In this document: positions 1 to 64,000 of the stretch, piece after piece
Position numbering within the stretch: the first letter of the stretch is position 1
Layout: every line of letters begins with the position of its first letter
Source of the DNA: Rhodospirillales bacterium
Lineage (GTDB): Bacteria; Pseudomonadota; Alphaproteobacteria; Rhodospirillales; Thalassospiraceae
DNA: 64,000 nucleotides
Direction: 5' to 3'
Assembly: GCA_019634165.1 (NCBI GenBank)
Contig: JAHQVT010000006.1
Coordinates: 186,001-250,000, forward strand
Notes under the pieces: model-generated
Told to the model about the DNA's origin: nothing
Seen by the model: the letters and a program-made list of their open reading frames with translations, nothing else
Databases searched by the model: none
Made by a program: the position numbers and the translations under genes

Positions 1-66
1 TGGTTTCCAACCTGATCGCAAATTATCCGGTTTAAGCCGACCCAAGATTACGCTATTTCATTGGGC

Positions 67-1857
67 ATGACAGATCATGCGCAAGAAACGACTTTTATGG
101 GAATTGAGCGATCCGTTACCGGCAAATGGTGGCGTGAGCGCGCAAATGATGAGCGGTTGGCAACGACAATTTCGCAACGCTTTGGCGTGCCAGAGATTGT
201 CGGGCGGGTAATGTCGAACCGTGGCATCGGGCTTGATGATGCCGAAAGTTTCCTATCGCCGACCTTGCGCGATCTCATGCCCGATCCGTCTTCCTTGCAG
301 GATATGGACAAGGCCGCAGCACGTATTGCCGATGCCATTGAGGCGGGCGAAAAGATCGCTGTATTTGGCGATTATGATGTTGATGGTGCAACCAGCACGG
401 CCCTTTTAAAACGATTTTTCCGCGCCCTTGGTGCCGATGTTCCGGTTCATATTCCTGATCGCATGACAGAGGGTTATGGCCCCAATGCCCCGGCATTGCT
501 GGAGCTACAACGCAATGGCGCCAAGTTGATCCTGACGGTTGATTGCGGGGTTACGGCCTATGCGCCGTTGCAAGAAGCCCAAGATGCCGGGATCGAAATC
601 ATTGTTGTTGATCACCACGCAGCCGAACCTGAATTGCCGCCTGCGATTGCGATTGTGAACCCCAATCGTCTGGATGATGAAAGTGGCCTTGGGCATTTAT
701 GTGCCGCCGGTGTCGCATTCTTGTTGTGCGTGGCCATGCTGCGGGAATTGCGCAATCGGGGTTGGCTTGAAAAGGCCGGTATTCGCGCACCGGACTTGCG
801 CAATTGGCTTGATCTGGTGGCATTGGGAACGGTGTGTGATGTTGTGCCGTTGCGCGGGCTGAACCGGGCCTTTGTGACGCAAGGCCTAAAGGTGATGAAG
901 CATCGGTCCAATGTCGGGATGACGTCATTGGCCGATGTTGCCGGGGTGAATGAAACGCCAAGTGCGTATCATCTGGGATATGTCCTTGGGCCGCGTGTGA
1001 ATGCCGGTGGGCGCGTTGGCGAAAGTTTCCTTGGTACGACCCTTCTTTCGGGTGAGAACCCACCAGAGGCGCAAGATATCGCCCGTAAGCTTGATGAATA
1101 TAACCGAGAGCGCAAAGCGATTGAAGATATCGTCCTTGATCAAGCGATTAGTGCGGTCGAAGGGCAAAGCAAAGTGGGTTCCATGGTTCTGGTCGGCGGG
1201 GAGGATTGGCATCCCGGCGTGATCGGCATTGTCGCCAGCAGACTGAAGGACCGCTATCACGTGCCGTCCCTTGTGATGGGCATGGTTGACGGTGTTTATA
1301 AGGGATCTGCGCGGTCTGTCCGTGGGATTGACCTTGGGGCTGCGATTATTGCCGCCCGCCAGTCGGGGCTTTTGATCAATGGCGGCGGGCACGGCATGGC
1401 GGCGGGCTTTACCCTTGATCCAGAAAAGCGCGGCGCGTTCGAAGCGTTCCTTGAAGAACGTTTCGCCAAAATCATTGAAGAAAACGACATTCGCCCGACC
1501 ATCACGGTAGATGGCGCGCTTCATGCGCACGGGGCGACGCTTCAACTGGTTGATGCGCTTGAAAAGCTTGGGCCATTTGGCGCAGGAAATGCCGAGCCGC
1601 GCTTTGCCTTTGTTGATTGCCGGGCAGTGAAGGCCGATGTGGTGGGCGCCGAGCATGTGCGCTGTATTCTGACTGGGGCGAACGGCAAAGGCCGGCTTAA
1701 GGCGATTGCGTTCAGATGCCTTGATAATGATATGGGCCAGACCCTGATTAAGCATGGTGGTCGGCCGCTTCATATTCTGGGGCATCTGCGACGCGACACT
1801 TGGCAGGGACGCGATGGCGTTCAATTGATCATTGATGATGTGGCACTGCCCGTCTGA
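67..1857 (+). CDS. recJ: single-stranded-DNA-specific exonuclease RecJ
   Basis: RecJ degrades single-stranded DNA 5' to 3' in RecF-type recombination and mismatch repair, acting in the cytoplasm with manganese. The DHH phosphoesterase motifs are all visible: FGDYDVDGATS near residue 100, DCGVTA near 160, and VDHHAAEPELP near 185 (the name-giving DHH). The C-terminal DHHA1 glycine motif GGGHGMAAGF lies near residue 440. Length, about 596 residues, is normal for the family. A TTG at 61 and an ATG at 97 are also in frame; ATG 67 is preferred because alphaproteobacterial RecJ proteins usually carry 8-15 residues before the conserved SVTG segment. No clear Shine-Dalgarno sequence is visible. The gene is convergent with the regulator downstream. 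Confidence 0.95.
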   Translation: MTDHAQETTFMGIERSVTGKWWRERANDERLATTISQRFGVPEIVGRVMSNRGIGLDDAESFLSPTLRDLMPDPSSLQDMDKAAARIADAIEAGEKIAVFGDYDVDGATSTALLKRFFRALGADVPVHIPDRMTEGYGPNAPALLELQRNGAKLILTVDCGVTAYAPLQEAQDAGIEIIVVDHHAAEPELPPAIAIVNPNRLDDESGLGHLCAAGVAFLLCVAMLRELRNRGWLEKAGIRAPDLRNWLDLVALGTVCDVVPLRGLNRAFVTQGLKVMKHRSNVGMTSLADVAGVNETPSAYHLGYVLGPRVNAGGRVGESFLGTTLLSGENPPEAQDIARKLDEYNRERKAIEDIVLDQAISAVEGQSKVGSMVLVGGEDWHPGVIGIVASRLKDRYHVPSLVMGMVDGVYKGSARSVRGIDLGAAIIAARQSGLLINGGGHGMAAGFTLDPEKRGAFEAFLEERFAKIIEENDIRPTITVDGALHAHGATLQLVDALEKLGPFGAGNAEPRFAFVDCRAVKADVVGAEHVRCILTGANGKGRLKAIAFRCLDNDMGQTLIKHGGRPLHILGHLRRDTWQGRDGVQLIIDDVALPV

Positions 1858-1858
1858 C

Positions 1859-1889
1859 TGCGACATGGGTGACGATTTTCTATGTCGCA
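1859..1889. terminator. weak bidirectional hairpin between convergent genes
   Basis: An 8-bp perfect stem (TGCGACAT / ATGTCGCA) with a 15-nt loop lies directly behind the recJ stop codon and before the end of the convergent regulator gene. There is no good T-run, so it may terminate weakly or only protect 3' ends. Confidence 0.4.
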
Positions 1890-1904
1890 AATCAGAGGTG
1901 CCGG

Positions 1905-2429
1905 TTACGAGCTGGCAAGAGGGTTTGTTGCCGTTCGGTTGCGATACCGGGCGATGATTGTTGAAATGGCCTCTGACAGTAGATAGCCCAGATCAGTGGA
2001 GTGTCGATTTTTTTCGATCTTGTTGATGATTTCATCATGAGCTTTCATGATGTCATGCGCGATCTGTGCAGCATTGTTGATGCCCTCTGCTGCAAGAAAT
2101 CCGCTGATCATGGCCATCAACATATCGCGGTGGGACGGGTCAAAAGGTTTGGCGTCTGAGGGGGCGGTGGTATTGTCCGTCCGCTCGGCTGTGTCGTGAC
2201 CGGTTGCAATCCAGTTCAGGCTGACGTCTTGTGCCAGCGCCATGCGTGAAATGCCGACGAAACGAGGTTCAGACTGTGCCGTGCACCATCGGTTCAGTTG
2301 CTCGGGGATGACACCGGCGACTTCGGCTGCGTCCTTCTTGCGGTCAAACAGATCGACAACATGGCGAATTCGATCCCCCATATCCGCGTCCAAAACCGGA
2401 AGAGAAGATGGCGGGTTATGTTTCGTCAT
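1905..2429 (-). CDS. CI-repressor-like helix-turn-helix regulator
   Basis: The first 75 residues look like the bacteriophage CI-type DNA-binding domain: a helical segment with AAEVAGVIPEQLNRW as the helix-turn-helix and VSLNWIATGHD matching the usual 'SLDWLLTGEG' end of this family. The remaining 100 residues are helical, have no peptidase (LexA/CI cleavage) signature and are not recognised, so RecA-driven self-cleavage is unlikely. The target is unknown. A 16-bp palindrome at 2514-2529, upstream of the gene, is a candidate operator. No phage structural genes are near, so this is probably a domesticated single regulator. Confidence 0.7.
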   Translation of the reverse strand: MTKHNPPSSLPVLDADMGDRIRHVVDLFDRKKDAAEVAGVIPEQLNRWCTAQSEPRFVGISRMALAQDVSLNWIATGHDTAERTDNTTAPSDAKPFDPSHRDMLMAMISGFLAAEGINNAAQIAHDIMKAHDEIINKIEKNRHSTDLGYLLSEAISTIIARYRNRTATNPLASS

Positions 2430-2886
2430 GCGGAACGCTGCATGTTTTTGGGACCCAAAGAGAATTACCCGTTTTCCGAGAATCTCTAAATGGTCGAATT
2501 TTTTTAGTTGAATAACGAATTTTTTCGTTGTAAATCTTGCTCATGTTCAACTTTAACTGTTCGTGCGCCAATTGCATTTAGGTATGTGATTCCACTTTCA
2601 CGGGATTAACGGCGGTGCCGTCCACACCCGAGAGTAGAGGAATACGAACATATCAGTATAGCCGAAGCCTTTTGGGGCGTCTTTGGTTTTGACTGGGCTT
2701 TCAAAGACCCTGTCGAGCTAATGGTTGTGGTTGCGTGACGATTTTCTATTCAGATTAATTTTTTATCCATTTGAGTCTAGATATGAATGTACGCACTGAC
2801 AATCCAGATGTCTGGTATCATTGCCATGCAGGATGTTCGCTGATCGGTTTTATTCCCGGCAGTGTTCTGGTCGGTGTTTTTGTGTA
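2430..2886. other. AT-rich intergenic region without a recognised gene
   Basis: This 457-bp gap separates the divergently transcribed regulator and binding-protein genes. It holds the palindrome at 2514-2529, a GTCTTTG...CAAAGAC inverted repeat at roughly 2680-2710, and one copy (2735-2749) of a 15-bp sequence that also occurs at 1869-1883. No open frame with coding character and no known RNA were recognised. Confidence 0.5.
2514..2529. promoter_or_regulatory. palindrome, candidate operator of the CI-like regulator
   Basis: AACGAATTTTTTCGTT is a perfect inverted repeat (6 bp arms, TTTT centre) about 85 bp upstream of the regulator start. The surrounding stretch is AT-rich and suits a promoter. 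Autoregulation is inferred from position only. Confidence 0.4.
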
Positions 2887-3735
2887 ATGACGGACACTTC
2901 TGCAACGGATCGACATCCCATTATTAAGCGTTTGCTTGGTTGGAGCTGTCTTTTCCTTGTGCTGTTTTTTTTACCCCTGTCTGTATTGGCGCAATCGCAG
3001 GAACTTGTACAAGTTCAATCTGCGCACAATGTCAAAATCTATACCGAAGACTTTCCCCCGTTTAATTATGTCACCCCGGATGGCCTGCGCGGAGCGGGGG
3101 TGGAAATGGTGCGTGCGATGTCGGTTCTTGTTGGTTACGAGGCCGGGTTTGAAGTGCTGCCATGGAAGCGTGCGCTGCATATCGTCAAATCAAAACCCGG
3201 TACAGCCTTGTTTTCAATGGTGCGTACACCTGAACGCGAGGACGAGTTCAAATGGGTGGGGCCCATTTTTGTGACCCGTGGCTGGCTTTATAAAAAGGCT
3301 GATCGCAAGATCGACATCACAAAGCTTTCAGACGCCAAATCCGTCCACGCCATTGGGGTGCAAGCAGGCGGGGCCGCCGAGCGTAGCTTGCGCAAACTTG
3401 GTTTTGAAAACCTTGAACCACTTTATGTTCCCGAAACGTCATTACGTATGCTGGTCGAGGATCGCATTGATCTGTGGGAAGCATCTGACATCGTGATGAA
3501 TTTTCAACGCAAGAAGCTTGGTCTTGATCAGGGTGAAGTTGTTCCGGCAATTCAATTGGGTAAATACGAAATGTATCTCGCCTTTTCTAAGGATACCCCC
3601 GAACAGGTACTGACACCTTGGCGTAAGGCGCTTGATATTGTTCGCTACATGGGGATGGCTGATGTGATTTCCCGCAAATATGGATTAGGCGAGATGACGA
3701 CCCTTGTCACCGATAGGGCAGGAGCCCGTGACTAG
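2887..3735 (+). CDS. periplasmic amino-acid-type solute-binding protein (SBP family 3)
   Basis: The protein has a hydrophobic signal segment (about residues 18-37, ending LSVLAQ) followed by a family-3 bacterial solute-binding fold: IYTEDFPPFNYVTPDG is the typical start of the ligand-binding lobe, and the WKRALHIVKS and GVQAGGAAERSL segments fit the family. It should bind a small polar solute in the periplasm. No permease or ATPase gene is adjacent, so it either serves a distant transporter or is a sensor-like stand-alone protein. ATG 2887 is chosen over an upstream TTG at 2821, which would put 22 polar, Cys-rich residues ahead of the signal peptide. Confidence 0.75.
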   Translation: MTDTSATDRHPIIKRLLGWSCLFLVLFFLPLSVLAQSQELVQVQSAHNVKIYTEDFPPFNYVTPDGLRGAGVEMVRAMSVLVGYEAGFEVLPWKRALHIVKSKPGTALFSMVRTPEREDEFKWVGPIFVTRGWLYKKADRKIDITKLSDAKSVHAIGVQAGGAAERSLRKLGFENLEPLYVPETSLRMLVEDRIDLWEASDIVMNFQRKKLGLDQGEVVPAIQLGKYEMYLAFSKDTPEQVLTPWRKALDIVRYMGMADVISRKYGLGEMTTLVTDRAGARD

Positions 3736-3850
3736 GGTCAGAGACAGATAGTTCCCGGATATCACGTTGCTTTCCTGATGTTTGGCGTATTTGTTTTTGT
3801 CATACAAATACTTGCCGTTTGGTCATGATGGGATTATTCCGGTTGGCATC

Positions 3851-5101
3851 ATGACAGAAAATTCAAGCCCCACAGTTTCCCCACGCGGCATGGGACCGTT
3901 TTTGACGGTTTTGGTGCCGATCCTACTTGCTTTTTCGCTAAGCCAGTTTTTCCGCTCTGCCCAAGCATTGTTGGCAGAGCCGCTTCGCGATGAGCTTGCA
4001 GTTACCCCAGAACAGCTTGGCCTGATTTCAGGCAGCTTTCATTTTGCCTTTGCCCTGATGCAAATTCCTGTTGGCGTGATGCTGGACCGTTATGGCCCGC
4101 GTTTGACCAATGGTTTCTTGATGATGATCACGGTTGCTGGTGTCATCATTTTTGCCAATGCCCATAGCGTATTGGGTCTGATGATCGGCCAGGCGGTGAT
4201 TGGTTTGGGGTGTTCTGCGGCCTTTATGTCGGCATTGGTGTTGGCCGCGCGCTGGACGGCACCGGAAAAGTTCGCCGCGGCGTCTGGATTGATCGTGTCA
4301 TTTAGTTTGATCGGGGTTCTGGCATCGGCAACGCCGTTGGCGGCCTTGGTGAATGCCCATGGCTGGCGCACGGTTTATTATGGCTTGGCGGGGTTAAGCG
4401 TGCTTGCTGTGGTGCTTGATCTTGTATTTGTGCGTGACACACCACCGGGGCGGGCCAAAGCCGATCATAAGGGCGAAACCGTTCTTGAAGCCTTGCGCGG
4501 GATCATATCGGTTTGGAAAAACCGGCAGGTTTGGCTTTTGGTCGGCGTGGCGTTCTTTAGCTATCCGGCAATCCTGACTGTGCGGGGGCTTTGGGGTGGG
4601 CCTTATTTACACGATGTCTTTGATCTTCGTGCGGTCGAAGTTGGCAACATCTTGCTGATCATGACGATTGGCATGATCTTGGGGCCACCGGCCTATGGGC
4701 AATTATCGCGTATGATGCCGGGCAAAGCGCACGGATTGATTGTCTTTGCTGTTATGGTCGGGGCAGGGGCGTGCCTTTTGCAGGCGTTTGTAGGCCCTGT
4801 GGGCGTTGGTGTGGCTGCGACGCTTCTGCTGGCGCATGGGCTTCTTGGATCAAGTGCTACGCTTAATTATGCCGCTTCACGCGAAGCTGTGCCCGAACAT
4901 CAGATTGGCCGTGCGTTGACGACGATCAATTTGGCGACCTTTGCCGGTTTGTTTGTCCTTCAAGGCGTTGCAGGCATAATCATTGGCCAGTTTGACGCCG
5001 GGGCACCAGATGGCTATCGCTGGATGTTTGTGTTTTTGGGAATCGGCCTTGGCGTTGCGGGCATCAGCTTTTGGTTCGGTGCGCGGCGCAAAAGAGGTTG
5101 A
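3851..5101 (+). CDS. MFS transporter
   Basis: This is a 12-helix major facilitator carrier of about 416 residues. The conserved loop 2-3 motif appears as GVMLDRYGPR near residue 80, and the hydrophobic segments are regularly spaced to the end, which finishes with a basic tail (GARRKRG). The substrate cannot be read from the sequence. The ATG at 3851 is preferred to an upstream in-frame start because it places a short polar N-terminus directly before helix 1. The gene stands alone, about 115 bp after the binding-protein gene. Confidence 0.85.
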   Translation: MTENSSPTVSPRGMGPFLTVLVPILLAFSLSQFFRSAQALLAEPLRDELAVTPEQLGLISGSFHFAFALMQIPVGVMLDRYGPRLTNGFLMMITVAGVIIFANAHSVLGLMIGQAVIGLGCSAAFMSALVLAARWTAPEKFAAASGLIVSFSLIGVLASATPLAALVNAHGWRTVYYGLAGLSVLAVVLDLVFVRDTPPGRAKADHKGETVLEALRGIISVWKNRQVWLLVGVAFFSYPAILTVRGLWGGPYLHDVFDLRAVEVGNILLIMTIGMILGPPAYGQLSRMMPGKAHGLIVFAVMVGAGACLLQAFVGPVGVGVAATLLLAHGLLGSSATLNYAASREAVPEHQIGRALTTINLATFAGLFVLQGVAGIIIGQFDAGAPDGYRWMFVFLGIGLGVAGISFWFGARRKRG

Positions 5102-5336
5102 TTTCAAAATAACTTTCACGCCACTAACAGTATCGAAAAGTACGCGAAGGAGCCGCATCTGGAAGTGCTGCCAGAAAACAAACCAGCCGGTTAAACATCA
5201 AGGCTTGGTTTTTCCGGGTTTTGGCAGGTTATGGCCCTATTTTGGGTGGGGGATTAAAAAAAACGTCACAGGGGCGAAAAAGCCGCTTGACCTGACCCGA
5301 CCCAATCGCTAAAAACCGGCCTCGTTAACGCGCTGC

Positions 5337-5412
5337 GTCCCCTTCGTCTAGAGGCCTAGGACACTGCCCTTTCACGGCGGCAACAGGGGTTCGAATCCCC
5401 TAGGGGACGCCA
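5337..5412 (+). tRNA. tRNA-Glu(TTC), copy 1
   Basis: A 76-nt cloverleaf with CCA encoded. The acceptor strands GTCCCCT and AGGGGAC pair fully, the anticodon loop is CTTTCAC with TTC at 5371-5373, and the T loop is TTCGAAT. It is the first of three tandem identical copies. Confidence 0.97.
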
Positions 5413-5444
5413 CTCGTTAACACGGACTGCATTTTGGTGACTGT

Positions 5445-5520
5445 GTCCCCTTCGTCTAGAGGCCTAGGACACTGCCCTTTCACGGCGGCAACAGGGGTTC
5501 GAATCCCCTAGGGGACGCCA
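5445..5520 (+). tRNA. tRNA-Glu(TTC), copy 2
   Basis: Identical over 76 nt to the copy at 5337-5412, separated from it by a 32-bp unrelated spacer. Probably co-transcribed with its neighbours. Confidence 0.97.
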
Positions 5521-5558
5521 CCAAAGCAGACCATACATAAGATCGCTTTGCGATTTGC

Positions 5559-5634
5559 GTCCCCTTCGTCTAGAGGCCTAGGACACTGCCCTTTCACGGC
5601 GGCAACAGGGGTTCGAATCCCCTAGGGGACGCCA
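5559..5634 (+). tRNA. tRNA-Glu(TTC), copy 3
   Basis: Identical to the two upstream copies, after a 38-bp spacer, and followed at once by a terminator hairpin that uses its CCA end. Confidence 0.97.
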
Positions 5635-5695
5635 TCTTTTCTTCTGAAGATGGTTTTTGTAAATGCTCGCAGCACTTAGCTGGCGGGCATTTTTT
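5632..5695 (+). terminator. double terminator of the tRNA-Glu array
   Basis: Two hairpins in series: CCATCTT/AAGATGG (5632-5653) followed by TTTTT, and AATGCTCGC/GCGGGCATT (5662-5691, one G-T pair) followed by a run of T. Both read as rho-independent terminators for the + strand. Confidence 0.75.
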
Positions 5696-5754
5696 GTTTT
5701 GGTGTCTGGTAAATCCATTTCTGGCCGATCATCCCAGCCGGTCTGTTTTTCTGC

Positions 5755-7119
5755 TTAGAACCGAAACCGCTGCTGACGGATAATTTTCTTTTTATGTAGG
5801 CGATACCGCCGGGTCAGGCTTTCGCGCAATTGTTCGGCTGTTGGGCGGGGGAGCTCGATGATTTTGCGCTGTTGGGGCGTTTCATCGGTTGTTGGGGCCT
5901 CGGGGGCGGTGGATGTGGCCGCCTCGGCGAATAAATCGACCGGGTCTGCCTGATCAGCGGCAAACAAATCTGTCAGCCCAACGCCCAATAGCCGATATTT
6001 CGTGCCATCTATTTCCTTTTTCAAAAGGGTGAGTGCGGCTTCAAGAATGACGTCTTCGCGCAATGTCGGATAAGTCAGGCGCATATTTCGGGTGCGGGTT
6101 TTAAAATCCGATGATTTTAGTTTCAGGACCACGGTGTGGCCTGCGATTTCCTTGCGCGCCAGATCAGAGGCAACCCTTGATGTCAGGCGTGTGGCGATCT
6201 CGGTTAATTCCGAAATGCTTGCGATATCTTCGTTAAAGGTGGTTTCTGACGACAGGCTTTTGCGTTCGCTGCTTTGTTCTACACGTCGGCTGTCTTCACC
6301 GCGTGAAAAGTAATAAAGCCGTTTGCCAATGCTGCCATAGTGGCCTTGTAGTGTGTGGATGTCGATTTCCTGAAGCTGCCCGATGGTGGTGATGCCATCA
6401 AAATTGAGTTTGCGTTCCATCGCCGGTCCAACGCCCCACATCATGCGCACCGGTTTGTCAGCCAGAAAATTAACAGCCTCGGCGGCGCCAATCATAGAAA
6501 AGCCAAAGGGTTTGTTCAGATCAGACGCGATCTTGGCAAGGAACTTGTTATAAGAAAGCCCGATGGAAACGGTAATGCCGACTTCGCGGCGAACGGTTGA
6601 TTGCAGTTCAATCAGGCATTCGGCGGCGGACTTGCCATGGGTTTCGTTTGCGTTGGTCAGATCCATGAAGGCTTCGTCGATCGAAAGCGGTTCGATATCG
6701 GGGGTCAATGCGCGCATCATGTCGCGAACGCGATAACCTTCGCGCTGATATTTTTTCATATCCGGTTTTAAAAACACCGCGTTCGGGCACAGCTCACGCG
6801 CCTTGAAGGCTGGCATGGCAGATCGCACACCATATTTGCGCGCAACGTAACAGCAGGTCGATACAACGCCGCGATGACCACCCCCAATGATAACGGGTTG
6901 ATCGGCAAGTTCCGGTCGGTCGCGTTTTTCGATCGAGGCATAAAACGCATCGCAATCAAGATGACCAATCGAAAGGTCTGGTAATTCGGCATGGGCAATT
7001 GCGCGTTTGCAGCCACATGCCGGGCAGGGCACGTATGACCCGGCGCCGCTTTTGGGAAGCGGCCGATCAAGATGCAGTCGCCATTTGTGATGGCAGTCTG
7101 GGCAAAGCGCATAAAACAT
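5755..7119 (-). CDS. dinB: DNA polymerase IV with N-terminal zinc ribbon
   Basis: Y-family translesion polymerase. The catalytic core shows LDCDAFYASIE (first metal-binding Asp and steric gate region) and PLSIDEAFMDL (catalytic Asp-Glu), then thumb, finger and little-finger regions, ending in a basic tail that may hold a clamp-binding motif. Ahead of the core is a Cys-rich segment (CPDCHHKW...CPACGCKR) that looks like a zinc ribbon of about 40 residues, a variant known in alphaproteobacteria. ATG 7119 is chosen because AGGG lies about 10 bases upstream; a GTG at 7167 would add 16 residues but has no ribosome binding site. No LexA box was recognised. Confidence 0.93.
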   Translation of the reverse strand: MFYALCPDCHHKWRLHLDRPLPKSGAGSYVPCPACGCKRAIAHAELPDLSIGHLDCDAFYASIEKRDRPELADQPVIIGGGHRGVVSTCCYVARKYGVRSAMPAFKARELCPNAVFLKPDMKKYQREGYRVRDMMRALTPDIEPLSIDEAFMDLTNANETHGKSAAECLIELQSTVRREVGITVSIGLSYNKFLAKIASDLNKPFGFSMIGAAEAVNFLADKPVRMMWGVGPAMERKLNFDGITTIGQLQEIDIHTLQGHYGSIGKRLYYFSRGEDSRRVEQSSERKSLSSETTFNEDIASISELTEIATRLTSRVASDLARKEIAGHTVVLKLKSSDFKTRTRNMRLTYPTLREDVILEAALTLLKKEIDGTKYRLLGVGLTDLFAADQADPVDLFAEAATSTAPEAPTTDETPQQRKIIELPRPTAEQLRESLTRRYRLHKKKIIRQQRFRF

Positions 7120-7220
7120 GTACGTTTGTACCCTGTTTGTTCCACTTGTGCCAAGTGGAGAAGTCACTAACGGGGTGGCTTAAGCACTGCTCCTGACAGT
7201 AACTGGCAGGAGCAGACAAT

Positions 7221-7250
7221 AAAAAAGCCGGGGAAAATGCCCGGCTTTCG
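7221..7250 (-). terminator. rho-independent terminator of the EAL-like gene
   Basis: A 9-bp stem AAAGCCGGG/CCCGGCTTT with a 7-nt loop; read on the minus strand it is followed by TTTTTT. It lies 33 bp beyond the stop of the EAL-like gene. Confidence 0.8.
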
Positions 7251-7282
7251 TTCCATCGTCATTTGAATGGTCAGATGGTGGG

Positions 7283-8545
7283 TTATTTTTGCTGTGGGGC
7301 GGCTTTTTTAGCGCGCTTTGCACGGCGCTGACGGGCGATCATGTGATCGATATAGCGCCCTTGGAACAAAGTGATGCCGAGAGACTGGCCAAATTTAATC
7401 GCGGTTGGCGTATCGCAACGGCACAAGATCACGCGTTCGCGCCCGGAATTATTCACCAGACTGTCCATTTCGCCATATTTTTTGCGGATGACGTTGTCGG
7501 TCATTTCTTCGCGCCATGCGACTTTAATGAAGTCGGCCTTCAGGCTTTTGCGGTCAACGAATGAAAGCGATTCCACCGTGAGGTTATCAATCAGAATACG
7601 ATAGCCGCGCTTATGGAAATCATCGCGGACCTTCAAATAGGTTTCCAGATTGGAAAACAGATCGACCTGATTAAGTTCAATGATGACATTGCCCGGCCAT
7701 TTACTGCGCACCGTTTCGTCGAACTTTTCAAAATCCTTGGAGGTCAGGGTGGCAAGGTTCAGGTTGATGGAAAACGAACTTGCATGTGTTTTGAAGGTTC
7801 GCTTGCACAGATAGTTGAGCATGCGTTTATCAAGCACTTCTGTCATGTGCTGGAACAGCCAGCGGTTCGATGCAAGATCGATATTGGGCATTAACGCGTT
7901 GCGCAGATCGGCAATTGAGACAAAAAATTCGTCAAAGACCGGATGCAGTTCCTTTGACCCGCCATGGGCAAAAACGCAAACCGGTTGCTGGCGGATATGT
8001 TCGGAAAGATCGGCGGTATGAATGGTTTCTTCAAGCTGTGCGAGGTTTTCGGCATCTAAAGGTTGGAGTGCCTCATCCTTTTCGCGCTGCATTGCTGTGC
8101 GCATATTCATGCTTTTCTGCAGCTTTTTGGCGCGCTCATCAAGATGTTGGCACAGCAAAAGGAATTCCTGAAACTCGGTATTGAGGTTGTACCAGGTGCA
8201 AAAACCGGTTTCTTCGCTTTCATCTTGGGACAGCGGGTCGTCACGGAACAAATAGCGCAGCGTATCAACAGCCGGTTCGACATCGGCGATCGATTTGTCT
8301 TTCCAGACAAACAGCAGGTCATTGTTGCTCAGAACAAAGATACGCCCGACATACAGCTTTACGTAGCTTTCAAAGGTATTGGTCGCAACGCGAATATGAT
8401 AATCGCGGCGATGAAATGGTTTCATCCGCGACAGATGTATATGTACCGCGCGATGCCCGTATTTGCGGGTTTCAAGCCGTTGTACATAATCCAGCAACAG
8501 GTATTCCTGAAGGGCCTGCTGGCCATATTGCTGCGGTTCAATCAC
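7283..8545 (-). CDS. degenerate EAL-domain protein
   Basis: The C-terminal half (about residues 190-410) has the outline of an EAL cyclic-di-GMP phosphodiesterase: VIIELNQVD in place of the LEITE strand, RILIDNLTVESLSFVDRKSLKADFIKV in place of the DDFGTG strand, and GITLFQGRYID in place of the final QGY motif. The catalytic ExL motif is absent and DDFG is replaced by DNLT, so catalysis is unlikely; it may bind a ligand or partner. The N-terminal 180 residues are unrecognised. The GTG start at 8545 has AGGGG seven bases upstream. The gene is divergent from the SPOR lipoprotein. Confidence 0.75.
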   Translation of the reverse strand: MIEPQQYGQQALQEYLLLDYVQRLETRKYGHRAVHIHLSRMKPFHRRDYHIRVATNTFESYVKLYVGRIFVLSNNDLLFVWKDKSIADVEPAVDTLRYLFRDDPLSQDESEETGFCTWYNLNTEFQEFLLLCQHLDERAKKLQKSMNMRTAMQREKDEALQPLDAENLAQLEETIHTADLSEHIRQQPVCVFAHGGSKELHPVFDEFFVSIADLRNALMPNIDLASNRWLFQHMTEVLDKRMLNYLCKRTFKTHASSFSINLNLATLTSKDFEKFDETVRSKWPGNVIIELNQVDLFSNLETYLKVRDDFHKRGYRILIDNLTVESLSFVDRKSLKADFIKVAWREEMTDNVIRKKYGEMDSLVNNSGRERVILCRCDTPTAIKFGQSLGITLFQGRYIDHMIARQRRAKRAKKAAPQQK

Positions 8546-8875
8546 GCGCGACCCCTGAAAGATAAATACATTTTTTAATCGTTATGGGCTCGTTCCATAC
8601 ACCCAAGAACGATTGTTGATCAAATCATAATGTTCTGAAGGTCGGGTTAATGGCCTAAATGCCATATCCGTTTATATGAACTATACGCATGGAAGGGCAA
8701 GTGTGCCATTAAATTGCCCGTAAATCACTTGGCGCGTTAACTTTAACGAATTCTTGGCAAGCAGGATGCAAAATCAATCCGGTATGGGGAAAATCATGTG
8801 TTTTTCGCTGGCATCTGCCAAGGCGATGCCGCATGGTTTTCAAAAATAGGTATTAGATAATAGGGGATTGGCGCC
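8546..8875. other. divergent intergenic region, no gene seen
   Basis: About 330 bp between the divergent EAL-like and lipoprotein genes. It is AT-rich and should hold both promoters. No RNA motif, repeat or credible small gene was recognised. Confidence 0.5.
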
Positions 8876-10279
8876 ATGCAGGTATCCGCAACGCGGACCG
8901 GGAACTGGCTGAAAATCAGCAAGGGTATTGCTGTGATCGGTATGGTTTCATGGGTGTCGGCCTGTGCGCCGCTGCTGGATCAGGATTTCTGGGACGAAGC
9001 AACATCCTTTACGGATGAGAATTACACCGCACTTGGCCTGCAGCAACTTGCCACCGGGGATTATGCGTCTGCCGAGAAACTTTTTGATGAAGCATTGCGT
9101 AAAAATCCGCAAGACGGTCACGCGATGTTGTGGCGATCCGTTCTATATCAAAATACCAACCGCCCAGATCGTGCCAAAGACGGCTTTGATACGCTGATTG
9201 CGATGAACCCACCGGGGACGGTGTTGATGTCATCGGCGGCGGGGACGCAACCACGACCATTACGCGATGCTGCTGAATATAACCTGATGCGCTTAAAGCG
9301 TGGTCTTCCCGGATCGCTTAGCATCAATGATCAAATTGTTACTGGTCCGTCCAGCCTTGGCAATACGACGCCGGTCGCGGCCTTGCCAAGCAACAATGGC
9401 AGTCCGGTGATGGCCACGGGCCCGGTAAAGGCGATGGATATACCTGCTGGGGCAGCATTGTCTGCCGGGGATGAAGCCATTGCCAAGCGGTTTGCGATTT
9501 TGCGCAACCTGCAATCGGTTGGGCTGGTGACACCAGAAGAATATTCCGCACGGCGTTCGGCCAACCTTGGCGCTTTGCTGCCGATGAGCCAAGCGGCACC
9601 TTCGGCATTTTTGAACAACCCGCCGCCAGATGGGTCGCAAGTCGAACAGCGTCTTAACCAGTTGAACCGTGCCTTGCAAATCGGTGCAATCACTGTGCAG
9701 GAACATGTTGCGGAACGGACAGCCATTTTGGATGCGCTTTTACCGGCGCAGCCACGCCAGCGGGCCAACCCGTTGCCTGCACCGCAAGGTTTGATGGATG
9801 CCGCCCGCCAGATTGCGCGGATCGAAGATCTGCAAAAGATGAAATTGGTGACACCGGACGAATTCAAACGTGAACGCGATGCGATCGAGGCGTCTATTGT
9901 TGAACCAGCACAGGGCAATGTAATGACCCTGAATTCAGGTGAACCGGTGCGCAAAGTCGCGACGGGTTCAAGCCGCCCGGTTCAGGCAAACGGAGAGGCC
10001 GCGCAATCCGCAGGCATGGCAAACGAAGGCGCGATGGCAAGTGGTAGCCGTTCGGTCCATCTGGCATCCTATCGCAATGAAGGGCAGGCAGAACGAGGCT
10101 GGCAGATATTGAAAAGCCGGTATAGCCAGTTGGCATCACTTCAGCATGGTGTGACCCGTGCGAGCATTCCGGGCAAGGGTACTTATTACCGCCTGATGGC
10201 TACAGGGTTAAGTGATGGTGCGGCAAGTGCGTTATGTGCTGATCTTAAGCGCCGTGGGCAATTCTGCGAGGTTAAGTAA
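8876..10279 (+). CDS. lipoprotein with TPR, three SHOCT-like repeats and C-terminal SPOR domain
   Basis: The N-terminus has a lipobox VSAC with the acylated Cys at residue 30, so the protein is probably anchored in the outer membrane. Residues about 50-100 form a tetratricopeptide repeat pair (ALGLQQLATGDYASAEKLFDEAL). Three spaced copies of a short helical motif follow (RNLQSVGLVTPEEYSARR, LNRALQIGAITVQEHVAER, LQKMKLVTPDEFKRER), like SHOCT segments. The last 75 residues (SVHLASYRNEGQAERGWQIL to the end) form a SPOR domain, which binds denuded septal peptidoglycan. A role in envelope or septum organisation is inferred; the exact function is unknown. Confidence 0.75.
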   Translation: MQVSATRTGNWLKISKGIAVIGMVSWVSACAPLLDQDFWDEATSFTDENYTALGLQQLATGDYASAEKLFDEALRKNPQDGHAMLWRSVLYQNTNRPDRAKDGFDTLIAMNPPGTVLMSSAAGTQPRPLRDAAEYNLMRLKRGLPGSLSINDQIVTGPSSLGNTTPVAALPSNNGSPVMATGPVKAMDIPAGAALSAGDEAIAKRFAILRNLQSVGLVTPEEYSARRSANLGALLPMSQAAPSAFLNNPPPDGSQVEQRLNQLNRALQIGAITVQEHVAERTAILDALLPAQPRQRANPLPAPQGLMDAARQIARIEDLQKMKLVTPDEFKRERDAIEASIVEPAQGNVMTLNSGEPVRKVATGSSRPVQANGEAAQSAGMANEGAMASGSRSVHLASYRNEGQAERGWQILKSRYSQLASLQHGVTRASIPGKGTYYRLMATGLSDGAASALCADLKRRGQFCEVK

Positions 10280-10312
10280 AGCTACTGGCAATAGGCCGAG
10301 ATAAATTCAAGA

Positions 10313-10349
10313 CAATGCCGGTGGGGATGAATGGTTGCCACCGGCATTG
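10313..10349 (+). terminator. hairpin after the SPOR lipoprotein gene
   Basis: A perfect 12-bp stem (CAATGCCGGTGG / CCACCGGCATTG) with a 13-nt loop, followed by a weak T-rich stretch, lies 33 bp after the stop codon. Confidence 0.65.
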
Positions 10350-10398
10350 CTGTTTCTAAATGAGTTTGGCCCTTAACGCTGTGGGGTAGCCTTTCGAG

Positions 10399-11145
10399 AT
10401 GATTTTTATCTTTAGCGATTTTGGTGTGAACGGCCCCTATAGCGGGACAATGCGATCTGTTGTGATGCGCAATGCGCCTGATCTTGCCGTGGTTGATTTG
10501 ATGGTCGATGCCCCGGATCGCAATCCCAAGGCAGCAAGCTATCTTCTTGCGGCACTGAAACGTGAATTCGTGCCTGGTGACGTGGTGCTGGCGGTGGTTG
10601 ACCCAGGCGTTGGCAGCAAACGTAAGGGGATCGTGGTTGAGGCGGATGGTGTTTTCTATGTCGGGCCGGATAATGGCCTGTTTGAAATGATCATCCGCAG
10701 AGCACAACAGGTCACTGTGCGCTGTATTGATTGGATGCCAAAGGACGTCTCGGCCAGTTTTCATGGACGGGATATTTTTGCCCCGGTGGCAGCGTGGCTT
10801 GCGACCAATCACGATTTTCCATCAAGTCCGCTTGCACTTACTGCGCGATTTAAAGGTGCGCAAGCTTGGCCAGATGCGCTTGCTGAGGTGATCTATATCG
10901 ATGGCTATGGGAATTTGATGACTGGATTGGACGCCCGAAACGTACACGGAAATCTGGTCATACATGATCATGTTTTGCCAATTGCACGTACCTTCTCTGA
11001 CGTGCATTTGGGCGATGGTTTTTATTTTTGTAATTCGATTGGGCTTTGCGAAGTCGCGGTCAATTGCGGGCAGGCAGATGAGGTCTTTGGGGCATATATC
11101 GGAATGCCGGTATCAATTCGAGATACAGAATCAGACAATCCTTGA
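10399..11145 (+). CDS. SAM hydrolase (adenosyl-forming, DUF62 family)
   Basis: This family splits S-adenosylmethionine, using water (hydroxide) or, in a few members, a halide. Family motifs are clear: FIFSDFG at residues 3-9, VVDPGVGS near 70, GPDNGL near 93, FHGRDIFAP near 118, and a C-terminal domain with YIDGYGNLMTGL near 170. At 248 residues it is full length. The DUF62 hydrolases, not the halogenases, are the common bacterial form, so adenosine plus methionine are the expected products. It sits alone between the lipoprotein and a metallo-hydrolase gene. Confidence 0.85.
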   Translation: MIFIFSDFGVNGPYSGTMRSVVMRNAPDLAVVDLMVDAPDRNPKAASYLLAALKREFVPGDVVLAVVDPGVGSKRKGIVVEADGVFYVGPDNGLFEMIIRRAQQVTVRCIDWMPKDVSASFHGRDIFAPVAAWLATNHDFPSSPLALTARFKGAQAWPDALAEVIYIDGYGNLMTGLDARNVHGNLVIHDHVLPIARTFSDVHLGDGFYFCNSIGLCEVAVNCGQADEVFGAYIGMPVSIRDTESDNP

Positions 11146-11233
11146 TTGGATTATTCGGAAAAAATGCTATGTTTCAAAGATGTTACGGCAATGATCGGTG
11201 CCGAACTGCCACGGAATGGACGGGGACGATTGA

Positions 11234-12058
11234 ATGACGATAGAGGTAAAATTCTGGGGCGTCCGCGGGAGCATTGCATGCCCGTCACCCGATCACGTAG
11301 TGTATGGCGGCAATACAAGCTGTCTGGAAATGCGGGCAGGCGATCAGGTGCTGATCTTTGATGCCGGGACGGGCATTCGCAACCTTGGCAAAGATTTGAT
11401 CAGCCGCAACGTGACAAAGGCGACCATTTTCCTGACCCATACCCATTGGGATCACATCAATGGCTTTCCATTCTTTGTGCCAGCCTATAACCCGAATGCC
11501 TCATTTCGCGTGATGGCGGGGCATTTGACCGGTCAAGGTGGGGTGGAGCAGGTGTTTTCCGCCCAGATGGCCGACCCGACTTTTCCTGTGCCGCTTTCGG
11601 CGATGAAATCAAAATTGACCTTTGAAGATTTCAAAGTCGGGGATGTGTTGCATCCGGGTGATGGAATTGTGATTAAAACAGCCCCCTTGCGCCATCCAAA
11701 TGGGGCAACAGCCTTTCGGGTGGAATATGGCGGCAATTCAGTTTGCTATGTCACGGATACGGAACACGATCCAGACACGCCAGATCAGGATGTTTTGGAT
11801 TTTATAAAAGACGCTGATCTTGTGATTTATGATTGCACATACACCGATGAAGAATTCCCGCAAAAAGTTGGTTGGGGACATTCAACATGGCAAGAAGGCA
11901 TTCGTTTGTGCCGTGCAGCTAATGCCAAACGGTTGGGCCTGTTCCATCATGACCCGGACCATAATGATGCAACCATGGCGGTGATTGAACAAAAAGCCAA
12001 GTCAACCTGGTCTGGGGCCTTTGCTGCACGCGATGGGATGGTGCTTCGGGTGGAATAG
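11234..12058 (+). CDS. MBL-fold metallo-hydrolase
   Basis: A stand-alone metallo-beta-lactamase-fold protein without signal peptide. The FWGVRGSIACPS start and GGNTSCLEM segment are typical of the PhnP/RNase Z-like subgroup, and the metal site reads LTHTHWDHINGFPFF (HxHxDH) near residue 76, with DTEHDP and FHHDPDH later as further ligands. The substrate is not predictable; cyclic phosphodiesterase or phosphate-ester activity is common in this subgroup. An 89-bp gap follows the SAM hydrolase gene, so the two could be co-transcribed. Confidence 0.8.
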   Translation: MTIEVKFWGVRGSIACPSPDHVVYGGNTSCLEMRAGDQVLIFDAGTGIRNLGKDLISRNVTKATIFLTHTHWDHINGFPFFVPAYNPNASFRVMAGHLTGQGGVEQVFSAQMADPTFPVPLSAMKSKLTFEDFKVGDVLHPGDGIVIKTAPLRHPNGATAFRVEYGGNSVCYVTDTEHDPDTPDQDVLDFIKDADLVIYDCTYTDEEFPQKVGWGHSTWQEGIRLCRAANAKRLGLFHHDPDHNDATMAVIEQKAKSTWSGAFAARDGMVLRVE

Positions 12059-12061
12059 ATC

Positions 12062-12082
12062 ATAAGGGGTAATGCCCCTTAT
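12062..12082. terminator. hairpin between convergent MBL and motB genes
   Basis: An 8-bp stem ATAAGGGG/CCCCTTAT with a 5-nt loop in the 60-bp gap between the two convergent genes. Probably a bidirectional terminator. Confidence 0.55.
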
Positions 12083-12118
12083 ATCTGTTTGTCGGGGCCA
12101 AATTGGACCAGAATTCGA

Positions 12119-12811
12119 TCAGAAAACGCGCGAATATTTCGGGAAGACGCGAATTTCTATACGCCGGTTTGCTTCGCGGTTTTCAGCAATTGGATTGCCA
12201 GAATCATCGCGGTTCGGCAATTTTGGTTGGGTGTCGCCATATGAAATAGCGCGCATGCGTCTCTGATCGGGGTCAACGCCCAAGGCGCCAAAGAACCGCA
12301 CAACCGCAATCGCGCGACCAGATGCGAGTTCCCAGTTCGAAGGAAAACGTGGCGTGCTGATCGGGCTGTCATCTGTGTGGCCGGTGACTTCGATCTGGAA
12401 CCCCAGATAACGCGGCTCTTTCAAAAGATCAGCAACGTCTTTTAAAAACGGTACTGCATCTTTCATCAGATTGGCCGATCCCGGATGGAAAAACGCGCCG
12501 CTGCCCATTTCCATCAGAATACCTTCATCGTCGGTCGACACGTTGATTGCGCTGTCCATCGCCATATTAAACACGACGTCACGTAAGTCGGTTTCAAGAA
12601 GCTCGGTCGGGCGGATAATTTCACGTTTCCCGATCTGCTCGGCAATACCGGCCTGTACTTTTTCAAAGACCGGAAGTTCGACCTTTGAAAAGCTTACCAA
12701 CATGACGAAAAAGGCCATCAGTAGGGTAATGGCATCGGCATAGGTTGCCAGCCAATCCTCGTTGACGGCTTCTTCCTCGACGGATTGCATGCCTTTTCTG
12801 CGGCGTGCCAT
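12119..12811 (-). CDS. motB: flagellar motor stator protein MotB
   Basis: MotB forms the ion-conducting stator with MotA and anchors it to peptidoglycan. One transmembrane helix (about residues 18-42) contains the ion-binding Asp26 in the context LATYADAITLLMAFFVML. The C-terminal OmpA-like domain shows the peptidoglycan-binding GHTDDSPI and NWELASGRA motifs (about residues 140-165). The start has AAGGGA eight bases upstream. It lies 12 bp after motA in one operon. No other flagellar genes are in the window. Confidence 0.93.
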   Translation of the reverse strand: MARRRKGMQSVEEEAVNEDWLATYADAITLLMAFFVMLVSFSKVELPVFEKVQAGIAEQIGKREIIRPTELLETDLRDVVFNMAMDSAINVSTDDEGILMEMGSGAFFHPGSANLMKDAVPFLKDVADLLKEPRYLGFQIEVTGHTDDSPISTPRFPSNWELASGRAIAVVRFFGALGVDPDQRRMRAISYGDTQPKLPNRDDSGNPIAENREANRRIEIRVFPKYSRVF

Positions 12812-12823
12812 GACAGCTATCCC

Positions 12824-13618
12824 TTATTTCGCGGACTTATCGATATTAAAGTGAATGGCCGGATCAAGATAGGAATTCATGCGATCTTGAATGGCGCGCG
12901 GTCCTTTGCGGTCTGCAAGCATGATCAAGCCTTCGGCGATCAGATAATTTCGAAACCGCATGATTTCTTCGCGCTGCTGGATTTTGCTGGCGGCGGGCAT
13001 AAAGAAGAAGCGGGCAGCAACAATACCGTAAAGGGTTGTGATCAACGCGATCGCCAAACCGGCACCAAGTGAGGTCGGATCATCTGCCATTTTATCAAGC
13101 ATGATGACAAGTCCAACCAAGGTGCCGATCATGCCAAATGCCGGTGCCGCTGCTGCCATGCTTTTAAGGATGGAAACAGGTACGAGATTACGGCTGAATT
13201 CGTGGTCTATCGCGTTATGGAGCATCTCGGCAGTATCATCGCCGTCGTACCCTGAAATGACCACTTCCATGGCCCAGCCGAGAAACGGTTCTGCCTTGCC
13301 AACGCGTTCAGCTTCTTGTTCAAGCGCGTTGATGCCTTTTTTCTGAAGAAGATAACCCCATTTGACGACTCGGCCGACTTCGCCCGTCAATTGGCCGCGG
13401 CCCATCTGTGGGGCGCGAAAAATCTTAAAAATAAGCTTTAAGGCTTGCAGTACATAGCGCGCTTCATAGGCAATGAAAGTCGCAGCGAGCGTCCCGCCGA
13501 TCACCATCAATGCGCTCGAAAGGCTGACAAATACCAGATAGTTATCGGTCGAAATAAAGATCGAACCAATGAACAGTCCAAGGCCGACCATAATGCCCAA
13601 AATTGTCGTAAACGACAT
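12824..13618 (-). CDS. motA: flagellar motor stator protein MotA/PomA
   Basis: A four-helix inner-membrane stator protein: two helices near the N-terminus, a cytoplasmic region with charged residues that contacts FliG, and two more helices (AAAAPAFGMIGTLVGLVIML and LAIALITTLYGIVAARFFF, about residues 145-210). The compact form resembles PomA or short MotA proteins. ATG 13618 is preferred over an upstream TTG at 13636 because GGA lies 5-7 bases before it. First gene of the motA-motB operon. Confidence 0.9.
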   Translation of the reverse strand: MSFTTILGIMVGLGLFIGSIFISTDNYLVFVSLSSALMVIGGTLAATFIAYEARYVLQALKLIFKIFRAPQMGRGQLTGEVGRVVKWGYLLQKKGINALEQEAERVGKAEPFLGWAMEVVISGYDGDDTAEMLHNAIDHEFSRNLVPVSILKSMAAAAPAFGMIGTLVGLVIMLDKMADDPTSLGAGLAIALITTLYGIVAARFFFMPAASKIQQREEIMRFRNYLIAEGLIMLADRKGPRAIQDRMNSYLDPAIHFNIDKSAK

Positions 13619-13986
13619 TGTTTCCACAATCCCCAAGTGTCGTCGTAAGTGTCGTCATAAGTTATCGTCTTAAACGGCGTTTTATCAGGCTTTCTGTTTG
13701 CTGAAAGCTCTGTAGTTTAATCAATCTGCAGTTTTAAGGTAAGAATAGGCGTCTAAAACATTGAGGTCTGGTTAATTTAGCATTCTGCTTATACTTAATA
13801 TTGAATGTCCAGATGCCAAGTTTTTTCGGTCTATTGATTGATTGAAGGGCAGATATTTAAGTGTATCTGATCAATCATTTTGGGTGTCTGTACTTGTCTT
13901 TGGGCAGCCTAACAGGCATAAGCAGCCCAGAAAATTGTAGCTGGAAATCATAGCTCAAAATCAAAGCGAGAATGCAGGACAAGGTG
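13619..13986. other. AT-rich divergent intergenic region
   Basis: About 370 bp between motA and the small gene at 13,987. It is AT-rich, presumably carrying the motAB promoter. No RNA gene, repeat or known flagellar promoter was recognised with confidence. Confidence 0.45.
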
Positions 13987-14250
13987 ATGACGCTTTCCTA
14001 TAGCGATACCCGCAAAAAGCTTGATCAGATTACCGCAGAAATGCTGGGTCTGATCCGTAAATATGATCTTGATGCGGCAAGCCCGTTTGATGTGATCGAA
14101 GTGGCACGCGCAAAAATCACGGATCAAAGTGATTATATCCGCTTTCTCGAACTGTCTTTGGAAGGCCGCATCTACGGCGAGTATGGCGATGCCTTGCAAA
14201 AGCAGATTGATGAACAAGCCAAAGCCGAGGCAGCAAAGAAGCTGAATTAA
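13987..14250 (+). CDS. small hypothetical protein, 87 residues
   Basis: A charged, helical protein (TLSYSDTRKKLDQITAEMLG at the start, ending QIDEQAKAEAAKKLN) with no signal peptide or membrane segment. It is not recognised. The ATG at 13,987 has AGGA seven bases upstream and is preferred over an ATG at 13,972. A terminator follows, so it is probably a monocistronic gene. Confidence 0.55.
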   Translation: MTLSYSDTRKKLDQITAEMLGLIRKYDLDAASPFDVIEVARAKITDQSDYIRFLELSLEGRIYGEYGDALQKQIDEQAKAEAAKKLN

Positions 14251-14289
14251 GTTTGGCCTCTGCGAACGGCTTAGCAGATCAAAGATATC

Positions 14290-14327
14290 AACGGCCTGTC
14301 ATCCGATTGTGGAAGGCAGGCCGTTTT
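14290..14327 (+). terminator. rho-independent terminator after the 87-residue gene
   Basis: Stem AACGGCCTG/CAGGCCGTT with an 18-nt loop, followed by TTTT, 40 bp behind the stop codon. Confidence 0.8.
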
Positions 14328-14565
14328 GCATTGATGTTGGACGGTGCTTTGGCAGAATTGTTCTAATGTCAGGAAGTGCTAATTTTCGCGTTTTTTACAA
14401 ATTGGGCAGTTTGTCACAAAATCTTCCTGATCTTGTCACCGTACTGCGGTTGAGTGGCCATCAACATCGGACTATATGCCTGCTGTAACAAATACACTGG
14501 CAAAACGGTGCATCGTTTTTCGGGGATATTCCGCCGAAAACCAATCGAGCAACAGGATGGCTGAC

Positions 14566-14799
14566 ATGAAAAAGAGTTACGTTCAGACTCTGATGGAAGT
14601 CGAAAAAGTATTCGGTCAAATCAATGACCATGATTACCGCCTTTACCGGGCTGTTTGGGGAAACCGACAGGCCGCGCAATCGGGGCTTCCGCGCGGGACA
14701 CGTGCGGAAATCAGCAAAAAGCTGGCAAATGATTTTGTCGCGGCGACGATACCAGCCAAAACAGCAGTCGTCCGTACTTCAGTACCTTACGCAGCATAA
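14566..14799 (+). CDS. small hypothetical protein, 77 residues
   Basis: Starts MKKSYVQTLMEVEKVFGQ, with AGGA eight bases upstream of the ATG at 14,566. Soluble and basic, with no recognised domain. The 314-bp stretch upstream (14,251-14,565) holds the terminator of the previous gene and an AT-rich likely promoter. It precedes apt by 184 bp. Confidence 0.5.
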   Translation: MKKSYVQTLMEVEKVFGQINDHDYRLYRAVWGNRQAAQSGLPRGTRAEISKKLANDFVAATIPAKTAVVRTSVPYAA

Positions 14800-14983
14800 C
14801 CCCAATTTGGCGCGGGCAGGGTACGTTGATAACCGTGCGCCCAGTCGGGTGCGCGTATAAGGATGTTTCTTGCCATTCCGGCAGGTTTCAGGCATCAAGT
14901 GTCGCCGAATGTAAGAGGGCCGCGAAATTTGCGGTCTTGTGATTACATTTGCTGTGCACCTGAAATCTGGCCGGAGTATCTTT

Positions 14984-15511
14984 ATGTCGATTAAGTCGTT
15001 GATCCGTACCATTCCTGATTACCCGAAAAAGGGGATCATGTTTCGTGACATCACGACCCTGTTCGAAGACGCAGAAGGTCTTCGTGACGTAATCGACAGC
15101 TTTGCTGCACAGTATCAGGACCAGAAGATCGACATGGTTGCCGGGATCGAAGCACGTGGCTTCGTCATTGGCCCAGCGGTCGCACTTGCGCTTGGGGTTG
15201 GTTTTGTCACCATCCGTAAACAAGGCAAATTGCCTGCGGAAACCATCGGCGTTGAATATGAACTGGAATATGGCACCGACGTGATCGAAATCCATAAAGA
15301 TGCAGTCAAACCGGGAAGCCGCGTTTTGATTATGGATGACCTGATTGCGACCGGCGGAACAGCACTTGCAGCCATTGAACTGATTGAAAAAATTGGGGCA
15401 GAGGTTGCAGGTTGTGCCTTCATCATTGATTTGCCCGACCTTGGCGGGGCCAAAAAAATCCGTGATCGCGGTGTTGATGAATTCCATCTGGTTGAATTCG
15501 AAGGCGATTAA
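14984..15511 (+). CDS. apt: adenine phosphoribosyltransferase
   Basis: Apt makes AMP from adenine and PRPP in purine salvage. The type I phosphoribosyltransferase PRPP-binding loop reads VLIMDDLIATGGTA near residue 115, and the family motifs PDYPKKGIMFRDIT (residues 12-25) and GIEARGFVIG (about 55-64) are present. The 175-residue length is normal. The ATG at 14,984 has GGAG seven bases upstream; an upstream in-frame start is not supported. Confidence 0.95.
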   Translation: MSIKSLIRTIPDYPKKGIMFRDITTLFEDAEGLRDVIDSFAAQYQDQKIDMVAGIEARGFVIGPAVALALGVGFVTIRKQGKLPAETIGVEYELEYGTDVIEIHKDAVKPGSRVLIMDDLIATGGTALAAIELIEKIGAEVAGCAFIIDLPDLGGAKKIRDRGVDEFHLVEFEGD

Positions 15512-15627
15512 TCACTGTAAAAAGCCGGTGTTTTCCGATTTTACTGCCGTTTTCTGCAATTTTGATGTATAATCCTTGAGTTGAATTAGGTTTAACCGGT
15601 TGCCGCCCAGCGGCAAGGCAGAGAAAG

Positions 15628-16074
15628 ATGATCGCACCGACCCAAACCGCACAGAGTGTTTCCCAAGTCAGCCAGTATGGCCGACTTGCGGCTGCTGGTG
15701 CGCGCGGGGTGGCCACGGTTGATCGCAATAATCAGGTCGAAGCATCTTCGCAGCACTACACCTATAATCCTGATGATGACGGGATTTTGTTCAATGCCTA
15801 TGTCGATGGCAAGGACAAGCGCCAACCGGGCCAAGGTAACCATGGTGATCAGAAAGATCAGCGTGCAGAACAGCGAAGCCTGTCTGCGGCCCGTCGTGCA
15901 AGCGATCGTGAAGGCGCGGTTGAGGCCGCCAATGGGGATGATTTTGCCACCCTGCTTGATCCATCCATCCCGTTTGACCTATCAGCTAACAGCGGGGCGT
16001 CCTTTTATGCACTGGTCAATGCGGTTACCCATGGTGTGGGTGTACGTGGTACACAGCTAGACGCAAGCGTTTAG
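15628..16074 (+). CDS. hypothetical protein, 148 residues
   Basis: A low-complexity, hydrophilic protein (Gln, Asp, Ala and Arg rich, with the segment PGQGNHGDQKDQRAEQR) that has no signal peptide and no recognised domain. The start has AGAGAAAG just upstream. The C-terminal part (ASFYALVNAVTHGVGVRGTQLDASV) looks folded. Function unknown. Confidence 0.5.
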   Translation: MIAPTQTAQSVSQVSQYGRLAAAGARGVATVDRNNQVEASSQHYTYNPDDDGILFNAYVDGKDKRQPGQGNHGDQKDQRAEQRSLSAARRASDREGAVEAANGDDFATLLDPSIPFDLSANSGASFYALVNAVTHGVGVRGTQLDASV

Positions 16075-16245
16075 GGTTCTGACATCCTTCAAATTCCTGC
16101 CAGCTACACGCACGGTTTCAATGTGCTGCCTGATGGTGATTTATCGCGAAATTTCCAAAATTTGACTGTGATGCTTGTTGGTATTTGCCATTGGCCGTAT
16201 GATTATTGATCGTAATCATCGTCACGTCAGACCATCGGGCATAGC

Positions 16246-16788
16246 ATGCAGAACAAGCCGGTTCTTCACACGGTATTCGAAGCCGCATTCAGGTTTATCG
16301 ATCTTGCCCTGAACGATAATGAATACCTGCAGCCTCAAAAACTGCACCGTTTGCTCTATCTTGCGCAGGCCTATTACGGGGCGAATTACCACGGCAACAT
16401 GTTGATGCCAGCCCTTTTCGTTGCCGAAGAATTCGGGCCGGTCGAACCCAACCTTTATGCCGTGATGGAAGAATGCCGTCCGGATGTGCGCCTTAAGGCG
16501 ATTGATCCAAAAACAACGCATTTTCTTGAAAGCATCTGGTCGCAGTTTGGTCATCACACTGTCGAACATCTCAGCATGACCGTGCGTAATCATCCGCCAT
16601 TTACCAAGGCCTATAAAGAAGGGCCAGGCACGATCATTCCGTTTGATGAATTGGTCGATTTCTATGCATCCGTTCGCAAAACGGCAACCACGCCCGAAGC
16701 AAAAGAAGTCGTGCGCCCCCGTGTCATGCGATCTCATAGCGGAAAACCCGTGGCGACGACCGATTGGCTGCCGCGCCGAATTAAATAA
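16246..16788 (+). CDS. Panacea-domain (DUF4065, SocA/GepA-like) protein
   Basis: The N-terminal two-thirds match the Panacea antitoxin fold: LQPQKLHRLLYLAQAYYGAN near residue 30, followed by LFVAEEFGPVEPNLYAVM, the hallmark of DUF4065. Family members neutralise diverse toxins or act as proteolytic adaptors (SocA in Caulobacter). No toxin-like gene is adjacent on either side, and the protein continues for 50 residues with a basic tail (SHSGKPVATTDWLPRRIK). A role outside toxin-antitoxin function is therefore possible. Confidence 0.7.
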   Translation: MQNKPVLHTVFEAAFRFIDLALNDNEYLQPQKLHRLLYLAQAYYGANYHGNMLMPALFVAEEFGPVEPNLYAVMEECRPDVRLKAIDPKTTHFLESIWSQFGHHTVEHLSMTVRNHPPFTKAYKEGPGTIIPFDELVDFYASVRKTATTPEAKEVVRPRVMRSHSGKPVATTDWLPRRIK

Positions 16789-16857
16789 GGCCTTCGATTT
16801 TCAGGAAGCTGGACGCTGTTTATATAGGTCTGTTGGCAAAGCCGGATCAGGGGTTGG

Positions 16858-17901
16858 TTATTGCCCGATGGTAAGGTTCGTGCAGGGATCGCCACGCACG
16901 ATATCATTGGTAAACCACATGAAATCAATGTCATCGGCGGCACCAAACCGCATTGCATAGTCTGAAATGCTTGGTTGGGTGTCGCTTGGGTCGTCGGCTT
17001 CGATCAGGCTGACAACAGCAATATCGTTTTCATCAAGATTGGTTTCAAACCGTTCTAAATGCCACGGGACGGCAATTGTATTGCGGACATGCATGGCACC
17101 GGCAATCAGAAAGGCACCTTCTATGCTTTCTGATTGAGTAGCCGCATCATGCATGGCACGTGCAAGTGATGCATCACGGGCAAACTGCACGGTGGAAAAC
17201 CCACCCAGCATGCTTTCGGGCAACATGTTGCAATGTCCTTCGGCAATCTCAACGCTAAAGCGTTCAAGAATGTCTTTGGGCATCTCTGGCAAGGTCAGTT
17301 GGTTTGCAAGGGTATCGGGCAGGGCAGATGCCCCATCAGAAATGATTGGACGCAAAAGGCCATCGGGCAAGTTACCGGCAATCATGGGCAGATTGTTATC
17401 TTTGGCAGCTTGGGCAATCGGGGCGTAGTCATGCCATGACGGCCATCCGCGATTGTCCCAATCCATCGCTTGGCCAAGGTCAGATACCGGTGTTTCCTGC
17501 CAGTTTTCATCCAGGGAAGCTTGTTGGTCACGGGTGAACATTTCCCAGACCACGGCGCGATGACGATGATCTGCCTTACTTAGGGCCGCGACCAAATGGG
17601 CCTGATGGTGATGATGGATCGGATTATCATGTTTTTCGCCGATCAAGATGTATTTGCGATCCGCAAGGCGACCAACCAGTTGGTCAAACATGATGTATTC
17701 GCCCGCCTGCACATCAAAAATCAATCCCGGTGCGGGGGGCAGTGCGTTGACATCAAGTGCCTGTTTGGCTGCGCTATCGGCAGGGTCTGCTTGGGATGAA
17801 TTTACCGTGAACCCAAGAAGGACGGTCGATGCCATTGATAAAACAATGACATTGCATCGCAATGATCGTTTAGGAAAGCTGACCCTAGGTTGCTTTGGCA
17901 T
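16858..17901 (-). CDS. ChaN-like heme-binding Tiki-superfamily protein
   Basis: The family signature ILIGEKHDNPIHHHHQAHLV lies near residue 85, with the later AGNLPDGLLR and GAFLIAGAMHVRN segments that complete the ChaN/EreA-like fold. The N-terminus has a hydrophobic export segment (about residues 18-38, ending SSQA). Campylobacter ChaN is an iron-regulated heme-binding lipoprotein; here no clear lipobox Cys follows the signal, so it may be periplasmic. Metalloprotease activity of the Tiki superfamily is an alternative. Confidence 0.75.
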   Translation of the reverse strand: MPKQPRVSFPKRSLRCNVIVLSMASTVLLGFTVNSSQADPADSAAKQALDVNALPPAPGLIFDVQAGEYIMFDQLVGRLADRKYILIGEKHDNPIHHHHQAHLVAALSKADHRHRAVVWEMFTRDQQASLDENWQETPVSDLGQAMDWDNRGWPSWHDYAPIAQAAKDNNLPMIAGNLPDGLLRPIISDGASALPDTLANQLTLPEMPKDILERFSVEIAEGHCNMLPESMLGGFSTVQFARDASLARAMHDAATQSESIEGAFLIAGAMHVRNTIAVPWHLERFETNLDENDIAVVSLIEADDPSDTQPSISDYAMRFGAADDIDFMWFTNDIVRGDPCTNLTIGQ

Positions 17902-17936
17902 CGACTGTCAAAATCCTGATTGCATTTAGATATGGT

Positions 17937-19091
17937 CTATTTGCTTAACCGCAGGGCTGTTTCAAGGTCGTTAACAAGATCATTTACATCTTCGATACCG
18001 ACAGACAGGCGCAGCAAGTCAGCCGGAACGGGGCTTGTTGGCCCTTCGACTGAAGAACGATGTTCAATAAGGCTTTCAACCCCGCCAAGCGATGTTGCGC
18101 GTTTGAACAATTTGCATTGGTTATGGAAATCAACGGCGCGTTTTTCACCACCCTTGACGCGGATCGACAGCATGCCGCCAAATCCACCGGTCATCTGCTT
18201 TTTCGCAATGTCATGACCGACATGGCTTTTAAGACCGGGATACTGGACCTGTTCGATTTCGGGGTGGTTTTCAAAATGCGTGGCAATCGCCATTGCGTTG
18301 CTGCAGGCCCGTTCGACACGTACTGAAAGGGTGCGCATCCCGCGCAACAAAAGCCACGTTTCAAACACGCCTAGAACCGCACCACCTGATGCGTGCTGTT
18401 TGCAGACACGTTGCCAAAATTCACTATCTTTGGCCGTGGTAAGCGACCCTGCCAAAACATCGCTATGGCCATTGAGGTATTTGGTCGCCGAATGCATAAC
18501 GATATCGGCACCAAAATCAATCGGGCGGGTCAAAAGCGGGGTCGCAACCGTGTTATCAACGACAACCTGTGCGCCAGCCTTGTGGGCAATTGCGGCAACC
18601 GCTGCAATATCGGTAATCTGCCAATCGGGGTTGGCCGGGGTTTCAAGCCAAACCATCTTGGTTTTGCCCGGGATGATGTGCTTGTCCCATTGATCAATAT
18701 CGGCGTTATCGACGAAATCAAATGAAAGACCGGCGCGAACACCACTATCAAGCATGAAGCTGCGCAGCGCCCAATACATCACCTTAGGCGCAACCACATG
18801 ATCGCCGGGATTGAGTGCGTGCAATATGGCAACGGCTGCTGCCATCCCTGATGCAAACAGGCGGGTTTCAACCCCGCCTTCAAGGGCGTTTAAAACTTCG
18901 CAGGTTTGATCATAGGTCGGGTTGTCTGCACGGGTGTAGCAGCGCCCATCATGATAGCTTAGATCCGTGTTGCGTTCGAAGGTTGTCGATGGATAAAGCG
19001 GCGGTGTGACGGACCGTGTGGCGTCATCAACCCAGCCAAGAGCCTGCGCGCTAAGTGTTGCCGGGGACTGTTTTTTTGTCTGATCAGACAT
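17937..19091 (-). CDS. metC: PLP-dependent cystathionine beta-lyase / gamma-synthase family enzyme
   Basis: A Cys/Met-metabolism PLP enzyme of 384 residues. The PLP lysine sits in MHSATKYLNGHSDVLAG near residue 205; the phosphate-binding YTRADNPT (about 53-60) and FASGMAAAVAIL (about 80-91) segments are intact. The PLYPSTTFERNT start and the overall pattern favour cystathionine beta-lyase, which makes homocysteine for methionine synthesis; gamma-synthase or methionine gamma-lyase cannot be excluded. The gene is divergent from the FAD oxidoreductase, and a hairpin lies in its leader. Confidence 0.85.
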   Translation of the reverse strand: MSDQTKKQSPATLSAQALGWVDDATRSVTPPLYPSTTFERNTDLSYHDGRCYTRADNPTYDQTCEVLNALEGGVETRLFASGMAAAVAILHALNPGDHVVAPKVMYWALRSFMLDSGVRAGLSFDFVDNADIDQWDKHIIPGKTKMVWLETPANPDWQITDIAAVAAIAHKAGAQVVVDNTVATPLLTRPIDFGADIVMHSATKYLNGHSDVLAGSLTTAKDSEFWQRVCKQHASGGAVLGVFETWLLLRGMRTLSVRVERACSNAMAIATHFENHPEIEQVQYPGLKSHVGHDIAKKQMTGGFGGMLSIRVKGGEKRAVDFHNQCKLFKRATSLGGVESLIEHRSSVEGPTSPVPADLLRLSVGIEDVNDLVNDLETALRLSK

Positions 19092-19119
19092 GGTGGCACC
19101 TGATTTTGTTGTGATTTAT

Positions 19120-19148
19120 TGGCGCGCAACATAACTTGGTTCGCGCCA
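19120..19148. promoter_or_regulatory. hairpin in the metC leader / divergent promoter region
   Basis: TGGCGCG and CGCGCCA form a 7-bp perfect stem with a 15-nt loop about 30 bp upstream of the metC-like start. On the minus strand it is followed by AATAAATCAC. A methionine-linked leader element is a thought, but no full riboswitch consensus is recognised. Confidence 0.25.
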
Positions 19149-19194
19149 CACACCAAATTGAAAACCGAATATATAAGATTCTTAAGGGCCCCAC

Positions 19195-20508
19195 ATGACG
19201 AATTACCCTGAAATTGACCTACCACGCGAATGCGACGTCGTTGTTATTGGCGGCGGCATTCATGGCGCATCAAGTGCCTATTACCTGTCCAAAGCGGGCA
19301 TGAAGGTCGTGCTTTTGGAAAAAGACACAATTGCCTCGCACCAATCTGGCCGGGCATGGGGGTTTGTACGCCAACAGGGCCGCGATCCGGTCGAATTGCC
19401 ATTGATGATGGAATGTAACCGCATTTGGCAGGGACTTGAAAAGGAACTGAATGCCGATCTGGAATGGCGACAGGGCGGGGTTTTGTTTGTTGCCCGCGAC
19501 GATGCGGAAATGTCTGATTACGAACAATGGATCGAAGAGACCAAAGGGTTTGGTATTGAAACCCAGACACTGGACCCAAAAGGGGTCGCCAAAATCACGC
19601 CGGGCATTACCACACCGGGTGTTGGCGGGATTTACACCCCGTCAGATGGGCAGGCCGAACCGAAAAAAGCCGCACCGGCCATTGCCAAGCGGGCAAGTGA
19701 ACTGGGTGCGGTCATTGCCGAGGGCTGCGGCGCGCTTTCAATTGAAACCCAAGCAGGCGCAATTAGTTCGGTCGTTTCTGAGCGCGGCGAGATTAAATGC
19801 AAATACGTGATTTGTGCGGCAGGGGCAGCCAGCCATAAATTCGTTGCAAAATTTGGTCGACGTTTGCCGCAGCAAACCACGCGCGGCACGGTTATTCGCA
19901 CCACACCGGTTCCCGATATTTCAGCCGCAGGCACTTTGGCAGCGGGGCTTGCTTTTCGTCAGCGTACCGACGGGTCAATGAATATTGCCGATGAATTCAT
20001 GACCGACATTGATCTGACTTTGGGCCGTTTCAAATATGCCAAGGCATTTGCGCCGGGGCTTTTTGACAATTGGGCGACCTTCAAGTTTCACCTTAACAAA
20101 CGCTTCTTTGACGATCTTGTGGACCGGATGCCCGGATCAGATGCGGCAAAACATCCAACAATTGGACGCCGCACCAATCAGGCGGAGCCATATAAAGTAC
20201 GGGTCAGTAATGCGATGGGTAATCTGCAAAAGATTTTCCCGCAGATCAAAAAAGTCGGCATTGTTGATAAATGGGCCGGTGATATTGATGTTACCCCAGA
20301 TGCCGTGCCGGTGATTGATCAGTTCGACAACCCCAAGCATTTCTTTGTTGCGACCGGCTTTTCTGGCCACGGTTTTGCCATGGGGCCAGTTGTTGGCAAA
20401 GTGCTGGCCGACTGGATCACAACAGGACAGCCATCGATTACGCTGGCTGGGATGGAACTTTCACGCTTTGAAGACGGTTCTGTAAGACGGCCGCGTACGC
20501 GGGTCTGA
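19195..20508 (+). CDS. FAD-dependent amine/amino-acid oxidoreductase (DAO family)
   Basis: The dinucleotide-binding motif VVVIGGGIHGASSAYYLSKA is at residues 15-34, and the FAD-binding C-terminal motif GFSGHGFAMGPVVGKVLADW lies near residue 400. This is the architecture of D-amino-acid dehydrogenases and sarcosine or glycine oxidases (DAO family, 437 residues). The physiological substrate is unknown. It is divergent from the metC-like gene and followed by a strong hairpin. Confidence 0.8.
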   Translation: MTNYPEIDLPRECDVVVIGGGIHGASSAYYLSKAGMKVVLLEKDTIASHQSGRAWGFVRQQGRDPVELPLMMECNRIWQGLEKELNADLEWRQGGVLFVARDDAEMSDYEQWIEETKGFGIETQTLDPKGVAKITPGITTPGVGGIYTPSDGQAEPKKAAPAIAKRASELGAVIAEGCGALSIETQAGAISSVVSERGEIKCKYVICAAGAASHKFVAKFGRRLPQQTTRGTVIRTTPVPDISAAGTLAAGLAFRQRTDGSMNIADEFMTDIDLTLGRFKYAKAFAPGLFDNWATFKFHLNKRFFDDLVDRMPGSDAAKHPTIGRRTNQAEPYKVRVSNAMGNLQKIFPQIKKVGIVDKWAGDIDVTPDAVPVIDQFDNPKHFFVATGFSGHGFAMGPVVGKVLADWITTGQPSITLAGMELSRFEDGSVRRPRTRV

Positions 20509-20541
20509 TTTCCCCAAAACGATTTTATTTCTCTAAGCTCA

Positions 20542-20572
20542 AAGGGCCGCATGTGTGATGCATGCGGCCCTT
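20542..20572 (+). terminator. perfect 12-bp hairpin overlapping the next gene's possible start
   Basis: AAGGGCCGCATG and CATGCGGCCCTT form a perfect stem with a 7-nt loop, 33 bp after the FAD oxidoreductase stop. The T-run is poor. The GTG/ATG at 20,555/20,558 lies inside it, so it may end transcription or control translation of the next gene. Confidence 0.6.
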
Positions 20573-21241
20573 AAGTCATTGTTGCCGACAATGGCTTTTA
20601 GTCTTTTTGCCGGTTATTCACATCTGATGTCTGTCATCGTCTTTCTGGTGCAGAGCATGTCCGGTGTTCTGCCAGATGACGTGAAAACGAGGCTGGCCAT
20701 GACCCTTGATCCCGATCTTCAGAACCATATCAAAACCGCATTGGAAAATGTCGACAAGGTCAGTAAGACCATCCTGGCCAGACGCGATCTGAGTGATGTT
20801 AAACCGGGAAACGAGGTCATCCCGACATCAATCGCACTGGAAAAGAAATTGAACGCGGTTCTGGTGGCCAAGGGGATGACCGCATCATTAGGGGATGGGA
20901 TCGTAACGGTGATCGATGCCATATCGCCGGGGCTTGAAAAGCTTCATATCAGTGAAGCAAAAATGAGCGCCAAAACCGGGCAGCTCAACACCAGTAAGAA
21001 GGTTCCAAGCGAGGTAAGTACGGCATTTGCGAACTTGCTTAAGGAAACCCTAGCAAGCCTGAATGCGGTCGAAACCCTGATTAAAGTGCAAGAACATAGC
21101 AGCACATCATCGGGACAGACGATACCGGATGCGCCACCAAAAGTGGGTGGTGATTATCAAAAAACCATCCGTGCGGAGCTTGAAAAGCTTAAAGCTGGCG
21201 TCACGAAGATTACCATCAACAAGGTTGTGAGGGCAGGCTAA
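20555..21241 (+). CDS. hypothetical protein preceding a flavin amine oxidase
   Basis: About 228 residues with a hydrophobic N-terminal stretch (about residues 10-35) and then a helical, lysine-rich body with no recognised domain. The start is uncertain: GTG 20,555 or ATG 20,558 would lie within the hairpin, with AGGG six bases before the GTG; ATG codons at 20,591 and 20,627 are alternatives. Its stop overlaps the ATG of the amine oxidase gene (TAATG), which indicates translational coupling and a shared task. Function unknown. Confidence 0.6.
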   Translation: MMHAALKSLLPTMAFSLFAGYSHLMSVIVFLVQSMSGVLPDDVKTRLAMTLDPDLQNHIKTALENVDKVSKTILARRDLSDVKPGNEVIPTSIALEKKLNAVLVAKGMTASLGDGIVTVIDAISPGLEKLHISEAKMSAKTGQLNTSKKVPSEVSTAFANLLKETLASLNAVETLIKVQEHSSTSSGQTIPDAPPKVGGDYQKTIRAELEKLKAGVTKITINKVVRAG

Positions 21242-22599
21242 TGGCAAAGATATTGATCATTGGTGCTGGTGTTGCCGGATTAACAGCGGGTATTGCACTT
21301 AAGAAAGAAGGTCACGAGGTCAATATCTATGAAGCAGCTCCGATTCCTGGTGGGCGCGCATTTTCCACGGTTGTCGGGGGTAATGCGTTTGATTGGGGCG
21401 CTGAGGCCATCGAGGCAACAACAGATTCTGCAGCTTGGCTATTTGCCGATATTCATCCAGAAATTGGGCCGCAGCCTGTTGACCCAGACTTCAACGAGGG
21501 GAGTTTTATCCTGCCATTTGCGGCGAATGGCGTGGTTAGCCCGCTGCCAGCACAACAGGTGCAGCCCAACGGTCAAACAACAACGGTTGAGGCCAACATT
21601 GACGAGGTGACAGCGCATTTCGATACGACGCCAAACGATGATTATTTTGGCAATGTCGATATGCGCTTGGGCCACGTTGGCCCAGATGACGTGACTTTCC
21701 GTCAGCATCAATTTGCCAATTGGCAGGTCATATCCGACGCGGTTGAAGTCAATCCGCCGTGGGGATCAATACATAACAGTGTTTATTCGGCACAGCAAAA
21801 TGCCCATGCCGAACATGGTAACTACGAAATAGATCAGACCCTTGGGTATCGGGTCGTGAAATGGGCGGTTGATTCTGGGATTACGCAGAATGTTGTGGTG
21901 AATGTTCCAGTCACGAAGATCGAAAATACCGATGACAAAAAGGTTAAAGTTACGCCCAGACATGGAGACCCTGAAATCTACGATGCTGTTTTGGTAACAG
22001 TGCCAACCGATAGGGTCCGTGCGAACGGCGAGCAGGTAGCTGGAAATGATTTGCTCATTGCTGATTTGGATCAGGCCGAAGCACAGCCGTTTCGCCAAAA
22101 CCCACTGGGCTGCTACCTTAAAATGGCGATGGCCGGGTTTGAGAATGTTACACGACCAGCAGCGGGCCGGAAGGTCACAGTGACGTTTGAGACAGGCTAT
22201 AGTAATTTCATTGTCACCCAAAACCCAACAAGTAAACAGGTCTATATGCATGCCTTTGGCGATACCGCGCGGGTCATGTCAGCCGACCATCAGCTCGCGG
22301 CAGAAGCTTTGTTGGGTGCCGTGAACCGATTGAATAACCAGTCAAATACCTATCATCCGCCAGCACATGTTACGGCCTATGTGCTTGACTGGTGCGATGA
22401 CGCCTATATCGGTGGCGCCTATTCCACCACACGTCCGGGTCACTGGCAAACACGGCAGGCATTAAGAGAATTCGTCCATGGGCGGATTTTTTACGCCGGT
22501 GAGGCGGCTTCAAGCCGCTGGTTCGGGCAAGTGGCGGGTGCAATGGAAACTGGTAACCTTGCCGCCGCGAATATTCACACCGCCGTCACGGCCCAATGA
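21241..22599 (+). CDS. flavin monoamine oxidase-like FAD oxidoreductase
   Basis: The N-terminus has the FAD motif ILIIGAGVAGLTAGIALKK and the following IYEAAPIPGGRAFS typical of flavin amine oxidases and phytoene desaturase relatives; the C-terminus has GRIFYAGEAASSRWFGQVAGAMETG, the second FAD contact. Length 452. The substrate may be a polyamine, an amine or a carotenoid-like molecule, and the sequence does not decide. It is translationally coupled to the unknown protein upstream. Confidence 0.8.
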   Translation: MAKILIIGAGVAGLTAGIALKKEGHEVNIYEAAPIPGGRAFSTVVGGNAFDWGAEAIEATTDSAAWLFADIHPEIGPQPVDPDFNEGSFILPFAANGVVSPLPAQQVQPNGQTTTVEANIDEVTAHFDTTPNDDYFGNVDMRLGHVGPDDVTFRQHQFANWQVISDAVEVNPPWGSIHNSVYSAQQNAHAEHGNYEIDQTLGYRVVKWAVDSGITQNVVVNVPVTKIENTDDKKVKVTPRHGDPEIYDAVLVTVPTDRVRANGEQVAGNDLLIADLDQAEAQPFRQNPLGCYLKMAMAGFENVTRPAAGRKVTVTFETGYSNFIVTQNPTSKQVYMHAFGDTARVMSADHQLAAEALLGAVNRLNNQSNTYHPPAHVTAYVLDWCDDAYIGGAYSTTRPGHWQTRQALREFVHGRIFYAGEAASSRWFGQVAGAMETGNLAAANIHTAVTAQ

Positions 22600-22684
22600 T
22601 TATGGTACTGGTGATTTAGGATTCCGGTCGGGCTTAGGGCGATTTCCCTGTCATGTTAATCGGCCATGCCCGATGTGCGCTAGG

Positions 22685-23716
22685 CTAGATTTTTTGCGAT
22701 GCTGGTTGTGTGTCGCTTGCCTTGCCGGGAAAGAGTCGAGTGGCCCCGATAGGTGGGGCAATGAAGTCGCCATCATTGATTCCGGCGCCCCTTCTGCCAG
22801 AAGCCAGTCTGACAGGCGGTTCATCAACTGGTTCAGCGGTTAAAACGAACGTTCCCCAATGAATGGCAAGCGCTTGTTTGATGCCCATCTTTTGCATGAT
22901 TTGAACGGCTTCTTCGGGGTTGCAGTGTGAATTGCGCATGAAATCGCGCGGATCATACGCCCCGATTGGGATTAGGCCGAAATCAATGCCTCCGTGCTGT
23001 TCGCCCAATTCGCTAAACAGGGCCTCGTTCCAGCCGGTGTCGCCAACAAAATAGAACCGATAGCCATCCGAAAATTCAAGGATATAGCCACCCCACAGCA
23101 TTTCCTTGCGATCTTTGGTCGTGCGGCTTGACCAATGGTTTGATGGCACATGGGTTATGGTCACACCGGGATGGGAAAGCTGATCATCCCAGTCCATTTC
23201 GTCATAGCGGTCCGCTGTAATTCCTGCCTTTTCCAACAAAGCCCCGTTTTTAAGAGGCAGGATATAGCGCGGTGCATTGCCAAGTTTGGTCAGGCTTGCA
23301 AGGTCAAAATGGTCGTAATGATTGTGCGATAGCAACACCAGATCAAGTTCGGGCAATTGATCAATAGTTAAACCGGGCGCACTATAGCGTTTTGGACCGA
23401 TGCGTTTAAACGGAGATGCCCGATCAGAAAAAACAGGGTCGGTCAGAATATTGAGAGCGGCATATTGCACCAAAACTGTGGCATGGCCGACCCATGTGAC
23501 TTGAAGTCGGGTCGGATCAGGATTTTGGATCGCGTCATGATTGGGTGTCTCGGTCGGGGTCTTGCCAACCTGTTTGCTGGCCTTGGGCCAGTTGTCATCA
23601 CCAAAATAGCGCCGTTTCAAGAAACGCCAGAACGACCGTTTCACCGGATCAGGCAATGGGTGGCGGTTTTCAAATCCGGTTTCGGTATGATGCGCTGGCT
23701 TTATTTTGATCTGCAC
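22685..23716 (-). CDS. NAPE-PLD-like MBL-fold hydrolase
   Basis: A metallo-beta-lactamase-fold protein of the N-acyl-phosphatidylethanolamine phospholipase D type: VTWVGHATVLVQ near residue 75, the metal site LLSHNHYDHFDL near 130, FYFVGDTGWNEA near 225 and LAIHWGTFVL near 285 are the standard signatures. Related bacterial proteins (RomA/YfiT-like) are outer-membrane or cytoplasmic phosphodiesterases. GTG 23,716 is preferred because AGGA lies seven bases upstream; a TTG at 23,734 lacks any ribosome binding site. Confidence 0.8.
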   Translation of the reverse strand: MQIKIKPAHHTETGFENRHPLPDPVKRSFWRFLKRRYFGDDNWPKASKQVGKTPTETPNHDAIQNPDPTRLQVTWVGHATVLVQYAALNILTDPVFSDRASPFKRIGPKRYSAPGLTIDQLPELDLVLLSHNHYDHFDLASLTKLGNAPRYILPLKNGALLEKAGITADRYDEMDWDDQLSHPGVTITHVPSNHWSSRTTKDRKEMLWGGYILEFSDGYRFYFVGDTGWNEALFSELGEQHGGIDFGLIPIGAYDPRDFMRNSHCNPEEAVQIMQKMGIKQALAIHWGTFVLTAEPVDEPPVRLASGRRGAGINDGDFIAPPIGATRLFPGKASDTQPASQKI

Positions 23717-23808
23717 GCTGGTTTCCTGATGCAAAGTGGATAGGCAGCTATGTCTGCCTCATAACCGGGTCACCATAAGGTAAACGTCAAATAGATCAGC
23801 GCAAGGGA

Positions 23809-23839
23809 AAGGCCGGAACGCATGATACGTTCCGGCCTT
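23809..23839 (-). terminator. terminator of the thiZXY operon
   Basis: A perfect 12-bp stem AAGGCCGGAACG/CGTTCCGGCCTT with a 7-nt loop, located 90 bp beyond the thiY stop codon. Confidence 0.7.
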
Positions 23840-23927
23840 CTTGGTTGGTCTATGCTAACAAGGCCATAGACCAAATACTTTCGCATCGATTGGGACAAGG
23901 CATGCGAAAGCAGGGGGAAACTTTGGG

Positions 23928-24893
23928 TTATTCGATGACCGTGGCATAGGTTTCCAGGGCCGGGCTTTCGGTAATCAAACCCTGTTTGACCATGTAGTCG
24001 GCAAAGCGATCATAGCGTTTTTTATCAAGGGCCGCTGGACGCAGGGCAAAGCGCGGCAGGGTATCTGCCCATGCCTTGATGTTAAGTTCATCATCAAGGT
24101 TGGGATAAGCCGCGATAAAGGATTTCCAACTGTCATCGGGATGGTTGATCAGAAACTGTACAGCTTCTTCAAGCGCATCAAGCATACGGGCATAGCGCGG
24201 ATCATTGGTCTGATCGTTGCGGATGGTCAGGATCAACTCGTCATAGGGCGGAACACCTTCTTCTTCGACGTAAAATGCCTTGCCCGGTTTGCCTTCGATT
24301 TCCATCTGGTTCAGCTCGAAATTACGATAGCCGCCAATGATGGCATCGACCTGACCGGAATAAAGTGATGGCGAAAGCGAGAAGTTCACATTGATCAGCT
24401 CGACATCATCAATCGATACCCCGTGATTGCCCAGCATGGTACCCAAAAGCGCATCCTCAAAACCAGCCAGAGAATAGCCAATTTTCTTACCTTTAAGATC
24501 GACAATTTCCTTAATCGGGCCGTCTTTCAGAACAATCAGGCTATTAAGCGGGGTTGCCACCAGCGTCCCGATCCGGGTGAGCGGCAGGCCTTGCGCTGCT
24601 TGCACATGAAGCTGTGGCTGATAATTCACCGCAACATCACCCTGACCGGCCGCAACAAGGCGCGGTGGGGCGGACGGATCAGACGGTTCGATCAATTCAA
24701 CATCAAGATCATGCTTGGCAAAGAAGCCCTTCTCCTTGGCAACAATCAGCGGTGCATGATCAGGGTTAACAAACCAATCGAGAAGAATGACCAGTTTATC
24801 GGCGGCAAAAGCTGTGTTTGCCGTGCCGATCAGGCTTGCCGTCATCGCAGCGCCAAGGGTGGCTGCTTTGATCATGGATTTCAGGCGTATCAT
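23928..24893 (-). CDS. thiY: ABC transporter binding protein for thiamine precursor (ThiY-like)
   Basis: A periplasmic protein of the NMT1/THI5 fold with a clean signal peptide (MIRLKSMIKAATLG... ending TAFAA). The body starts LVILLDWFVNPDHAPLIVA, the family hallmark, and has the DLKGKKIGYSLAGFEDALLG segment near residue 125. ThiY binds N-formyl-4-amino-5-aminomethyl-2-methylpyrimidine or HMP for uptake. ATG 24,893 has GGAGG nine bases upstream. It is the last gene of the riboswitch-controlled thiZXY operon, 80 bp after thiX. Confidence 0.88.
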   Translation of the reverse strand: MIRLKSMIKAATLGAAMTASLIGTANTAFAADKLVILLDWFVNPDHAPLIVAKEKGFFAKHDLDVELIEPSDPSAPPRLVAAGQGDVAVNYQPQLHVQAAQGLPLTRIGTLVATPLNSLIVLKDGPIKEIVDLKGKKIGYSLAGFEDALLGTMLGNHGVSIDDVELINVNFSLSPSLYSGQVDAIIGGYRNFELNQMEIEGKPGKAFYVEEEGVPPYDELILTIRNDQTNDPRYARMLDALEEAVQFLINHPDDSWKSFIAAYPNLDDELNIKAWADTLPRFALRPAALDKKRYDRFADYMVKQGLITESPALETYATVIE

Positions 24894-24973
24894 GGGTGAA
24901 CCTCCGTAAGGATGCATTATCTTGTATTTGTATGAGGATTTATTTCCTTGCCAAATTGGCAGCAGAATTTTGG

Positions 24974-25786
24974 TTATCGAACCGGTTTTAAGCTGTCGGG
25001 TTGCCAGGGCAGGGCGGCACGTAACACCCGATCGACAATGAAATATTGCGTAATCGAAAACGCACACAGGATCAGAAGACAGGCAAAAACCATGTCAATC
25101 TGAACCCGGGCATTGGCGTGCAGCATCAAATATCCAAGCCCGTGACTTGATCCCACCCATTCACCGATCACCGCCCCAATCGGCGCAACGGCGGTGGCAA
25201 CGCGAAAACCCGATGCAAAGGCAGGCAAGGCGGCCGGAAGACGAATGTGGGTTAAAAGCCGCCAGCGACTTGCCCCCATGGTCCGTGCGAGATCAAGCCA
25301 ACCCGGTTCCGTCCGGGCCAAGCCATCAAAGAAGGCGACGGTGACGGGAAAGAATATGATCAAGGCGGCCATGGCGATTTTGGATGCCAGGCCAAAGCCA
25401 AGCCAAAGAACCAAAAGCGGGGCAAGGGCAAAGAACGGAATGGCTTGGGACACCAGCAAGATCGGCATCAACCAGAACCGAACGGGCGTAAACAGCGCCA
25501 TTGGAATGGCTGCCAATGTGCCAAGGGCCGCACCGGCAAACAGGCCAATAACGGTTTCGGCAATGGTGTATTGCGCGTGATCAAATAGAACCGCGTGGCG
25601 TTTGATCAAGGTCGTCCAAACATCCGCCGGGGGTGGCAGCATGTATTTTGGTGCACCCGTAAGGGTGACGATCAACTGCCATGTTGCAATCAAGGCAAAG
25701 ATAATGATGAATGGTCGGGCAAGCTTAAGCCAGCGCCGTTCAAAGAGCGTTTTTTGTTTTGTATGAGGATTTAAAAGGCGGCTCAT
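24974..25786 (-). CDS. thiX: ABC transporter permease (ThiX-like)
   Basis: A six-helix inner-membrane permease of the SsuC/TauC type; the EAA loop appears as LDLARTMGASRWRLLTHIRLPAALPAF near residue 165. Overlaps the thiZ stop by four bases, so it is translationally coupled. Part of the thiamine-pyrimidine importer. Confidence 0.88.
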   Translation of the reverse strand: MSRLLNPHTKQKTLFERRWLKLARPFIIIFALIATWQLIVTLTGAPKYMLPPPADVWTTLIKRHAVLFDHAQYTIAETVIGLFAGAALGTLAAIPMALFTPVRFWLMPILLVSQAIPFFALAPLLVLWLGFGLASKIAMAALIIFFPVTVAFFDGLARTEPGWLDLARTMGASRWRLLTHIRLPAALPAFASGFRVATAVAPIGAVIGEWVGSSHGLGYLMLHANARVQIDMVFACLLILCAFSITQYFIVDRVLRAALPWQPDSLKPVR

Positions 25787-26565
25787 ATCGCAGCCTCCGC
25801 CATGTCCGCACCCAATTGACGCAGCAATTCTGCTTGCTGTGCCAATATTGCCGGATCGGAGATGTTGCGGGGGCTTTGACCGGTTGGCGTTACCGCATTT
25901 CGTAAGCTTGCCGGTGTGCCCGACAGCACATGGACATGATCACCAAGACGAAGGGCTTCTAGCGGGTCGTGGGTGACCAGCAAAACGGTTTTACCGCGCA
26001 AAACTTTGGCGGCCAATTCCTGCAAACGCAGACGGTTGACCGGATCAAGGGCCGAAAATGGTTCGTCCATCAGGACAACCGGGCGGTCTTCCATCAGGGT
26101 TCGGGCAAGGGCCGCACGTTGTTTCATGCCGCCGGAAAGTTTGGCCGGGCGAAGATATGCGGCATCGGTTAAGCCGACGTCGGCAATCAGGCGTTCCGAT
26201 TGATCATGATCAGGGCGTTCGCCGCGCAGGATCGCGCCAAGTTCAACGTTCTCGCGCACATTGCGCCATGGTAGCAATAAGTCCTGCTGGGCCATATAGG
26301 CGACCCGGCCAGTTAGGGGGAAGCCATCTGAACAGGTGATGTTACCGCTAACATCGCCTTGTTCCAGCCCGGCGAGATAGCGCAAAAGCGTGCTTTTGCC
26401 AACACCGCTTGGGCCCAGCAAACAGGTAAAACTTCCGGCCTGTAAGGTCAGATCAAGGTCATGGAAAATATCCGCACCACCAAATGCCACACGGGCACCG
26501 CGCAGGTGAATATCGAACTGGGTGGGATTGGATGCCGAACGGGTCGGCTGTTTTGTGTCGGTCAT
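25783..26565 (-). CDS. thiZ: ABC transporter ATP-binding protein (ThiZ-like)
   Basis: Walker A GPSGVGKST near residue 52, the Q-loop YMAQQDLLLPW, the signature LSGGMKQRAALA and Walker B VVLMDEPFSALDP are intact. First gene of thiZ-thiX-thiY, its start codon standing directly behind the TPP riboswitch, which supplies the AGGAAGGA ribosome binding site. Confidence 0.9.
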   Translation of the reverse strand: MTDTKQPTRSASNPTQFDIHLRGARVAFGGADIFHDLDLTLQAGSFTCLLGPSGVGKSTLLRYLAGLEQGDVSGNITCSDGFPLTGRVAYMAQQDLLLPWRNVRENVELGAILRGERPDHDQSERLIADVGLTDAAYLRPAKLSGGMKQRAALARTLMEDRPVVLMDEPFSALDPVNRLRLQELAAKVLRGKTVLLVTHDPLEALRLGDHVHVLSGTPASLRNAVTPTGQSPRNISDPAILAQQAELLRQLGADMAEAAI

Positions 26566-26566
26566 A

Positions 26567-26667
26567 CGATCCTTCCTACGCCGGTCTTAACCGGTTCAGG
26601 TTCAAAGGGTCGTTTGGCAACACCAAACCTCTCAGCCGATTTACGATCGGCCCCCCCGGAGATGACG
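26567..26667 (-). promoter_or_regulatory. TPP riboswitch (THI element)
   Basis: Read on the minus strand this leader has all THI-box landmarks in order: CCGGGG, a GCCGAT/ATCGGC stem followed by CTGAGA, then ACCCTTTGAACCTGA, the CCGGTTAAGACCGG hairpin and GCGTAGGAA. The end of the aptamer runs into AGGAAGGA just before the thiZ ATG, so thiamine pyrophosphate should close the first helix and hide the ribosome binding site, giving control at translation. Confidence 0.95.
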
Positions 26668-26839
26668 GGACTATGCGCCAGTTAACTTGGCAAGGTCAAG
26701 TTTTGTGACAAGATTGTATTTAACAGCAGGGGATGGTTGCGGTCTTTCGCGATCAAGAGGCCTTAAACAGTCCTTGCACAAAAGGCCCGCGCCAAGCGAT
26801 GCTGAGAAATTGGTTCCACCTAGCTGACTGACACCCACC

Positions 26840-27988
26840 GTGCCCCTGCCAGATAATCTTCCTGATCATAGAATTCCCAATCACGTGCCACGCATGATTG
26901 CGGCCGAGATTTATCGTGGGTCCAGTTATGGGCCCAAACATCCGCTTGCGATCCCGCGTGTGTCGCTGGTGGTTGATATGGTTCATGCGATGGGGTGGGT
27001 GGATGAAGACACCTATCTGACCGGACCGTTGGCAACACCCGATCAATTGGCCCGTTTCCATGATCCTGATTATATCAATGCCGTTATGCAGGCCGAACGG
27101 GACCAAACCCTGCCCGAAGAAGTGATGGTTAAATTCGGCTTGGGCAAAAACGGAAACCCGATTTACCCGGAAATTTTCCGGCGTCCGGCGACCGCGGCCG
27201 GATCGTCGATCAAGGCGGCTCAGCTTATCGCCGATGGCGGGATTATTCATCATCCGGCTGGCGGGACACATCATGGGTTGCGCGATCGGGCGTCGGGATT
27301 TTGTTACTTTAATGATCCCGTATTGGGGATCTATGCGTTGCTCGATTCGGGGCTGGATCGCGTGCTTTATGTCGATATTGACGCCCATCACGGTGACGGG
27401 GTGCAGATTGCATTTGCCGAAGATGACCGGGTTTTGACCGTTTCCATGCATCAGGAAGACCTGTGGCCCAAGACCGGCGCCATAGATGACATTGCGGGTG
27501 GTATGGCGCGGAATCTTCCGATGCCCGCGGGGATGCATGATGATGAAATGCGCTATGTTCTAAATGAATATTTGATTAATCTTGCATTAAGTTTTGTGCC
27601 GCAAGCTATTGTTTTGCAATGTGGTTGTGATACACTTTTGGAAGATCCGCTATCAAAGCAGCTTTTGGGGAACCAATCGATCTGGGAAGTCGTGGGGGCG
27701 ATGACCAGATTGGCGCCAAGATGTCTTGTTTTGGGCGGCGGAGGATATAGTCCATTTGGGGTGGCGCGCTGTTGGTCCGGGGTGTGGGCAACCATTAACG
27801 GGATCGAAATACCGCCTGTGTTACCCATCACAGCGGAAAATGTCCTGCGTGACATAAAATGGTCGCATAGCCGTGGCAGAAAACCCGCAGACACGTTGTT
27901 TACAACATTGGCGGATCCATGGCGCGGTGGCGCAATTCGGGACGATGTCCGGGAACGCGTCAGGAGACTAAGGGGGTATGGGATATGA
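26840..27988 (+). CDS. histone-deacetylase-family hydrolase (AcuC/HDAC-like)
   Basis: A zinc amidohydrolase of the class I/II HDAC fold. The active-site histidine pair is in GGTHHGLRDRASGFCYFND near residue 140, the zinc ligands in YVDIDAHHGDGVQ near 178, the third ligand in QCGCDTLLEDP near 262, and the glycine loop LVLGGGGY near 300. Bacterial members deacetylate acetyl-lysine (AcuC) or acetylpolyamines. The start is unsure: GTG 26,840 or ATG 26,894, neither with a good ribosome binding site. Its stop overlaps the next gene's ATG. Confidence 0.85.
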   Translation: MPLPDNLPDHRIPNHVPRMIAAEIYRGSSYGPKHPLAIPRVSLVVDMVHAMGWVDEDTYLTGPLATPDQLARFHDPDYINAVMQAERDQTLPEEVMVKFGLGKNGNPIYPEIFRRPATAAGSSIKAAQLIADGGIIHHPAGGTHHGLRDRASGFCYFNDPVLGIYALLDSGLDRVLYVDIDAHHGDGVQIAFAEDDRVLTVSMHQEDLWPKTGAIDDIAGGMARNLPMPAGMHDDEMRYVLNEYLINLALSFVPQAIVLQCGCDTLLEDPLSKQLLGNQSIWEVVGAMTRLAPRCLVLGGGGYSPFGVARCWSGVWATINGIEIPPVLPITAENVLRDIKWSHSRGRKPADTLFTTLADPWRGGAIRDDVRERVRRLRGYGI

Positions 27989-28431
27989 AGTCGTTCTTTC
28001 AAATGGCTTTGGTTGTGTGCTTTGTCAGTGCGGCGGTTGTTGCCGGACTAAATGCAAAGGCAACCGGGTTTGAACGATCACGCATTCTGGTCGATGGCGA
28101 AGTGTTCAATGTTGAAATGGCCGTCTCACCCGAAGAACGGTCGCGTGGATTGATGTTCCGCACCGAAATGGCCAATGATGCCGGGATGCTGTTTGATTTT
28201 GGTGGCGCCCGCAACATTTCGATGTGGATGAAAAACACCTTTATTTCGCTTGATATGCTGTTCATCGATGCCAACGGACAGATTATTGGCATTGAAAAAC
28301 GCACCGTCCCGCAATCAGAGACGATCATCGCATCACCAAAGCCTGTTCGCTTTGTTCTTGAGCTAAATGGTGGGTCGGCAGACAAGATGGGCTTTGAAGT
28401 GGGCGAAAAGGTAGAAGGCCTGCCGCGTTAA
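27985..28431 (+). CDS. exported DUF192 protein
   Basis: Signal peptide (FFQMALVVCFVSAAVVAGLNAKA) followed by the DUF192 domain with EMAVSPEERSRGLMFR, GMLFDFGGARNISMWMKNTF and LELNGGSADKMGF. About 148 residues. The biochemical role of DUF192 is not established. The ATG at 27,985 overlaps the HDAC-like stop codon (ATGA). Confidence 0.85.
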   Translation: MKSFFQMALVVCFVSAAVVAGLNAKATGFERSRILVDGEVFNVEMAVSPEERSRGLMFRTEMANDAGMLFDFGGARNISMWMKNTFISLDMLFIDANGQIIGIEKRTVPQSETIIASPKPVRFVLELNGGSADKMGFEVGEKVEGLPR

Positions 28432-28590
28432 GGGCTTTGCCAAGGCCACCGTTCGGGCCCAAAAGATCAATCAGCAATAGCAAGGCTGCAGAGGATATCT
28501 GCGGCCTTTGGTTTTTCTGCAAATTTTTCTGCAAAAACCTGCAATACGGGCTTGCCCACCCGAGAGTGTGGTGCTAAACCCTCCCTCGTT

Positions 28591-28667
28591 CGGGGAGTAG
28601 CGCAGCCTGGTAGCGTACCTGCTTTGGGAGCAGGGGGTCGCGAGTTCGAATCTCGCCTTCCCGACCA
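28591..28667 (+). tRNA. tRNA-Pro(TGG)
   Basis: A 77-nt cloverleaf with CCA encoded: acceptor CGGGGAG/CTTCCCG, anticodon stem CCTGC/GCAGG with loop TTTGGGA (TGG at 28,625-28,627), T loop TTCGAAT. Confidence 0.96.
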
Positions 28668-28813
28668 TTTTCCCCTTTTGTTGTTCGACCGGTTATCCAA
28701 CGGGATTTCCAATTCACGACAAAAGGTGTAAAAGATGATGTGGTAGCAGGGGTTAGAGAGACCCATATAACTGCCATCACCATCTTATCCCGACGGTCAA
28801 GACGAGGGTCCCG

Positions 28814-29107
28814 ATGAAGGTCCGTGTTTACAAACCTGCCAAGAACGCCATGCAGTCCGGTCAGGCTACGACCAAGCACTGGGTTATGGAATTTGAACCG
28901 GGTGCGAAAAAAGTCGCAGATCAACTGATGGGATGGATCGGTTCAACCGATACCCGCGGTCAGGTGAAGATGTATTTCGAAACCCTCGAAGAAGCACAGG
29001 CATTTGCTGCCAAGCATAAGCTGATTGCGGACATCGAAATGCCTAAGCCGCGCAAAATCCAGATCAAAGCATATGCTGATAACTTCGCGTTCAAACGCGT
29101 CGTCTGA
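28814..29107 (+). CDS. NDUFS4-like complex I accessory protein
   Basis: A 97-residue protein that matches the ETC complex I conserved-region family (mitochondrial NDUFS4, 18 kDa subunit): VRVYKPAKNAMQSG at the start, WVMEFEP and the GWIGSTDT segment, then a helix EEAQAFAAKHK. In alphaproteobacteria this supernumerary subunit joins NADH:quinone oxidoreductase. GAGGG precedes the ATG. It supports the alphaproteobacterial assignment. Confidence 0.9.
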   Translation: MKVRVYKPAKNAMQSGQATTKHWVMEFEPGAKKVADQLMGWIGSTDTRGQVKMYFETLEEAQAFAAKHKLIADIEMPKPRKIQIKAYADNFAFKRVV

Positions 29108-29141
29108 TCTGTTGATTGCCTGATGGCTTTTGACCTACCAC

Positions 29142-29164
29142 CGGGGCGGATTTCCGCCCCGTTT
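29142..29164 (+). terminator. terminator of the NDUFS4-like gene
   Basis: Stem CGGGGCGG/CCGCCCCG with a 4-nt loop, followed by TTT, 35 bp after the stop codon. Confidence 0.8.
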
Positions 29165-29252
29165 CGTCTGACAGGGGACGTTAAACTCTGAATTCATATC
29201 GGGCAGGCGTCCAATGCCATGCCCCGGGGTACAGCAAACCACCCCACCCAGC

Positions 29253-29329
29253 GGTCCCTTAGCTCAACTGGATAGAGCAACAGACTTCTAATCTGTAGGT
29301 TGCAGGTTCGAGTCCTGCAGGGATCGCCA
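29253..29329 (+). tRNA. tRNA-Arg(TCT), island integration target
   Basis: A 77-nt cloverleaf with CCA: acceptor GGTCCCT/AGGGATC (one G-T pair), D stem GCTC/GAGC, anticodon stem ACAGA/TCTGT with loop CTTCTAA (TCT at 29,287-29,289), T arm GCAGG TTCGAGT CCTGC. Its 3' two-thirds plus seven flanking bases recur at 54,508-54,564, marking it as the attachment site of the island. Confidence 0.96.
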
Positions 29330-29336
29330 TTTTTCT
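29280..29336. repeat. left attachment repeat (in tRNA-Arg)
   Basis: 57 bp identical to 54,508-54,564, covering the tRNA from the anticodon stem to the CCA end and seven bases beyond. The integrase gene stop is 50 bp further on. Crossover in the anticodon loop is typical for tyrosine integrases and is suggested here by the internal arm copy, which stops in that loop. Confidence 0.93.
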
Positions 29337-29386
29337 TCAATTAAAACATAAGCTTATGGGTTCAGTGCCGGTTGTCGGACTAAAAG

Positions 29387-30433
29387 TTAGTCACTGCTCC
29401 GAGAAAAGTTAGTCACTTGCCCGACTTGATCAGCGCGGTTGATTTTGTCAATCGCCATTTTCGCGTTTCTGCGCTGGCGTGTATATTTCTGCACCATCGA
29501 GACTGTCTCATGCCCCACAATGTCAGCGATTTCTTCCCAAGAAAGACCGAGTTCCTTGAGGCGCGTTGCCGCAGCATATCGACCACCATGTGAGGTGAAG
29601 TCTTCTGGCAAGCCTGCAGCTCTATATGCTTTGCGCATGAACTTGGAAAATGCGGTTGCGTCCATCTGCATGCCCATTGGGGATGGTACAAGGTTCATGC
29701 TTGTGGTGTTCGGTAGCCAGGCATCGAGTGTGTCCTTTAGTCGATTGGAAACAGGGATGTCCAAACGCTTGCCGGTTTTGCTCTGAATGACAGAGACGAT
29801 GTTTGACCGAATGTGGTTGCGGGTCATGGTGCGCACATCGCCAGATCTTTGTCCTGTATTCAGCAGAAGTTCAAACGCTGCGCGTTCTTTCGTTCCAATG
29901 TCCCAATGTGAACGGAATTGATCGATTTCGAATTCTTCCCATGGCCTGTGTCCATCGCCTTCCTTCAGGCGCTTGAAACGAGATGCAGGGTTAACGGCGA
30001 CATATTCCATATCAACTGCGAACTGCATCAGAAGCCGCAGTGTCGTAAGAAGGTTGTTGGTGTCCCGTGGGGTATCTGCCCCGGCATTGCGGATACTCAG
30101 AACCAGGCGGCGACTGATTGACGTTACATGCTTTGATCCACAGAGTTTGCCAATCTTGTCGAGTAGCCGTTGATATTCCTTCTTTGTGCGTGGCTTCAAT
30201 TGTTTGAAGCTTGGGCTGCTTTTGTACTGCGCGATCAGATCGTGGACCGACCCTTTGGTAATGCCTTTCTCACTGGTCTGAAAACAGCGATGAATATCCT
30301 GATAGTTTTGCAGCCACTCGTTGGATCCGACCATCCCTTTGATGCGAACCTTCTGCCCATCGCGTCGATAATACGCATAGACCTTGCCCTTACTGCTGTA
30401 GGAGTTCACGTAGGGTAAATCTACTGAGGCCAT
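29387..30433 (-). CDS. tyrosine site-specific integrase
   Basis: Phage-type integrase with an N-terminal SAM-like core-binding domain (about residues 65-150) and a complete catalytic domain: the first Arg in LNTGQRSGDVRT, Lys in QSKTGKRLDIP, the HxxR box as TSHGGRYAAATRLKEL, His in DIVGHETVS and the nucleophile in VQKYTRQ. All six active-site positions are present, so it should be functional. ATG 30,433 or 30,445 may be the start; neither has a clear ribosome binding site. It overlaps the upstream excisionase-like gene by about 45 bp. Confidence 0.92.
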   Translation of the reverse strand: MASVDLPYVNSYSSKGKVYAYYRRDGQKVRIKGMVGSNEWLQNYQDIHRCFQTSEKGITKGSVHDLIAQYKSSPSFKQLKPRTKKEYQRLLDKIGKLCGSKHVTSISRRLVLSIRNAGADTPRDTNNLLTTLRLLMQFAVDMEYVAVNPASRFKRLKEGDGHRPWEEFEIDQFRSHWDIGTKERAAFELLLNTGQRSGDVRTMTRNHIRSNIVSVIQSKTGKRLDIPVSNRLKDTLDAWLPNTTSMNLVPSPMGMQMDATAFSKFMRKAYRAAGLPEDFTSHGGRYAAATRLKELGLSWEEIADIVGHETVSMVQKYTRQRRNAKMAIDKINRADQVGQVTNFSRSSD

Positions 30434-30686
30434 CGCAAATATCATCCACGTTGTATGATTCGTCTTTCTGCGTTTTCTGGGTGGTTGTCAGGCCAGATCG
30501 ACAGTTAAGGTATGCTTCGATTGCAACGCTATCCCATCCGAAGTCTGAATCCTTTTTGGGGAATCCGTCAAGCTTCGCGATCTTCCGGTGCATTGTGTTT
30601 GGCGTGCAGCCCAGATGACGTGCAAGCTGCCAATCTGTCCAATAACGAGGATCAGGAACGAATTCAGGAAGTCTTCTGGCTACCAT
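30390..30686 (-). CDS. excisionase-like (AlpA/MerR-type) DNA-binding protein
   Basis: A 98-residue protein with a winged-helix DNA-binding motif, YWTDWQLARHLGCTPNTMHR, then FGWDSVAIEAYL, as in AlpA/Xis recombination directionality factors and helix-turn-helix domain 17 proteins. GGAGG stands five bases before the ATG at 30,686; a longer in-frame reading to 30,770 lacks such a site. Overlap with the integrase gene supports a joint int-xis operon. Confidence 0.7.
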   Translation of the reverse strand: MVARRLPEFVPDPRYWTDWQLARHLGCTPNTMHRKIAKLDGFPKKDSDFGWDSVAIEAYLNCRSGLTTTQKTQKDESYNVDDICDGLSRFTLRELLQQ

Positions 30687-31088
30687 GGCTTCCTCCGTTT
30701 CAAGGATGATTTCGCTTGGGTTTGATGTTTGCTCCCCGAACGCAATTTCATCTCTATCCGTATGCCACACCCAAGATAGTTTTGGAGAGCCGGTCTTGGG
30801 TCATTTGTTTGAGTTGTCGGTTTGGACGCCGCGGTCTTACTTGCTGCGCTTGGACTGGTTGTCGAAAAGATCGCTGGTTTTGTTAAACAGTTCATAATGT
30901 CCGCTCCATGTTGTTTCATCATGGTAGGATCAAGCCGTGTTACTGAGACTGTTCTTTTTAAAAAAAGTTACCGCTACTGCAATGCTCGTTTTGGGATCAG
31001 TCCGTTAATCTCACTCTGCGAGACCAGTCTGCAGGCAAGAGGATTTCAGTTTGTCTCTCGGAAACTGGCCCATATGAAGGAGACCTAA
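30687..31088. other. intergenic region upstream of the int-xis operon
   Basis: About 400 bp between the divergent excisionase-like and small hypothetical genes. It should hold both promoters. Open frames here on both strands lack ribosome binding sites and coding character. No known motif was recognised. Confidence 0.45.
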
Positions 31089-31334
31089 ATGCCGTTCTCG
31101 GAAGATAGATATCCGTTTCAGGCTGCTCTTCGTTGGCAGGGGGATCGCACACGTGTTCTGTCTGAGGAAGAAGAAATAGCGCTGTATGAGCGTAATTGGG
31201 ATTGGATCGGGATACTCGCTGAACCAACAAAAGAAGAGTTGCAGCACATCCGCAAACTAGCTGAACGCAACAGATCGTGGCTCGTTAATGAATGTGAAAA
31301 GCGCATGGACAAGGGGCCTGCCAAGAGTATCTGA
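31089..31334 (+). CDS. small hypothetical protein, 81 residues
   Basis: A charged protein (VLSEEEEIALYERNWDWIGI and a helical C-terminus ending EKRMDKGPAKSI) with no recognised domain. GGAG precedes the ATG by eight bases, which supports real translation. It is divergent from the int-xis operon and lies just inside the internal arm copy, so it belongs to the integrase module; a regulatory or accessory recombination role is a guess. Confidence 0.55.
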   Translation: MPFSEDRYPFQAALRWQGDRTRVLSEEEEIALYERNWDWIGILAEPTKEELQHIRKLAERNRSWLVNECEKRMDKGPAKSI

Positions 31335-31394
31335 TGCCTATAACTGCCGGGTTAAGTGGCTATCGCCAACTTCATTGCCCTTCAATGAGGTGTC

Positions 31395-31551
31395 TGGACG
31401 TTCAAAGCTGATAGGCAACGAATGGCAAGCTTCATTGAGATGGGGCCGGTGTCTCGAAACCAAGTTCGTTTTTGGTTCTCGTGTTTCAATCTGCCGCCTT
31501 CTTGAAATGAAGATCAGTGATGCGGCCTTCTGGCGTCTCCGACAGACTTCT
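31395..31551. repeat. internal copy of the island's right-end arm
   Basis: 157 bp align without gaps to 54,361-54,517, with about 18 differences by hand count. The match ends at GACAGACTTCT, which is within the anticodon loop of the tRNA-Arg sequence; beyond it the tRNA 3' end does not continue. It looks like the arm of an older attachment site that was split at the crossover point. Confidence 0.85.
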
Positions 31552-31750
31552 GGAAAGTTCAAAAATTTTTTGAGGAAAATGTACGATCGCCGTGTCGGTC
31601 TGTTCCTGGAAAGCAACTTTAAGTAACCATACGAACATCTGTGTTGGGACTTCCCTTATAGGAGTAAACGACGTGTTGCAGAAAATCCGATTATTTTTTA
31701 ACTCCGTTTTTTGTACGTCACTTCTTGTTTGATCAACTGGCGTTTTTCGT

Positions 31751-32010
31751 TTTGTCGCACTTAGGTCCCCAAAAGGCCTTGGATTTTAGCCTTCTCCCCA
31801 TGTTAGTGCGACAAATCTCGAAGGGGCGTTACAAATTCACCAATAGTCTTGTTGGACCCTTGTTGGAAACTCAATTCCTGTCAAGGGTCCAGCACGGGTT
31901 CAACAAGGGTTCAACAAGGGTCCAACAAGACCATATTTTGACCTTGTTACGGTTGCATCAAGTTGCAGATAATGCCATCCCAGTTTCCATATACAATCAG
32001 GGATGGCATT
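31751..32010. repeat. cluster of inverted repeats and 11-bp iterons
   Basis: Three inverted repeats follow each other: TTTGTCGCACT (31,751-31,761) with AGTGCGACAAA (31,805-31,815); a perfect 20-bp pair, 31,846-31,865 with 31,912-31,931; and AATGCCATCCC (31,971-31,981) with GGGATGGCATT (32,000-32,010). The middle one is built of 11-bp units: four direct units of the form GGGTYCARCAM (31,885-31,928) and two inverted units (31,849-31,870). Role unknown: a binding array, a replication or partition site remnant, recombinase arm sites, or a structured RNA. Confidence 0.8.
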
Positions 32011-32192
32011 CTGAAGTTTTGGAGTTTGTTTCAACACATAACCTTACCTTTGCTTCGCGGTGCCTTAACAACAAGTATGCACGTAGTTTCTTGTCATAAT
32101 TCGGGGGTATTGCTTCGTGTTGCAACAGTGAGGATCACTGTCAAAACGGGTGGCACTGATTGGTTTTGTCGTAGGTTTTGCTTTGTTTGAAA

Positions 32193-32209
32193 TTTAGAAT
32201 AATTCTAAA
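32193..32209. promoter_or_regulatory. Irr-type iron control box upstream of fepA
   Basis: TTTAGAATAATTCTAAA is a perfect palindrome with the TTTAGAA-N3-TTCTAAA form described for Irr (iron control element) in alphaproteobacteria. It stands about 70 bp before the receptor start codon. Iron-dependent control is inferred from this match; a Fur-family paralogue could also use it. Confidence 0.65.
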
Positions 32210-32279
32210 TAACAATCATTGCGCTTAGATAGTGGTGATATTAAGAATACCTCGCATTTGCAAAGTGGGGTGTTTAATT

Positions 32280-34514
32280 GTGAAAAAAGCTCAAGAAGAA
32301 CCTGGCGGATATCGGATCAAATTAATGCAAACGAGCCTGGTCGCGTTGATGAGCGCCTGGTCGTTTGAGGCGCTAGCACAAGACAGTATGCCGATGGATG
32401 ACGAGACTGTTCTGGATACGGTCTATGTGATTGCGACGAAGGATCAGCTTAAGCAGTCACTTGGCGTTTCGACGATTACAGCAGATGATCTGGCTAAAAC
32501 TCCGGTGGCGAATGATATCTCTGAGATCATTCGTAAAATGCCCGGCGTTAACTTTACCGGTGCCTCGACAAGTGGCGAGCGCGGGAACCAGCGCCAGATT
32601 GATATTCGCGGGATGGGGCCCGAGAATACTTTGATTCTGATCGATGGAAAGCCGGTGATGTCGCGAAATGCAGTCAGGATTGGTCGATCAGGCGAACGTG
32701 ATTCCCGCGGCGATACAAGCTGGGTGCCACCAGAAGCGATCGAGCGTATTGAAGTGATCCGGGGGCCGGCTGCAGCCCGATATGGTTCGGGTGCATCGGG
32801 TGGTGTTGTGAATATCATCACCAAAAAGCCGGATCAATTTTCAGGATCCATCACCACATTCGCCAATATTCCTGAAAACCCGGAGGAAGGTAAAACGTTT
32901 CGAACGAACTTCGTGGTTGGCGGGCCTGTTCATGAGAAAGTCTCTTTGCAACTGATTGGCGGATATAGCCACCGGGATGCAGACGATCAGGCCATCAATG
33001 AATCTGATTCTGTGTCGGATTTCCCGGCTGCGGGCCGTGAAGGTGTGATCAATAAAGACATCAGTGCGAAACTTACGCTGCTGCCCAGCGAGGATCATGA
33101 ATTCGACGTCGAAGCGGGATACAGTCGCCAAGGCAACATCTATACGCGCGATAGTCAGCGTGCGCCAAACGGTGGCTCGCAAGATCGATTGACGGACCTG
33201 GCCGGGAGGGAAACCAATTCGATGGAGAGGCGCACTTTGTCTCTGACGCATGAAGGTTTCTATGAATTTGGTGATTCACTTAGCTACATCCAATGGGAAA
33301 ATACCCAGAACCGGCGTTTGAACGAAGGCCTGTCGGGCGGGTCCGAAGGGGTCATTGGCAGTGATCTGGAATTCAGCAAAATTACGGTTGATAATCTGAC
33401 AGCCAAAAGCGAATGGGATCTGCCATTCCATATGGGCTTTGACCAAAATGTCACTCTTGGGGCGGAGTTCCGCGGAGAGTGGATGCATAACCCAGTGTCG
33501 ATTGGCCAGGAGATAACCGGGGCCTCCAGCATTCCAGGCATCCCAAGTGATCCAAGTGATCGCGATCCGGATGCAGACGCCTGGATGCAAGGGCTTTATA
33601 TTGAAGATAACATCATGCTGTCTGATGCATGGATGCTGACGCCGGGGCTTCGTGCCGACTATCAGGAAAGTTTCGGAATCCATTACAGCCCAAGCCTTAA
33701 TACCAGTTATGACGTGAATGAGGACGTAACGCTGAAGCTTGGTATTGCGCGGGCGTTTAAGGCACCAAACCTTTATCAGAGCACGCCCGGATATTTGTTC
33801 TATTCGCGCGGTAATGGTTGTGCGGCTGGCTATACATTGTCTGGTGGTTGCTACGTTGTCGGGAATGAAGATCTTGAGCCGGAAACGAGCCTGAACAAGG
33901 AGGTCGGCGTTGCATTTGCCAATCGCGACGGTTTGGCAGCAAGTGCAACCTATTTCCATAATACCTACAAGAACCGCATTTCATCCGGTCAGGCGCTGCT
34001 GGCATATGCGAATGCCGCCGAGACCGTCGGGATTTTCCAGTGGGAAAACGTCCCAGAAGCGGTTGTGGCCGGGTTTGAGGGGAACTTGACCTACCCGGTG
34101 TCCGAAACGTTGTCGTGGACGACCAATTTTACCTATATGACCGAGTCAAAGAACAAGTCAGATGGTCAGCCACTGAGCCTAATTCCGAAATACACTGTAA
34201 ATAGCTGGCTTGACTGGCAGGCAATGGATGATCTGAATGTCGTATTTTCGGCAACGCGTTATGGTAAAACCAATGCTGCGACCATAAACGGTGCGACCGG
34301 TGCGGAATTGACAAACAGCGAACCGCGCAAGCCATATCACCTGTTCAATATCGGTTTTAAATATGCGTTGAATGATAGCTTTAACTTGGCGACTGGGGTC
34401 AACAACATTCTGAATACAGAAATATTGCGCCGCGCAAGCGGAGCCCAAGCCGGTGCAAACACCTTCAATGAAAGTTCACGCTCTTACTATCTTTCTGTGA
34501 CGGCAACTTTCTGA
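32280..34514 (+). CDS. fepA: TonB-dependent ferric catecholate siderophore receptor (FepA-like)
   Basis: Outer-membrane receptor of about 744 residues with a signal peptide ending ALA, a TonB box region (ETVLDTVYVIAT), a plug domain (IIRKMPGVNFTG, IDIRGMGPENTLILIDGKPV, IEVIRGPAAARYGSGASGGVVNIITKK) and a 22-strand barrel ending in aromatic F. The barrel segment LYQSTPGYLFYSRGNG and the following GGCYVVGNEDLEPETSLNKE track E. coli FepA closely, including its two-Cys loop, so an enterobactin-like catecholate is the likely ligand. GTG 32,280 has GGGG nine bases upstream; a GTG at 32,232 would put a non-signal extension first. Confidence 0.88.
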   Translation: MKKAQEEPGGYRIKLMQTSLVALMSAWSFEALAQDSMPMDDETVLDTVYVIATKDQLKQSLGVSTITADDLAKTPVANDISEIIRKMPGVNFTGASTSGERGNQRQIDIRGMGPENTLILIDGKPVMSRNAVRIGRSGERDSRGDTSWVPPEAIERIEVIRGPAAARYGSGASGGVVNIITKKPDQFSGSITTFANIPENPEEGKTFRTNFVVGGPVHEKVSLQLIGGYSHRDADDQAINESDSVSDFPAAGREGVINKDISAKLTLLPSEDHEFDVEAGYSRQGNIYTRDSQRAPNGGSQDRLTDLAGRETNSMERRTLSLTHEGFYEFGDSLSYIQWENTQNRRLNEGLSGGSEGVIGSDLEFSKITVDNLTAKSEWDLPFHMGFDQNVTLGAEFRGEWMHNPVSIGQEITGASSIPGIPSDPSDRDPDADAWMQGLYIEDNIMLSDAWMLTPGLRADYQESFGIHYSPSLNTSYDVNEDVTLKLGIARAFKAPNLYQSTPGYLFYSRGNGCAAGYTLSGGCYVVGNEDLEPETSLNKEVGVAFANRDGLAASATYFHNTYKNRISSGQALLAYANAAETVGIFQWENVPEAVVAGFEGNLTYPVSETLSWTTNFTYMTESKNKSDGQPLSLIPKYTVNSWLDWQAMDDLNVVFSATRYGKTNAATINGATGAELTNSEPRKPYHLFNIGFKYALNDSFNLATGVNNILNTEILRRASGAQAGANTFNESSRSYYLSVTATF

Positions 34515-34554
34515 TCTGCGGACAAGCTGATTTTTCAGGCGTGCACTTATAAAT

Positions 34555-34593
34555 AAAAAGAGGCCCCGAACAGTATGTCCGGTGCCTCTTTTT
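34555..34593. terminator. bidirectional terminator between fepA and the MBL gene
   Basis: A 10-bp stem AAAAAGAGGC/GCCTCTTTTT closing a 19-nt loop between two convergent genes; T-runs occur on both strands. Confidence 0.85.
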
Positions 34594-34625
34594 ATTTGAA
34601 AACAGTGATTTGTAGGCAGGGGTTA

Positions 34626-35642
34626 TTAGTCTCTTTCTGCCAATCTTTCCGCCTGTGCCAAGGTGCAGTAATGCAGCAACTGGAACGCACCAAGAGCATC
34701 TTTGCCATCAACAAACGGATGTGTAGTGCCAGGAACACGGGGTTGAAGATTTTGCATCGTCTCAACGGAACCATCCCGGCGCGGATGGTTTGATAGGAAC
34801 ACATCAACATTCTGATGCTTGGCAGCCTTTTCGAAGTCTTCTGCTGATTGCGCATATTCCCGGATGCGATCTTCTTTCGGGCCAAAATTCAATCCCGTAC
34901 CACCCCAAAGTCCGACATTGTGAGTTTTTTCGCCATCTCGGACTGGGAAGATTAGCGATATCGTTCCTGGTGTATGGCCGGGTGTGACATATAGCAGCAC
35001 ATTCGTATCACCCAGACTTATGATTCCCTGATCATTGATTGTGACATCGCGTTTCGGCGGTTTACCCCAGCGAGGATTTTGGATCATTTGTTCCGGGTCT
35101 TCGAGCATGTTCCAGTCCTGATCGCTCATTACGACTTTGGGGTGGAACTTGTTGACCAGGTATTCTTGGCCACCATAGTGATCGCCGTGGCCGTGCGTGA
35201 TGACAAGGTATTTGATCTCTTTGGGATCAAGCCCAAGTTTGATCAGGCCCTCTTCGATATAGCGTTCTGCCTGATCATTATTGTTCAGGGCATCGACGAG
35301 AATAATGCCGTCACTAGTCTGGATGGCCCAGCTTGAAACAGCACGATTGCCGACAAAGTACAGATCGTCGAAAACACGGGTAGGTTCGACATAGGCGCCC
35401 TGTTTGCGCTTTTCTCGTTCCTCTGCTGAAAGTTCACGCTTTTTGGTGCTCCCAGCTGTTCGAGATCCGGCGATACGAAAACGTGAAGAAAGATCGCAAA
35501 GGTTATGCAGGCCGGGATAATTTTTTCCTGCTTCGAGGCCCTTGTCAGCCAGTTCTTGTGCTTTGAGCGGTTGCGCGTTTGCATTGGTGGATGCAAGTCC
35601 AAGCATCAAACACATGACTGAGGCTGTTCCAATGGTCTTCAT
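34626..35642 (-). CDS. exported MBL-fold hydrolase (B3-like), candidate siderophore hydrolase
   Basis: Signal peptide MKTIGTASVMCLMLGLAST...NANA directs it to the periplasm. The metal site is complete: ITHGHGDHYGG (HxHxDH) near residue 150, TPGHTPGTISL near 220 and SNHPRRDG near 285, the arrangement of subclass B3 metallo-beta-lactamases and their non-lactamase relatives. Position between a FepA-like receptor, a LysR regulator and a CeuE-type importer suggests it acts on the imported catecholate siderophore, for example opening a trilactone, rather than on antibiotics. That function is inference from context; beta-lactamase or lactonase activity remains possible. Confidence 0.75.
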   Translation of the reverse strand: MKTIGTASVMCLMLGLASTNANAQPLKAQELADKGLEAGKNYPGLHNLCDLSSRFRIAGSRTAGSTKKRELSAEEREKRKQGAYVEPTRVFDDLYFVGNRAVSSWAIQTSDGIILVDALNNNDQAERYIEEGLIKLGLDPKEIKYLVITHGHGDHYGGQEYLVNKFHPKVVMSDQDWNMLEDPEQMIQNPRWGKPPKRDVTINDQGIISLGDTNVLLYVTPGHTPGTISLIFPVRDGEKTHNVGLWGGTGLNFGPKEDRIREYAQSAEDFEKAAKHQNVDVFLSNHPRRDGSVETMQNLQPRVPGTTHPFVDGKDALGAFQLLHYCTLAQAERLAERD

Positions 35643-35750
35643 GAAGATACCGTGCTGTTTGTGAGATTAATCTTTATTTACAACTGAATTTATGATCAAA
35701 AATACCGAACGAAAAGCGGGAATAACTGTTTATATTGATCGAAAAATTTG

Positions 35751-36641
35751 ATGAAAAATACTATTCCGCGTACCGACGTCGAACATTGGGCGGTTTTACG
35801 GACTGCGGTGCGATCTGGGAGCTTTGCGAAAGCGGCGCTTGAAATTAACCGCAGCCAATCATCTGTAAGCTATGCAATTGCAGAACTACAAAAGAAACTG
35901 AATGTAGACCTTATCAAGACAGTCGGACGCCGAGCGGTTTTAACCAAAACGGGAGAGCGTCTTTTGATGGCAGCAATTCCGTTGATTGACGGCCTGAACC
36001 ACCTTGAAGAACGCGCTTCTTTAATGGCAAGTGGGCAGACGCCTTCACTACGAATCCTATGCGATTGCCTATTCCCGCGCGATATTCTTTTTTCTGCGAT
36101 TACAGGACTGCAAAATCAGCATCCCCAGACCGAGATTTCGGTTCATGAGTTCGCCCGGAAACCGATTTCGCATTTCAAGCCGGAAAGTTGGGATGTCGCG
36201 ATTGGATATTGGGATGATAGCGGTTTGAATGCGACGCCTTTGGTCGATATCGCGCTTCGGCCCATTGTAAGAGCAGATCATCCAATCGCCAATGTAACCA
36301 AATCAGAACTTGAAGAGCAATTGTCTACGGTCCCGCGGGTGGTGATAGACGTCGAGGATAAGGTCAATCATGACTTTTTACTTCCCGGGCAGTGGCGGGT
36401 GAACTCGCTTGATGCTGCGGTCGCCGCCATTCGGTCGGGCAAATGTTACGGGCATATTCCAGCCCATATTGTGAGAGAGGACCTACAAGCCGGGCGACTG
36501 ATCGAAATTCCAACTCAATCAAACCCGCGTCTTATTCCGTTGGTGCTTGCACTTGGTCGACAGTTTGATCCCATGCCGCACGCGGATACCTTGGCCGATT
36601 TGGTGCGCGCTGAGGTTGCACCCATGCTTGGCAAAATATGA
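35751..36641 (+). CDS. LysR-family transcriptional regulator
   Basis: N-terminal winged HTH with FAKAALEINRSQSSVSYAIAELQKKLNVDLI (residues about 24-54), then the LysR effector domain to residue 296. ATG 35,751 is preferred over an adjacent TTG at 35,748. It is divergent from the MBL gene, with about 110 AT-rich bp between, the usual LysR layout, so the MBL gene is a likely target. Its stop lies 6 bp from the stop of the convergent LysR-TrpD2 gene. Confidence 0.88.
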   Translation: MKNTIPRTDVEHWAVLRTAVRSGSFAKAALEINRSQSSVSYAIAELQKKLNVDLIKTVGRRAVLTKTGERLLMAAIPLIDGLNHLEERASLMASGQTPSLRILCDCLFPRDILFSAITGLQNQHPQTEISVHEFARKPISHFKPESWDVAIGYWDDSGLNATPLVDIALRPIVRADHPIANVTKSELEEQLSTVPRVVIDVEDKVNHDFLLPGQWRVNSLDAAVAAIRSGKCYGHIPAHIVREDLQAGRLIEIPTQSNPRLIPLVLALGRQFDPMPHADTLADLVRAEVAPMLGKI

Positions 36642-36647
36642 CAGTGC

Positions 36648-38153
36648 CTACTGCGATAGTGCACGATTTCGTTGTCGCCAGAAGGTCTGGGCATGGGAAA
36701 GTGCAGTTTCAAAAGGCATGTTGGCGTGCTGTGGCAAGCTAATCAGGGCAGTCGCGGCTGTATAGGTAATGACATTTTCCGCCATTTCATCGGTTGCGGA
36801 GCCTGTCCAGACAGCTTGCCAATGTTCGCGCTGTGTAAAGATATGGCGTGGTGGCGCATCGGCGATCATACGATTTCCCGGTGCGATGGTGTCAAGTGAT
36901 TGTCCGTTACAGATGCGGTATAAAGGGGTCGTCTTTTGAGGAGCTATTTGCGCGAAATCTCTTACAGATCCGACAATTGTCGCGTCCTTGTATTTCAACA
37001 GATGCGCAACGTCCCGGTAAAGATCACGCTTTGATAGCTGGGCTGCCCCCAAAATAACGGCTTTTGCATTCAGAGGATTTACCAGATGGCTGACATAATG
37101 GACCGGTAGTCGTGTTTCGACTAAATGGTAAAGGTCCAGCAGTGCTTGCATTTGTGGTGAAATCGCACCAAGGGGCACATATGCGATGTTTGATGTGCTC
37201 AGCACTTGGCGGGCACTTTCAAGTGTTGTACATACCGGAATACGGCAGTCGTCCATAGCCAGCTCAAGCTTTCCGCTATGTGGACCGTTGCCAAAAAAAC
37301 CATGCAACAGAATTTTGTAACCTGCTTCTGCTAAAAGCCGTGCAGAGTGGATAAACCATGGCGCATGTCGCCAGTTGGCCGAAATATATGCCGGCCAATC
37401 AAGATCCGGCTGAATGCCAGATGGCGTGTTAGGTGTGATGTTTTCGCGTACCGCCCCAATAAATCCGGCTAATTCGGGTGCCGTTATGCCGCGATGCTGA
37501 ACCGTCATCAACAGTGCACCTATCTGAATTTCATGTGCATAGCCATTCAAGATAATATCAAAACTGTCTTTGGCTTCGCGTTGCGTGAGTGGCCGGCTTT
37601 TTCCCGGGCCAGGGCAGGTGACGGCAATGTATTTTGCCAGGCGCTTGACGGGAGATGAGCGGTGATCAATCTCTGAGATCTTTCTCGAAATGGTTTCTGG
37701 CGTCGGAGACACATCAAGTTTTGGTTCGCGGTTTGAAGCCAGCGGTGGCATTGGTAAAACGGTAGGGTGTTGCCACTCATTTTCCTCGGAGGAGGATGAG
37801 ATCTGGTTACTATCTGTTGTTGGAAAAAGTAACTCAGAAGCTTCGTGTGCCAAGGCTCTGACGCGCAGGCGAAGTGATTCAGCAAGTGGCGTAGGGCGCA
37901 TGCCTTGCCCGGTGCGAATAAACAGGTCGTCATCATAAATCTTGCGCAATTCAGAGAGGAATCGGCTCATAGCCGAAGTCTGGATGCCGAGATCTTCTGC
38001 GGCTTGCGTGACGCTACCCACTCGTAAAAGAGCATCAAATGCAACCAGCAAGCGGGTCTTTTGCATCAGAGAGCTACTTTTTTCGCTGTCTTGATGCTGA
38101 TTTGCATTCTCAGTTGTTGCGGTATATCTGTTTTTCGGTAGTTTAGGCTGCAA
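36648..38153 (-). CDS. LysR HTH fused to a TrpD2/YbiB-like (anthranilate phosphoribosyltransferase-fold) domain
   Basis: Residues about 30-95 form a LysR-type HTH (LLVAFDALLRVGSVTQAAEDLG, then SRFLSELRKIYDDDLFIRTG). After a polar linker of 70 residues the rest matches the TrpD fold: LTQREAKDSFDIILNG then QIGALLMTVQHRGITAPELAGFIGAVRENI is the helical domain, and ILLHGFFGNGPHSGK to the end the catalytic-type domain. The PRPP-binding GTGGD motif of true TrpD is missing, as in YbiB/TrpD2 proteins, which bind nucleic acid. The start is uncertain: TTG 38,153 or ATG 38,066. Divergent from the ceuE-like operon, so it probably regulates siderophore uptake. Confidence 0.75.
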   Translation of the reverse strand: MQPKLPKNRYTATTENANQHQDSEKSSSLMQKTRLLVAFDALLRVGSVTQAAEDLGIQTSAMSRFLSELRKIYDDDLFIRTGQGMRPTPLAESLRLRVRALAHEASELLFPTTDSNQISSSSEENEWQHPTVLPMPPLASNREPKLDVSPTPETISRKISEIDHRSSPVKRLAKYIAVTCPGPGKSRPLTQREAKDSFDIILNGYAHEIQIGALLMTVQHRGITAPELAGFIGAVRENITPNTPSGIQPDLDWPAYISANWRHAPWFIHSARLLAEAGYKILLHGFFGNGPHSGKLELAMDDCRIPVCTTLESARQVLSTSNIAYVPLGAISPQMQALLDLYHLVETRLPVHYVSHLVNPLNAKAVILGAAQLSKRDLYRDVAHLLKYKDATIVGSVRDFAQIAPQKTTPLYRICNGQSLDTIAPGNRMIADAPPRHIFTQREHWQAVWTGSATDEMAENVITYTAATALISLPQHANMPFETALSHAQTFWRQRNRALSQ

Positions 38154-38186
38154 TTTTCAATGATCACAATTTGGAATTATTAAAAA

Positions 38187-38204
38187 ATTGTTCGGTTGAA
38201 CAAT
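38187..38204. promoter_or_regulatory. palindromic operator candidate between the fusion regulator and ceuE
   Basis: ATTGTTCGGTTGAACAAT is a perfect inverted repeat (7-bp arms, 4-bp centre) in the divergent promoter region, 34 bp from the upstream end of the fusion gene and 87 bp before ceuE. A target for the LysR-TrpD2 protein is a reasonable guess. Confidence 0.45.
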
Positions 38205-38291
38205 CAAGGCAGAGGCAGGTAACTGAATAAGAAATTTGTTTCAGAAGATGCCAAATTGATGATGCAGGTCTGGTAGATAAGGTGATTTGAC

Positions 38292-39224
38292 ATGAATCTT
38301 CGGTCTATTGTAAACACTTTTTGCGGATTACTCCTAGTCGCATTTTTAGCGACGGGAAAGCCCGCGTATGCCGATGGGGCGATGGTTACTGTTGCTCATG
38401 CCCAAGGTGAGACTGACGTTCCGTTGAAACCGCGAACTGTACTGACCTTTGATTTGTCTGCACTTGATACGCTGAATGTTCTTGAAGAGTCTGTGGACGG
38501 AATACCGGAAATCGCGCTGCCTGAATTGCTGTTGCAATTCAGAGATTTGCCAAAGATTGGTTCGATGTTCGAACCTGATTTCGAGGCAGTTAACGCCATG
38601 GAACCTGACTTGATCATCATTTCGGGTCGTGCGGCGCCAAAATTTGCAGAACTTTCCGCAATGGCACCGACAATCGATTTGACCGTGCGTCAGGACCATT
38701 TTCTTGAAGATGTCTTTCGCAATATCCGGGTTCTGGGCGCCATCTTTGATAAATCAGAAAAAGCGATAGCCGAAATTGAAGGTTTGAAAGAATCCATGGC
38801 CTCTTTGCTGGCTTTATCCGCAAAGGCCGGTAACGGATTGCTGATCATGACCAACGGTGCACGCATGAGCACATATGGTCCGAGCTCAAGGTTTGGGATC
38901 CTGTTTCACGAGTTTGGTGTCGTTCCCGCTGATGAGAATATTAAGGCGGGGAATCACGGGCAGCCGGTATCGTTCGAATATATTCTGGAAACCGATCCGG
39001 ACTGGTTGTTCGTTATTGACCGTGATTCTGCCATCGGCCAATCAGGTGCTGCTGCACAAGCTCTGCTTGATAATGATTTGATCCATCAAACGCGTGCGTG
39101 GAAAAAAGACCAGATTGTCTATCTGGACTCTGCATCTTGGTATCTTGTGAATGCTGGTATCGCATCACTTCATAATAATCTCAAGCAGTTGGCTCAGCGT
39201 TTTGTTGCTGTCTCCGGCAGTTAA
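38292..39224 (+). CDS. ceuE: periplasmic ferric-catecholate binding protein (CeuE-like)
   Basis: Cluster A-2 solute-binding protein with a signal peptide (ending PAYA). It follows Campylobacter CeuE closely: SGRAAPKF, TYGPSSRFGILFHEFG, DENIKAGNHGQPVSFEYIL and YLDSASWYLV. Residues equivalent to the CeuE iron ligands are kept, His222 and Tyr284, and so are the three ligand-pocket arginines (Arg113, Arg200, Arg244). CeuE prefers tetradentate bis-catecholates such as hydrolysed enterobactin. AAGG lies nine bases before the ATG. First gene of a four-gene importer operon. Confidence 0.9.
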   Translation: MNLRSIVNTFCGLLLVAFLATGKPAYADGAMVTVAHAQGETDVPLKPRTVLTFDLSALDTLNVLEESVDGIPEIALPELLLQFRDLPKIGSMFEPDFEAVNAMEPDLIIISGRAAPKFAELSAMAPTIDLTVRQDHFLEDVFRNIRVLGAIFDKSEKAIAEIEGLKESMASLLALSAKAGNGLLIMTNGARMSTYGPSSRFGILFHEFGVVPADENIKAGNHGQPVSFEYILETDPDWLFVIDRDSAIGQSGAAAQALLDNDLIHQTRAWKKDQIVYLDSASWYLVNAGIASLHNNLKQLAQRFVAVSGS

Positions 39225-39239
39225 CAAAGGTCACTGATT

Positions 39240-40223
39240 TTGGAAAGTGCGGTGTCCTTGAAGAAAATATATGTCATTGCGTGCTTGGCGGGGGTGGTTC
39301 TGGCCGTCACCAGTTTGTTTGTTGGTGTTGCCGATATCTCGCTGATCGATTTCTTTGATGGCACAGTTAGTCAAACGGATTGGCTGGTTCTTCAAACCTC
39401 GCGAATTCCAAGAACATTAGCACTTGTCTTTGCCGGGACAAGTATGGCTGTCGCCGGTGCCATTATGCAGATGCTAGCACGCAACAAGTTTGTTGAACCG
39501 GCGACAACCGGCACTGTCGAAGCGGCGGCGCTGGGAATGCTAGTGGTATTATTGTTTGCGCCTGATTTGCCTGTTGTTGGCAAGATGCTGGTGGCCGGCG
39601 CATTTGCCCTTGCGGGCACCGGACTGTTTTTGTGGTTGCTGACCAAAATACCATTGCGATCAGTGGTGATCGTTCCATTGATCGGAATGATGTTGGGCGG
39701 TGTGATCAGTTCCTTTGCTGCGTTCATCGCCTATCGGTTTGACATGATGCAGGCCATGAATGTCTGGACCAGTGGCGATTTCTCGACAGTCTTAAGGGGA
39801 CGATACGAAGTGCTCTGGCTGGCCTTTGCGCTTGCGATCATAGCTTATCGTGGGGCAGATAAATTGACGATGGCCGGGTTGGGGCAGGAATTCTCGGTCA
39901 GTCTTGGGTTGGATTATCGCAAGGTCATGACATTTGGATTGGTGATTATCTCGCTTGTCACCGCATCTGTTGTCGTATCGGCCGGTATGATTCCGTTTGT
40001 CGGTCTGATCGTGCCCAATCTGGTCAGCATTGCGTTTGGGGACAATCTGAAAAAGACACTGCCCTGGATCGCCTTGTTTGGTGCGGCAATCGTTCTGATA
40101 TGCGATATCGTTGGGCGGCTGATTATCGCTCCCTTTGAAGTGCCCGTTGGTGCGGTTCTCGGTGTGATTGGAAGCTTTTTCTTCCTGTATCTGGTTTTGG
40201 GCAGAAACGCATATGCCAGATAA
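39240..40223 (+). CDS. ceuB: iron-siderophore ABC permease (CeuB/FatD/YclN-like)
   Basis: FecCD-family permease of about 9-10 helices; QTSRIPRTLALVFAGTSMAVAGAIMQMLARNKFVEPATTG carries the family signature near residue 50, and GMIPFVGLIVPNLVSIAFGDN near 245 the ATPase-contact loop. The FVEPATTGT form is typical of the CeuB/YclN branch. The start may be TTG 39,240 or GTG 39,252, which has GGA upstream. It begins 15 bp after ceuE. Confidence 0.87.
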   Translation: MESAVSLKKIYVIACLAGVVLAVTSLFVGVADISLIDFFDGTVSQTDWLVLQTSRIPRTLALVFAGTSMAVAGAIMQMLARNKFVEPATTGTVEAAALGMLVVLLFAPDLPVVGKMLVAGAFALAGTGLFLWLLTKIPLRSVVIVPLIGMMLGGVISSFAAFIAYRFDMMQAMNVWTSGDFSTVLRGRYEVLWLAFALAIIAYRGADKLTMAGLGQEFSVSLGLDYRKVMTFGLVIISLVTASVVVSAGMIPFVGLIVPNLVSIAFGDNLKKTLPWIALFGAAIVLICDIVGRLIIAPFEVPVGAVLGVIGSFFFLYLVLGRNAYAR

Positions 40224-41205
40224 TGTGATGTCGCGAACAGACACGATCAGGCGCCGACTTAGTCCAAACAGAGTATTGATGATCTTACTTTGTTTGGCAT
40301 TGCTGTCTGCAATTGGCTTTATGACGATTGGTGCACGTGGCAATTGGGGTTTCATTCTTGAATTTCGGGGAACCAAACTTCTGGCGCTTTTGCTTGTTGC
40401 CTATGCCGTATCGGTTTCAACCGTTCTGTTTCAAACAGTTACCAATAACCGAATTCTGACGCCTTCGATTATGGGAATTGATGCGCTTTATGTGCTTTTG
40501 CAAACCGTTCTGATTTTTGCTTTTGGAGCGCAGGCGATATCGGCACTGGATCCACAAATCAAGTTCCTGATCGAGGCTGGCTGCCTGACTGTGTTTGCGC
40601 TGATCCTCTATCGCTTTCTGTTCTTTGGTGTTTTCAGGGATGTGCATCTTCTTTTACTGAGCGGTTTGTTCTTTGGGCTTCTGTTCCGTAGTGTTTCGGG
40701 GCTGTTGCAGCGGATTATCGATCCCAATGATTTTGTCATTTTGCAAGATAGCCTGTTTGCCAGCTTCAATAGTGTCGACAAGTCTCTTTTAGGTGTTTCG
40801 GTCGCCGTGATTGTTTTGGTAAGCGTCATCGGGGTCAAGATATTCAGCCGCTTTGATGTCATGCTGTTGGGGCGCGATAGCGCGATTTCACTTGGCGTCA
40901 ATCACACTCGCAATGCTGTTTTTATTCTGGCACTTGCATCTGTTCTGGTGGCTGTGTCGACAGCTTTGGTCGGGCCAGTAACGTTCTTTGGGCTACTGGT
41001 CGCAAATCTGGCTTACATCGTGTTGCCGGGGGCTAAGCACAAACATGTTTTGCCTGCCGCCATTTTGATTGCCTTCATTTGCTTGTCGTCCGGGCAATTG
41101 GTGCTTGAGAGGCTGTTTGATTTTAACACAGCATTGGCAATCTTGATCGAGTTTGCTGGCGGATTGTTCTTTATCGGACTTATTTTGCGTAGAGGTGTTC
41201 GGTGA
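40213..41205 (+). CDS. ceuC: iron-siderophore ABC permease (CeuC/FatC/YclO-like)
   Basis: The second FecCD-family permease subunit, about 330 residues. The signature region reads AYAVSVSTVLFQTVTNNRILTPSIMGIDALY, and the ATPase-contact loop ALVGPVTFFGLLVANLAY. It overlaps the end of ceuB by 11 bases at the chosen ATG; ATG 40,228 is the alternative. Pairs with CeuB to form the channel. Confidence 0.87.
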   Translation: MPDNVMSRTDTIRRRLSPNRVLMILLCLALLSAIGFMTIGARGNWGFILEFRGTKLLALLLVAYAVSVSTVLFQTVTNNRILTPSIMGIDALYVLLQTVLIFAFGAQAISALDPQIKFLIEAGCLTVFALILYRFLFFGVFRDVHLLLLSGLFFGLLFRSVSGLLQRIIDPNDFVILQDSLFASFNSVDKSLLGVSVAVIVLVSVIGVKIFSRFDVMLLGRDSAISLGVNHTRNAVFILALASVLVAVSTALVGPVTFFGLLVANLAYIVLPGAKHKHVLPAAILIAFICLSSGQLVLERLFDFNTALAILIEFAGGLFFIGLILRRGVR

Positions 41206-41963
41206 TTCATGTACGCAATGCGACCAAGTCGTATGATGGAGACTTGGTGGTTGACGATGTGACACTTAGTCTGAAGCGGAGCGGTGTGACATCGATCATC
41301 GGTCCAAATGGTGCGGGTAAGTCCACATTGCTGTCCATGATTGCAAGGTTGATAAACATGGATGGGGGCGAAATTACCATAGATGGCTTAAATATCGCGA
41401 CTACAGATGGACTTGAACTGGCGAAACGCTTGGCGGTGTTGCGCCAGGATAACCATATAACTGCGCGGCTTACTGTGCGTGATTTGGTTGCCTTTGGCAG
41501 GTATCCCCACAGTAAAGGCCGTCCGAACGAGAATGATTTGGAACATGTCAATCGTGCACTGGCGTATCTTGGCTTGACCGACCTGTCTGGTCGCTTTCTT
41601 GACCAGCTATCGGGCGGGCAACGGCAGCGTGCTTTTGTCGCGATGACGTTGTGTCAGGATACAGATTACATGATGTTTGACGAACCGTTGAACAATCTGG
41701 ATATCCATCATGCTGTTTCAATGATGAAGCTATTCCGTCAGGCTGCCCGTGATTTTGGAAAGACGGTGGTTGTCGTCATTCACGATATTAATTTCGCATC
41801 ATGTTATTCAGATCATATTATCGCGATGAAGGATGGCAAAGTGGCCGAGCAGGGCTCTCCGGATCAGATCATTGATGCAAGCATTCTTTCCGATATTTAT
41901 AACACGCCGTTTCAGGTCCAAAATATTAACGGGCAAATGATTGCAACGTATTACGGCGCATAA
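41202..41963 (+). CDS. ceuD: iron-siderophore ABC ATPase (CeuD/YclP-like)
   Basis: Walker A GPNGAGKST near residue 34, Q-loop VLRQDNHI, signature LSGGQRQRAFVAM near 136 and Walker B YMMFDEPLNNLDIHH. FecE-family ATPase with the short loop seen in the YclP branch. The GTG start overlaps the ceuC stop (GTGA). Last gene of the ceuEBCD operon; 190 bp of AT-rich sequence separate it from the convergent oiaK. Confidence 0.9.
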   Translation: MIHVRNATKSYDGDLVVDDVTLSLKRSGVTSIIGPNGAGKSTLLSMIARLINMDGGEITIDGLNIATTDGLELAKRLAVLRQDNHITARLTVRDLVAFGRYPHSKGRPNENDLEHVNRALAYLGLTDLSGRFLDQLSGGQRQRAFVAMTLCQDTDYMMFDEPLNNLDIHHAVSMMKLFRQAARDFGKTVVVVIHDINFASCYSDHIIAMKDGKVAEQGSPDQIIDASILSDIYNTPFQVQNINGQMIATYYGA

Positions 41964-42154
41964 ATAACGTTGACTGTTCATCTAGAGATGCAAGCACGGT
42001 GTCGGTCTTCTATAATTTAGAGATTGTTTTTCAGCAATGTACTCGCGCCAATCTAGTAATAATCATCTTACAATATGATTATTCGTTCGTACTTTTTCGA
42101 ATTATAAGAATTTTATCGTTGATGGTAGTTGCCGAATCTAACTTTGACCGGGAG

Positions 42155-43510
42155 CTATGCCGTGAGTTTCCCATCTCGCAACGAAATAAAGTAGTCGTCC
42201 TTACCTATCTGGCCGCCTTTGAGAGCTATTTCCAGTTGGGTTCCATCATTGCGAAAGGCATTACACAAAGGGGACCCCGGTGTTTGCGGTATGGGGTGGC
42301 GCAGGGTTAAGGCGTAAGTGTTCATTTCACTCAGGGCCAAACTTGAAGTATCGCCGCCTGCAATAATAGCGCGTTCCAACTGATGCTCGCGGATCAACCT
42401 GTCGAGCAGGGATCCCAGATGGCGCCCGGCGATATTTGCAGAAGCGGTTTGAGCACTGGTGACAGTTTCTGGGCCACGCGCTGTATAAATGATCGGGCTT
42501 TTACCACTCTTGAGGTAAGTTGAGGCCGCTGCGACGGCTTGTTCAAGAGCAAGCTCAGTTCCTTGCCCGGAAATCAGTGCATGATAGTCAATCGGGACGC
42601 CCGCAAAATTCTCCGAAAGCGCCATTTCGATCTGGTTTGCCGTTGTGGAAGAGCAACTCCCGGAGACAACAGCAATGCGATCAAGTTCTTTGGGGCTGGA
42701 AATTTGCTGTGTCGCTCCGATGAGGCCTGCCTTTTTCCATGCTTGAAGCAAAGCATACTCAACACCCGATGATCCAACGGCGAATGGGCCAAGTGACTTA
42801 CGAAAAGTATGTAGGAACCCGCCAGCGGCCATCTGACTTAGATCGTCGTAAACATCAAGAAGAAGGCATTGTTGCTCTGGAATTCTATTTTGCGTTCCGT
42901 GTCCGTTACCTGCTTTTTCGAGAAGGGCCTTCACTTGATCAAAAGAAAGGCAGGTTGAGGACAGCGAGCTCTGTCGGCCGAGATGCACTAGAAGGTCAGA
43001 TTCCGTCATCGGTGTTGCGGGGTGTTGGCTCATGACCGGGTGTCGGTCAATACGATAGATCTGGTCGCGGTATGCGGCAAAAAGATGGCCAAAGAAGGTA
43101 TATCGGCGAAGCTGGGGGGCGCCGACAATCAACGGAACTTGTTTTTGGCCAAACACGGTTCTGCCGGTTTCTATGGCGCGTCCGATCGAACCCTGTTGCG
43201 GTGCACTGTCGAAAGTTGAACATGTTTTATAATGACAGTGTTTTGCATTCAGTCGCTGCAACCAGCGGAAAACATCAGGCAGATTGTCGTCCATCCATTG
43301 GGGGGATTGGCTTCGGCTAATCCCTGCCAGACCAACAGCGCTGCAATTTTTAAACTGTTCAATGTGATGAGCTTCCGGGATGCGCGTAAACAAAACGGTT
43401 TCAATACCGGTTGATGACAGTGCCTCCATGACGTCGGTGGAGCCGGTAAAGTCATCCCCGTAAAAAGAGAGAAACAGGTCTTGGGCGAATGAATTTCTAG
43501 ACATGATCAT
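42155..43510 (-). CDS. oiaK: four-carbon acid sugar kinase, probable 3-oxo-isoapionate kinase
   Basis: DUF1537 kinase with the N-terminal motif FYGDDFTGSTDVMEAL (residues 16-31, catalytic Asp) and the C-terminal nucleotide-binding motif AIIAGGDTSSLAL near 395. Alone the family phosphorylates several acid sugars; next to a RuBisCO-like protein and an apionate oxidoisomerase it is best read as OiaK, which phosphorylates 3-oxo-isoapionate at C4. The ATG overlaps the oiaX stop (ATGA), showing one operon oiaX-oiaK. Confidence 0.85.
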   Translation of the reverse strand: MIMSRNSFAQDLFLSFYGDDFTGSTDVMEALSSTGIETVLFTRIPEAHHIEQFKNCSAVGLAGISRSQSPQWMDDNLPDVFRWLQRLNAKHCHYKTCSTFDSAPQQGSIGRAIETGRTVFGQKQVPLIVGAPQLRRYTFFGHLFAAYRDQIYRIDRHPVMSQHPATPMTESDLLVHLGRQSSLSSTCLSFDQVKALLEKAGNGHGTQNRIPEQQCLLLDVYDDLSQMAAGGFLHTFRKSLGPFAVGSSGVEYALLQAWKKAGLIGATQQISSPKELDRIAVVSGSCSSTTANQIEMALSENFAGVPIDYHALISGQGTELALEQAVAAASTYLKSGKSPIIYTARGPETVTSAQTASANIAGRHLGSLLDRLIREHQLERAIIAGGDTSSLALSEMNTYALTLRHPIPQTPGSPLCNAFRNDGTQLEIALKGGQIGKDDYFISLRDGKLTA

Positions 43511-44754
43511 TTTTCCCGGAAGGTCGAAAGTGCAAGGCGGAGTTCTTCATGATCTTTGGCAAATTCATCAACGGGAATACCCTGTACTGCGGCCGAGGCA
43601 GCTTGCTGAATACTTGCGACGCCGCCTGCAACACCGCCGGGATGACCGATGATTCCTCCACCTGCGCAATAGATGAAATCAGTATGACCAAGTGCGGCGA
43701 TGGTCTGTTCCATTTGCACTGCCGTCTGGCCGGATGAGAAAACCGGCATTGCATGATAAGTTTGATTGGGGGTCACATTTTCGCTAAGTGCGCGGGCAGA
43801 TTCCATCACAGTGTCGTCGCATTCGGTGAATTTGTTGGCGATCCCGTTGACATGCAGATGATCAGCCCCAGCCATCCGCCAGAATTTTTGCCAGGCGCGA
43901 AACGAAATACCGATGTCTGGAGATCGTGAGAAAATACCCCAGCCGTTGCGATGACAGTGCAGAGGAAGGGAAGAATGTGCGCGAATAGCACTTAGCCCTG
44001 CCAAACCGATCGAAAACAGACTGACCATGATGCATGTGCCGCCCAGTTCACGTACCAGATCCGCATTGCGTTTCATCTCATCGATCTCGCCGGTAATGTT
44101 AAAGGCATACATCGGCATTTTCCCAGTACGATCGGCATGGTCATTGATGACATGCATGACCTCTTGGGCGCGTTCGGGGAATGGGCAGTGCGGGCCATTC
44201 CCCTGCAATTCATCATCCTTGATGAAATCAATGCCGCCTTCGATCAATTCAAGGACAAGTTGCGCGGTTTCCTGTGGTGACAGGCCCACACTGGGTTTGA
44301 TGATGGTGCCGATCATCGGTCGGTTGGAAACACCGGCAAGTTCGAGAGTGCCTTTGCGCCCGAATGCAGGGCCGGGATAGGCCTGCGAAAATGCATCCGG
44401 GAATTCGACATCAAGCAAGCGCAATGCCGACATATCGGCCAGTTCGAACAGATTGCCAGCAACTGTCGCAAGAACGTTGGTAAGTGATGTGCCCATATTG
44501 TCCAAAGGCCAGGATAGCGTGATAACCCCGCGTGCATAACAAGATCCCCGTGTTCTGGTGGGGAGAGAGGGTGTGGTCGATCGAGATCGTTCTTCGACCA
44601 TCTCAACCCGTGCACCGGATTGTTGACGGAGTGCGTCTGTTTCTCCTGCAAGTTTCAAAAAAGTTCCCGACGATTGCTCGCCTGCGATGACTTTGGCGGC
44701 ATGCTCAAGGCTTTTGGGGCTTTCAACCTCGTAATGGGCGAGCAGTCTTTCCAT
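43507..44754 (-). CDS. oiaX: RuBisCO-like protein, probable 3-oxo-isoapionate-4-phosphate decarboxylase
   Basis: A form IV RuBisCO-like protein of 415 residues. The active-site lysine is in GTIIKPSVGL (Lys153), and the carbamate/metal motif FIKDDEL (Lys179, Asp181, Glu182) is intact, as is HLHVNGIANKF where loop 6 lies in RuBisCO. OiaX-type members decarboxylate 3-oxo-isoapionate-4-phosphate to L-erythrulose-1-phosphate in D-apiose breakdown; the neighbouring kinase and oxidoisomerase fit this and not the methionine-salvage RLPs. ATG 44,754 has GGAGG nine bases upstream. Confidence 0.87.
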   Translation of the reverse strand: MERLLAHYEVESPKSLEHAAKVIAGEQSSGTFLKLAGETDALRQQSGARVEMVEERSRSTTPSLPTRTRGSCYARGVITLSWPLDNMGTSLTNVLATVAGNLFELADMSALRLLDVEFPDAFSQAYPGPAFGRKGTLELAGVSNRPMIGTIIKPSVGLSPQETAQLVLELIEGGIDFIKDDELQGNGPHCPFPERAQEVMHVINDHADRTGKMPMYAFNITGEIDEMKRNADLVRELGGTCIMVSLFSIGLAGLSAIRAHSSLPLHCHRNGWGIFSRSPDIGISFRAWQKFWRMAGADHLHVNGIANKFTECDDTVMESARALSENVTPNQTYHAMPVFSSGQTAVQMEQTIAALGHTDFIYCAGGGIIGHPGGVAGGVASIQQAASAAVQGIPVDEFAKDHEELRLALSTFREK

Positions 44755-44809
44755 TGATGTAGTCCTCCCGACGGTCAAACTTCTTGGAATTGAGAGCATG
44801 ATTATCATC

Positions 44810-44836
44810 TCATCATACCAGTTGACAATATGATGA
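44810..44836. promoter_or_regulatory. operator candidate in the oiaX/apnO divergent promoter
   Basis: TCATCATA and TATGATGA form a perfect inverted repeat with an 11-bp spacer that contains TTGACA (44,822-44,827), a likely -35 box of the apnO operon, with TAATTG 16 bp later. The placement suits a repressor; the island's GntR/FCD protein is the obvious candidate. Confidence 0.5.
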
Positions 44837-44885
44837 ATGTCGGTAATTGTCGTTTCAACAAACAAAAATACCAACAGGAGGAAGC

Positions 44886-45710
44886 ATGAAAATCGCTTTG
44901 ATCGGCGCCGGTGGTAAAATGGGGGTTCGGCTTGCGGCTAACCTCAAGGGCTCGCGGTTTGATGTTGCACATGTAGAGATTACCGAAGCTGGACAAGCAC
45001 GCCTGAAGGACTCGGTTGGTGTCGACTGTGTTGCATTTGATGATGCTTTGTCCGGTGCGCGGGCAGTTATTCTTGCTGTTCCAGATACAGCTATCAAAGC
45101 CGTTTCACATGGTCTGATTGACAAGGTTGCGCCGGGCACCATGATCATTGCACTTGATGCGGCCGCACCCTTTGCTGGTCACTTTCCAGAGCGCAATGAT
45201 GTGACCTATTTCGTCACGCACCCTTGTCATCCACCAATTTTCAATGAAGAAACAGACATGGTCGCCAAGCGTGACTATTTCGGTGGTGTTGCCGCAAGAC
45301 AGGCTATTGTCAGCGCCTTGATGCAGGGACCTGACGAGGATTTTGTGCTTGGAGAAGAGATTGCAAAAACAATTTTCCAGCCGATTTTAAGGTCTCATCG
45401 TGTGTCCGTTGATGAAATGGCCCTGCTGGAGCCCGGGTTGTCCGAGACAGTTTGTGCTACCTTGCTGGTTGTGATGAAAGAGGCGCTTGATGAGGTCGTG
45501 CGCCGGGGCGTGAACCAGCAGGCCGCACGTGACTTTCTTTTGGGGCATCTTAATATTCTTGGTGCCGTTGTTATGGGCGAAATACAGGGTGAATTCTCTG
45601 ACGCGTGTAACAAGGCAATTAATAACGGAAAGCCACGCTTAATGCGTGATGACTGGATCGGGGTATTCGAACCGGACGAAATCAAAGAAAGTATCCGTCG
45701 GATCACCTGA
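44886..45710 (+). CDS. apnO: D-apionate oxidoisomerase
   Basis: A 6-phosphogluconate-dehydrogenase-like protein of 274 residues: Rossmann motif IALIGAGGKMGVRLAANLKG at the start and a helical C-terminal domain (about 150-274) of the phosphogluconate dehydrogenase-like type with ILGAVVMGEIQGEFSDACNKA. ApnO converts D-apionate to 3-oxo-isoapionate with NAD+. AGGAGG is five bases before ATG 44,886. It is divergent from oiaX-oiaK and leads the transport and upstream-enzyme genes. Confidence 0.83.
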   Translation: MKIALIGAGGKMGVRLAANLKGSRFDVAHVEITEAGQARLKDSVGVDCVAFDDALSGARAVILAVPDTAIKAVSHGLIDKVAPGTMIIALDAAAPFAGHFPERNDVTYFVTHPCHPPIFNEETDMVAKRDYFGGVAARQAIVSALMQGPDEDFVLGEEIAKTIFQPILRSHRVSVDEMALLEPGLSETVCATLLVVMKEALDEVVRRGVNQQAARDFLLGHLNILGAVVMGEIQGEFSDACNKAINNGKPRLMRDDWIGVFEPDEIKESIRRIT

Positions 45711-45713
45711 TAA

Positions 45714-46733
<1,020 letters not shown>

Positions 46734-46860
46734 GTGAACAACGACGATAGTATATTTCATCGGTTACTATCTTTTGTGCCGGATGGGCGGGGCGTAGCGT
46801 GGGCTGCGTTCCCCGCTCTCCGCAGAGATTGAGTTGTGCAATCTTCTGAAGGAGGCCAGC

Positions 46861-47523
46861 TTGAAGCGCGTTGGGCCAATAATAAAATTGCTTCTGCTTT
46901 TGCCTTTGGTGTTCTTGGTCGAGGCCTGCCAACTGGTAAAGAATGATGTAGAGAATGATAATAAGGCAACTGTTTCAGGTTCGTCTTATGGAGATATGCC
47001 TGCCCTGGTAGAGGAAATTTGGGCGGATCGGGTTGTCCCGCATCTTAAGAGTTCGGGGGCTGATTTTGCCGATATTCTGGCTGTCCTTGGGAACGACCTC
47101 GATGCTGCTGGTGGCACTTTTGGATATCGTCCATCCAGCGAGGGCAGTCCGTGGAATTTCGCAACCCGGATTGAGGGTGAAATCGTCGCAGCAAAAACAG
47201 ATACGCGGGCTGCGACGGCAGATGTTGACATCGACGGGGATGGTCGTGCAGACGCAGTCCTACAGCTTGGCCCGGTCATCCGTGGAACAACATTGCGCGA
47301 TGTTTTGCCATTCATCGATTTTACGTCTTTCACCGACCAGATAGAGTTTGCGCAGTTATCGCGTGCTCTAAATACCAAGGCCTTTGACACTGTTTTGGCA
47401 GATCTGTCGCGTGAGGGTCTTGTCGGCAAATCTGTTACCGCCACTGGTGCGTTTACAATGCGAAAACCCAATGACACCATTCTGATTACCCCGATTGAAA
47501 TCGAGGTGATGGGAAATGAATAA
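46861..47523 (+). CDS. DUF2291 lipoprotein associated with sugar ABC transporter
   Basis: A lipoprotein with basic start and lipobox VEAC, Cys23, then a DUF2291 domain (ALVEEIWADRVVPHL near residue 45, FGYRPSSEGSPWNFATRIEGEIV near 85, VDIDGDGRADAVLQLGP near 125). Members are found beside RbsABC-type transporters, but their task is unknown; a periplasmic docking or substrate-handling role is possible. The start is TTG 46,861 because GGAGG stands five bases before it. It overlaps the ATPase gene by eight bases. Confidence 0.72.
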   Translation: MKRVGPIIKLLLLLPLVFLVEACQLVKNDVENDNKATVSGSSYGDMPALVEEIWADRVVPHLKSSGADFADILAVLGNDLDAAGGTFGYRPSSEGSPWNFATRIEGEIVAAKTDTRAATADVDIDGDGRADAVLQLGPVIRGTTLRDVLPFIDFTSFTDQIEFAQLSRALNTKAFDTVLADLSREGLVGKSVTATGAFTMRKPNDTILITPIEIEVMGNE

Positions 47524-49090
47524 TCTTTCTTACAGCGAAGAACATCAAATCGGATTGACGGTGCGGGGGGCAACAAAAGTTTATCCGGGAACGTTGGCGC
47601 TGAATGAAGCCGATTTTGATGTCAGGCTGGGGGCTGTGAACGTCCTTGTCGGTGAAAACGGTGCCGGAAAGTCGACCCTTATGAAGGTCATCGCCGGGGT
47701 TGAACAATTAACGTCCGGTGAGATTGCGCTGGATGGCAAACGCGTTCGGTTCGCCGATACACGTGCTGCTGCTGCGCACGGCATCGGCATCGTTTTTCAA
47801 GAACTTAATCTGTTCCCGAACATGACTGTTGCCGATAACATTTTCATTGCACGCGAGAAAACACGCGGAGGTGTCGACATTGATAGCCGCAGCCAACGCG
47901 CAGAAGCCGCAAGCTTAATGAAGCGCTTAGAACATGACATTTTGCCCGATGCTCTTGTGGGCGAGTTGAGCATCGGCGAGCAGCAGATTGTCGAAATTGC
48001 CAAGGCCCTGGCACAGGATGCGCGCATCCTGATTATGGATGAGCCAACATCGGCCCTCAGCGCGGCTGAAGTGGAAATTCTTTTTCGCGTGATCAAGGAT
48101 CTTAAAAAGTCTGGTGTGGGAATTATTTACATCTCCCACCGGCTAGAAGAGCTTATTCGGATTGGTGACTATATCACAGTCTTGCGTGACGGGTGCATTA
48201 CCGGGTCGCGTTCAATGAAGGGGGTCGAGGTCAGCTGGATTGTGCGCAACATGATTGGCGCGGCTTCCAAGGACTTCTCGAAATCACTAACCCATCAACT
48301 TGGTGCAGAAGTGTTCCGGGCCGAAGATATATGCCTGCCGAGCAAAAATGGTGGACTTGTTGTTGATCGCGTTTCCATGTCCCTGAGATCCGGCGAGATT
48401 GTAGGCATTTACGGTTTGATGGGGGCTGGTCGGTCTGAATTTTTCGAATGCATCATGGCCCAGCACCTGGTGTGCACCGGAAAGTTTTACGTGGACGGAA
48501 AGCCCCTTGATGAAACCAGCGTGGCAGGGCGAATAGAGCGCGGAATTGCATTGATCCCGGAGGACCGAAAAGGTGCGGGACTGGTTCAAATTTTACCGAT
48601 CCGTGAAAACATGTCGCTGTCCAGCCTGATGAAATTTACCAGACGCGGTCACTTAAGTATCAAGAAAGAGTGCACGGCGGTCGCAGATATGGTGCGTGAC
48701 CTGTTTATCAAGGTTGCAAGTGTCGAAAATCCGGTCAGTTCATTGTCAGGCGGGAACCAGCAAAAGGTCGTCATCGGCAAAGCCCTAATGACCAACCCCA
48801 AATTGCTGCTGATGGATGAACCAAGTCGCGGCATTGATATCGGGGCAAAGGCTGAAGTCTTTCAAGAAATGCGCAAGCTTGCAGCGGATGGCCTGGGGAT
48901 ATTGTTTGTGACCTCTGACCTTGAAGAGGTGATGTCTCTTTCTGACAGAATTCTGGTGATGTCAAAGGGGCGGGTGATCAAGGAATTTACCCAGCAAGAA
49001 GCGACCGAAGAACAGATCATTGCAGCATCTGCAGTCGGTCACACAACAACAAGCCAGAAAACGCCTGAGAACAGAGAGTTGCAGATATGA
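47516..49090 (+). CDS. sugar ABC transporter ATPase, two nucleotide-binding domains (RbsA-like)
   Basis: 524 residues with two ABC domains. The first has Walker A GENGAGKST near 45, signature LSIGEQQIVEIAKAL and Walker B ILIMDEPTSALS; the second has the degenerate GLMGAGRSE near 305, LSGGNQQKVVIGKAL and LLLMDEPSRGIDIG, the pattern of RbsA/MglA/AraG. It energises the sugar importer. Overlaps both neighbours, so tightly coupled. Confidence 0.92.
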   Translation: MNNLSYSEEHQIGLTVRGATKVYPGTLALNEADFDVRLGAVNVLVGENGAGKSTLMKVIAGVEQLTSGEIALDGKRVRFADTRAAAAHGIGIVFQELNLFPNMTVADNIFIAREKTRGGVDIDSRSQRAEAASLMKRLEHDILPDALVGELSIGEQQIVEIAKALAQDARILIMDEPTSALSAAEVEILFRVIKDLKKSGVGIIYISHRLEELIRIGDYITVLRDGCITGSRSMKGVEVSWIVRNMIGAASKDFSKSLTHQLGAEVFRAEDICLPSKNGGLVVDRVSMSLRSGEIVGIYGLMGAGRSEFFECIMAQHLVCTGKFYVDGKPLDETSVAGRIERGIALIPEDRKGAGLVQILPIRENMSLSSLMKFTRRGHLSIKKECTAVADMVRDLFIKVASVENPVSSLSGGNQQKVVIGKALMTNPKLLLMDEPSRGIDIGAKAEVFQEMRKLAADGLGILFVTSDLEEVMSLSDRILVMSKGRVIKEFTQQEATEEQIIAASAVGHTTTSQKTPENRELQI

Positions 49091-50163
49091 CATCCATCGC
49101 TTCAGCCGGAACGGCGTCAGGAAACAGCAATCAGACATGGCTTTTGCTTTTGTTGAAGCTGCGCACATTTATTGCACTGATTGTTGTGTTTGCATTCTTT
49201 GCATTTGCAGCCCCAAATTTTCTAAGCGCGGCCAATTTTGTGATCATGTCAAAACATGTGGCCTTGAACGCGTTCCTTGCGATTGGCATGACCTTTGTCA
49301 TCATTACCGGGGGCATTGACCTTTCGGTTGGCTCAATTGTTGGATTGTGCGGCATGGTTGCGGGGTGGCTGATCCTGAACGGTGTTGATATCGGGATTGG
49401 CTATACGCTGTACTTCAACATCTTTGAAATCTTCGCGATAACGCTTCTCGTCGGTGTGCTTTTTGGGGCGATAAACGGTGCCTTGATCACCAAGCTTAAT
49501 GTTGCTCCATTCATCGCGACCCTTGGAACGCTATACGTCGCAAGGGGGCTTGCTTTGCTATCCTCTGACGGGGCGACGTTCCCAAATTTGGTCGGCAACC
49601 CGGAATATGGGTCTAACGGGTTGAGTGTGCTGGGTTCGGGGAATTTTATGGGGATCCCAGTATCAATCTGGATTTTGATCGCTGTTGGATGTGGCGCTGC
49701 CTATATCGCAGGCCGTACTCCGCTTGGTCGTCATATCTATGCGGTTGGGGGGAATGAGCACGCGGCCGCACTGTCTGGGGTGAAGGTCAATCGTGTCAAA
49801 ATGTTCGTCTATATGTTTTCTGGGTTTTGTGCGGCAATTGTCGGGTTGGTGATTTCATCTCAGCTTGTCGCAGCCCATCCGGCAACCGGTGAGACATTCG
49901 AATTAAATGCAATTGCTGCTGCGGTTCTTGGCGGGACATCAATGTCCGGGGGGCGGGGGCGTATTGCCGGAACCATCATCGGCGCCTTTGTTATCGGTAT
50001 TCTTTCTGATGGCTTGGTCATGATGGGGGTTAGTTCGTTTTGGCAAACAGTGATCAAGGGGCTGGTGATTATTGCAGCGGTGGTTGTCGATCAGGCACAG
50101 CAACGTCTGCAAGCAAAAGTAGCCTTGCAGCAGCAGGCTGCATTGAGCACACAGGAAGGATAA
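49087..50163 (+). CDS. sugar ABC transporter permease (RbsC-like)
   Basis: Ten-helix permease of the RbsC/AraH family, 358 residues: AIGMTFVIITGGIDLSVGS near residue 65, TLGTLYVARGLALL near 142 and the ATPase-contact region GRTPLGRHIYAVGGNEHAAALSG near 215. Overlaps the ATPase stop by four bases (ATGA). Confidence 0.92.
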   Translation: MTSIASAGTASGNSNQTWLLLLLKLRTFIALIVVFAFFAFAAPNFLSAANFVIMSKHVALNAFLAIGMTFVIITGGIDLSVGSIVGLCGMVAGWLILNGVDIGIGYTLYFNIFEIFAITLLVGVLFGAINGALITKLNVAPFIATLGTLYVARGLALLSSDGATFPNLVGNPEYGSNGLSVLGSGNFMGIPVSIWILIAVGCGAAYIAGRTPLGRHIYAVGGNEHAAALSGVKVNRVKMFVYMFSGFCAAIVGLVISSQLVAAHPATGETFELNAIAAAVLGGTSMSGGRGRIAGTIIGAFVIGILSDGLVMMGVSSFWQTVIKGLVIIAAVVVDQAQQRLQAKVALQQQAALSTQEG

Positions 50164-50169
50164 ACTCGT

Positions 50170-51195
50170 ATGTTAAAAGGTGCTTTGATTGGATGTGGGT
50201 TCTTTGCACAAAATCATTTATGCGCTTGGCGTGACATTGATGGTGTTCATATTACTGCACTGTGTGATCGCGATGAACAACGCCTGAGCGAAACAGCAAA
50301 ACGGTTTGGTGTCGAAAACACTTATACCGACGCGCAACAGATGTTTGCCAGCGAACAGTTGGATTTTGTTGATATCGCAACGACAGTAGAAACACATTTG
50401 CCGTTGGTCGAGATGGCGGCACAAGCTGGCCTTCATGTCATTTGTCAGAAGCCTTTTGCGTCTTCGATGGATGATGCAGGCAAGATGGTTTCAATGGCTG
50501 ATAAATCTGATGTCACTTTGATGGTGCATGAAAATTTCCGCTGGCAGTCAGCAATACGTGCAATCAAAACGCATATTGATGAAGGGGCAATCGGAGACGT
50601 TTTTTGGGGACGTGTCAGTTTCCGGTCTGCCTATGACGTGTATTCCGGGCAGCCATATCTTGCGACGGATGAAAAATTTATCATTCAGGATCTTGGTATC
50701 CATATTTTGGATATTGCCCGGTTCTTGTTCGGTGATGTCAGTTCAATTTCTGCCAGAACCAAACGCGTAAACCCGAACATTCGTGCCGAAGATGTCGCAA
50801 CCATGATGCTTGATCATGACAACGGCATCACCAGTATTGTTGATTGCAGCTATGCCACAAGCCTGCCGGTCGAAAGTTTTCCCGAGACCCTGATCGAGGT
50901 TGATGGCAGCAAAGGGACGTTGCGCCTGAGCTCTGGCTATCAGCTTATGTGTCACAATCATGATGGCACGCGGCACATTGATGTCGCACCGCCGCTTTTG
51001 CCTTGGGCAGAAAGGCCATGGCACAACATTCAGGAAAGCGTTTTCAATATTGAGCAGCACTTTGTTGACTGTCTTCGTCATAACCGACAGCCAGAAACGT
51101 CAGGGCATGACAATCTGCAAACACTGGCACTTGTTTATGGTGCCTATCAGTCAGCGGATAATAGTTTGCAGGTGATCAAGGTCGGAAACGGATGA
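50170..51195 (+). CDS. apsD: Gfo/Idh/MocA dehydrogenase, probable D-apiose dehydrogenase
   Basis: NAD(P)-binding Rossmann start LKGALIGCGFFAQNHLCAWRD, then the conserved QKPFASSMDDAGKMV (EKP-type lysine) near 98 and the catalytic-region FIIQDLGIHILDIARFLFGD near 175. ApsD oxidises D-apiose to apiono-lactone. The assignment rests on the Gfo/Idh family plus the adjoining apionolactonase, apionate oxidoisomerase, kinase and RLP. AGGA is nine bases before the ATG; the gene is 6 bp after the permease. Confidence 0.83.
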   Translation: MLKGALIGCGFFAQNHLCAWRDIDGVHITALCDRDEQRLSETAKRFGVENTYTDAQQMFASEQLDFVDIATTVETHLPLVEMAAQAGLHVICQKPFASSMDDAGKMVSMADKSDVTLMVHENFRWQSAIRAIKTHIDEGAIGDVFWGRVSFRSAYDVYSGQPYLATDEKFIIQDLGIHILDIARFLFGDVSSISARTKRVNPNIRAEDVATMMLDHDNGITSIVDCSYATSLPVESFPETLIEVDGSKGTLRLSSGYQLMCHNHDGTRHIDVAPPLLPWAERPWHNIQESVFNIEQHFVDCLRHNRQPETSGHDNLQTLALVYGAYQSADNSLQVIKVGNG

Positions 51196-51231
51196 CCATC
51201 TTTTTCCCGGCTGCTCAAGGATTATGAGTTG

Positions 51232-53073
51232 ATGAGCAAGGTCAGCAAAGCAAGTCCTGTCAGGACCTTCAAAGCAGGCCCGCTGCAAGTGCGCTTTGAG
51301 CATGGGACCCTGCGATATGTCCGCTATTACGGGATAGAGATATTACGTGCAGTTTCCTATGTTGTACGAGATCGGGACTGGGGAACACTTTCGCCTGTGT
51401 TGTCCGATATCGTCATTGACGAAACCCCCGGCAGGTTTTGCATCTCCTATATTTCAACGTGTCACAACAACGATGTCGAACTTGAGTTGAAAGCTGAAAT
51501 CAGCGGAAATGCGGAAGGGATGCTCCGTTTCGCCGTGGATGCAACGCCCAATGGCAGTTTTGAAACTAATCGGTGCGGCTTTAATGTGCTCCATCCGATT
51601 AACGGGGTTGCCGGGCAACCTGTCAGGGTTGAGCACTGCAATGGTGATGTCGAAGAAACCACTTTTCCCGATCTAATTGAGCCTTGGCAACCTTTCAAAT
51701 CCATCCGCGGATTGACGCACTATCCCGACGCGGATCTAACTGCAACCTGCCGTTTTTTGGGTGACGAATTTGAGATGGAGGATCAGCGGAACTGGTCTGA
51801 TGCGTCTTTTAAAACCTACGTTAGACCCATTGAACTTCCATGGCCGTATCTTTTGGAAGGTGCGAAAACAAACACGCAATCCATAGAGCTTTCAATCGAA
51901 GGCGGCTTGGCCCGATCAATTGAAGGATTTTCCCAGGAAAAAGGCAAAGCAGAGGCTACATCGATCCATGTCACCCCAGAAATCGGTTCAGAGCATGTCT
52001 TCCCGAAAACAGGGTTGGCAATAACCCCGGACGAGGCAAATCTGTCTCTTGCGTGTATGGGGACGTTGAGAAAGGTCAATCCGCAGGTCTTGCTGTGTCA
52101 TTATGACCAGACTGTCGGGCATGTGGGGGCGGATTTATCGGCGTTTGCGGCTCTTCAAAAGCAATTCGATGCGCAATATGAACTTGAATATGTGGTTGTC
52201 TGTGATGGCAACCTTGATCAGGAGTTCAGGGCGCTAAAAGACGATTTGGCGCATGTTGGTTTTAAACCCGATAGTTTGTTGGTGTGTCCCTCGGTTGATC
52301 GGCAATCAACGCCGCCAGGAAGTGAATGGCCAGATTGCCCAGCCCTTGCGAATATTTATAACGCAGCCCGAAAGGCCTTTCCGGACATTTCGTTGGGCGG
52401 GGGAATGTTTAGCTACTTCACTGAGCTTAACCGAAAGCGGCCGCCGGTTGATATGCTTGATTTTGTCACCCATGCAACCAATCCCATTGTGCATGCGGCA
52501 GATGACGAGAGTGTTATGGAAACGCTGGAGACATTACCGCACATTTTCCGGTCTGCTCGCGCCATTCTTGGTCAGGACAAAGAGTATCGTTTGGCGCCGA
52601 CCACTATCGCCATGCGCCAGAACCCTTATGGTTCACGCACATTTCCTAATCCCAAAGGGGAGAGGGTTTGTATGACCCATGACGATCCCCGTCACCGGGA
52701 ACAGTTCGGTGCGGCTTGGGCAATCGGCTATGGAATGCGGATTTCTGCAACTGATATTACCCGTTGGGTGCCAGCCGGATTGATCGGTCCACGCGGCATT
52801 ATTGAACTTGATGACAATAAGCTTTTTCCTATCGGCGAGGTCATAAAGACGTTTTCAACAATGGCAGGGAAACCGGTTTTGTCTTGCAGTGTTGGTACCC
52901 CAAAACTGGTTGCAGCGGTTGCTGTGCGCGATGGCCCATTAATCAGGATGCTGGTCGCTAATCTTACCGATCAATCGATCACTGTGAAGATTAGCAATTC
53001 GCTAGGGCGCAAAGCGCTTGCGGCTTATGGCGTGCTGCAACTCGAATTACCATGCTCCGAGGTTCTCAATTGA
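51232..53073 (+). CDS. apnL: D-apionolactonase
   Basis: A protein of 613 residues without signal peptide, built of an N-terminal beta-rich domain (FKAGPLQVRFEHGTLRYVRYYG) and a glycosidase-like TIM barrel (LLCHYDQTVGHVG near 290, LGGGMFSYFTELNRKRP near 390, DFVTHATNPIVHAADDESVMET near 415, MRQNPYG near 460). This length and pattern fit ApnL, which opens D-apionolactone to D-apionate. TTG 51,229 just upstream is an alternative start; AGGA precedes both. Confidence 0.8.
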   Translation: MSKVSKASPVRTFKAGPLQVRFEHGTLRYVRYYGIEILRAVSYVVRDRDWGTLSPVLSDIVIDETPGRFCISYISTCHNNDVELELKAEISGNAEGMLRFAVDATPNGSFETNRCGFNVLHPINGVAGQPVRVEHCNGDVEETTFPDLIEPWQPFKSIRGLTHYPDADLTATCRFLGDEFEMEDQRNWSDASFKTYVRPIELPWPYLLEGAKTNTQSIELSIEGGLARSIEGFSQEKGKAEATSIHVTPEIGSEHVFPKTGLAITPDEANLSLACMGTLRKVNPQVLLCHYDQTVGHVGADLSAFAALQKQFDAQYELEYVVVCDGNLDQEFRALKDDLAHVGFKPDSLLVCPSVDRQSTPPGSEWPDCPALANIYNAARKAFPDISLGGGMFSYFTELNRKRPPVDMLDFVTHATNPIVHAADDESVMETLETLPHIFRSARAILGQDKEYRLAPTTIAMRQNPYGSRTFPNPKGERVCMTHDDPRHREQFGAAWAIGYGMRISATDITRWVPAGLIGPRGIIELDDNKLFPIGEVIKTFSTMAGKPVLSCSVGTPKLVAAVAVRDGPLIRMLVANLTDQSITVKISNSLGRKALAAYGVLQLELPCSEVLN

Positions 53074-53117
53074 TTGGAGATACGCTAGAAGCTTACACAA
53101 CAAGATAACACTTCAGA

Positions 53118-53867
53118 ATGGTACGGAACCACATTCGGATGAATAGTTGGGAAGATACAGGCGACGATAAAAAAATCGTCCGGCGCAAGCTTTCAGACCA
53201 AGTGCTTGAGCGACTGCGCGAGATGATTGTGCGCGGCGAATTAGGGCCGGGTGACCTGATGCCATCAGAACGCACCTTGATGGAGCGTTTCGGTGTCGGT
53301 CGACCGGCCGTTCGCGAGGCCATGCAGTCTATGCATACTTTGGGTTTGATCAATATTTCCCACGGTGAGCGCGCCCGTGTGAGCGAGCTTTCTGCGGATC
53401 TGATGTTCAGGCAGATGGATATGGTTGCACGCATGCTGTTGTCAGCATCGCCTGACAATCTTGAACATCTCAAGGAAGCGCGTCGACTGTTTGAAGTGGG
53501 GATGGTCCGGATTGCTGCACAGAATGCGACGGCGAATGACGTTGAAGACCTAAAAGGTCTGATTGAAGCACAGCACAACAACCTTGGAGATGCGGCGGCC
53601 TTCATCAAGAGTGACATGGCCTTTCACATCAAGATATCGGGCATTTCGGGCAACCCGATTTTTCAAGCCGTCAGTGAAGCAATGCTGAATTGGGTATTTA
53701 ACTACCACACCGACTTGCTGATTTGGTCTGGCCAGGAAGATGTAACCCTGCGAGAGCACAGCGAGATAGTGAAATGCATCGAAAAGAATGATGCTGAACG
53801 GGCTGCCCGGGAAATGCAGTCACACTTGAACCGTTCGAATGACCTTTATCGTCATCGCGAAGGATGA
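53118..53867 (+). CDS. GntR-family (FadR subfamily, FCD domain) regulator
   Basis: Winged HTH RRKLSDQVLERLREMIVRGELGPGDLMPSERTLMERFGVGRPAVREAM in the first 75 residues, then an all-helical FCD ligand domain whose metal/acid-binding positions include DMAFHIKISG and REHSEIVKCI. As the last gene of the apiose operon, 45 bp after apnL, it probably represses it and is relieved by an acid-sugar intermediate. The inverted repeat at 44,810-44,836 is the best operator candidate. The start may be ATG 53,118 or 53,139. Confidence 0.87.
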   Translation: MVRNHIRMNSWEDTGDDKKIVRRKLSDQVLERLREMIVRGELGPGDLMPSERTLMERFGVGRPAVREAMQSMHTLGLINISHGERARVSELSADLMFRQMDMVARMLLSASPDNLEHLKEARRLFEVGMVRIAAQNATANDVEDLKGLIEAQHNNLGDAAAFIKSDMAFHIKISGISGNPIFQAVSEAMLNWVFNYHTDLLIWSGQEDVTLREHSEIVKCIEKNDAERAAREMQSHLNRSNDLYRHREG

Positions 53868-53876
53868 GCGGCGTCT

Positions 53877-54360
53877 TCATAAGTTAGCCAAATGCACCCT
53901 TTCTTCCGTTCGGGCGGATGTCGCAATGGCGTGAATAACTTTCTCAAATTCAAAAGCCTGATCGAAATCAGGTGCCGCTGGTCTGGCGTCGCGGATCGCT
54001 GTTAGAAGTTCAGTTGCTTCGATAATCTTGAGATCGTTGAACCCCAACTGATGACCTGGCGCCGGGCAGAAAGCGTTATAGGGGGGGTGATCTGGTCCGG
54101 TAAGGATCGTGGTGAAACCTTGTTCAGATTTATGGCCGCTGTTGCGGTAAATCTGAAGTTCGTTCATGCGTTCCTGATCAAAGCAGATCATGCCTTTGGT
54201 ACCGTGCACTTCCCAAGCTAGACGGTTTTTGCGACCCCACGCGGACCGCGATGTTGATAAACTTCCCTGTACGCCGTTTGCAAACCGGACCAAGGCCGTG
54301 GCGGTGTCTTCGTTTTCGACCGATGCACGGCCCTGTCCATTGGCAAGCGGGCGTTCTTTA
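53877..54360 (-). pseudogene. truncated Gfo/Idh/MocA dehydrogenase (C-terminal part only)
   Basis: About 160 residues of a Gfo/Idh C-terminal domain remain (ATALVRFANGVQGSLSTSRSAWGRKN, LAWEVHGTKGMICFDQERMNE, GHQLGFNDLKIIEATELLTAIRD). The NAD-binding half is missing. The coding similarity stops where the arm repeat begins at 54,361, so the gene was cut by the recombination that formed the right end of the island. Opposite strand to the apiose operon. Confidence 0.8.
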
Positions 54361-54517
54361 TGGACGATCAAAGCTGGCGGGCAACGAATGGCAAGCTCCA
54401 TTGAGATGGGGCCGGTGTCTGGGCACCAAGTTCGGTTTTGGTTCTAGTGTTTCAATCCGTCGGCTTCTTGAAATGAAGACCGGTGATACGGCCTTCCGGC
54501 TTCTCCGACAGACTTCT
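54361..54517. repeat. right-end arm of the island attachment site
   Basis: 157 bp matching 31,395-31,551 without gaps, running directly into the tRNA-Arg fragment of the right attachment repeat. This is the element-derived arm of the right junction. Confidence 0.85.
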
Positions 54518-54564
54518 AATCTGTAGGTTGCAGGTTCGAGTCCTGCAGGGATCGCCATTTTTCT
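54508..54564. repeat. right attachment repeat (tRNA-Arg 3' fragment)
   Basis: 57 bp identical to 29,280-29,336. It contains the anticodon stem-loop to CCA end of tRNA-Arg but no 5' half, so it is not a tRNA gene. Confidence 0.93.
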
Positions 54565-54578
54565 GTAATAAAAAACAA

Positions 54579-54788
54579 TCACTTGTTGTGTTGGTGCTGA
54601 TTTTCGGAGTCAGAGTTAGTCACTTGTCTGCCTTGATCCGTGCGATTGACTTTGTCAGTAGACATTCTCGCTTTCCTGCGCAGACGGGTATATTTCGGGA
54701 CCACCGAAACTGTTTCGTGATCAACGATGTCCGTGATCTCTTTCCATGTGAGGCCGAGTTCTTTGAGGCGCGTTGCGGCTGCGTATCT
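54579..54788 (-). pseudogene. tyrosine integrase remnant (C-terminal 69 codons)
   Basis: Conceptual translation on the minus strand begins RYAAATRLKELGLTWKEI, continues DIVDHETVSVVPKYTRLRRK and ends with TGA at 54,579-54,581. It aligns with the last 65 residues of the complete integrase at 29,387 (RYAAATRLKELGLSWEEI...). The upstream four-fifths, including the catalytic Arg and Lys, are absent. It occupies the same place relative to the tRNA fragment as the intact integrase does at the left end, so it is the remains of a second, tandem element. Confidence 0.88.
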
Positions 54789-54988
54789 TTCCCGCCCGCC
54801 TTAGAATTTCTTCTTTCCGATTATCGATTTTTATCAAAACGTTTGGACAAGCCATACAAGAAAGTTTTTCAATACAGGGTTGGCTCATCGCTGCAAGATG
54901 TTGCGGATTGTGCCTTCGAATTGAACAGCAGCCAAACCAAACACGACTTGCAGCATGGTCAAGTTGAATTTCCGAAAAGGAATACAAA

Positions 54989-55933
54989 TTGTCTGATCCA
55001 ACGTCCGAGATTATCTTCCATGCCTACCCGCAATCCCCTGTTGCCGAAAAAGTCAGGGTCACCTTTGGCATTAAAGGACTTGAGTGGCGCAAGGTGGAAA
55101 TTCCGCGCCTGCCACCCAAACCAATGTTGACGGCACTGACCGGGGGGTATCGGCGCACGCCTGTGATGCAGATCGGTGCAGACATCTACTGTGACAGCCA
55201 ATGTATCATCCGGGAACTTGAACAGCGGTTCCCATTGCCGACCATCATGCCCACGTCCGAACAGGGTTTGATGTGGTGCCTAAGCCGATGGACGGATGGG
55301 GCTTTGTTTGACCAAACTGTGCGGCACGTTCTGGGCGCGGCTGGCGATCAGCTAGACAAGGATTTTGCGGCGGATCGTGGGCGGCTATACCTCGGAGAGG
55401 ACTGGGCGGCAGGGTTGAAACAGGCCAACGCCGATCTGCCTCATCTGGTATCGCAAGTACGTGCGCCGCTGTCATGGCTGAACGCGCAAATGTCTGACGG
55501 GCGGGCATTCTTGCTCGGTCCGCAGCCAGCAGCGATAGATGCACAATTCTACCACGTGGTTTGGTTCTTGCGCGGCCGGTGGGCTGACGGACCATCGTTT
55601 CTGTCGGAGTTCAAAGACCTTGTTCGCTGGGAGGCGAATATCCGTGAAATCGGCCACGGTACCTATCGCGAGATGGACCCGATGGATGCCATCGCGCGCG
55701 CAAAGGATCTGAAGCCAACGGCCAGGAGTGGAGTGGCACCTCATGACCCTCAGGGTCTCTCGGTCGGGCAGTCCATAACGGTTCAACCTGATGTCAATGG
55801 CGGCGAGCAACCTGTCGCAGGGACGTTACGTTACGCCGATGCAGAGACAGTTGTAATAGAACGCTCCGCAGAAGATGTGGGAACTGTGTGTGTCCATTTC
55901 CCCCGATCCGGTTACCGAATCGATTTGCTGTGA
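54989..55933 (+). CDS. glutathione S-transferase-like protein with extra C-terminal domain
   Basis: The first 80 residues are a thioredoxin-like GST N-domain (IIFHAYPQSPVAEKVRVTFG, then RRTPVMQIGADIYCDSQCII, the cis-Pro and Ser-type glutathione contact), followed by a helical C-domain (PAAIDAQFYHVVWFLRG). About 90 residues beyond the GST fold (from PHDPQGLSVGQSITVQPD) form an unrecognised beta-rich tail. The start is TTG, with AAGGA seven bases upstream. Standing between an integrase remnant and resident genes, it may be cargo of the lost second element. Confidence 0.75.
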   Translation: MSDPTSEIIFHAYPQSPVAEKVRVTFGIKGLEWRKVEIPRLPPKPMLTALTGGYRRTPVMQIGADIYCDSQCIIRELEQRFPLPTIMPTSEQGLMWCLSRWTDGALFDQTVRHVLGAAGDQLDKDFAADRGRLYLGEDWAAGLKQANADLPHLVSQVRAPLSWLNAQMSDGRAFLLGPQPAAIDAQFYHVVWFLRGRWADGPSFLSEFKDLVRWEANIREIGHGTYREMDPMDAIARAKDLKPTARSGVAPHDPQGLSVGQSITVQPDVNGGEQPVAGTLRYADAETVVIERSAEDVGTVCVHFPRSGYRIDLL

Positions 55934-56012
55934 TAGGTTCCGCTACTAGAAATCAAGAAATGGCAAGACGCGCAGCCAAATGTCATCTAATGGCAGGGTC
56001 GCGATGCGGGAT

Positions 56013-56891
56013 TTATTTTCTGGGACGGATGCGGTTACGGATTTCGACAATCCGTTCAAGAGTCTCAAGCGGTTTTGTCGGATTGGCCGATGCAAGACCC
56101 AGCATCATGGTTTCAAGACAGCACATCATCGGCGCATGCAGGGCAACTTGATCGCTTTTTGATCGCGGCAGAACAATTGATGCCTGTGCGATTTTGATCA
56201 AGGGGCTTTTGTCCGATGTAACGATACCGACCAAGGGTACCGATAATCTTTCTGCTTCTGCGACGGTTGCACTGGCTTCGCGGTGAAGCCTTCCGTGGCC
56301 GAGCATGACGATCACGTCACCTTCGCCCATTTGTATAAGCTGTTCGGCCAGTGAAATGCCGGTTCTGGTCAGTTCATATGCCGGATAGCCGCTGCGTGAA
56401 AACAACCGCGCGGCATAGGATGCAATGATACCCGATGCCCCAATGCCGGAAACGCCAATGCGGTTGGCCTTAGACAGTAGGGTGACCGCATTTTGCATGC
56501 CTGACCGGTTATGTGGTTTGGCAAGTTCGCGCATGGCATTAAGCTGATCTTCCACCATGAAATCAATTGCCGTATCGACATCACTTGCCACATCGCTTGT
56601 GGTTGACGCCATTTTCGCCGTTGGTGAATTGGTCGCGATAAAGAACCCTTCGATGGTGTCTTTAAGATCGCGCAGCCCCGAAAACCCAAGTGCCTGAACA
56701 GTTCGAATAACTGTGGCATCCGATGTGTCGGTAATATGCGCAATTTCCAGTGCCGATTGTGACAAGGTCGCACTTAGATTGTCGCGAATATATTCGGCAA
56801 CCGATTGCATGCTGGGCGACAGGCGGTCTGCACGCGCACTGATACGTTCAGCAAAACGATCAACAGGGTTTTCGGCGAATTTCTTGTTCAC
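56013..56891 (-). CDS. MurR/RpiR-family regulator
   Basis: N-terminal RpiR HTH (SPSMQSVAEYIRDNLSATLS, then SDATVIRTVQALGFSGLRDLK) and a C-terminal SIS domain (RIGVSGIGASGIIASYAARLF near residue 145, VIVMLGHGRLHREA near 200). SIS domains bind phosphosugars, so its place at the end of an iron-siderophore operon, 40 bp after the binding-protein gene, is unexpected. Co-transcription is likely. Confidence 0.85.
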   Translation of the reverse strand: MNKKFAENPVDRFAERISARADRLSPSMQSVAEYIRDNLSATLSQSALEIAHITDTSDATVIRTVQALGFSGLRDLKDTIEGFFIATNSPTAKMASTTSDVASDVDTAIDFMVEDQLNAMRELAKPHNRSGMQNAVTLLSKANRIGVSGIGASGIIASYAARLFSRSGYPAYELTRTGISLAEQLIQMGEGDVIVMLGHGRLHREASATVAEAERLSVPLVGIVTSDKSPLIKIAQASIVLPRSKSDQVALHAPMMCCLETMMLGLASANPTKPLETLERIVEIRNRIRPRK

Positions 56892-56931
56892 GGGCGGTTC
56901 CCGGTTCAGGTGTCTGTGACAAATGGGCCGT

Positions 56932-57903
56932 TCATGGTAAAGCCGATGACGGGCTGTGGATGTGGGCGACGATATGGGACTTTACCAGATTGGCCATCAT
57001 TGCCAATGCACCATAGGCGTTCGATATGGCGATTTCCCGCGAGACCAGAATATAGCGTCCTTCGCGGCAGGCCTTAAGGAAACGACAGTAATCAGGGAAG
57101 ACATCTTCCATCGCTGTGACTTCGGCCTTGGCCCCATTATTTTTGTCATCCCGATAAGGATCAAAAATGAAGTCGGCATCAAGTTCTGGAAGATATTCGG
57201 CACTGACTTGCAATCGACCAGATTGCGGGATGTTTTCGATAATGTCAGGGAATTTAAAACCGGCATCCCGCAGCACCCGGCCAAGGGACCGGTATGTATG
57301 ATAAATATTGACCTTGCCATTTAGCGGCTGAAAGACGCTGACGGTGATGTCATCGGGATTAAGGTTGTGCTTTATCGCATTGATGGATGCTTGGTAGCGT
57401 GCCTCAAGATATTTCAGTTGGGTTTGCCTGCCGGTAAGTTCGGCAAGTTTTTGATAGATATGAGGCCCCCCTAAGCGTGCCGCATCAAGCGATACCGTCG
57501 GGGCGATGGATTGCAACGGTTCGATGGCGCTGGCCCGGCTGGGGGCGGTGATGATCAGGTCGGGTTGTAATGCCGTGATGGTTTCAAGATCGATCTCGCT
57601 TGATCCGATGTAACGAATGTCGGAATTGTCAAAATCAACCCCAGTCAAAAGGCGTGATGACCGCAAATAGGGTTGGCCATCAAGCCCCATGCGCCCGTGA
57701 CTGGCTACCGGAAAAACGCCAAGTTCAATCAGTGGAATGGTCACATCAACATCATATAGCGACACAATGCGTGTGGGGGCGTCGGGCACGTCAATTTCGC
57801 GGCCAAGATCATCGGTAAACGGTTTGGCCTGTGCGCCGGTGCAGATAACCAACAAGGCAAGGCATGTGGCTGCGTGCGCTGTGATGAACCGGGAAATGGG
57901 CAT
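56932..57903 (-). CDS. iron-siderophore ABC binding protein (FecB/FhuD-like)
   Basis: Signal peptide (MPISRFITAHAATCLALLVICTGAQA) and a class III binding fold: FTDDLGREIDVPDAPTRIVSLYD, then DLETITALQPDLIIT near 110 and VFQPLNGKVNIYHTY near 195. ATG 57,903 has AGGA eight bases upstream and lies 10 bp after the permease stop. The ligand class cannot be told from sequence. Confidence 0.82.
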   Translation of the reverse strand: MPISRFITAHAATCLALLVICTGAQAKPFTDDLGREIDVPDAPTRIVSLYDVDVTIPLIELGVFPVASHGRMGLDGQPYLRSSRLLTGVDFDNSDIRYIGSSEIDLETITALQPDLIITAPSRASAIEPLQSIAPTVSLDAARLGGPHIYQKLAELTGRQTQLKYLEARYQASINAIKHNLNPDDITVSVFQPLNGKVNIYHTYRSLGRVLRDAGFKFPDIIENIPQSGRLQVSAEYLPELDADFIFDPYRDDKNNGAKAEVTAMEDVFPDYCRFLKACREGRYILVSREIAISNAYGALAMMANLVKSHIVAHIHSPSSALP

Positions 57904-57913
57904 GTAGTTGATC

Positions 57914-58978
57914 CTAAAGTTCATCACGTCGTTTCCACAGCAACATCAAAAGAACAGGAACACCAATAGCTGCAAGGATAATCCCGGCAGGCAATTGCAG
58001 GGGCAGAAAAGAAACCCGGCCAATGGTATCGGCACCGAGCAACAGCAACCCGCCAAAAACGGCACTTCCGGTTAACACTGATGCGTGGCTGTTATTGCCG
58101 ATCACGAGTTTGGTCATGTGCGGGGCAATCAACCCAATAAAGCCGACCCCGCCAATGGTCGAAACACAGGTTGCCGATAACATGGTTGCGGCAACAAGCT
58201 GGATGATGGATGTCCGGCGAAGATTAACCCCAAGGCCAATGGCACTTTGCGCGCCAAGCGACAGGATTTCGGACGACCGGGATGCCAGCAAAAGCAAAAG
58301 ACCATTAAACATCAGCAAGGAAAATGCGACCGGGACAACATTCCATGTCGCCGAAGACAGGCTTCCGGTGATCCAAAGCAACAATGGTTGGGCATCACTG
58401 CTATCAAGTGACACAAGGACCATGGCAATAACGGCCGAAAGCAACCATGAAATCCCGATTCCGATCAAAACAAAGCGCAGATTTGATGTTGATCGGGCAA
58501 TAGAAACTGTCGCGGCCGCAACCGCTAATCCGCCGATTGTTCCCAATATCGGGCGCAATGCCATTGGCATGGCCGGGATGGTCAGGGTCAGGAACAAGAT
58601 GACAAGAATGCATCCTTCGCGCACGCCAAGTAACCCCGGATCGGCAAGACCATTTCGCGTAAGCGATTGCATGGCAGCCCCCGAAAGCCCCAACATAGCC
58701 CCGCAAATGATCGCAAGGACCAGCCGTGGCAAGCGCAGTTCAACCAAAATGGCATGATCGGATGGTGACAGGGTTGTGCCACCTGTCAGCAGGGAAAAGA
58801 TATCACCCGGTGCGATATCCTGACTGCCCAAGCCAAGTGAAAAAACACCCAGACAGACAAGCACCAGTCCAAGACCAGACAGGATGATTGATCGCGCGGC
58901 ATGAAGGCGAAATTCAAACTGGCCCACTTGGAAAAGTTTGTATCCTGCTGTGCTGTAATTGTTGGTTTGGGATGTCAT
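57914..58978 (-). CDS. iron-siderophore ABC permease (FecD/FhuB-like)
   Basis: FecCD family: LVELRLPRLVLAIICGAMLGLSGAAMQSLTRNGLADPGLLG carries the signature near residue 95, and GGVGFIGLIAPHMTKLVIG near 280 the ATPase contact. An N-terminal extension of about 30 residues precedes the first helix. Overlaps the upstream permease gene by four bases. Confidence 0.88.
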   Translation of the reverse strand: MTSQTNNYSTAGYKLFQVGQFEFRLHAARSIILSGLGLVLVCLGVFSLGLGSQDIAPGDIFSLLTGGTTLSPSDHAILVELRLPRLVLAIICGAMLGLSGAAMQSLTRNGLADPGLLGVREGCILVILFLTLTIPAMPMALRPILGTIGGLAVAAATVSIARSTSNLRFVLIGIGISWLLSAVIAMVLVSLDSSDAQPLLLWITGSLSSATWNVVPVAFSLLMFNGLLLLLASRSSEILSLGAQSAIGLGVNLRRTSIIQLVAATMLSATCVSTIGGVGFIGLIAPHMTKLVIGNNSHASVLTGSAVFGGLLLLGADTIGRVSFLPLQLPAGIILAAIGVPVLLMLLWKRRDEL

Positions 58979-59985
58979 CTTATTGCCCTTGCAACCAGCA
59001 CAATGAAAACAGGCGCGCCGATAAAGGCCGTCGCAAGGCCTGTTGGGATTTCATGGGGCAACATGATCAACCGTGCGGCCAGATCGGCAAGGACAAGCAA
59101 AACCGCCCCACATAAAGCCGACAGTACCACCGATGCCCGGTAATCAGGGGCAAAGCGCCGGACAAGATTGGGAACAATAAGCCCGACAAAGCCGATTGGC
59201 CCGGCGATTGCCACGGCGATCCCGGAAAACAGGGCGGCGGCGACAATGCCGATAAAACGCACTTTGCGGACGGGAACACCAAGACTGGTCGCAACATCAT
59301 CGCCAAGGGCAAGCGCATTAAGGCATGTCGAAACATAAAAGGCAGCACCAAGTGCAAGGCCAAGCAGCCCCAAAGACGCCCCAACTGTATCAATACGGGC
59401 GGCTGAGAGATCACCAACCATCCACAGACGGACTTTATCAAGCGTATCATCGTCAAGAATAAGGATCGCAGATGACAGGGCGGATGCGAGTGCAGAAAAC
59501 GCAATGCCACAAAATGTGACCTTAAGCAGCGTCATGCCGGTTTTTCCGGCCGATGCAAAAACAATGGTCGCAAGAAAAACAATCCCGCCGCCACATGCGG
59601 CAATCACCGGGCGTGCCATACCATCAAGGGGAATGCCAAGGGGCAGGGCAGTTGCCAAAATAACCGCAAGCGTCGCCCCGGCATTTAACCCCAATATATG
59701 GGGCTCTCCCAATGGGTTGCGCAGCAATCCTTGTAATAACAATCCCGAAAGACCAAGGCACGCACCCGTTGTCATCGCCGCAAGAAGGCGGGGTAAGCGA
59801 ATGGTTTCAATAATGCGATGGTCGAAATTATGCGGATCAAGCGCGCCACTGGCCGACAGGATCGTCATCGGTGTGATAAGGCGTGGTCCTGACATCATAT
59901 AAAGCAAGGCTGCAATGATCAGCATTGCGACAAGAACCAACGTCATTGACGCATTCGGGGCATTATTCCATTTGGCGCGGATCAA
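58975..59985 (-). CDS. iron-siderophore ABC permease (FecC-like)
   Basis: FecCD family: IRLPRLLAAMTTGACLGLSGLLLQGLLRNPLGEPHILG near residue 65 and GPIGFVGLIVPNLVRRFAPDYR near 265. The start is TTG 59,985, overlapping the ATPase stop; ATG 59,946 is a possible alternative. Confidence 0.88.
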   Translation of the reverse strand: MIRAKWNNAPNASMTLVLVAMLIIAALLYMMSGPRLITPMTILSASGALDPHNFDHRIIETIRLPRLLAAMTTGACLGLSGLLLQGLLRNPLGEPHILGLNAGATLAVILATALPLGIPLDGMARPVIAACGGGIVFLATIVFASAGKTGMTLLKVTFCGIAFSALASALSSAILILDDDTLDKVRLWMVGDLSAARIDTVGASLGLLGLALGAAFYVSTCLNALALGDDVATSLGVPVRKVRFIGIVAAALFSGIAVAIAGPIGFVGLIVPNLVRRFAPDYRASVVLSALCGAVLLVLADLAARLIMLPHEIPTGLATAFIGAPVFIVLVARAIR

Positions 59986-60827
59986 AGTGCAGCCCCGGTG
60001 GTGCAGGATGCATCCGTATGTTTTGCGTGAAGCGGCATGAAAACCGGGATACCTGATTGCGGTTCGATCAATCGAACAACATCGGTGGCAAAAACATCAC
60101 TGATTAAATCTGCGGAACAGGACCGGGGATCATCAATAGTTTGATAGATTTTGCCGTCTTTAAGGAAAATCATGTAATCGGCATATTGCAGGGCAAAGTT
60201 CAGATCATGCAAAACGGCAACGATTGTCCGTCCGTGATTTTGGCATAAATCCGCAATCAATTTCATGACTTCGACCTGATAGCGCAGATCAAGATAGGTC
60301 GTTGGTTCGTCAAGCAGGATAATATCGGTTTCCTGTGCCAGCGCCATGGCGATAAAGCAGCGTTGACGCTGCCCACCCGAAAGATTTTGGACAGGCCGAT
60401 TTGCGAATGCGGCCGTATTGGTGATCTCCATGGCATTGCGAACCGCATCTTCATCGGCCTTGGTCCATTGTTTGAACAGCCCCTGATGCGGATAACGTCC
60501 CCGCGAAACCAGATCATGAACGGTCAGGTTTTCAGGCAAGATCGGGGTTTGCGGCAATATACCCAGTTTGCGCGCGATATCGCGGGTGTGACGGGTATGG
60601 ATATCCTTACTATCAAGATAGACCGTACCGCCTGCCGGGGGGATCAAACGTGACATTGCAGACAGCAGTGTCGATTTTCCCGAACCGTTCGGGCCAACCA
60701 GAACCGTGAGCCGGTTTTTGGGGATTTCGACTGATATGTCGTGCAAAACGGCCTTGTTGCGGAATGCAGCATGCAGTTTTTCCGCCGATAGTGGGGCAGA
60801 ATCCCGGTCTGGACCGTGTTTGATCAT
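59982..60827 (-). CDS. iron-siderophore ABC ATPase (FecE/FhuC-like)
   Basis: Walker A GPNGSGKST near residue 44, Q-loop LPQTPILPE, signature LSGGQRQRCFIAMALAQ near 150 and Walker B IILLDEPTTYLDLRYQ. First gene of a five-gene operon (ATPase, two permeases, binding protein, RpiR regulator) divergent from the TonB-dependent receptor. Confidence 0.92.
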   Translation of the reverse strand: MIKHGPDRDSAPLSAEKLHAAFRNKAVLHDISVEIPKNRLTVLVGPNGSGKSTLLSAMSRLIPPAGGTVYLDSKDIHTRHTRDIARKLGILPQTPILPENLTVHDLVSRGRYPHQGLFKQWTKADEDAVRNAMEITNTAAFANRPVQNLSGGQRQRCFIAMALAQETDIILLDEPTTYLDLRYQVEVMKLIADLCQNHGRTIVAVLHDLNFALQYADYMIFLKDGKIYQTIDDPRSCSADLISDVFATDVVRLIEPQSGIPVFMPLHAKHTDASCTTGAAL

Positions 60828-61053
60828 TGGATGGTTCTTTGCAATGCCGCAGAAAATAGAAGCAAATGAGAAACATTTGCGTCTGTAGTAGTCAAGAAGG
60901 CGTCGCTAAAATTTTTCCATTTTCTGTCAAATTTGTCGTATATCGGCGTCAACTGCGCCGATTTGTACCGAAATAGGCCGCGAAATAGCCGGGATTCGGC
61001 GCGTTTTAAGGACGAATGATGAATGTAGGGTTTGACTACTACATCAATGACAA

Positions 61054-61090
61054 TGATAACCACTCTCAAATTAAATGAGAACAATTATCA
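61054..61090. promoter_or_regulatory. Fur-like inverted repeat in the divergent iron-uptake promoter
   Basis: TGATAACCACTCTCA and TGAGAACAATTATCA form an imperfect 15-7-15 inverted repeat, with TGATAA/TTATCA at the outside and TCTCA/TGAGA at the inside, preceded by TGACAATGATAA. It resembles Fur-type operators and lies between the ABC operon (60,827) and the receptor gene, so it could serve both. Confidence 0.55.
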
Positions 61091-61114
61091 ACTGTAGTCG
61101 TGAGTGTGGTAGGA

Positions 61115-63349
61115 ATGAAGGTGCAATACAGTAAATTTGGGGCCTTGTTACTGGCGTCGGTATCCTTGGGGATCATGATCAATCAGGCCGCGGCCGCAGA
61201 TGCAGAAAAATCTGTCATTCTGGCGCAGGCGACCAATAGCCCGGCAACGGATCCAAACAAAAAGACAGATGCCGATACCGATGAACTTACAGCGGATATC
61301 GAAACCGATCCAATCACGGTTACTGCCAGCCCGTATTTGGGCGCAGAGCAAACCGGTGTTGATGGTTATCAGCCGGTTTCGACATCTGTTGCGACCAGAA
61401 CAAATACGCCGCTGATTGATGTGCCGCAGGTCGTCAATATCGTCGGGGCAAAGGTCATTGAAGATCAGGACGCGCGGACACTTGACGATGTCTTGGCCAA
61501 TGTTAGTGGTGTGACCCAGACCAATACCCTTGGGGCAACCCAAGATGCCATTATTCGACGCGGGTTTGGGGCGAACCGTGATGATTCAATTCTGGTCAAT
61601 GGCCTGAAGGTGGCAACACCGCGCAGTTTCAATGTGATGGCGGATCATGTTGAAGTTGTGAAGGGCCCTGCATCGACGCTGTATGGTATTCTTGACCCCG
61701 GCGGGATGATCAATATCGTTACCAAAAAGCCGCAGGCGGAATTTGCCGGCGAGGTCAATACAAGCCTGACAAGTTTTGGCGGTGGTACTGCCGGGTTTGA
61801 TGTGACCGGCGCACTGGTGGAAAACGGGTCACTTTCATTCCGTCTGCTTGGCGATTACGAAAAAACCGATTATTGGCGTAATTTTGGCGAAACCGAACGC
61901 ACCCAGATTGCCCCTTCGTTGCGTTGGGAGGGGGACAGCACCGACATCACGTTAAGTTACTTCCACGAAGAATACAGCGTGCCGTTTGACCGTGGCACCA
62001 TCTTTGATTTGACCACGGGAAGTGCGGTTAATGTTGATCCGGAAACCCGTTTTGACGAACCCTACAACGTGACCGACGGTAAAACCGATATGGTCCAGTT
62101 CGAGGTCAATCAGGATATTGGTCAAGACTGGGATATTGGATTTGATTACAGTTTCAGCCGTAACGTATATTCCGATAATCAGGCCCGTGTAAGGTCTTAT
62201 AATGCGGCAACTGGTGACGTAACGCGCCGTGCTGATGCCACGCAGGATTCAACGCTGATCAAGCATTCTGTTCGGACTGATTTGACAGGTGATGTCGAAA
62301 TCGGCGGGCTTAAGAACGAATTACTGTTTGGGGTTTCGTTTGATCACAGTGATACGCTTCGCACCGATATGATCCGGTGTAGCAACGTGACAAACTTCAA
62401 CGTTTACAATCCGGTCTATGGCAACCTTGCCAAATGTACGACCGTTTCGGCCCCCAACAGTGACCAGACCGAAAAACTGTCGACTGTTTCGGCCTATACC
62501 CAGGATTCTTTGCATCTGAATGATCAGTGGATTTTGGTCGGCGGGATGCGGGCGCAATATTACGATATCCTTGCGGGTAAAGGTCGCCCGTTTACGGCCA
62601 ATACCGAACGCCACGGGCAGGAACTTATTCCGAATGGTGGGGTGGTTTACAAGGCAACGCCGGAAATCTCGATCTATAGTAACGTTGCCAAAACTTTCCG
62701 TCCGCAATCTTCGATCGGAAGTTACGTCGGTGATATTGCACCCGAAGAAGGCGTTTCCTATGAAGTCGGGACCAAATTCCAGATTGCCAACGGCCTGACC
62801 ACCAACATTGCCGTCTATACCAGCGAAAAGAACAACGTTGCCTATTCCGAAGATGTCGGTGGTGAAACGGTTGTCAAAGCAGCCGGTAGTGTCCGTTCGC
62901 GTGGGTTTGAGGTTGATGTTGCCGGTGCGCTTACCGATAACCTTGATGTTATTGCAAGCTATGGCTTTACCGATGCGCGTGTGACTGATGATCCTGATCT
63001 TCAGGGCAAACGCCTTGCCAATGTGGCGCGCCATACCGGGGCATTGTTCCTTGCCTATGATTTCGGTACCAGCGTTCCTGGTGCAAGTAACTTCCGCGCG
63101 GGTGGCGGTGTGCGTGCAGTAGGCCAACGTCCCGGCATGAATGACAACAGTTATGATCTGCCGGGCTACTCGGTGACCGATCTGTTTGCATCCTACACGC
63201 TTGATACGGACAACCCGGTGACCTTCCAGCTCAATCTCAAGAACATCTTTGACAAGGTCTATTACACCTCGTCAATCGGCTCGACCAATCTGGGCAACCA
63301 GATCGGCGAACCGTTCCAGGCTGTCTTAAGTGCAAGTGTCGCGTTCTAA
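61115..63349 (+). CDS. TonB-dependent siderophore receptor (FhuA/FoxA/FpvA-type)
   Basis: About 744 residues: signal peptide ending QAAAA, a TonB-box-like DPITVTASPY near 70, a plug with LDDVLANVSGVTQTN, IIRRGFGANRDDSILVNGLKV and VEVVKGPASTLYGILDPGGMINIVTKKP (the siderophore-receptor branch signature), then a 22-strand barrel ending in Phe. The YGILDPGGMIN form points to hydroxamate or mixed-type siderophores. GTG 61,100 is an alternative start. Divergent from the ABC importer that presumably continues its transport route. Confidence 0.88.
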   Translation: MKVQYSKFGALLLASVSLGIMINQAAAADAEKSVILAQATNSPATDPNKKTDADTDELTADIETDPITVTASPYLGAEQTGVDGYQPVSTSVATRTNTPLIDVPQVVNIVGAKVIEDQDARTLDDVLANVSGVTQTNTLGATQDAIIRRGFGANRDDSILVNGLKVATPRSFNVMADHVEVVKGPASTLYGILDPGGMINIVTKKPQAEFAGEVNTSLTSFGGGTAGFDVTGALVENGSLSFRLLGDYEKTDYWRNFGETERTQIAPSLRWEGDSTDITLSYFHEEYSVPFDRGTIFDLTTGSAVNVDPETRFDEPYNVTDGKTDMVQFEVNQDIGQDWDIGFDYSFSRNVYSDNQARVRSYNAATGDVTRRADATQDSTLIKHSVRTDLTGDVEIGGLKNELLFGVSFDHSDTLRTDMIRCSNVTNFNVYNPVYGNLAKCTTVSAPNSDQTEKLSTVSAYTQDSLHLNDQWILVGGMRAQYYDILAGKGRPFTANTERHGQELIPNGGVVYKATPEISIYSNVAKTFRPQSSIGSYVGDIAPEEGVSYEVGTKFQIANGLTTNIAVYTSEKNNVAYSEDVGGETVVKAAGSVRSRGFEVDVAGALTDNLDVIASYGFTDARVTDDPDLQGKRLANVARHTGALFLAYDFGTSVPGASNFRAGGGVRAVGQRPGMNDNSYDLPGYSVTDLFASYTLDTDNPVTFQLNLKNIFDKVYYTSSIGSTNLGNQIGEPFQAVLSASVAF

Positions 63350-63375
63350 TATTCCGATTATCAGCGATTAATGAC

Positions 63376-63405
63376 AACGGGGCGGATTTTTCCGCCCCGT
63401 TTTGT
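63376..63405 (+). terminator. terminator of the TonB-dependent receptor gene
   Basis: Perfect 11-bp stem AACGGGGCGGA/TCCGCCCCGTT with a TTTT loop, followed by TTGTTT, 27 bp after the stop. Confidence 0.9.
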
Positions 63406-63470
63406 TTGATTTGGGCGGTTTAAGCTCTCTTGCCCAAATCAGCGTCCGGAAGAAGTAATGCAACGGGCTT

Positions 63471-64000
63471 TTATCGCGCTGCCAAATACCGTCCCGGACG
63501 ATGATTGAGCGCAATGATCAGGTTGAGCACGACAGCACCCAAGATCGACAGCAGGACTTTATCAAACGGCAGGGTCAGGAAGGCGATGAGCAGGATGACC
63601 ATATCGACGGCAAGCTGGACGTAGCCGGCACGGATGCCGAAGTTTTCCTGTAGATAAAGGGCAAGGATATTGATCCCGCCAAGGCCTGCGCGGTGGCGAA
63701 ACAGCATGAGCAGGCCAATGCCCATCAAGGCGCCACCGGCAATCGCGGCATAGACCGGGTTGAGTATATGAAAATCAACCATCATCGGGGTCAGTTTCGA
63801 GAAGCCCGAAACCAAGCCAACTGCGATAAAGGTTTTGACGGTGAAGGCTGTTCCCATGCGCTTAAACGCCAACCAGTAAAACGGCAGGTTGATCGCAAAG
63901 AAGATCACGCCAAAGGACAGGCCTGTGGCATGTTCGATCAAAAGAGCGGCACCGGCTGTGCTGCCCGTGACCAGAACGCTTTCGCTATAAAGTGTTACGC
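63471..64000 (-). CDS. YitT-family membrane protein, partial (start beyond window)
   Basis: At least five hydrophobic segments, including GLSFGVIFFAINLPFYWLAF and AIAGGALMGIGLLMLF then RHRAGLGGINILALYLQ, match the YitT/DUF161 family. The reading frame continues past 63,941 to the right edge (SESVLVTGSTAGAALLIEHATG), which is the normal N-terminal part of YitT proteins, so the true start lies outside the window. Function unknown. Confidence 0.8.
   Translation of the reverse strand, partial: VTLYSESVLVTGSTAGAALLIEHATGLSFGVIFFAINLPFYWLAFKRMGTAFTVKTFIAVGLVSGFSKLTPMMVDFHILNPVYAAIAGGALMGIGLLMLFRHRAGLGGINILALYLQENFGIRAGYVQLAVDMVILLIAFLTLPFDKVLLSILGAVVLNLIIALNHRPGRYLAAR

Follow-up and report, generated by a model that had tools for sequence, protein, structure and literature searches.

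Our results lead us to propose that the noncoding segment at 31751-32010 of the window (the whole stretch of 64,000 nucleotides that was analysed) is an orphan copy of a plasmid-type site for DNA processing, the likeliest kind being an origin of transfer (oriT) for a tyrosine-recombinase-type enzyme, a reading to which we assign a probability of roughly 40%. The segment belongs to a rare structured site that is also found beside a plasmid recombinase gene amid transfer genes and, judging from sequence comparison, is therefore probably a signal for processing or transferring DNA that the island has borrowed. We prefer to read the plasmid copy as an oriT and the island copies as orphan oriTs on three grounds: the layout upstream of the plasmid gene, the association of its family with transfer genes, and the fact that many of the plasmids concerned have no typed relaxase.

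All three perfect inverted repeats named in the initial annotation are present as described, with arm lengths of 11, 20 and 11 bp. On the plus strand, dyad 1 consists of the arms TTTGTCGCACT (31751-31761) and AGTGCGACAAA (31805-31815), 43 nt apart; the 20-bp repeat has its arms at 31846-31865 and 31912-31931, 46 nt apart; and the third repeat forms a hairpin over 31971-32010, AATGCCATCCC/GGGATGGCATT, with arms at 31971-31981 and 32000-32010, 18 nt apart. Markov shuffling of the stretch (200 rounds) gave perfect repeats of at most 10 bp. The four direct and two inverted 11-bp units close to GGGTYCAACAA are there as well: the direct units, GGGTCCAGCAC, GGGTTCAACAA twice and GGGTCCAACAA, run head to tail on the plus strand over 31885-31928 (starts at 31885, 31896, 31907 and 31918) and match at 9, 11, 11 and 11 of 11 positions, and the inverted units at 31849 and 31860 match at 11 and 9 of 11. 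The two kinds of repeat are interlaced, as the left arm of the 20-bp repeat includes the inverted unit at 31849-31859 together with part of the weaker one at 31860-31870, and the right arm overlaps the direct units. Across the whole window, GGGTYCAACAA is matched with at most one mismatch nine times (four inside the array) versus 2.74 expected, a number attained in 0 of 100 shuffles, and the period-11 self-similarity of the segment was equalled in 0 of 2000 mononucleotide shuffles. Folding z-scores for 31745-32015 are -5.95 as RNA and -7.21 as DNA. With its dyads and 11-bp iterons, the segment looks like a protein-binding array, as had been suggested.

Relatives of this structure, which we call the box, are few. 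A search of 60 genomes with the window yielded three foreign matches, two of them in genome G002 (E = 3.1e-5 and 1.1e-4; copies L002 and L004, 36 kb apart) and one on a plasmid contig of genome G009 (E = 4.2e-4; copy L003), and by sequence this contig is plasmid NZ_CP004389 of T. xiamenensis M-5, the sole strong match in one plasmid search. A covariance model built from the four copies recovered the same four sites only, at E <= 0.05 and with strict filters, in 3 of 317 genomes of the order, and covariance models run on 29 genomes of the genus recovered the four sites, with other matches weak. An exact-pattern scan of the genome collection, which returned neither the window's own record nor that of G009, picked up both G002 copies, along with two further matches that we attribute to chance. 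Candidate relatives L005, L006 (the same as L048, E = 0.82), L016 and L017, as well as L044-L047 and L050 (E = 0.026-0.50), were dropped as chance by eye; further short matches with E of 0.3-5 were taken for chance; and viral contigs searched with three patterns gave no match. The nucleotide search suggested in the initial annotation succeeded by one route, the genome search that led to NZ_CP004389, and came back empty when plasmids were searched directly with the window or with L002 as query.

All four copies, which are a small sample, have in common a dyad with a loop of 43-45 nt, TTCTCnnnATGTTAGTG at the end of that loop and, at a fixed distance of 14 nt from GTTAGTG, RGGGYGTTA; together these form a conserved core of 90 nt, in which ATGTTAGTGyGA runs across the loop end and the right arm. 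In the window, the loop end and the start of the right arm are made up by TTCTCCCCATGTTAGTG (31792-31808), and the RGGGYGTTA match is GGGGCGTTA (31823-31831), both on the plus strand. The window copy also contains GGGGCGTTAC, which may be chance. The left arm lies at offset -52 in the window, -53 in L002, -54 in L004 and -53 in the plasmid copy. Because the arms are identical over ten pairs in the window, L002 and L004, these copies carry little information on pairing; in the plasmid copy, both partners differ in 2 of 11 pairs (G-C to U-A and G-C to A-U), and sliding the alignment by 1 to 3 columns leaves zero compensated pairs. The plasmid-copy dyad has 7 of 9 Watson-Crick pairs at offset -53 (P = 0.00175, left-flank shuffle with the offset held at -52 to -54). 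Since 35 of 500 letter shuffles did as well on the compensation measure, that measure alone is modest. A protein-binding dyad would give the same compensation as a hairpin.

To the right of the core the copies diverge. About 11 bp further on, the window, L002 and L004 have two inverted and several direct 11-bp units, and the iterons of these three chromosomal copies carry RTTC in the same register (by eye) and otherwise differ in sequence; the plasmid copy has a 10-bp inverted repeat at this position and no periodic array. Folding z-scores are -3.55 for L002, -7.88 for L004 and -0.43, which is not unusual, for the plasmid copy, whose predicted fold excludes the dyad. On inspection, the third hairpin (31971-32010) was seen in none of the three relatives and may be unrelated to the element. 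A pseudoknot between the loop C-run and the downstream G-run was discarded, its pairing being inconsistent across the four copies (by eye).

Genome G002 shows further features near its boxes. Two inverted 181-bp copies (82% identical; L011 14825-15005 and L012 9296-9476) lie about 33 kb apart between the two boxes and resemble transposon ends; the genes of this transposon would be TniA/TniB/resolvase-like and metal-resistance-like, as named by eye. Near both boxes there are a palindromic element, TTTTGTTGG...CCAACAAAA (L011 12278-12401, L012 9643-9766), possibly a terminator, and a small gene without a family match (L012 10958-11260, L011 14295-14820, in opposite orientations), of which a relative (by eye) occurs in L023 near a TniQ-looking gene.

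In line with the initial annotation, the segment is noncoding and unannotated, and Rfam 15 gave no match at the gathering score, with two other RNA candidates far below theirs. One open frame, 31725-32099, crosses the repeats; counted from the conserved ATG, it meets a stop at codon 4 in the plasmid copy and at codon 7 in L002 and L004 and is therefore not a conserved coding frame. An ordinary repetitive extragenic element spread through the genome is ruled out by the single copy in the window's own genome. Two further candidates were rejected, namely an operator of the small gene at 31089-31334, since the repeats are absent beside its relatives in L021-L023, and an integron attC-type site, since the core GTTAGTG misfits the attC consensus (by inspection).

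The window comes from a marine bacterium whose genome has near relatives in Thalassospira, and the segment is carried on an island that extends from a tRNA-Arg gene (TCT; 29253-29329) to 54508-54619, where the tRNA end occurs a second time (tRNA-Arg stretch repeated at 82% over 112 bp); the integrase gene of the island lies at 29387-30445 on the minus strand. The right arm of the island, 54361-54517, adjoins the second tRNA-end copy, and a relic of this arm (31395-31551, plus strand, 89% identical to 54361-54517) ends at the tRNA-Arg crossover sequence 0.2 kb to the left of the segment, in agreement with the initial annotation, which had placed the segment next to a broken attachment arm in a mobile-element setting. 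From 32091 rightwards, the cargo is 87% identical to places in genomes G003 and G006 that have other left flanks. With the relic arm on one side and this cargo block on the other, the site sits in a 540-bp stretch, 31552-32090, the right border of which is the start of the similarity to G003 and G006, and we infer that this stretch is of foreign origin.

Several features in the surroundings are recorded here in their own right. An orphan short AbiEi-type antitoxin gene (31089-31334; PADLOC AbiEi, E = 3.9e-11) has no AbiEii-like gene after it; in L002, by contrast, an AbiEii gene comes directly after the related gene, and those in L021 and L022 are followed by similar-looking genes (by eye). 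A 17-nt inverted repeat (82%) at 32184-32218 precedes a TonB-dependent receptor gene and is perhaps, as a guess, a Fur-type operator. A TPP riboswitch occupies 26556-26667 on the minus strand (RF00059, 68.2 bits).

The plasmid copy provides the functional context. The box at 116004-116092, the only copy found on NZ_CP004389, lies 70-155 bp upstream of TH3_RS21780 (from 116159), on the opposite strand, and this gene, which encodes a 383-residue tyrosine recombinase, is followed by one hypothetical gene and then dotD, dotC and dotB. The box sits between the replication origin and a Dot/Icm-type transfer region that comprises dotD, dotC and dotB as well as pilus genes and a gene for ParM/StbA. 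TH3_RS21780 scored with none of the Pfam or NCBIfam families, and no solved structure was found for it by sequence. MOB-suite typing classes NZ_CP004389 as non-mobilizable, and no PF03432 or PF03389 relaxase was found on its contig; an HUH-triad motif scan of the plasmid, which missed 3 of 8 control loci, showed nothing convincing, and a PF01076 search of three genomes gave no match with an equally silent control and is hence uninformative. The nic-like sequence TTAGTGyG was considered for known HUH relaxases and set aside, as AGTG[CT]G beside PF03432 genes occurs in a dissimilar setting. Relatives of the plasmid recombinase were matched in neither the window's genome nor G002, so that no helper is present in these genomes now.

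Relatives of this recombinase recur on plasmids that are often typed as non-mobilizable. Searching with TH3_RS21780 (tblastn) gave 161 plasmid records, of which 82 are typed non-mobilizable, 61 mobilizable and 18 conjugative. The non-mobilizable records numbered 126 of 254 when the pND6-2 member served as query, 29 of 95 (57 mobilizable) with a Yersinia member, and in a comparison set defined by the DotO-like ATPase of NZ_CP004389, 311 of 3764, all of these being raw records uncorrected for relatedness. Transfer of pND6-2 is reportedly known, going by the title of a reference cited in PMC10711205. In 17 neighbourhoods, 16 of them hand-picked out of several hundred records and the other from the Thalassospira plasmid, the recombinase gene is beside Dot/Icm genes in 14, and next to dotD/dotC/dotB in 12, with variants in Thalassospira (one gene between), Acidovorax (without an annotated dotD) and Acidiphilium (where just dotD and dotC are present). 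In two others (L103, L104) the gene comes before dotH or dotI genes, and in three (L101, L112, L113) it is away from Dot/Icm genes. Twelve of the 17 plasmids are typed non-mobilizable, as are 11 of the 14 with Dot/Icm neighbours. Five carry a MOBP relaxase (L101, L106, L107, L113, L114), and on these the relaxase may be the MOBP enzyme instead of the recombinase-family protein; the combination of MPF_I and a MOBP relaxase on one plasmid has been described (PMC3297565). In 13 aligned family members, one of which (L111, Aeromonas) looks frameshifted, the catalytic YxxRH and the nucleophile tyrosine are invariant and the first arginine nearly so, and the alignment shows the motifs GLRPxEW, a conserved K, YSxRH, GH and HYG. 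A separate observation is an unannotated recombinase relative between an FtsK-like gene and mercury genes on the Nitratidesulfovibrio plasmid NZ_CP116247 (L101 8001-8636). Among the literature matches listed, with subscription journals mostly outside, no paper was found that links this recombinase to Dot/Icm-type plasmid transfer.

Inverted repeats also recur upstream of the recombinase gene in other plasmids. A convergent CGTTAC/GTAACG pair within 350 bp is present in 8 of 13 upstream gaps, with 0.09 expected, at most 2 in 400 simulations and 0 in downstream control stretches; because CGTTAC was first spotted by eye in three of the gaps, this count combines gaps that suggested the motif with gaps that tested it. 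For Cupriavidus and Stenotrophomonas, CGTTAC emerged unasked as the best perfect inverted repeat. L101, L103, L112 and L113 were left out of the count because they have no sizeable upstream gap or the gene is unannotated. The five gaps without a pair are those of Thalassospira, which is without CGTTAC, Acidiphilium, A. baumannii, Acidovorax and Alteromonas. Another pattern, C3+ N0-2 GTTA[C/G]T, drawn up after viewing the Thalassospira, pND6-2, X. citri and Bosea gaps (all of which match), is found in two of the nine other gaps (P. syringae and Aeromonas), and in an 8-mer count over the same 13 gaps the best words, CGTTACTC and AGTAACGG, reached 6, as did 1 of 60 shuffle rounds. Compared with CCCCGTTACT, the Thalassospira sequences CCCCATGTTAGTG and GGGGGCGTTAGT show a loose likeness of C-rich or G-rich GTTA motifs, and this likeness and the shared position weakly suggest that the Thalassospira box is related to the CGTTAC pairs.

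Inverted repeats around a conserved core, as expected of an oriT served by such an enzyme, are present in the box. A neighbouring gene for such an enzyme would also be expected: a tyrosine-recombinase gene lies next to the plasmid copy, and no match to its family was found in the genomes of the window and G002. Under the oriT reading, the recombinase-family protein would act as a relaxase, binding at the dyad and cutting a single strand close to GTTAGTG; islands that carry the site could be moved in trans by a resident plasmid, and the element-specific 11-bp iterons may bind an accessory or regulatory protein. R388-type oriTs likewise combine a dyad with 11-bp direct repeats; they are served by an HUH relaxase, and the likeness is one of architecture.

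The arrangement upstream of the recombinase genes recalls relaxases of the tyrosine-recombinase type (TcpM, MpsA, MobK) with their oriTs, and by analogy the recombinase at the plasmid copy may be a relaxase. In pIGRK, the oriT lies just upstream of the gene for the tyrosine-recombinase-like relaxase MobK and contains inverted repeats, and it resembles the plasmid box in its upstream-gap position, its inverted and direct repeats, a G-rich stretch and a separate replication origin; in contrast to our case, activity is proven for pIGRK, via the RP4 T4SS, and the likeness is one of layout (PMC8152469). Salmonella Genomic Island 1 has an island-borne transfer site with several inverted repeats, a candidate relaxase of the recombinase fold, MpsA, with the oriT in the vicinity of its gene, and a helper plasmid, but it encodes its own MpsA/MpsB near the site, whereas no relative of the plasmid recombinase was found in the window's genome or G002 (PMC6414798). 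TcpM (MOBM) of pCW3 is also a relaxase related to tyrosine recombinases; it belongs to a clostridial plasmid, and the non-tyrosine residues are dispensable in TcpM but conserved in the plasmid recombinase family (PMC12857230). Finally, Staphylococcus aureus non-conjugative plasmids that lack mobilization genes carry a copy of the oriT of a conjugative plasmid, albeit in another host and plasmid family, and their mobilisation is reported in S. aureus (PMC4652767).

The main rival, which we consider unlikely, is that the box is a site-specific recombination site of the same recombinase family, involved in dimer resolution or plasmid integration and left on islands by past events, in which case the recombinase would bind the dyad and exchange strands instead of starting transfer. 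It explains the dyads and the enzyme about as well as an oriT does: the neighbouring enzyme retains the active tyrosine-recombinase residues, the plasmid box has oriV on one side and the recombinase gene on the other, and the Bosea pair, CGTTACTT-7 bp-AAGTAACG, resembles a recombinase core, with spans of 31-34 bp in three other plasmids. However, the span is 121-226 bp in 4 of the 8 pairs, and the Thalassospira arms are 43-45 nt apart. The position of the gene beside Dot/Icm transfer genes in 14 of 17 plasmids also speaks against this rival, as does the integration of the window's island at a tRNA by another integrase.

We regard as distinctly improbable that the segment is a regulatory region, that is, an operator array, a structured noncoding RNA or a folded single-strand promoter in the leading region after transfer. 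Such a role would fit the compensated changes in dyad 1 and the strong folding that is predicted for three copies (window, L002 and L004), and also the location of both G002 copies between divergent open frames, one of them upstream of an abiEi/abiEii-type pair. Yet the neighbouring genes are different at every copy, each element has iterons of its own sequence, the plasmid copy shows ordinary folding, no Rfam family reaches its gathering score and promoter-like sites number 2 versus 0.9 expected.

More improbable still is a replication origin or partition site, in which an AT-rich stretch, dyads and iterons would be bound by an element-encoded initiator or partition protein. The iterons have helical spacing, several copies have T-tracts on the left side of the box (by eye), and the plasmid carries a Rep_3 gene and a ParM/StbA gene. 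The replication origin of NZ_CP004389, however, consists of Rep_3, four 22-bp iterons and a TGTGGATAAG/CTTATCCACA repeat next to rep, and this separate iteron array makes the replication-origin idea less likely, as does the lack of iterons in the plasmid copy of the box; no initiator was recognised among the genes inspected near the island copies or, by eye, among the listed frames of the window, some of which were scanned. The further idea of an arm-type or attachment site for the island's own integrase finds no support, because the tRNA-Arg stretch is absent from the segment (tRNA-Arg sequence nearby amounts to just 10 bp, at the end of the relic arm) and the other copies are without this integrase, one having a different integrase about 1 kb away (L011), the plasmid copy a different recombinase downstream, and the third relative copy no integrase that could be seen.

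Having weighed these alternatives against the orphan oriT, we put forward, as a tentative and still doubtful generalisation, that dotD-linked tyrosine recombinases of alpha-, beta- and gammaproteobacteria may be the missing relaxase of "non-mobilizable" plasmids, acting at oriTs built on convergent CGTTAC repeats, and that Thalassospira islands, though without transfer genes of their own, may carry a divergent, iteron-extended copy that makes them movable by such plasmids. Many large Dot/Icm-type plasmids are typed non-mobilizable, as in the 311 of 3764 records above. The finding points to the stretch 31751-31931 and to one recombinase gene. If the dotD-linked recombinase serves as the relaxase in some of these plasmids, they would be self-transmissible, with a transfer site that can be found by sequence, and islands that carry the site alone would become recognisable as mobilizable.
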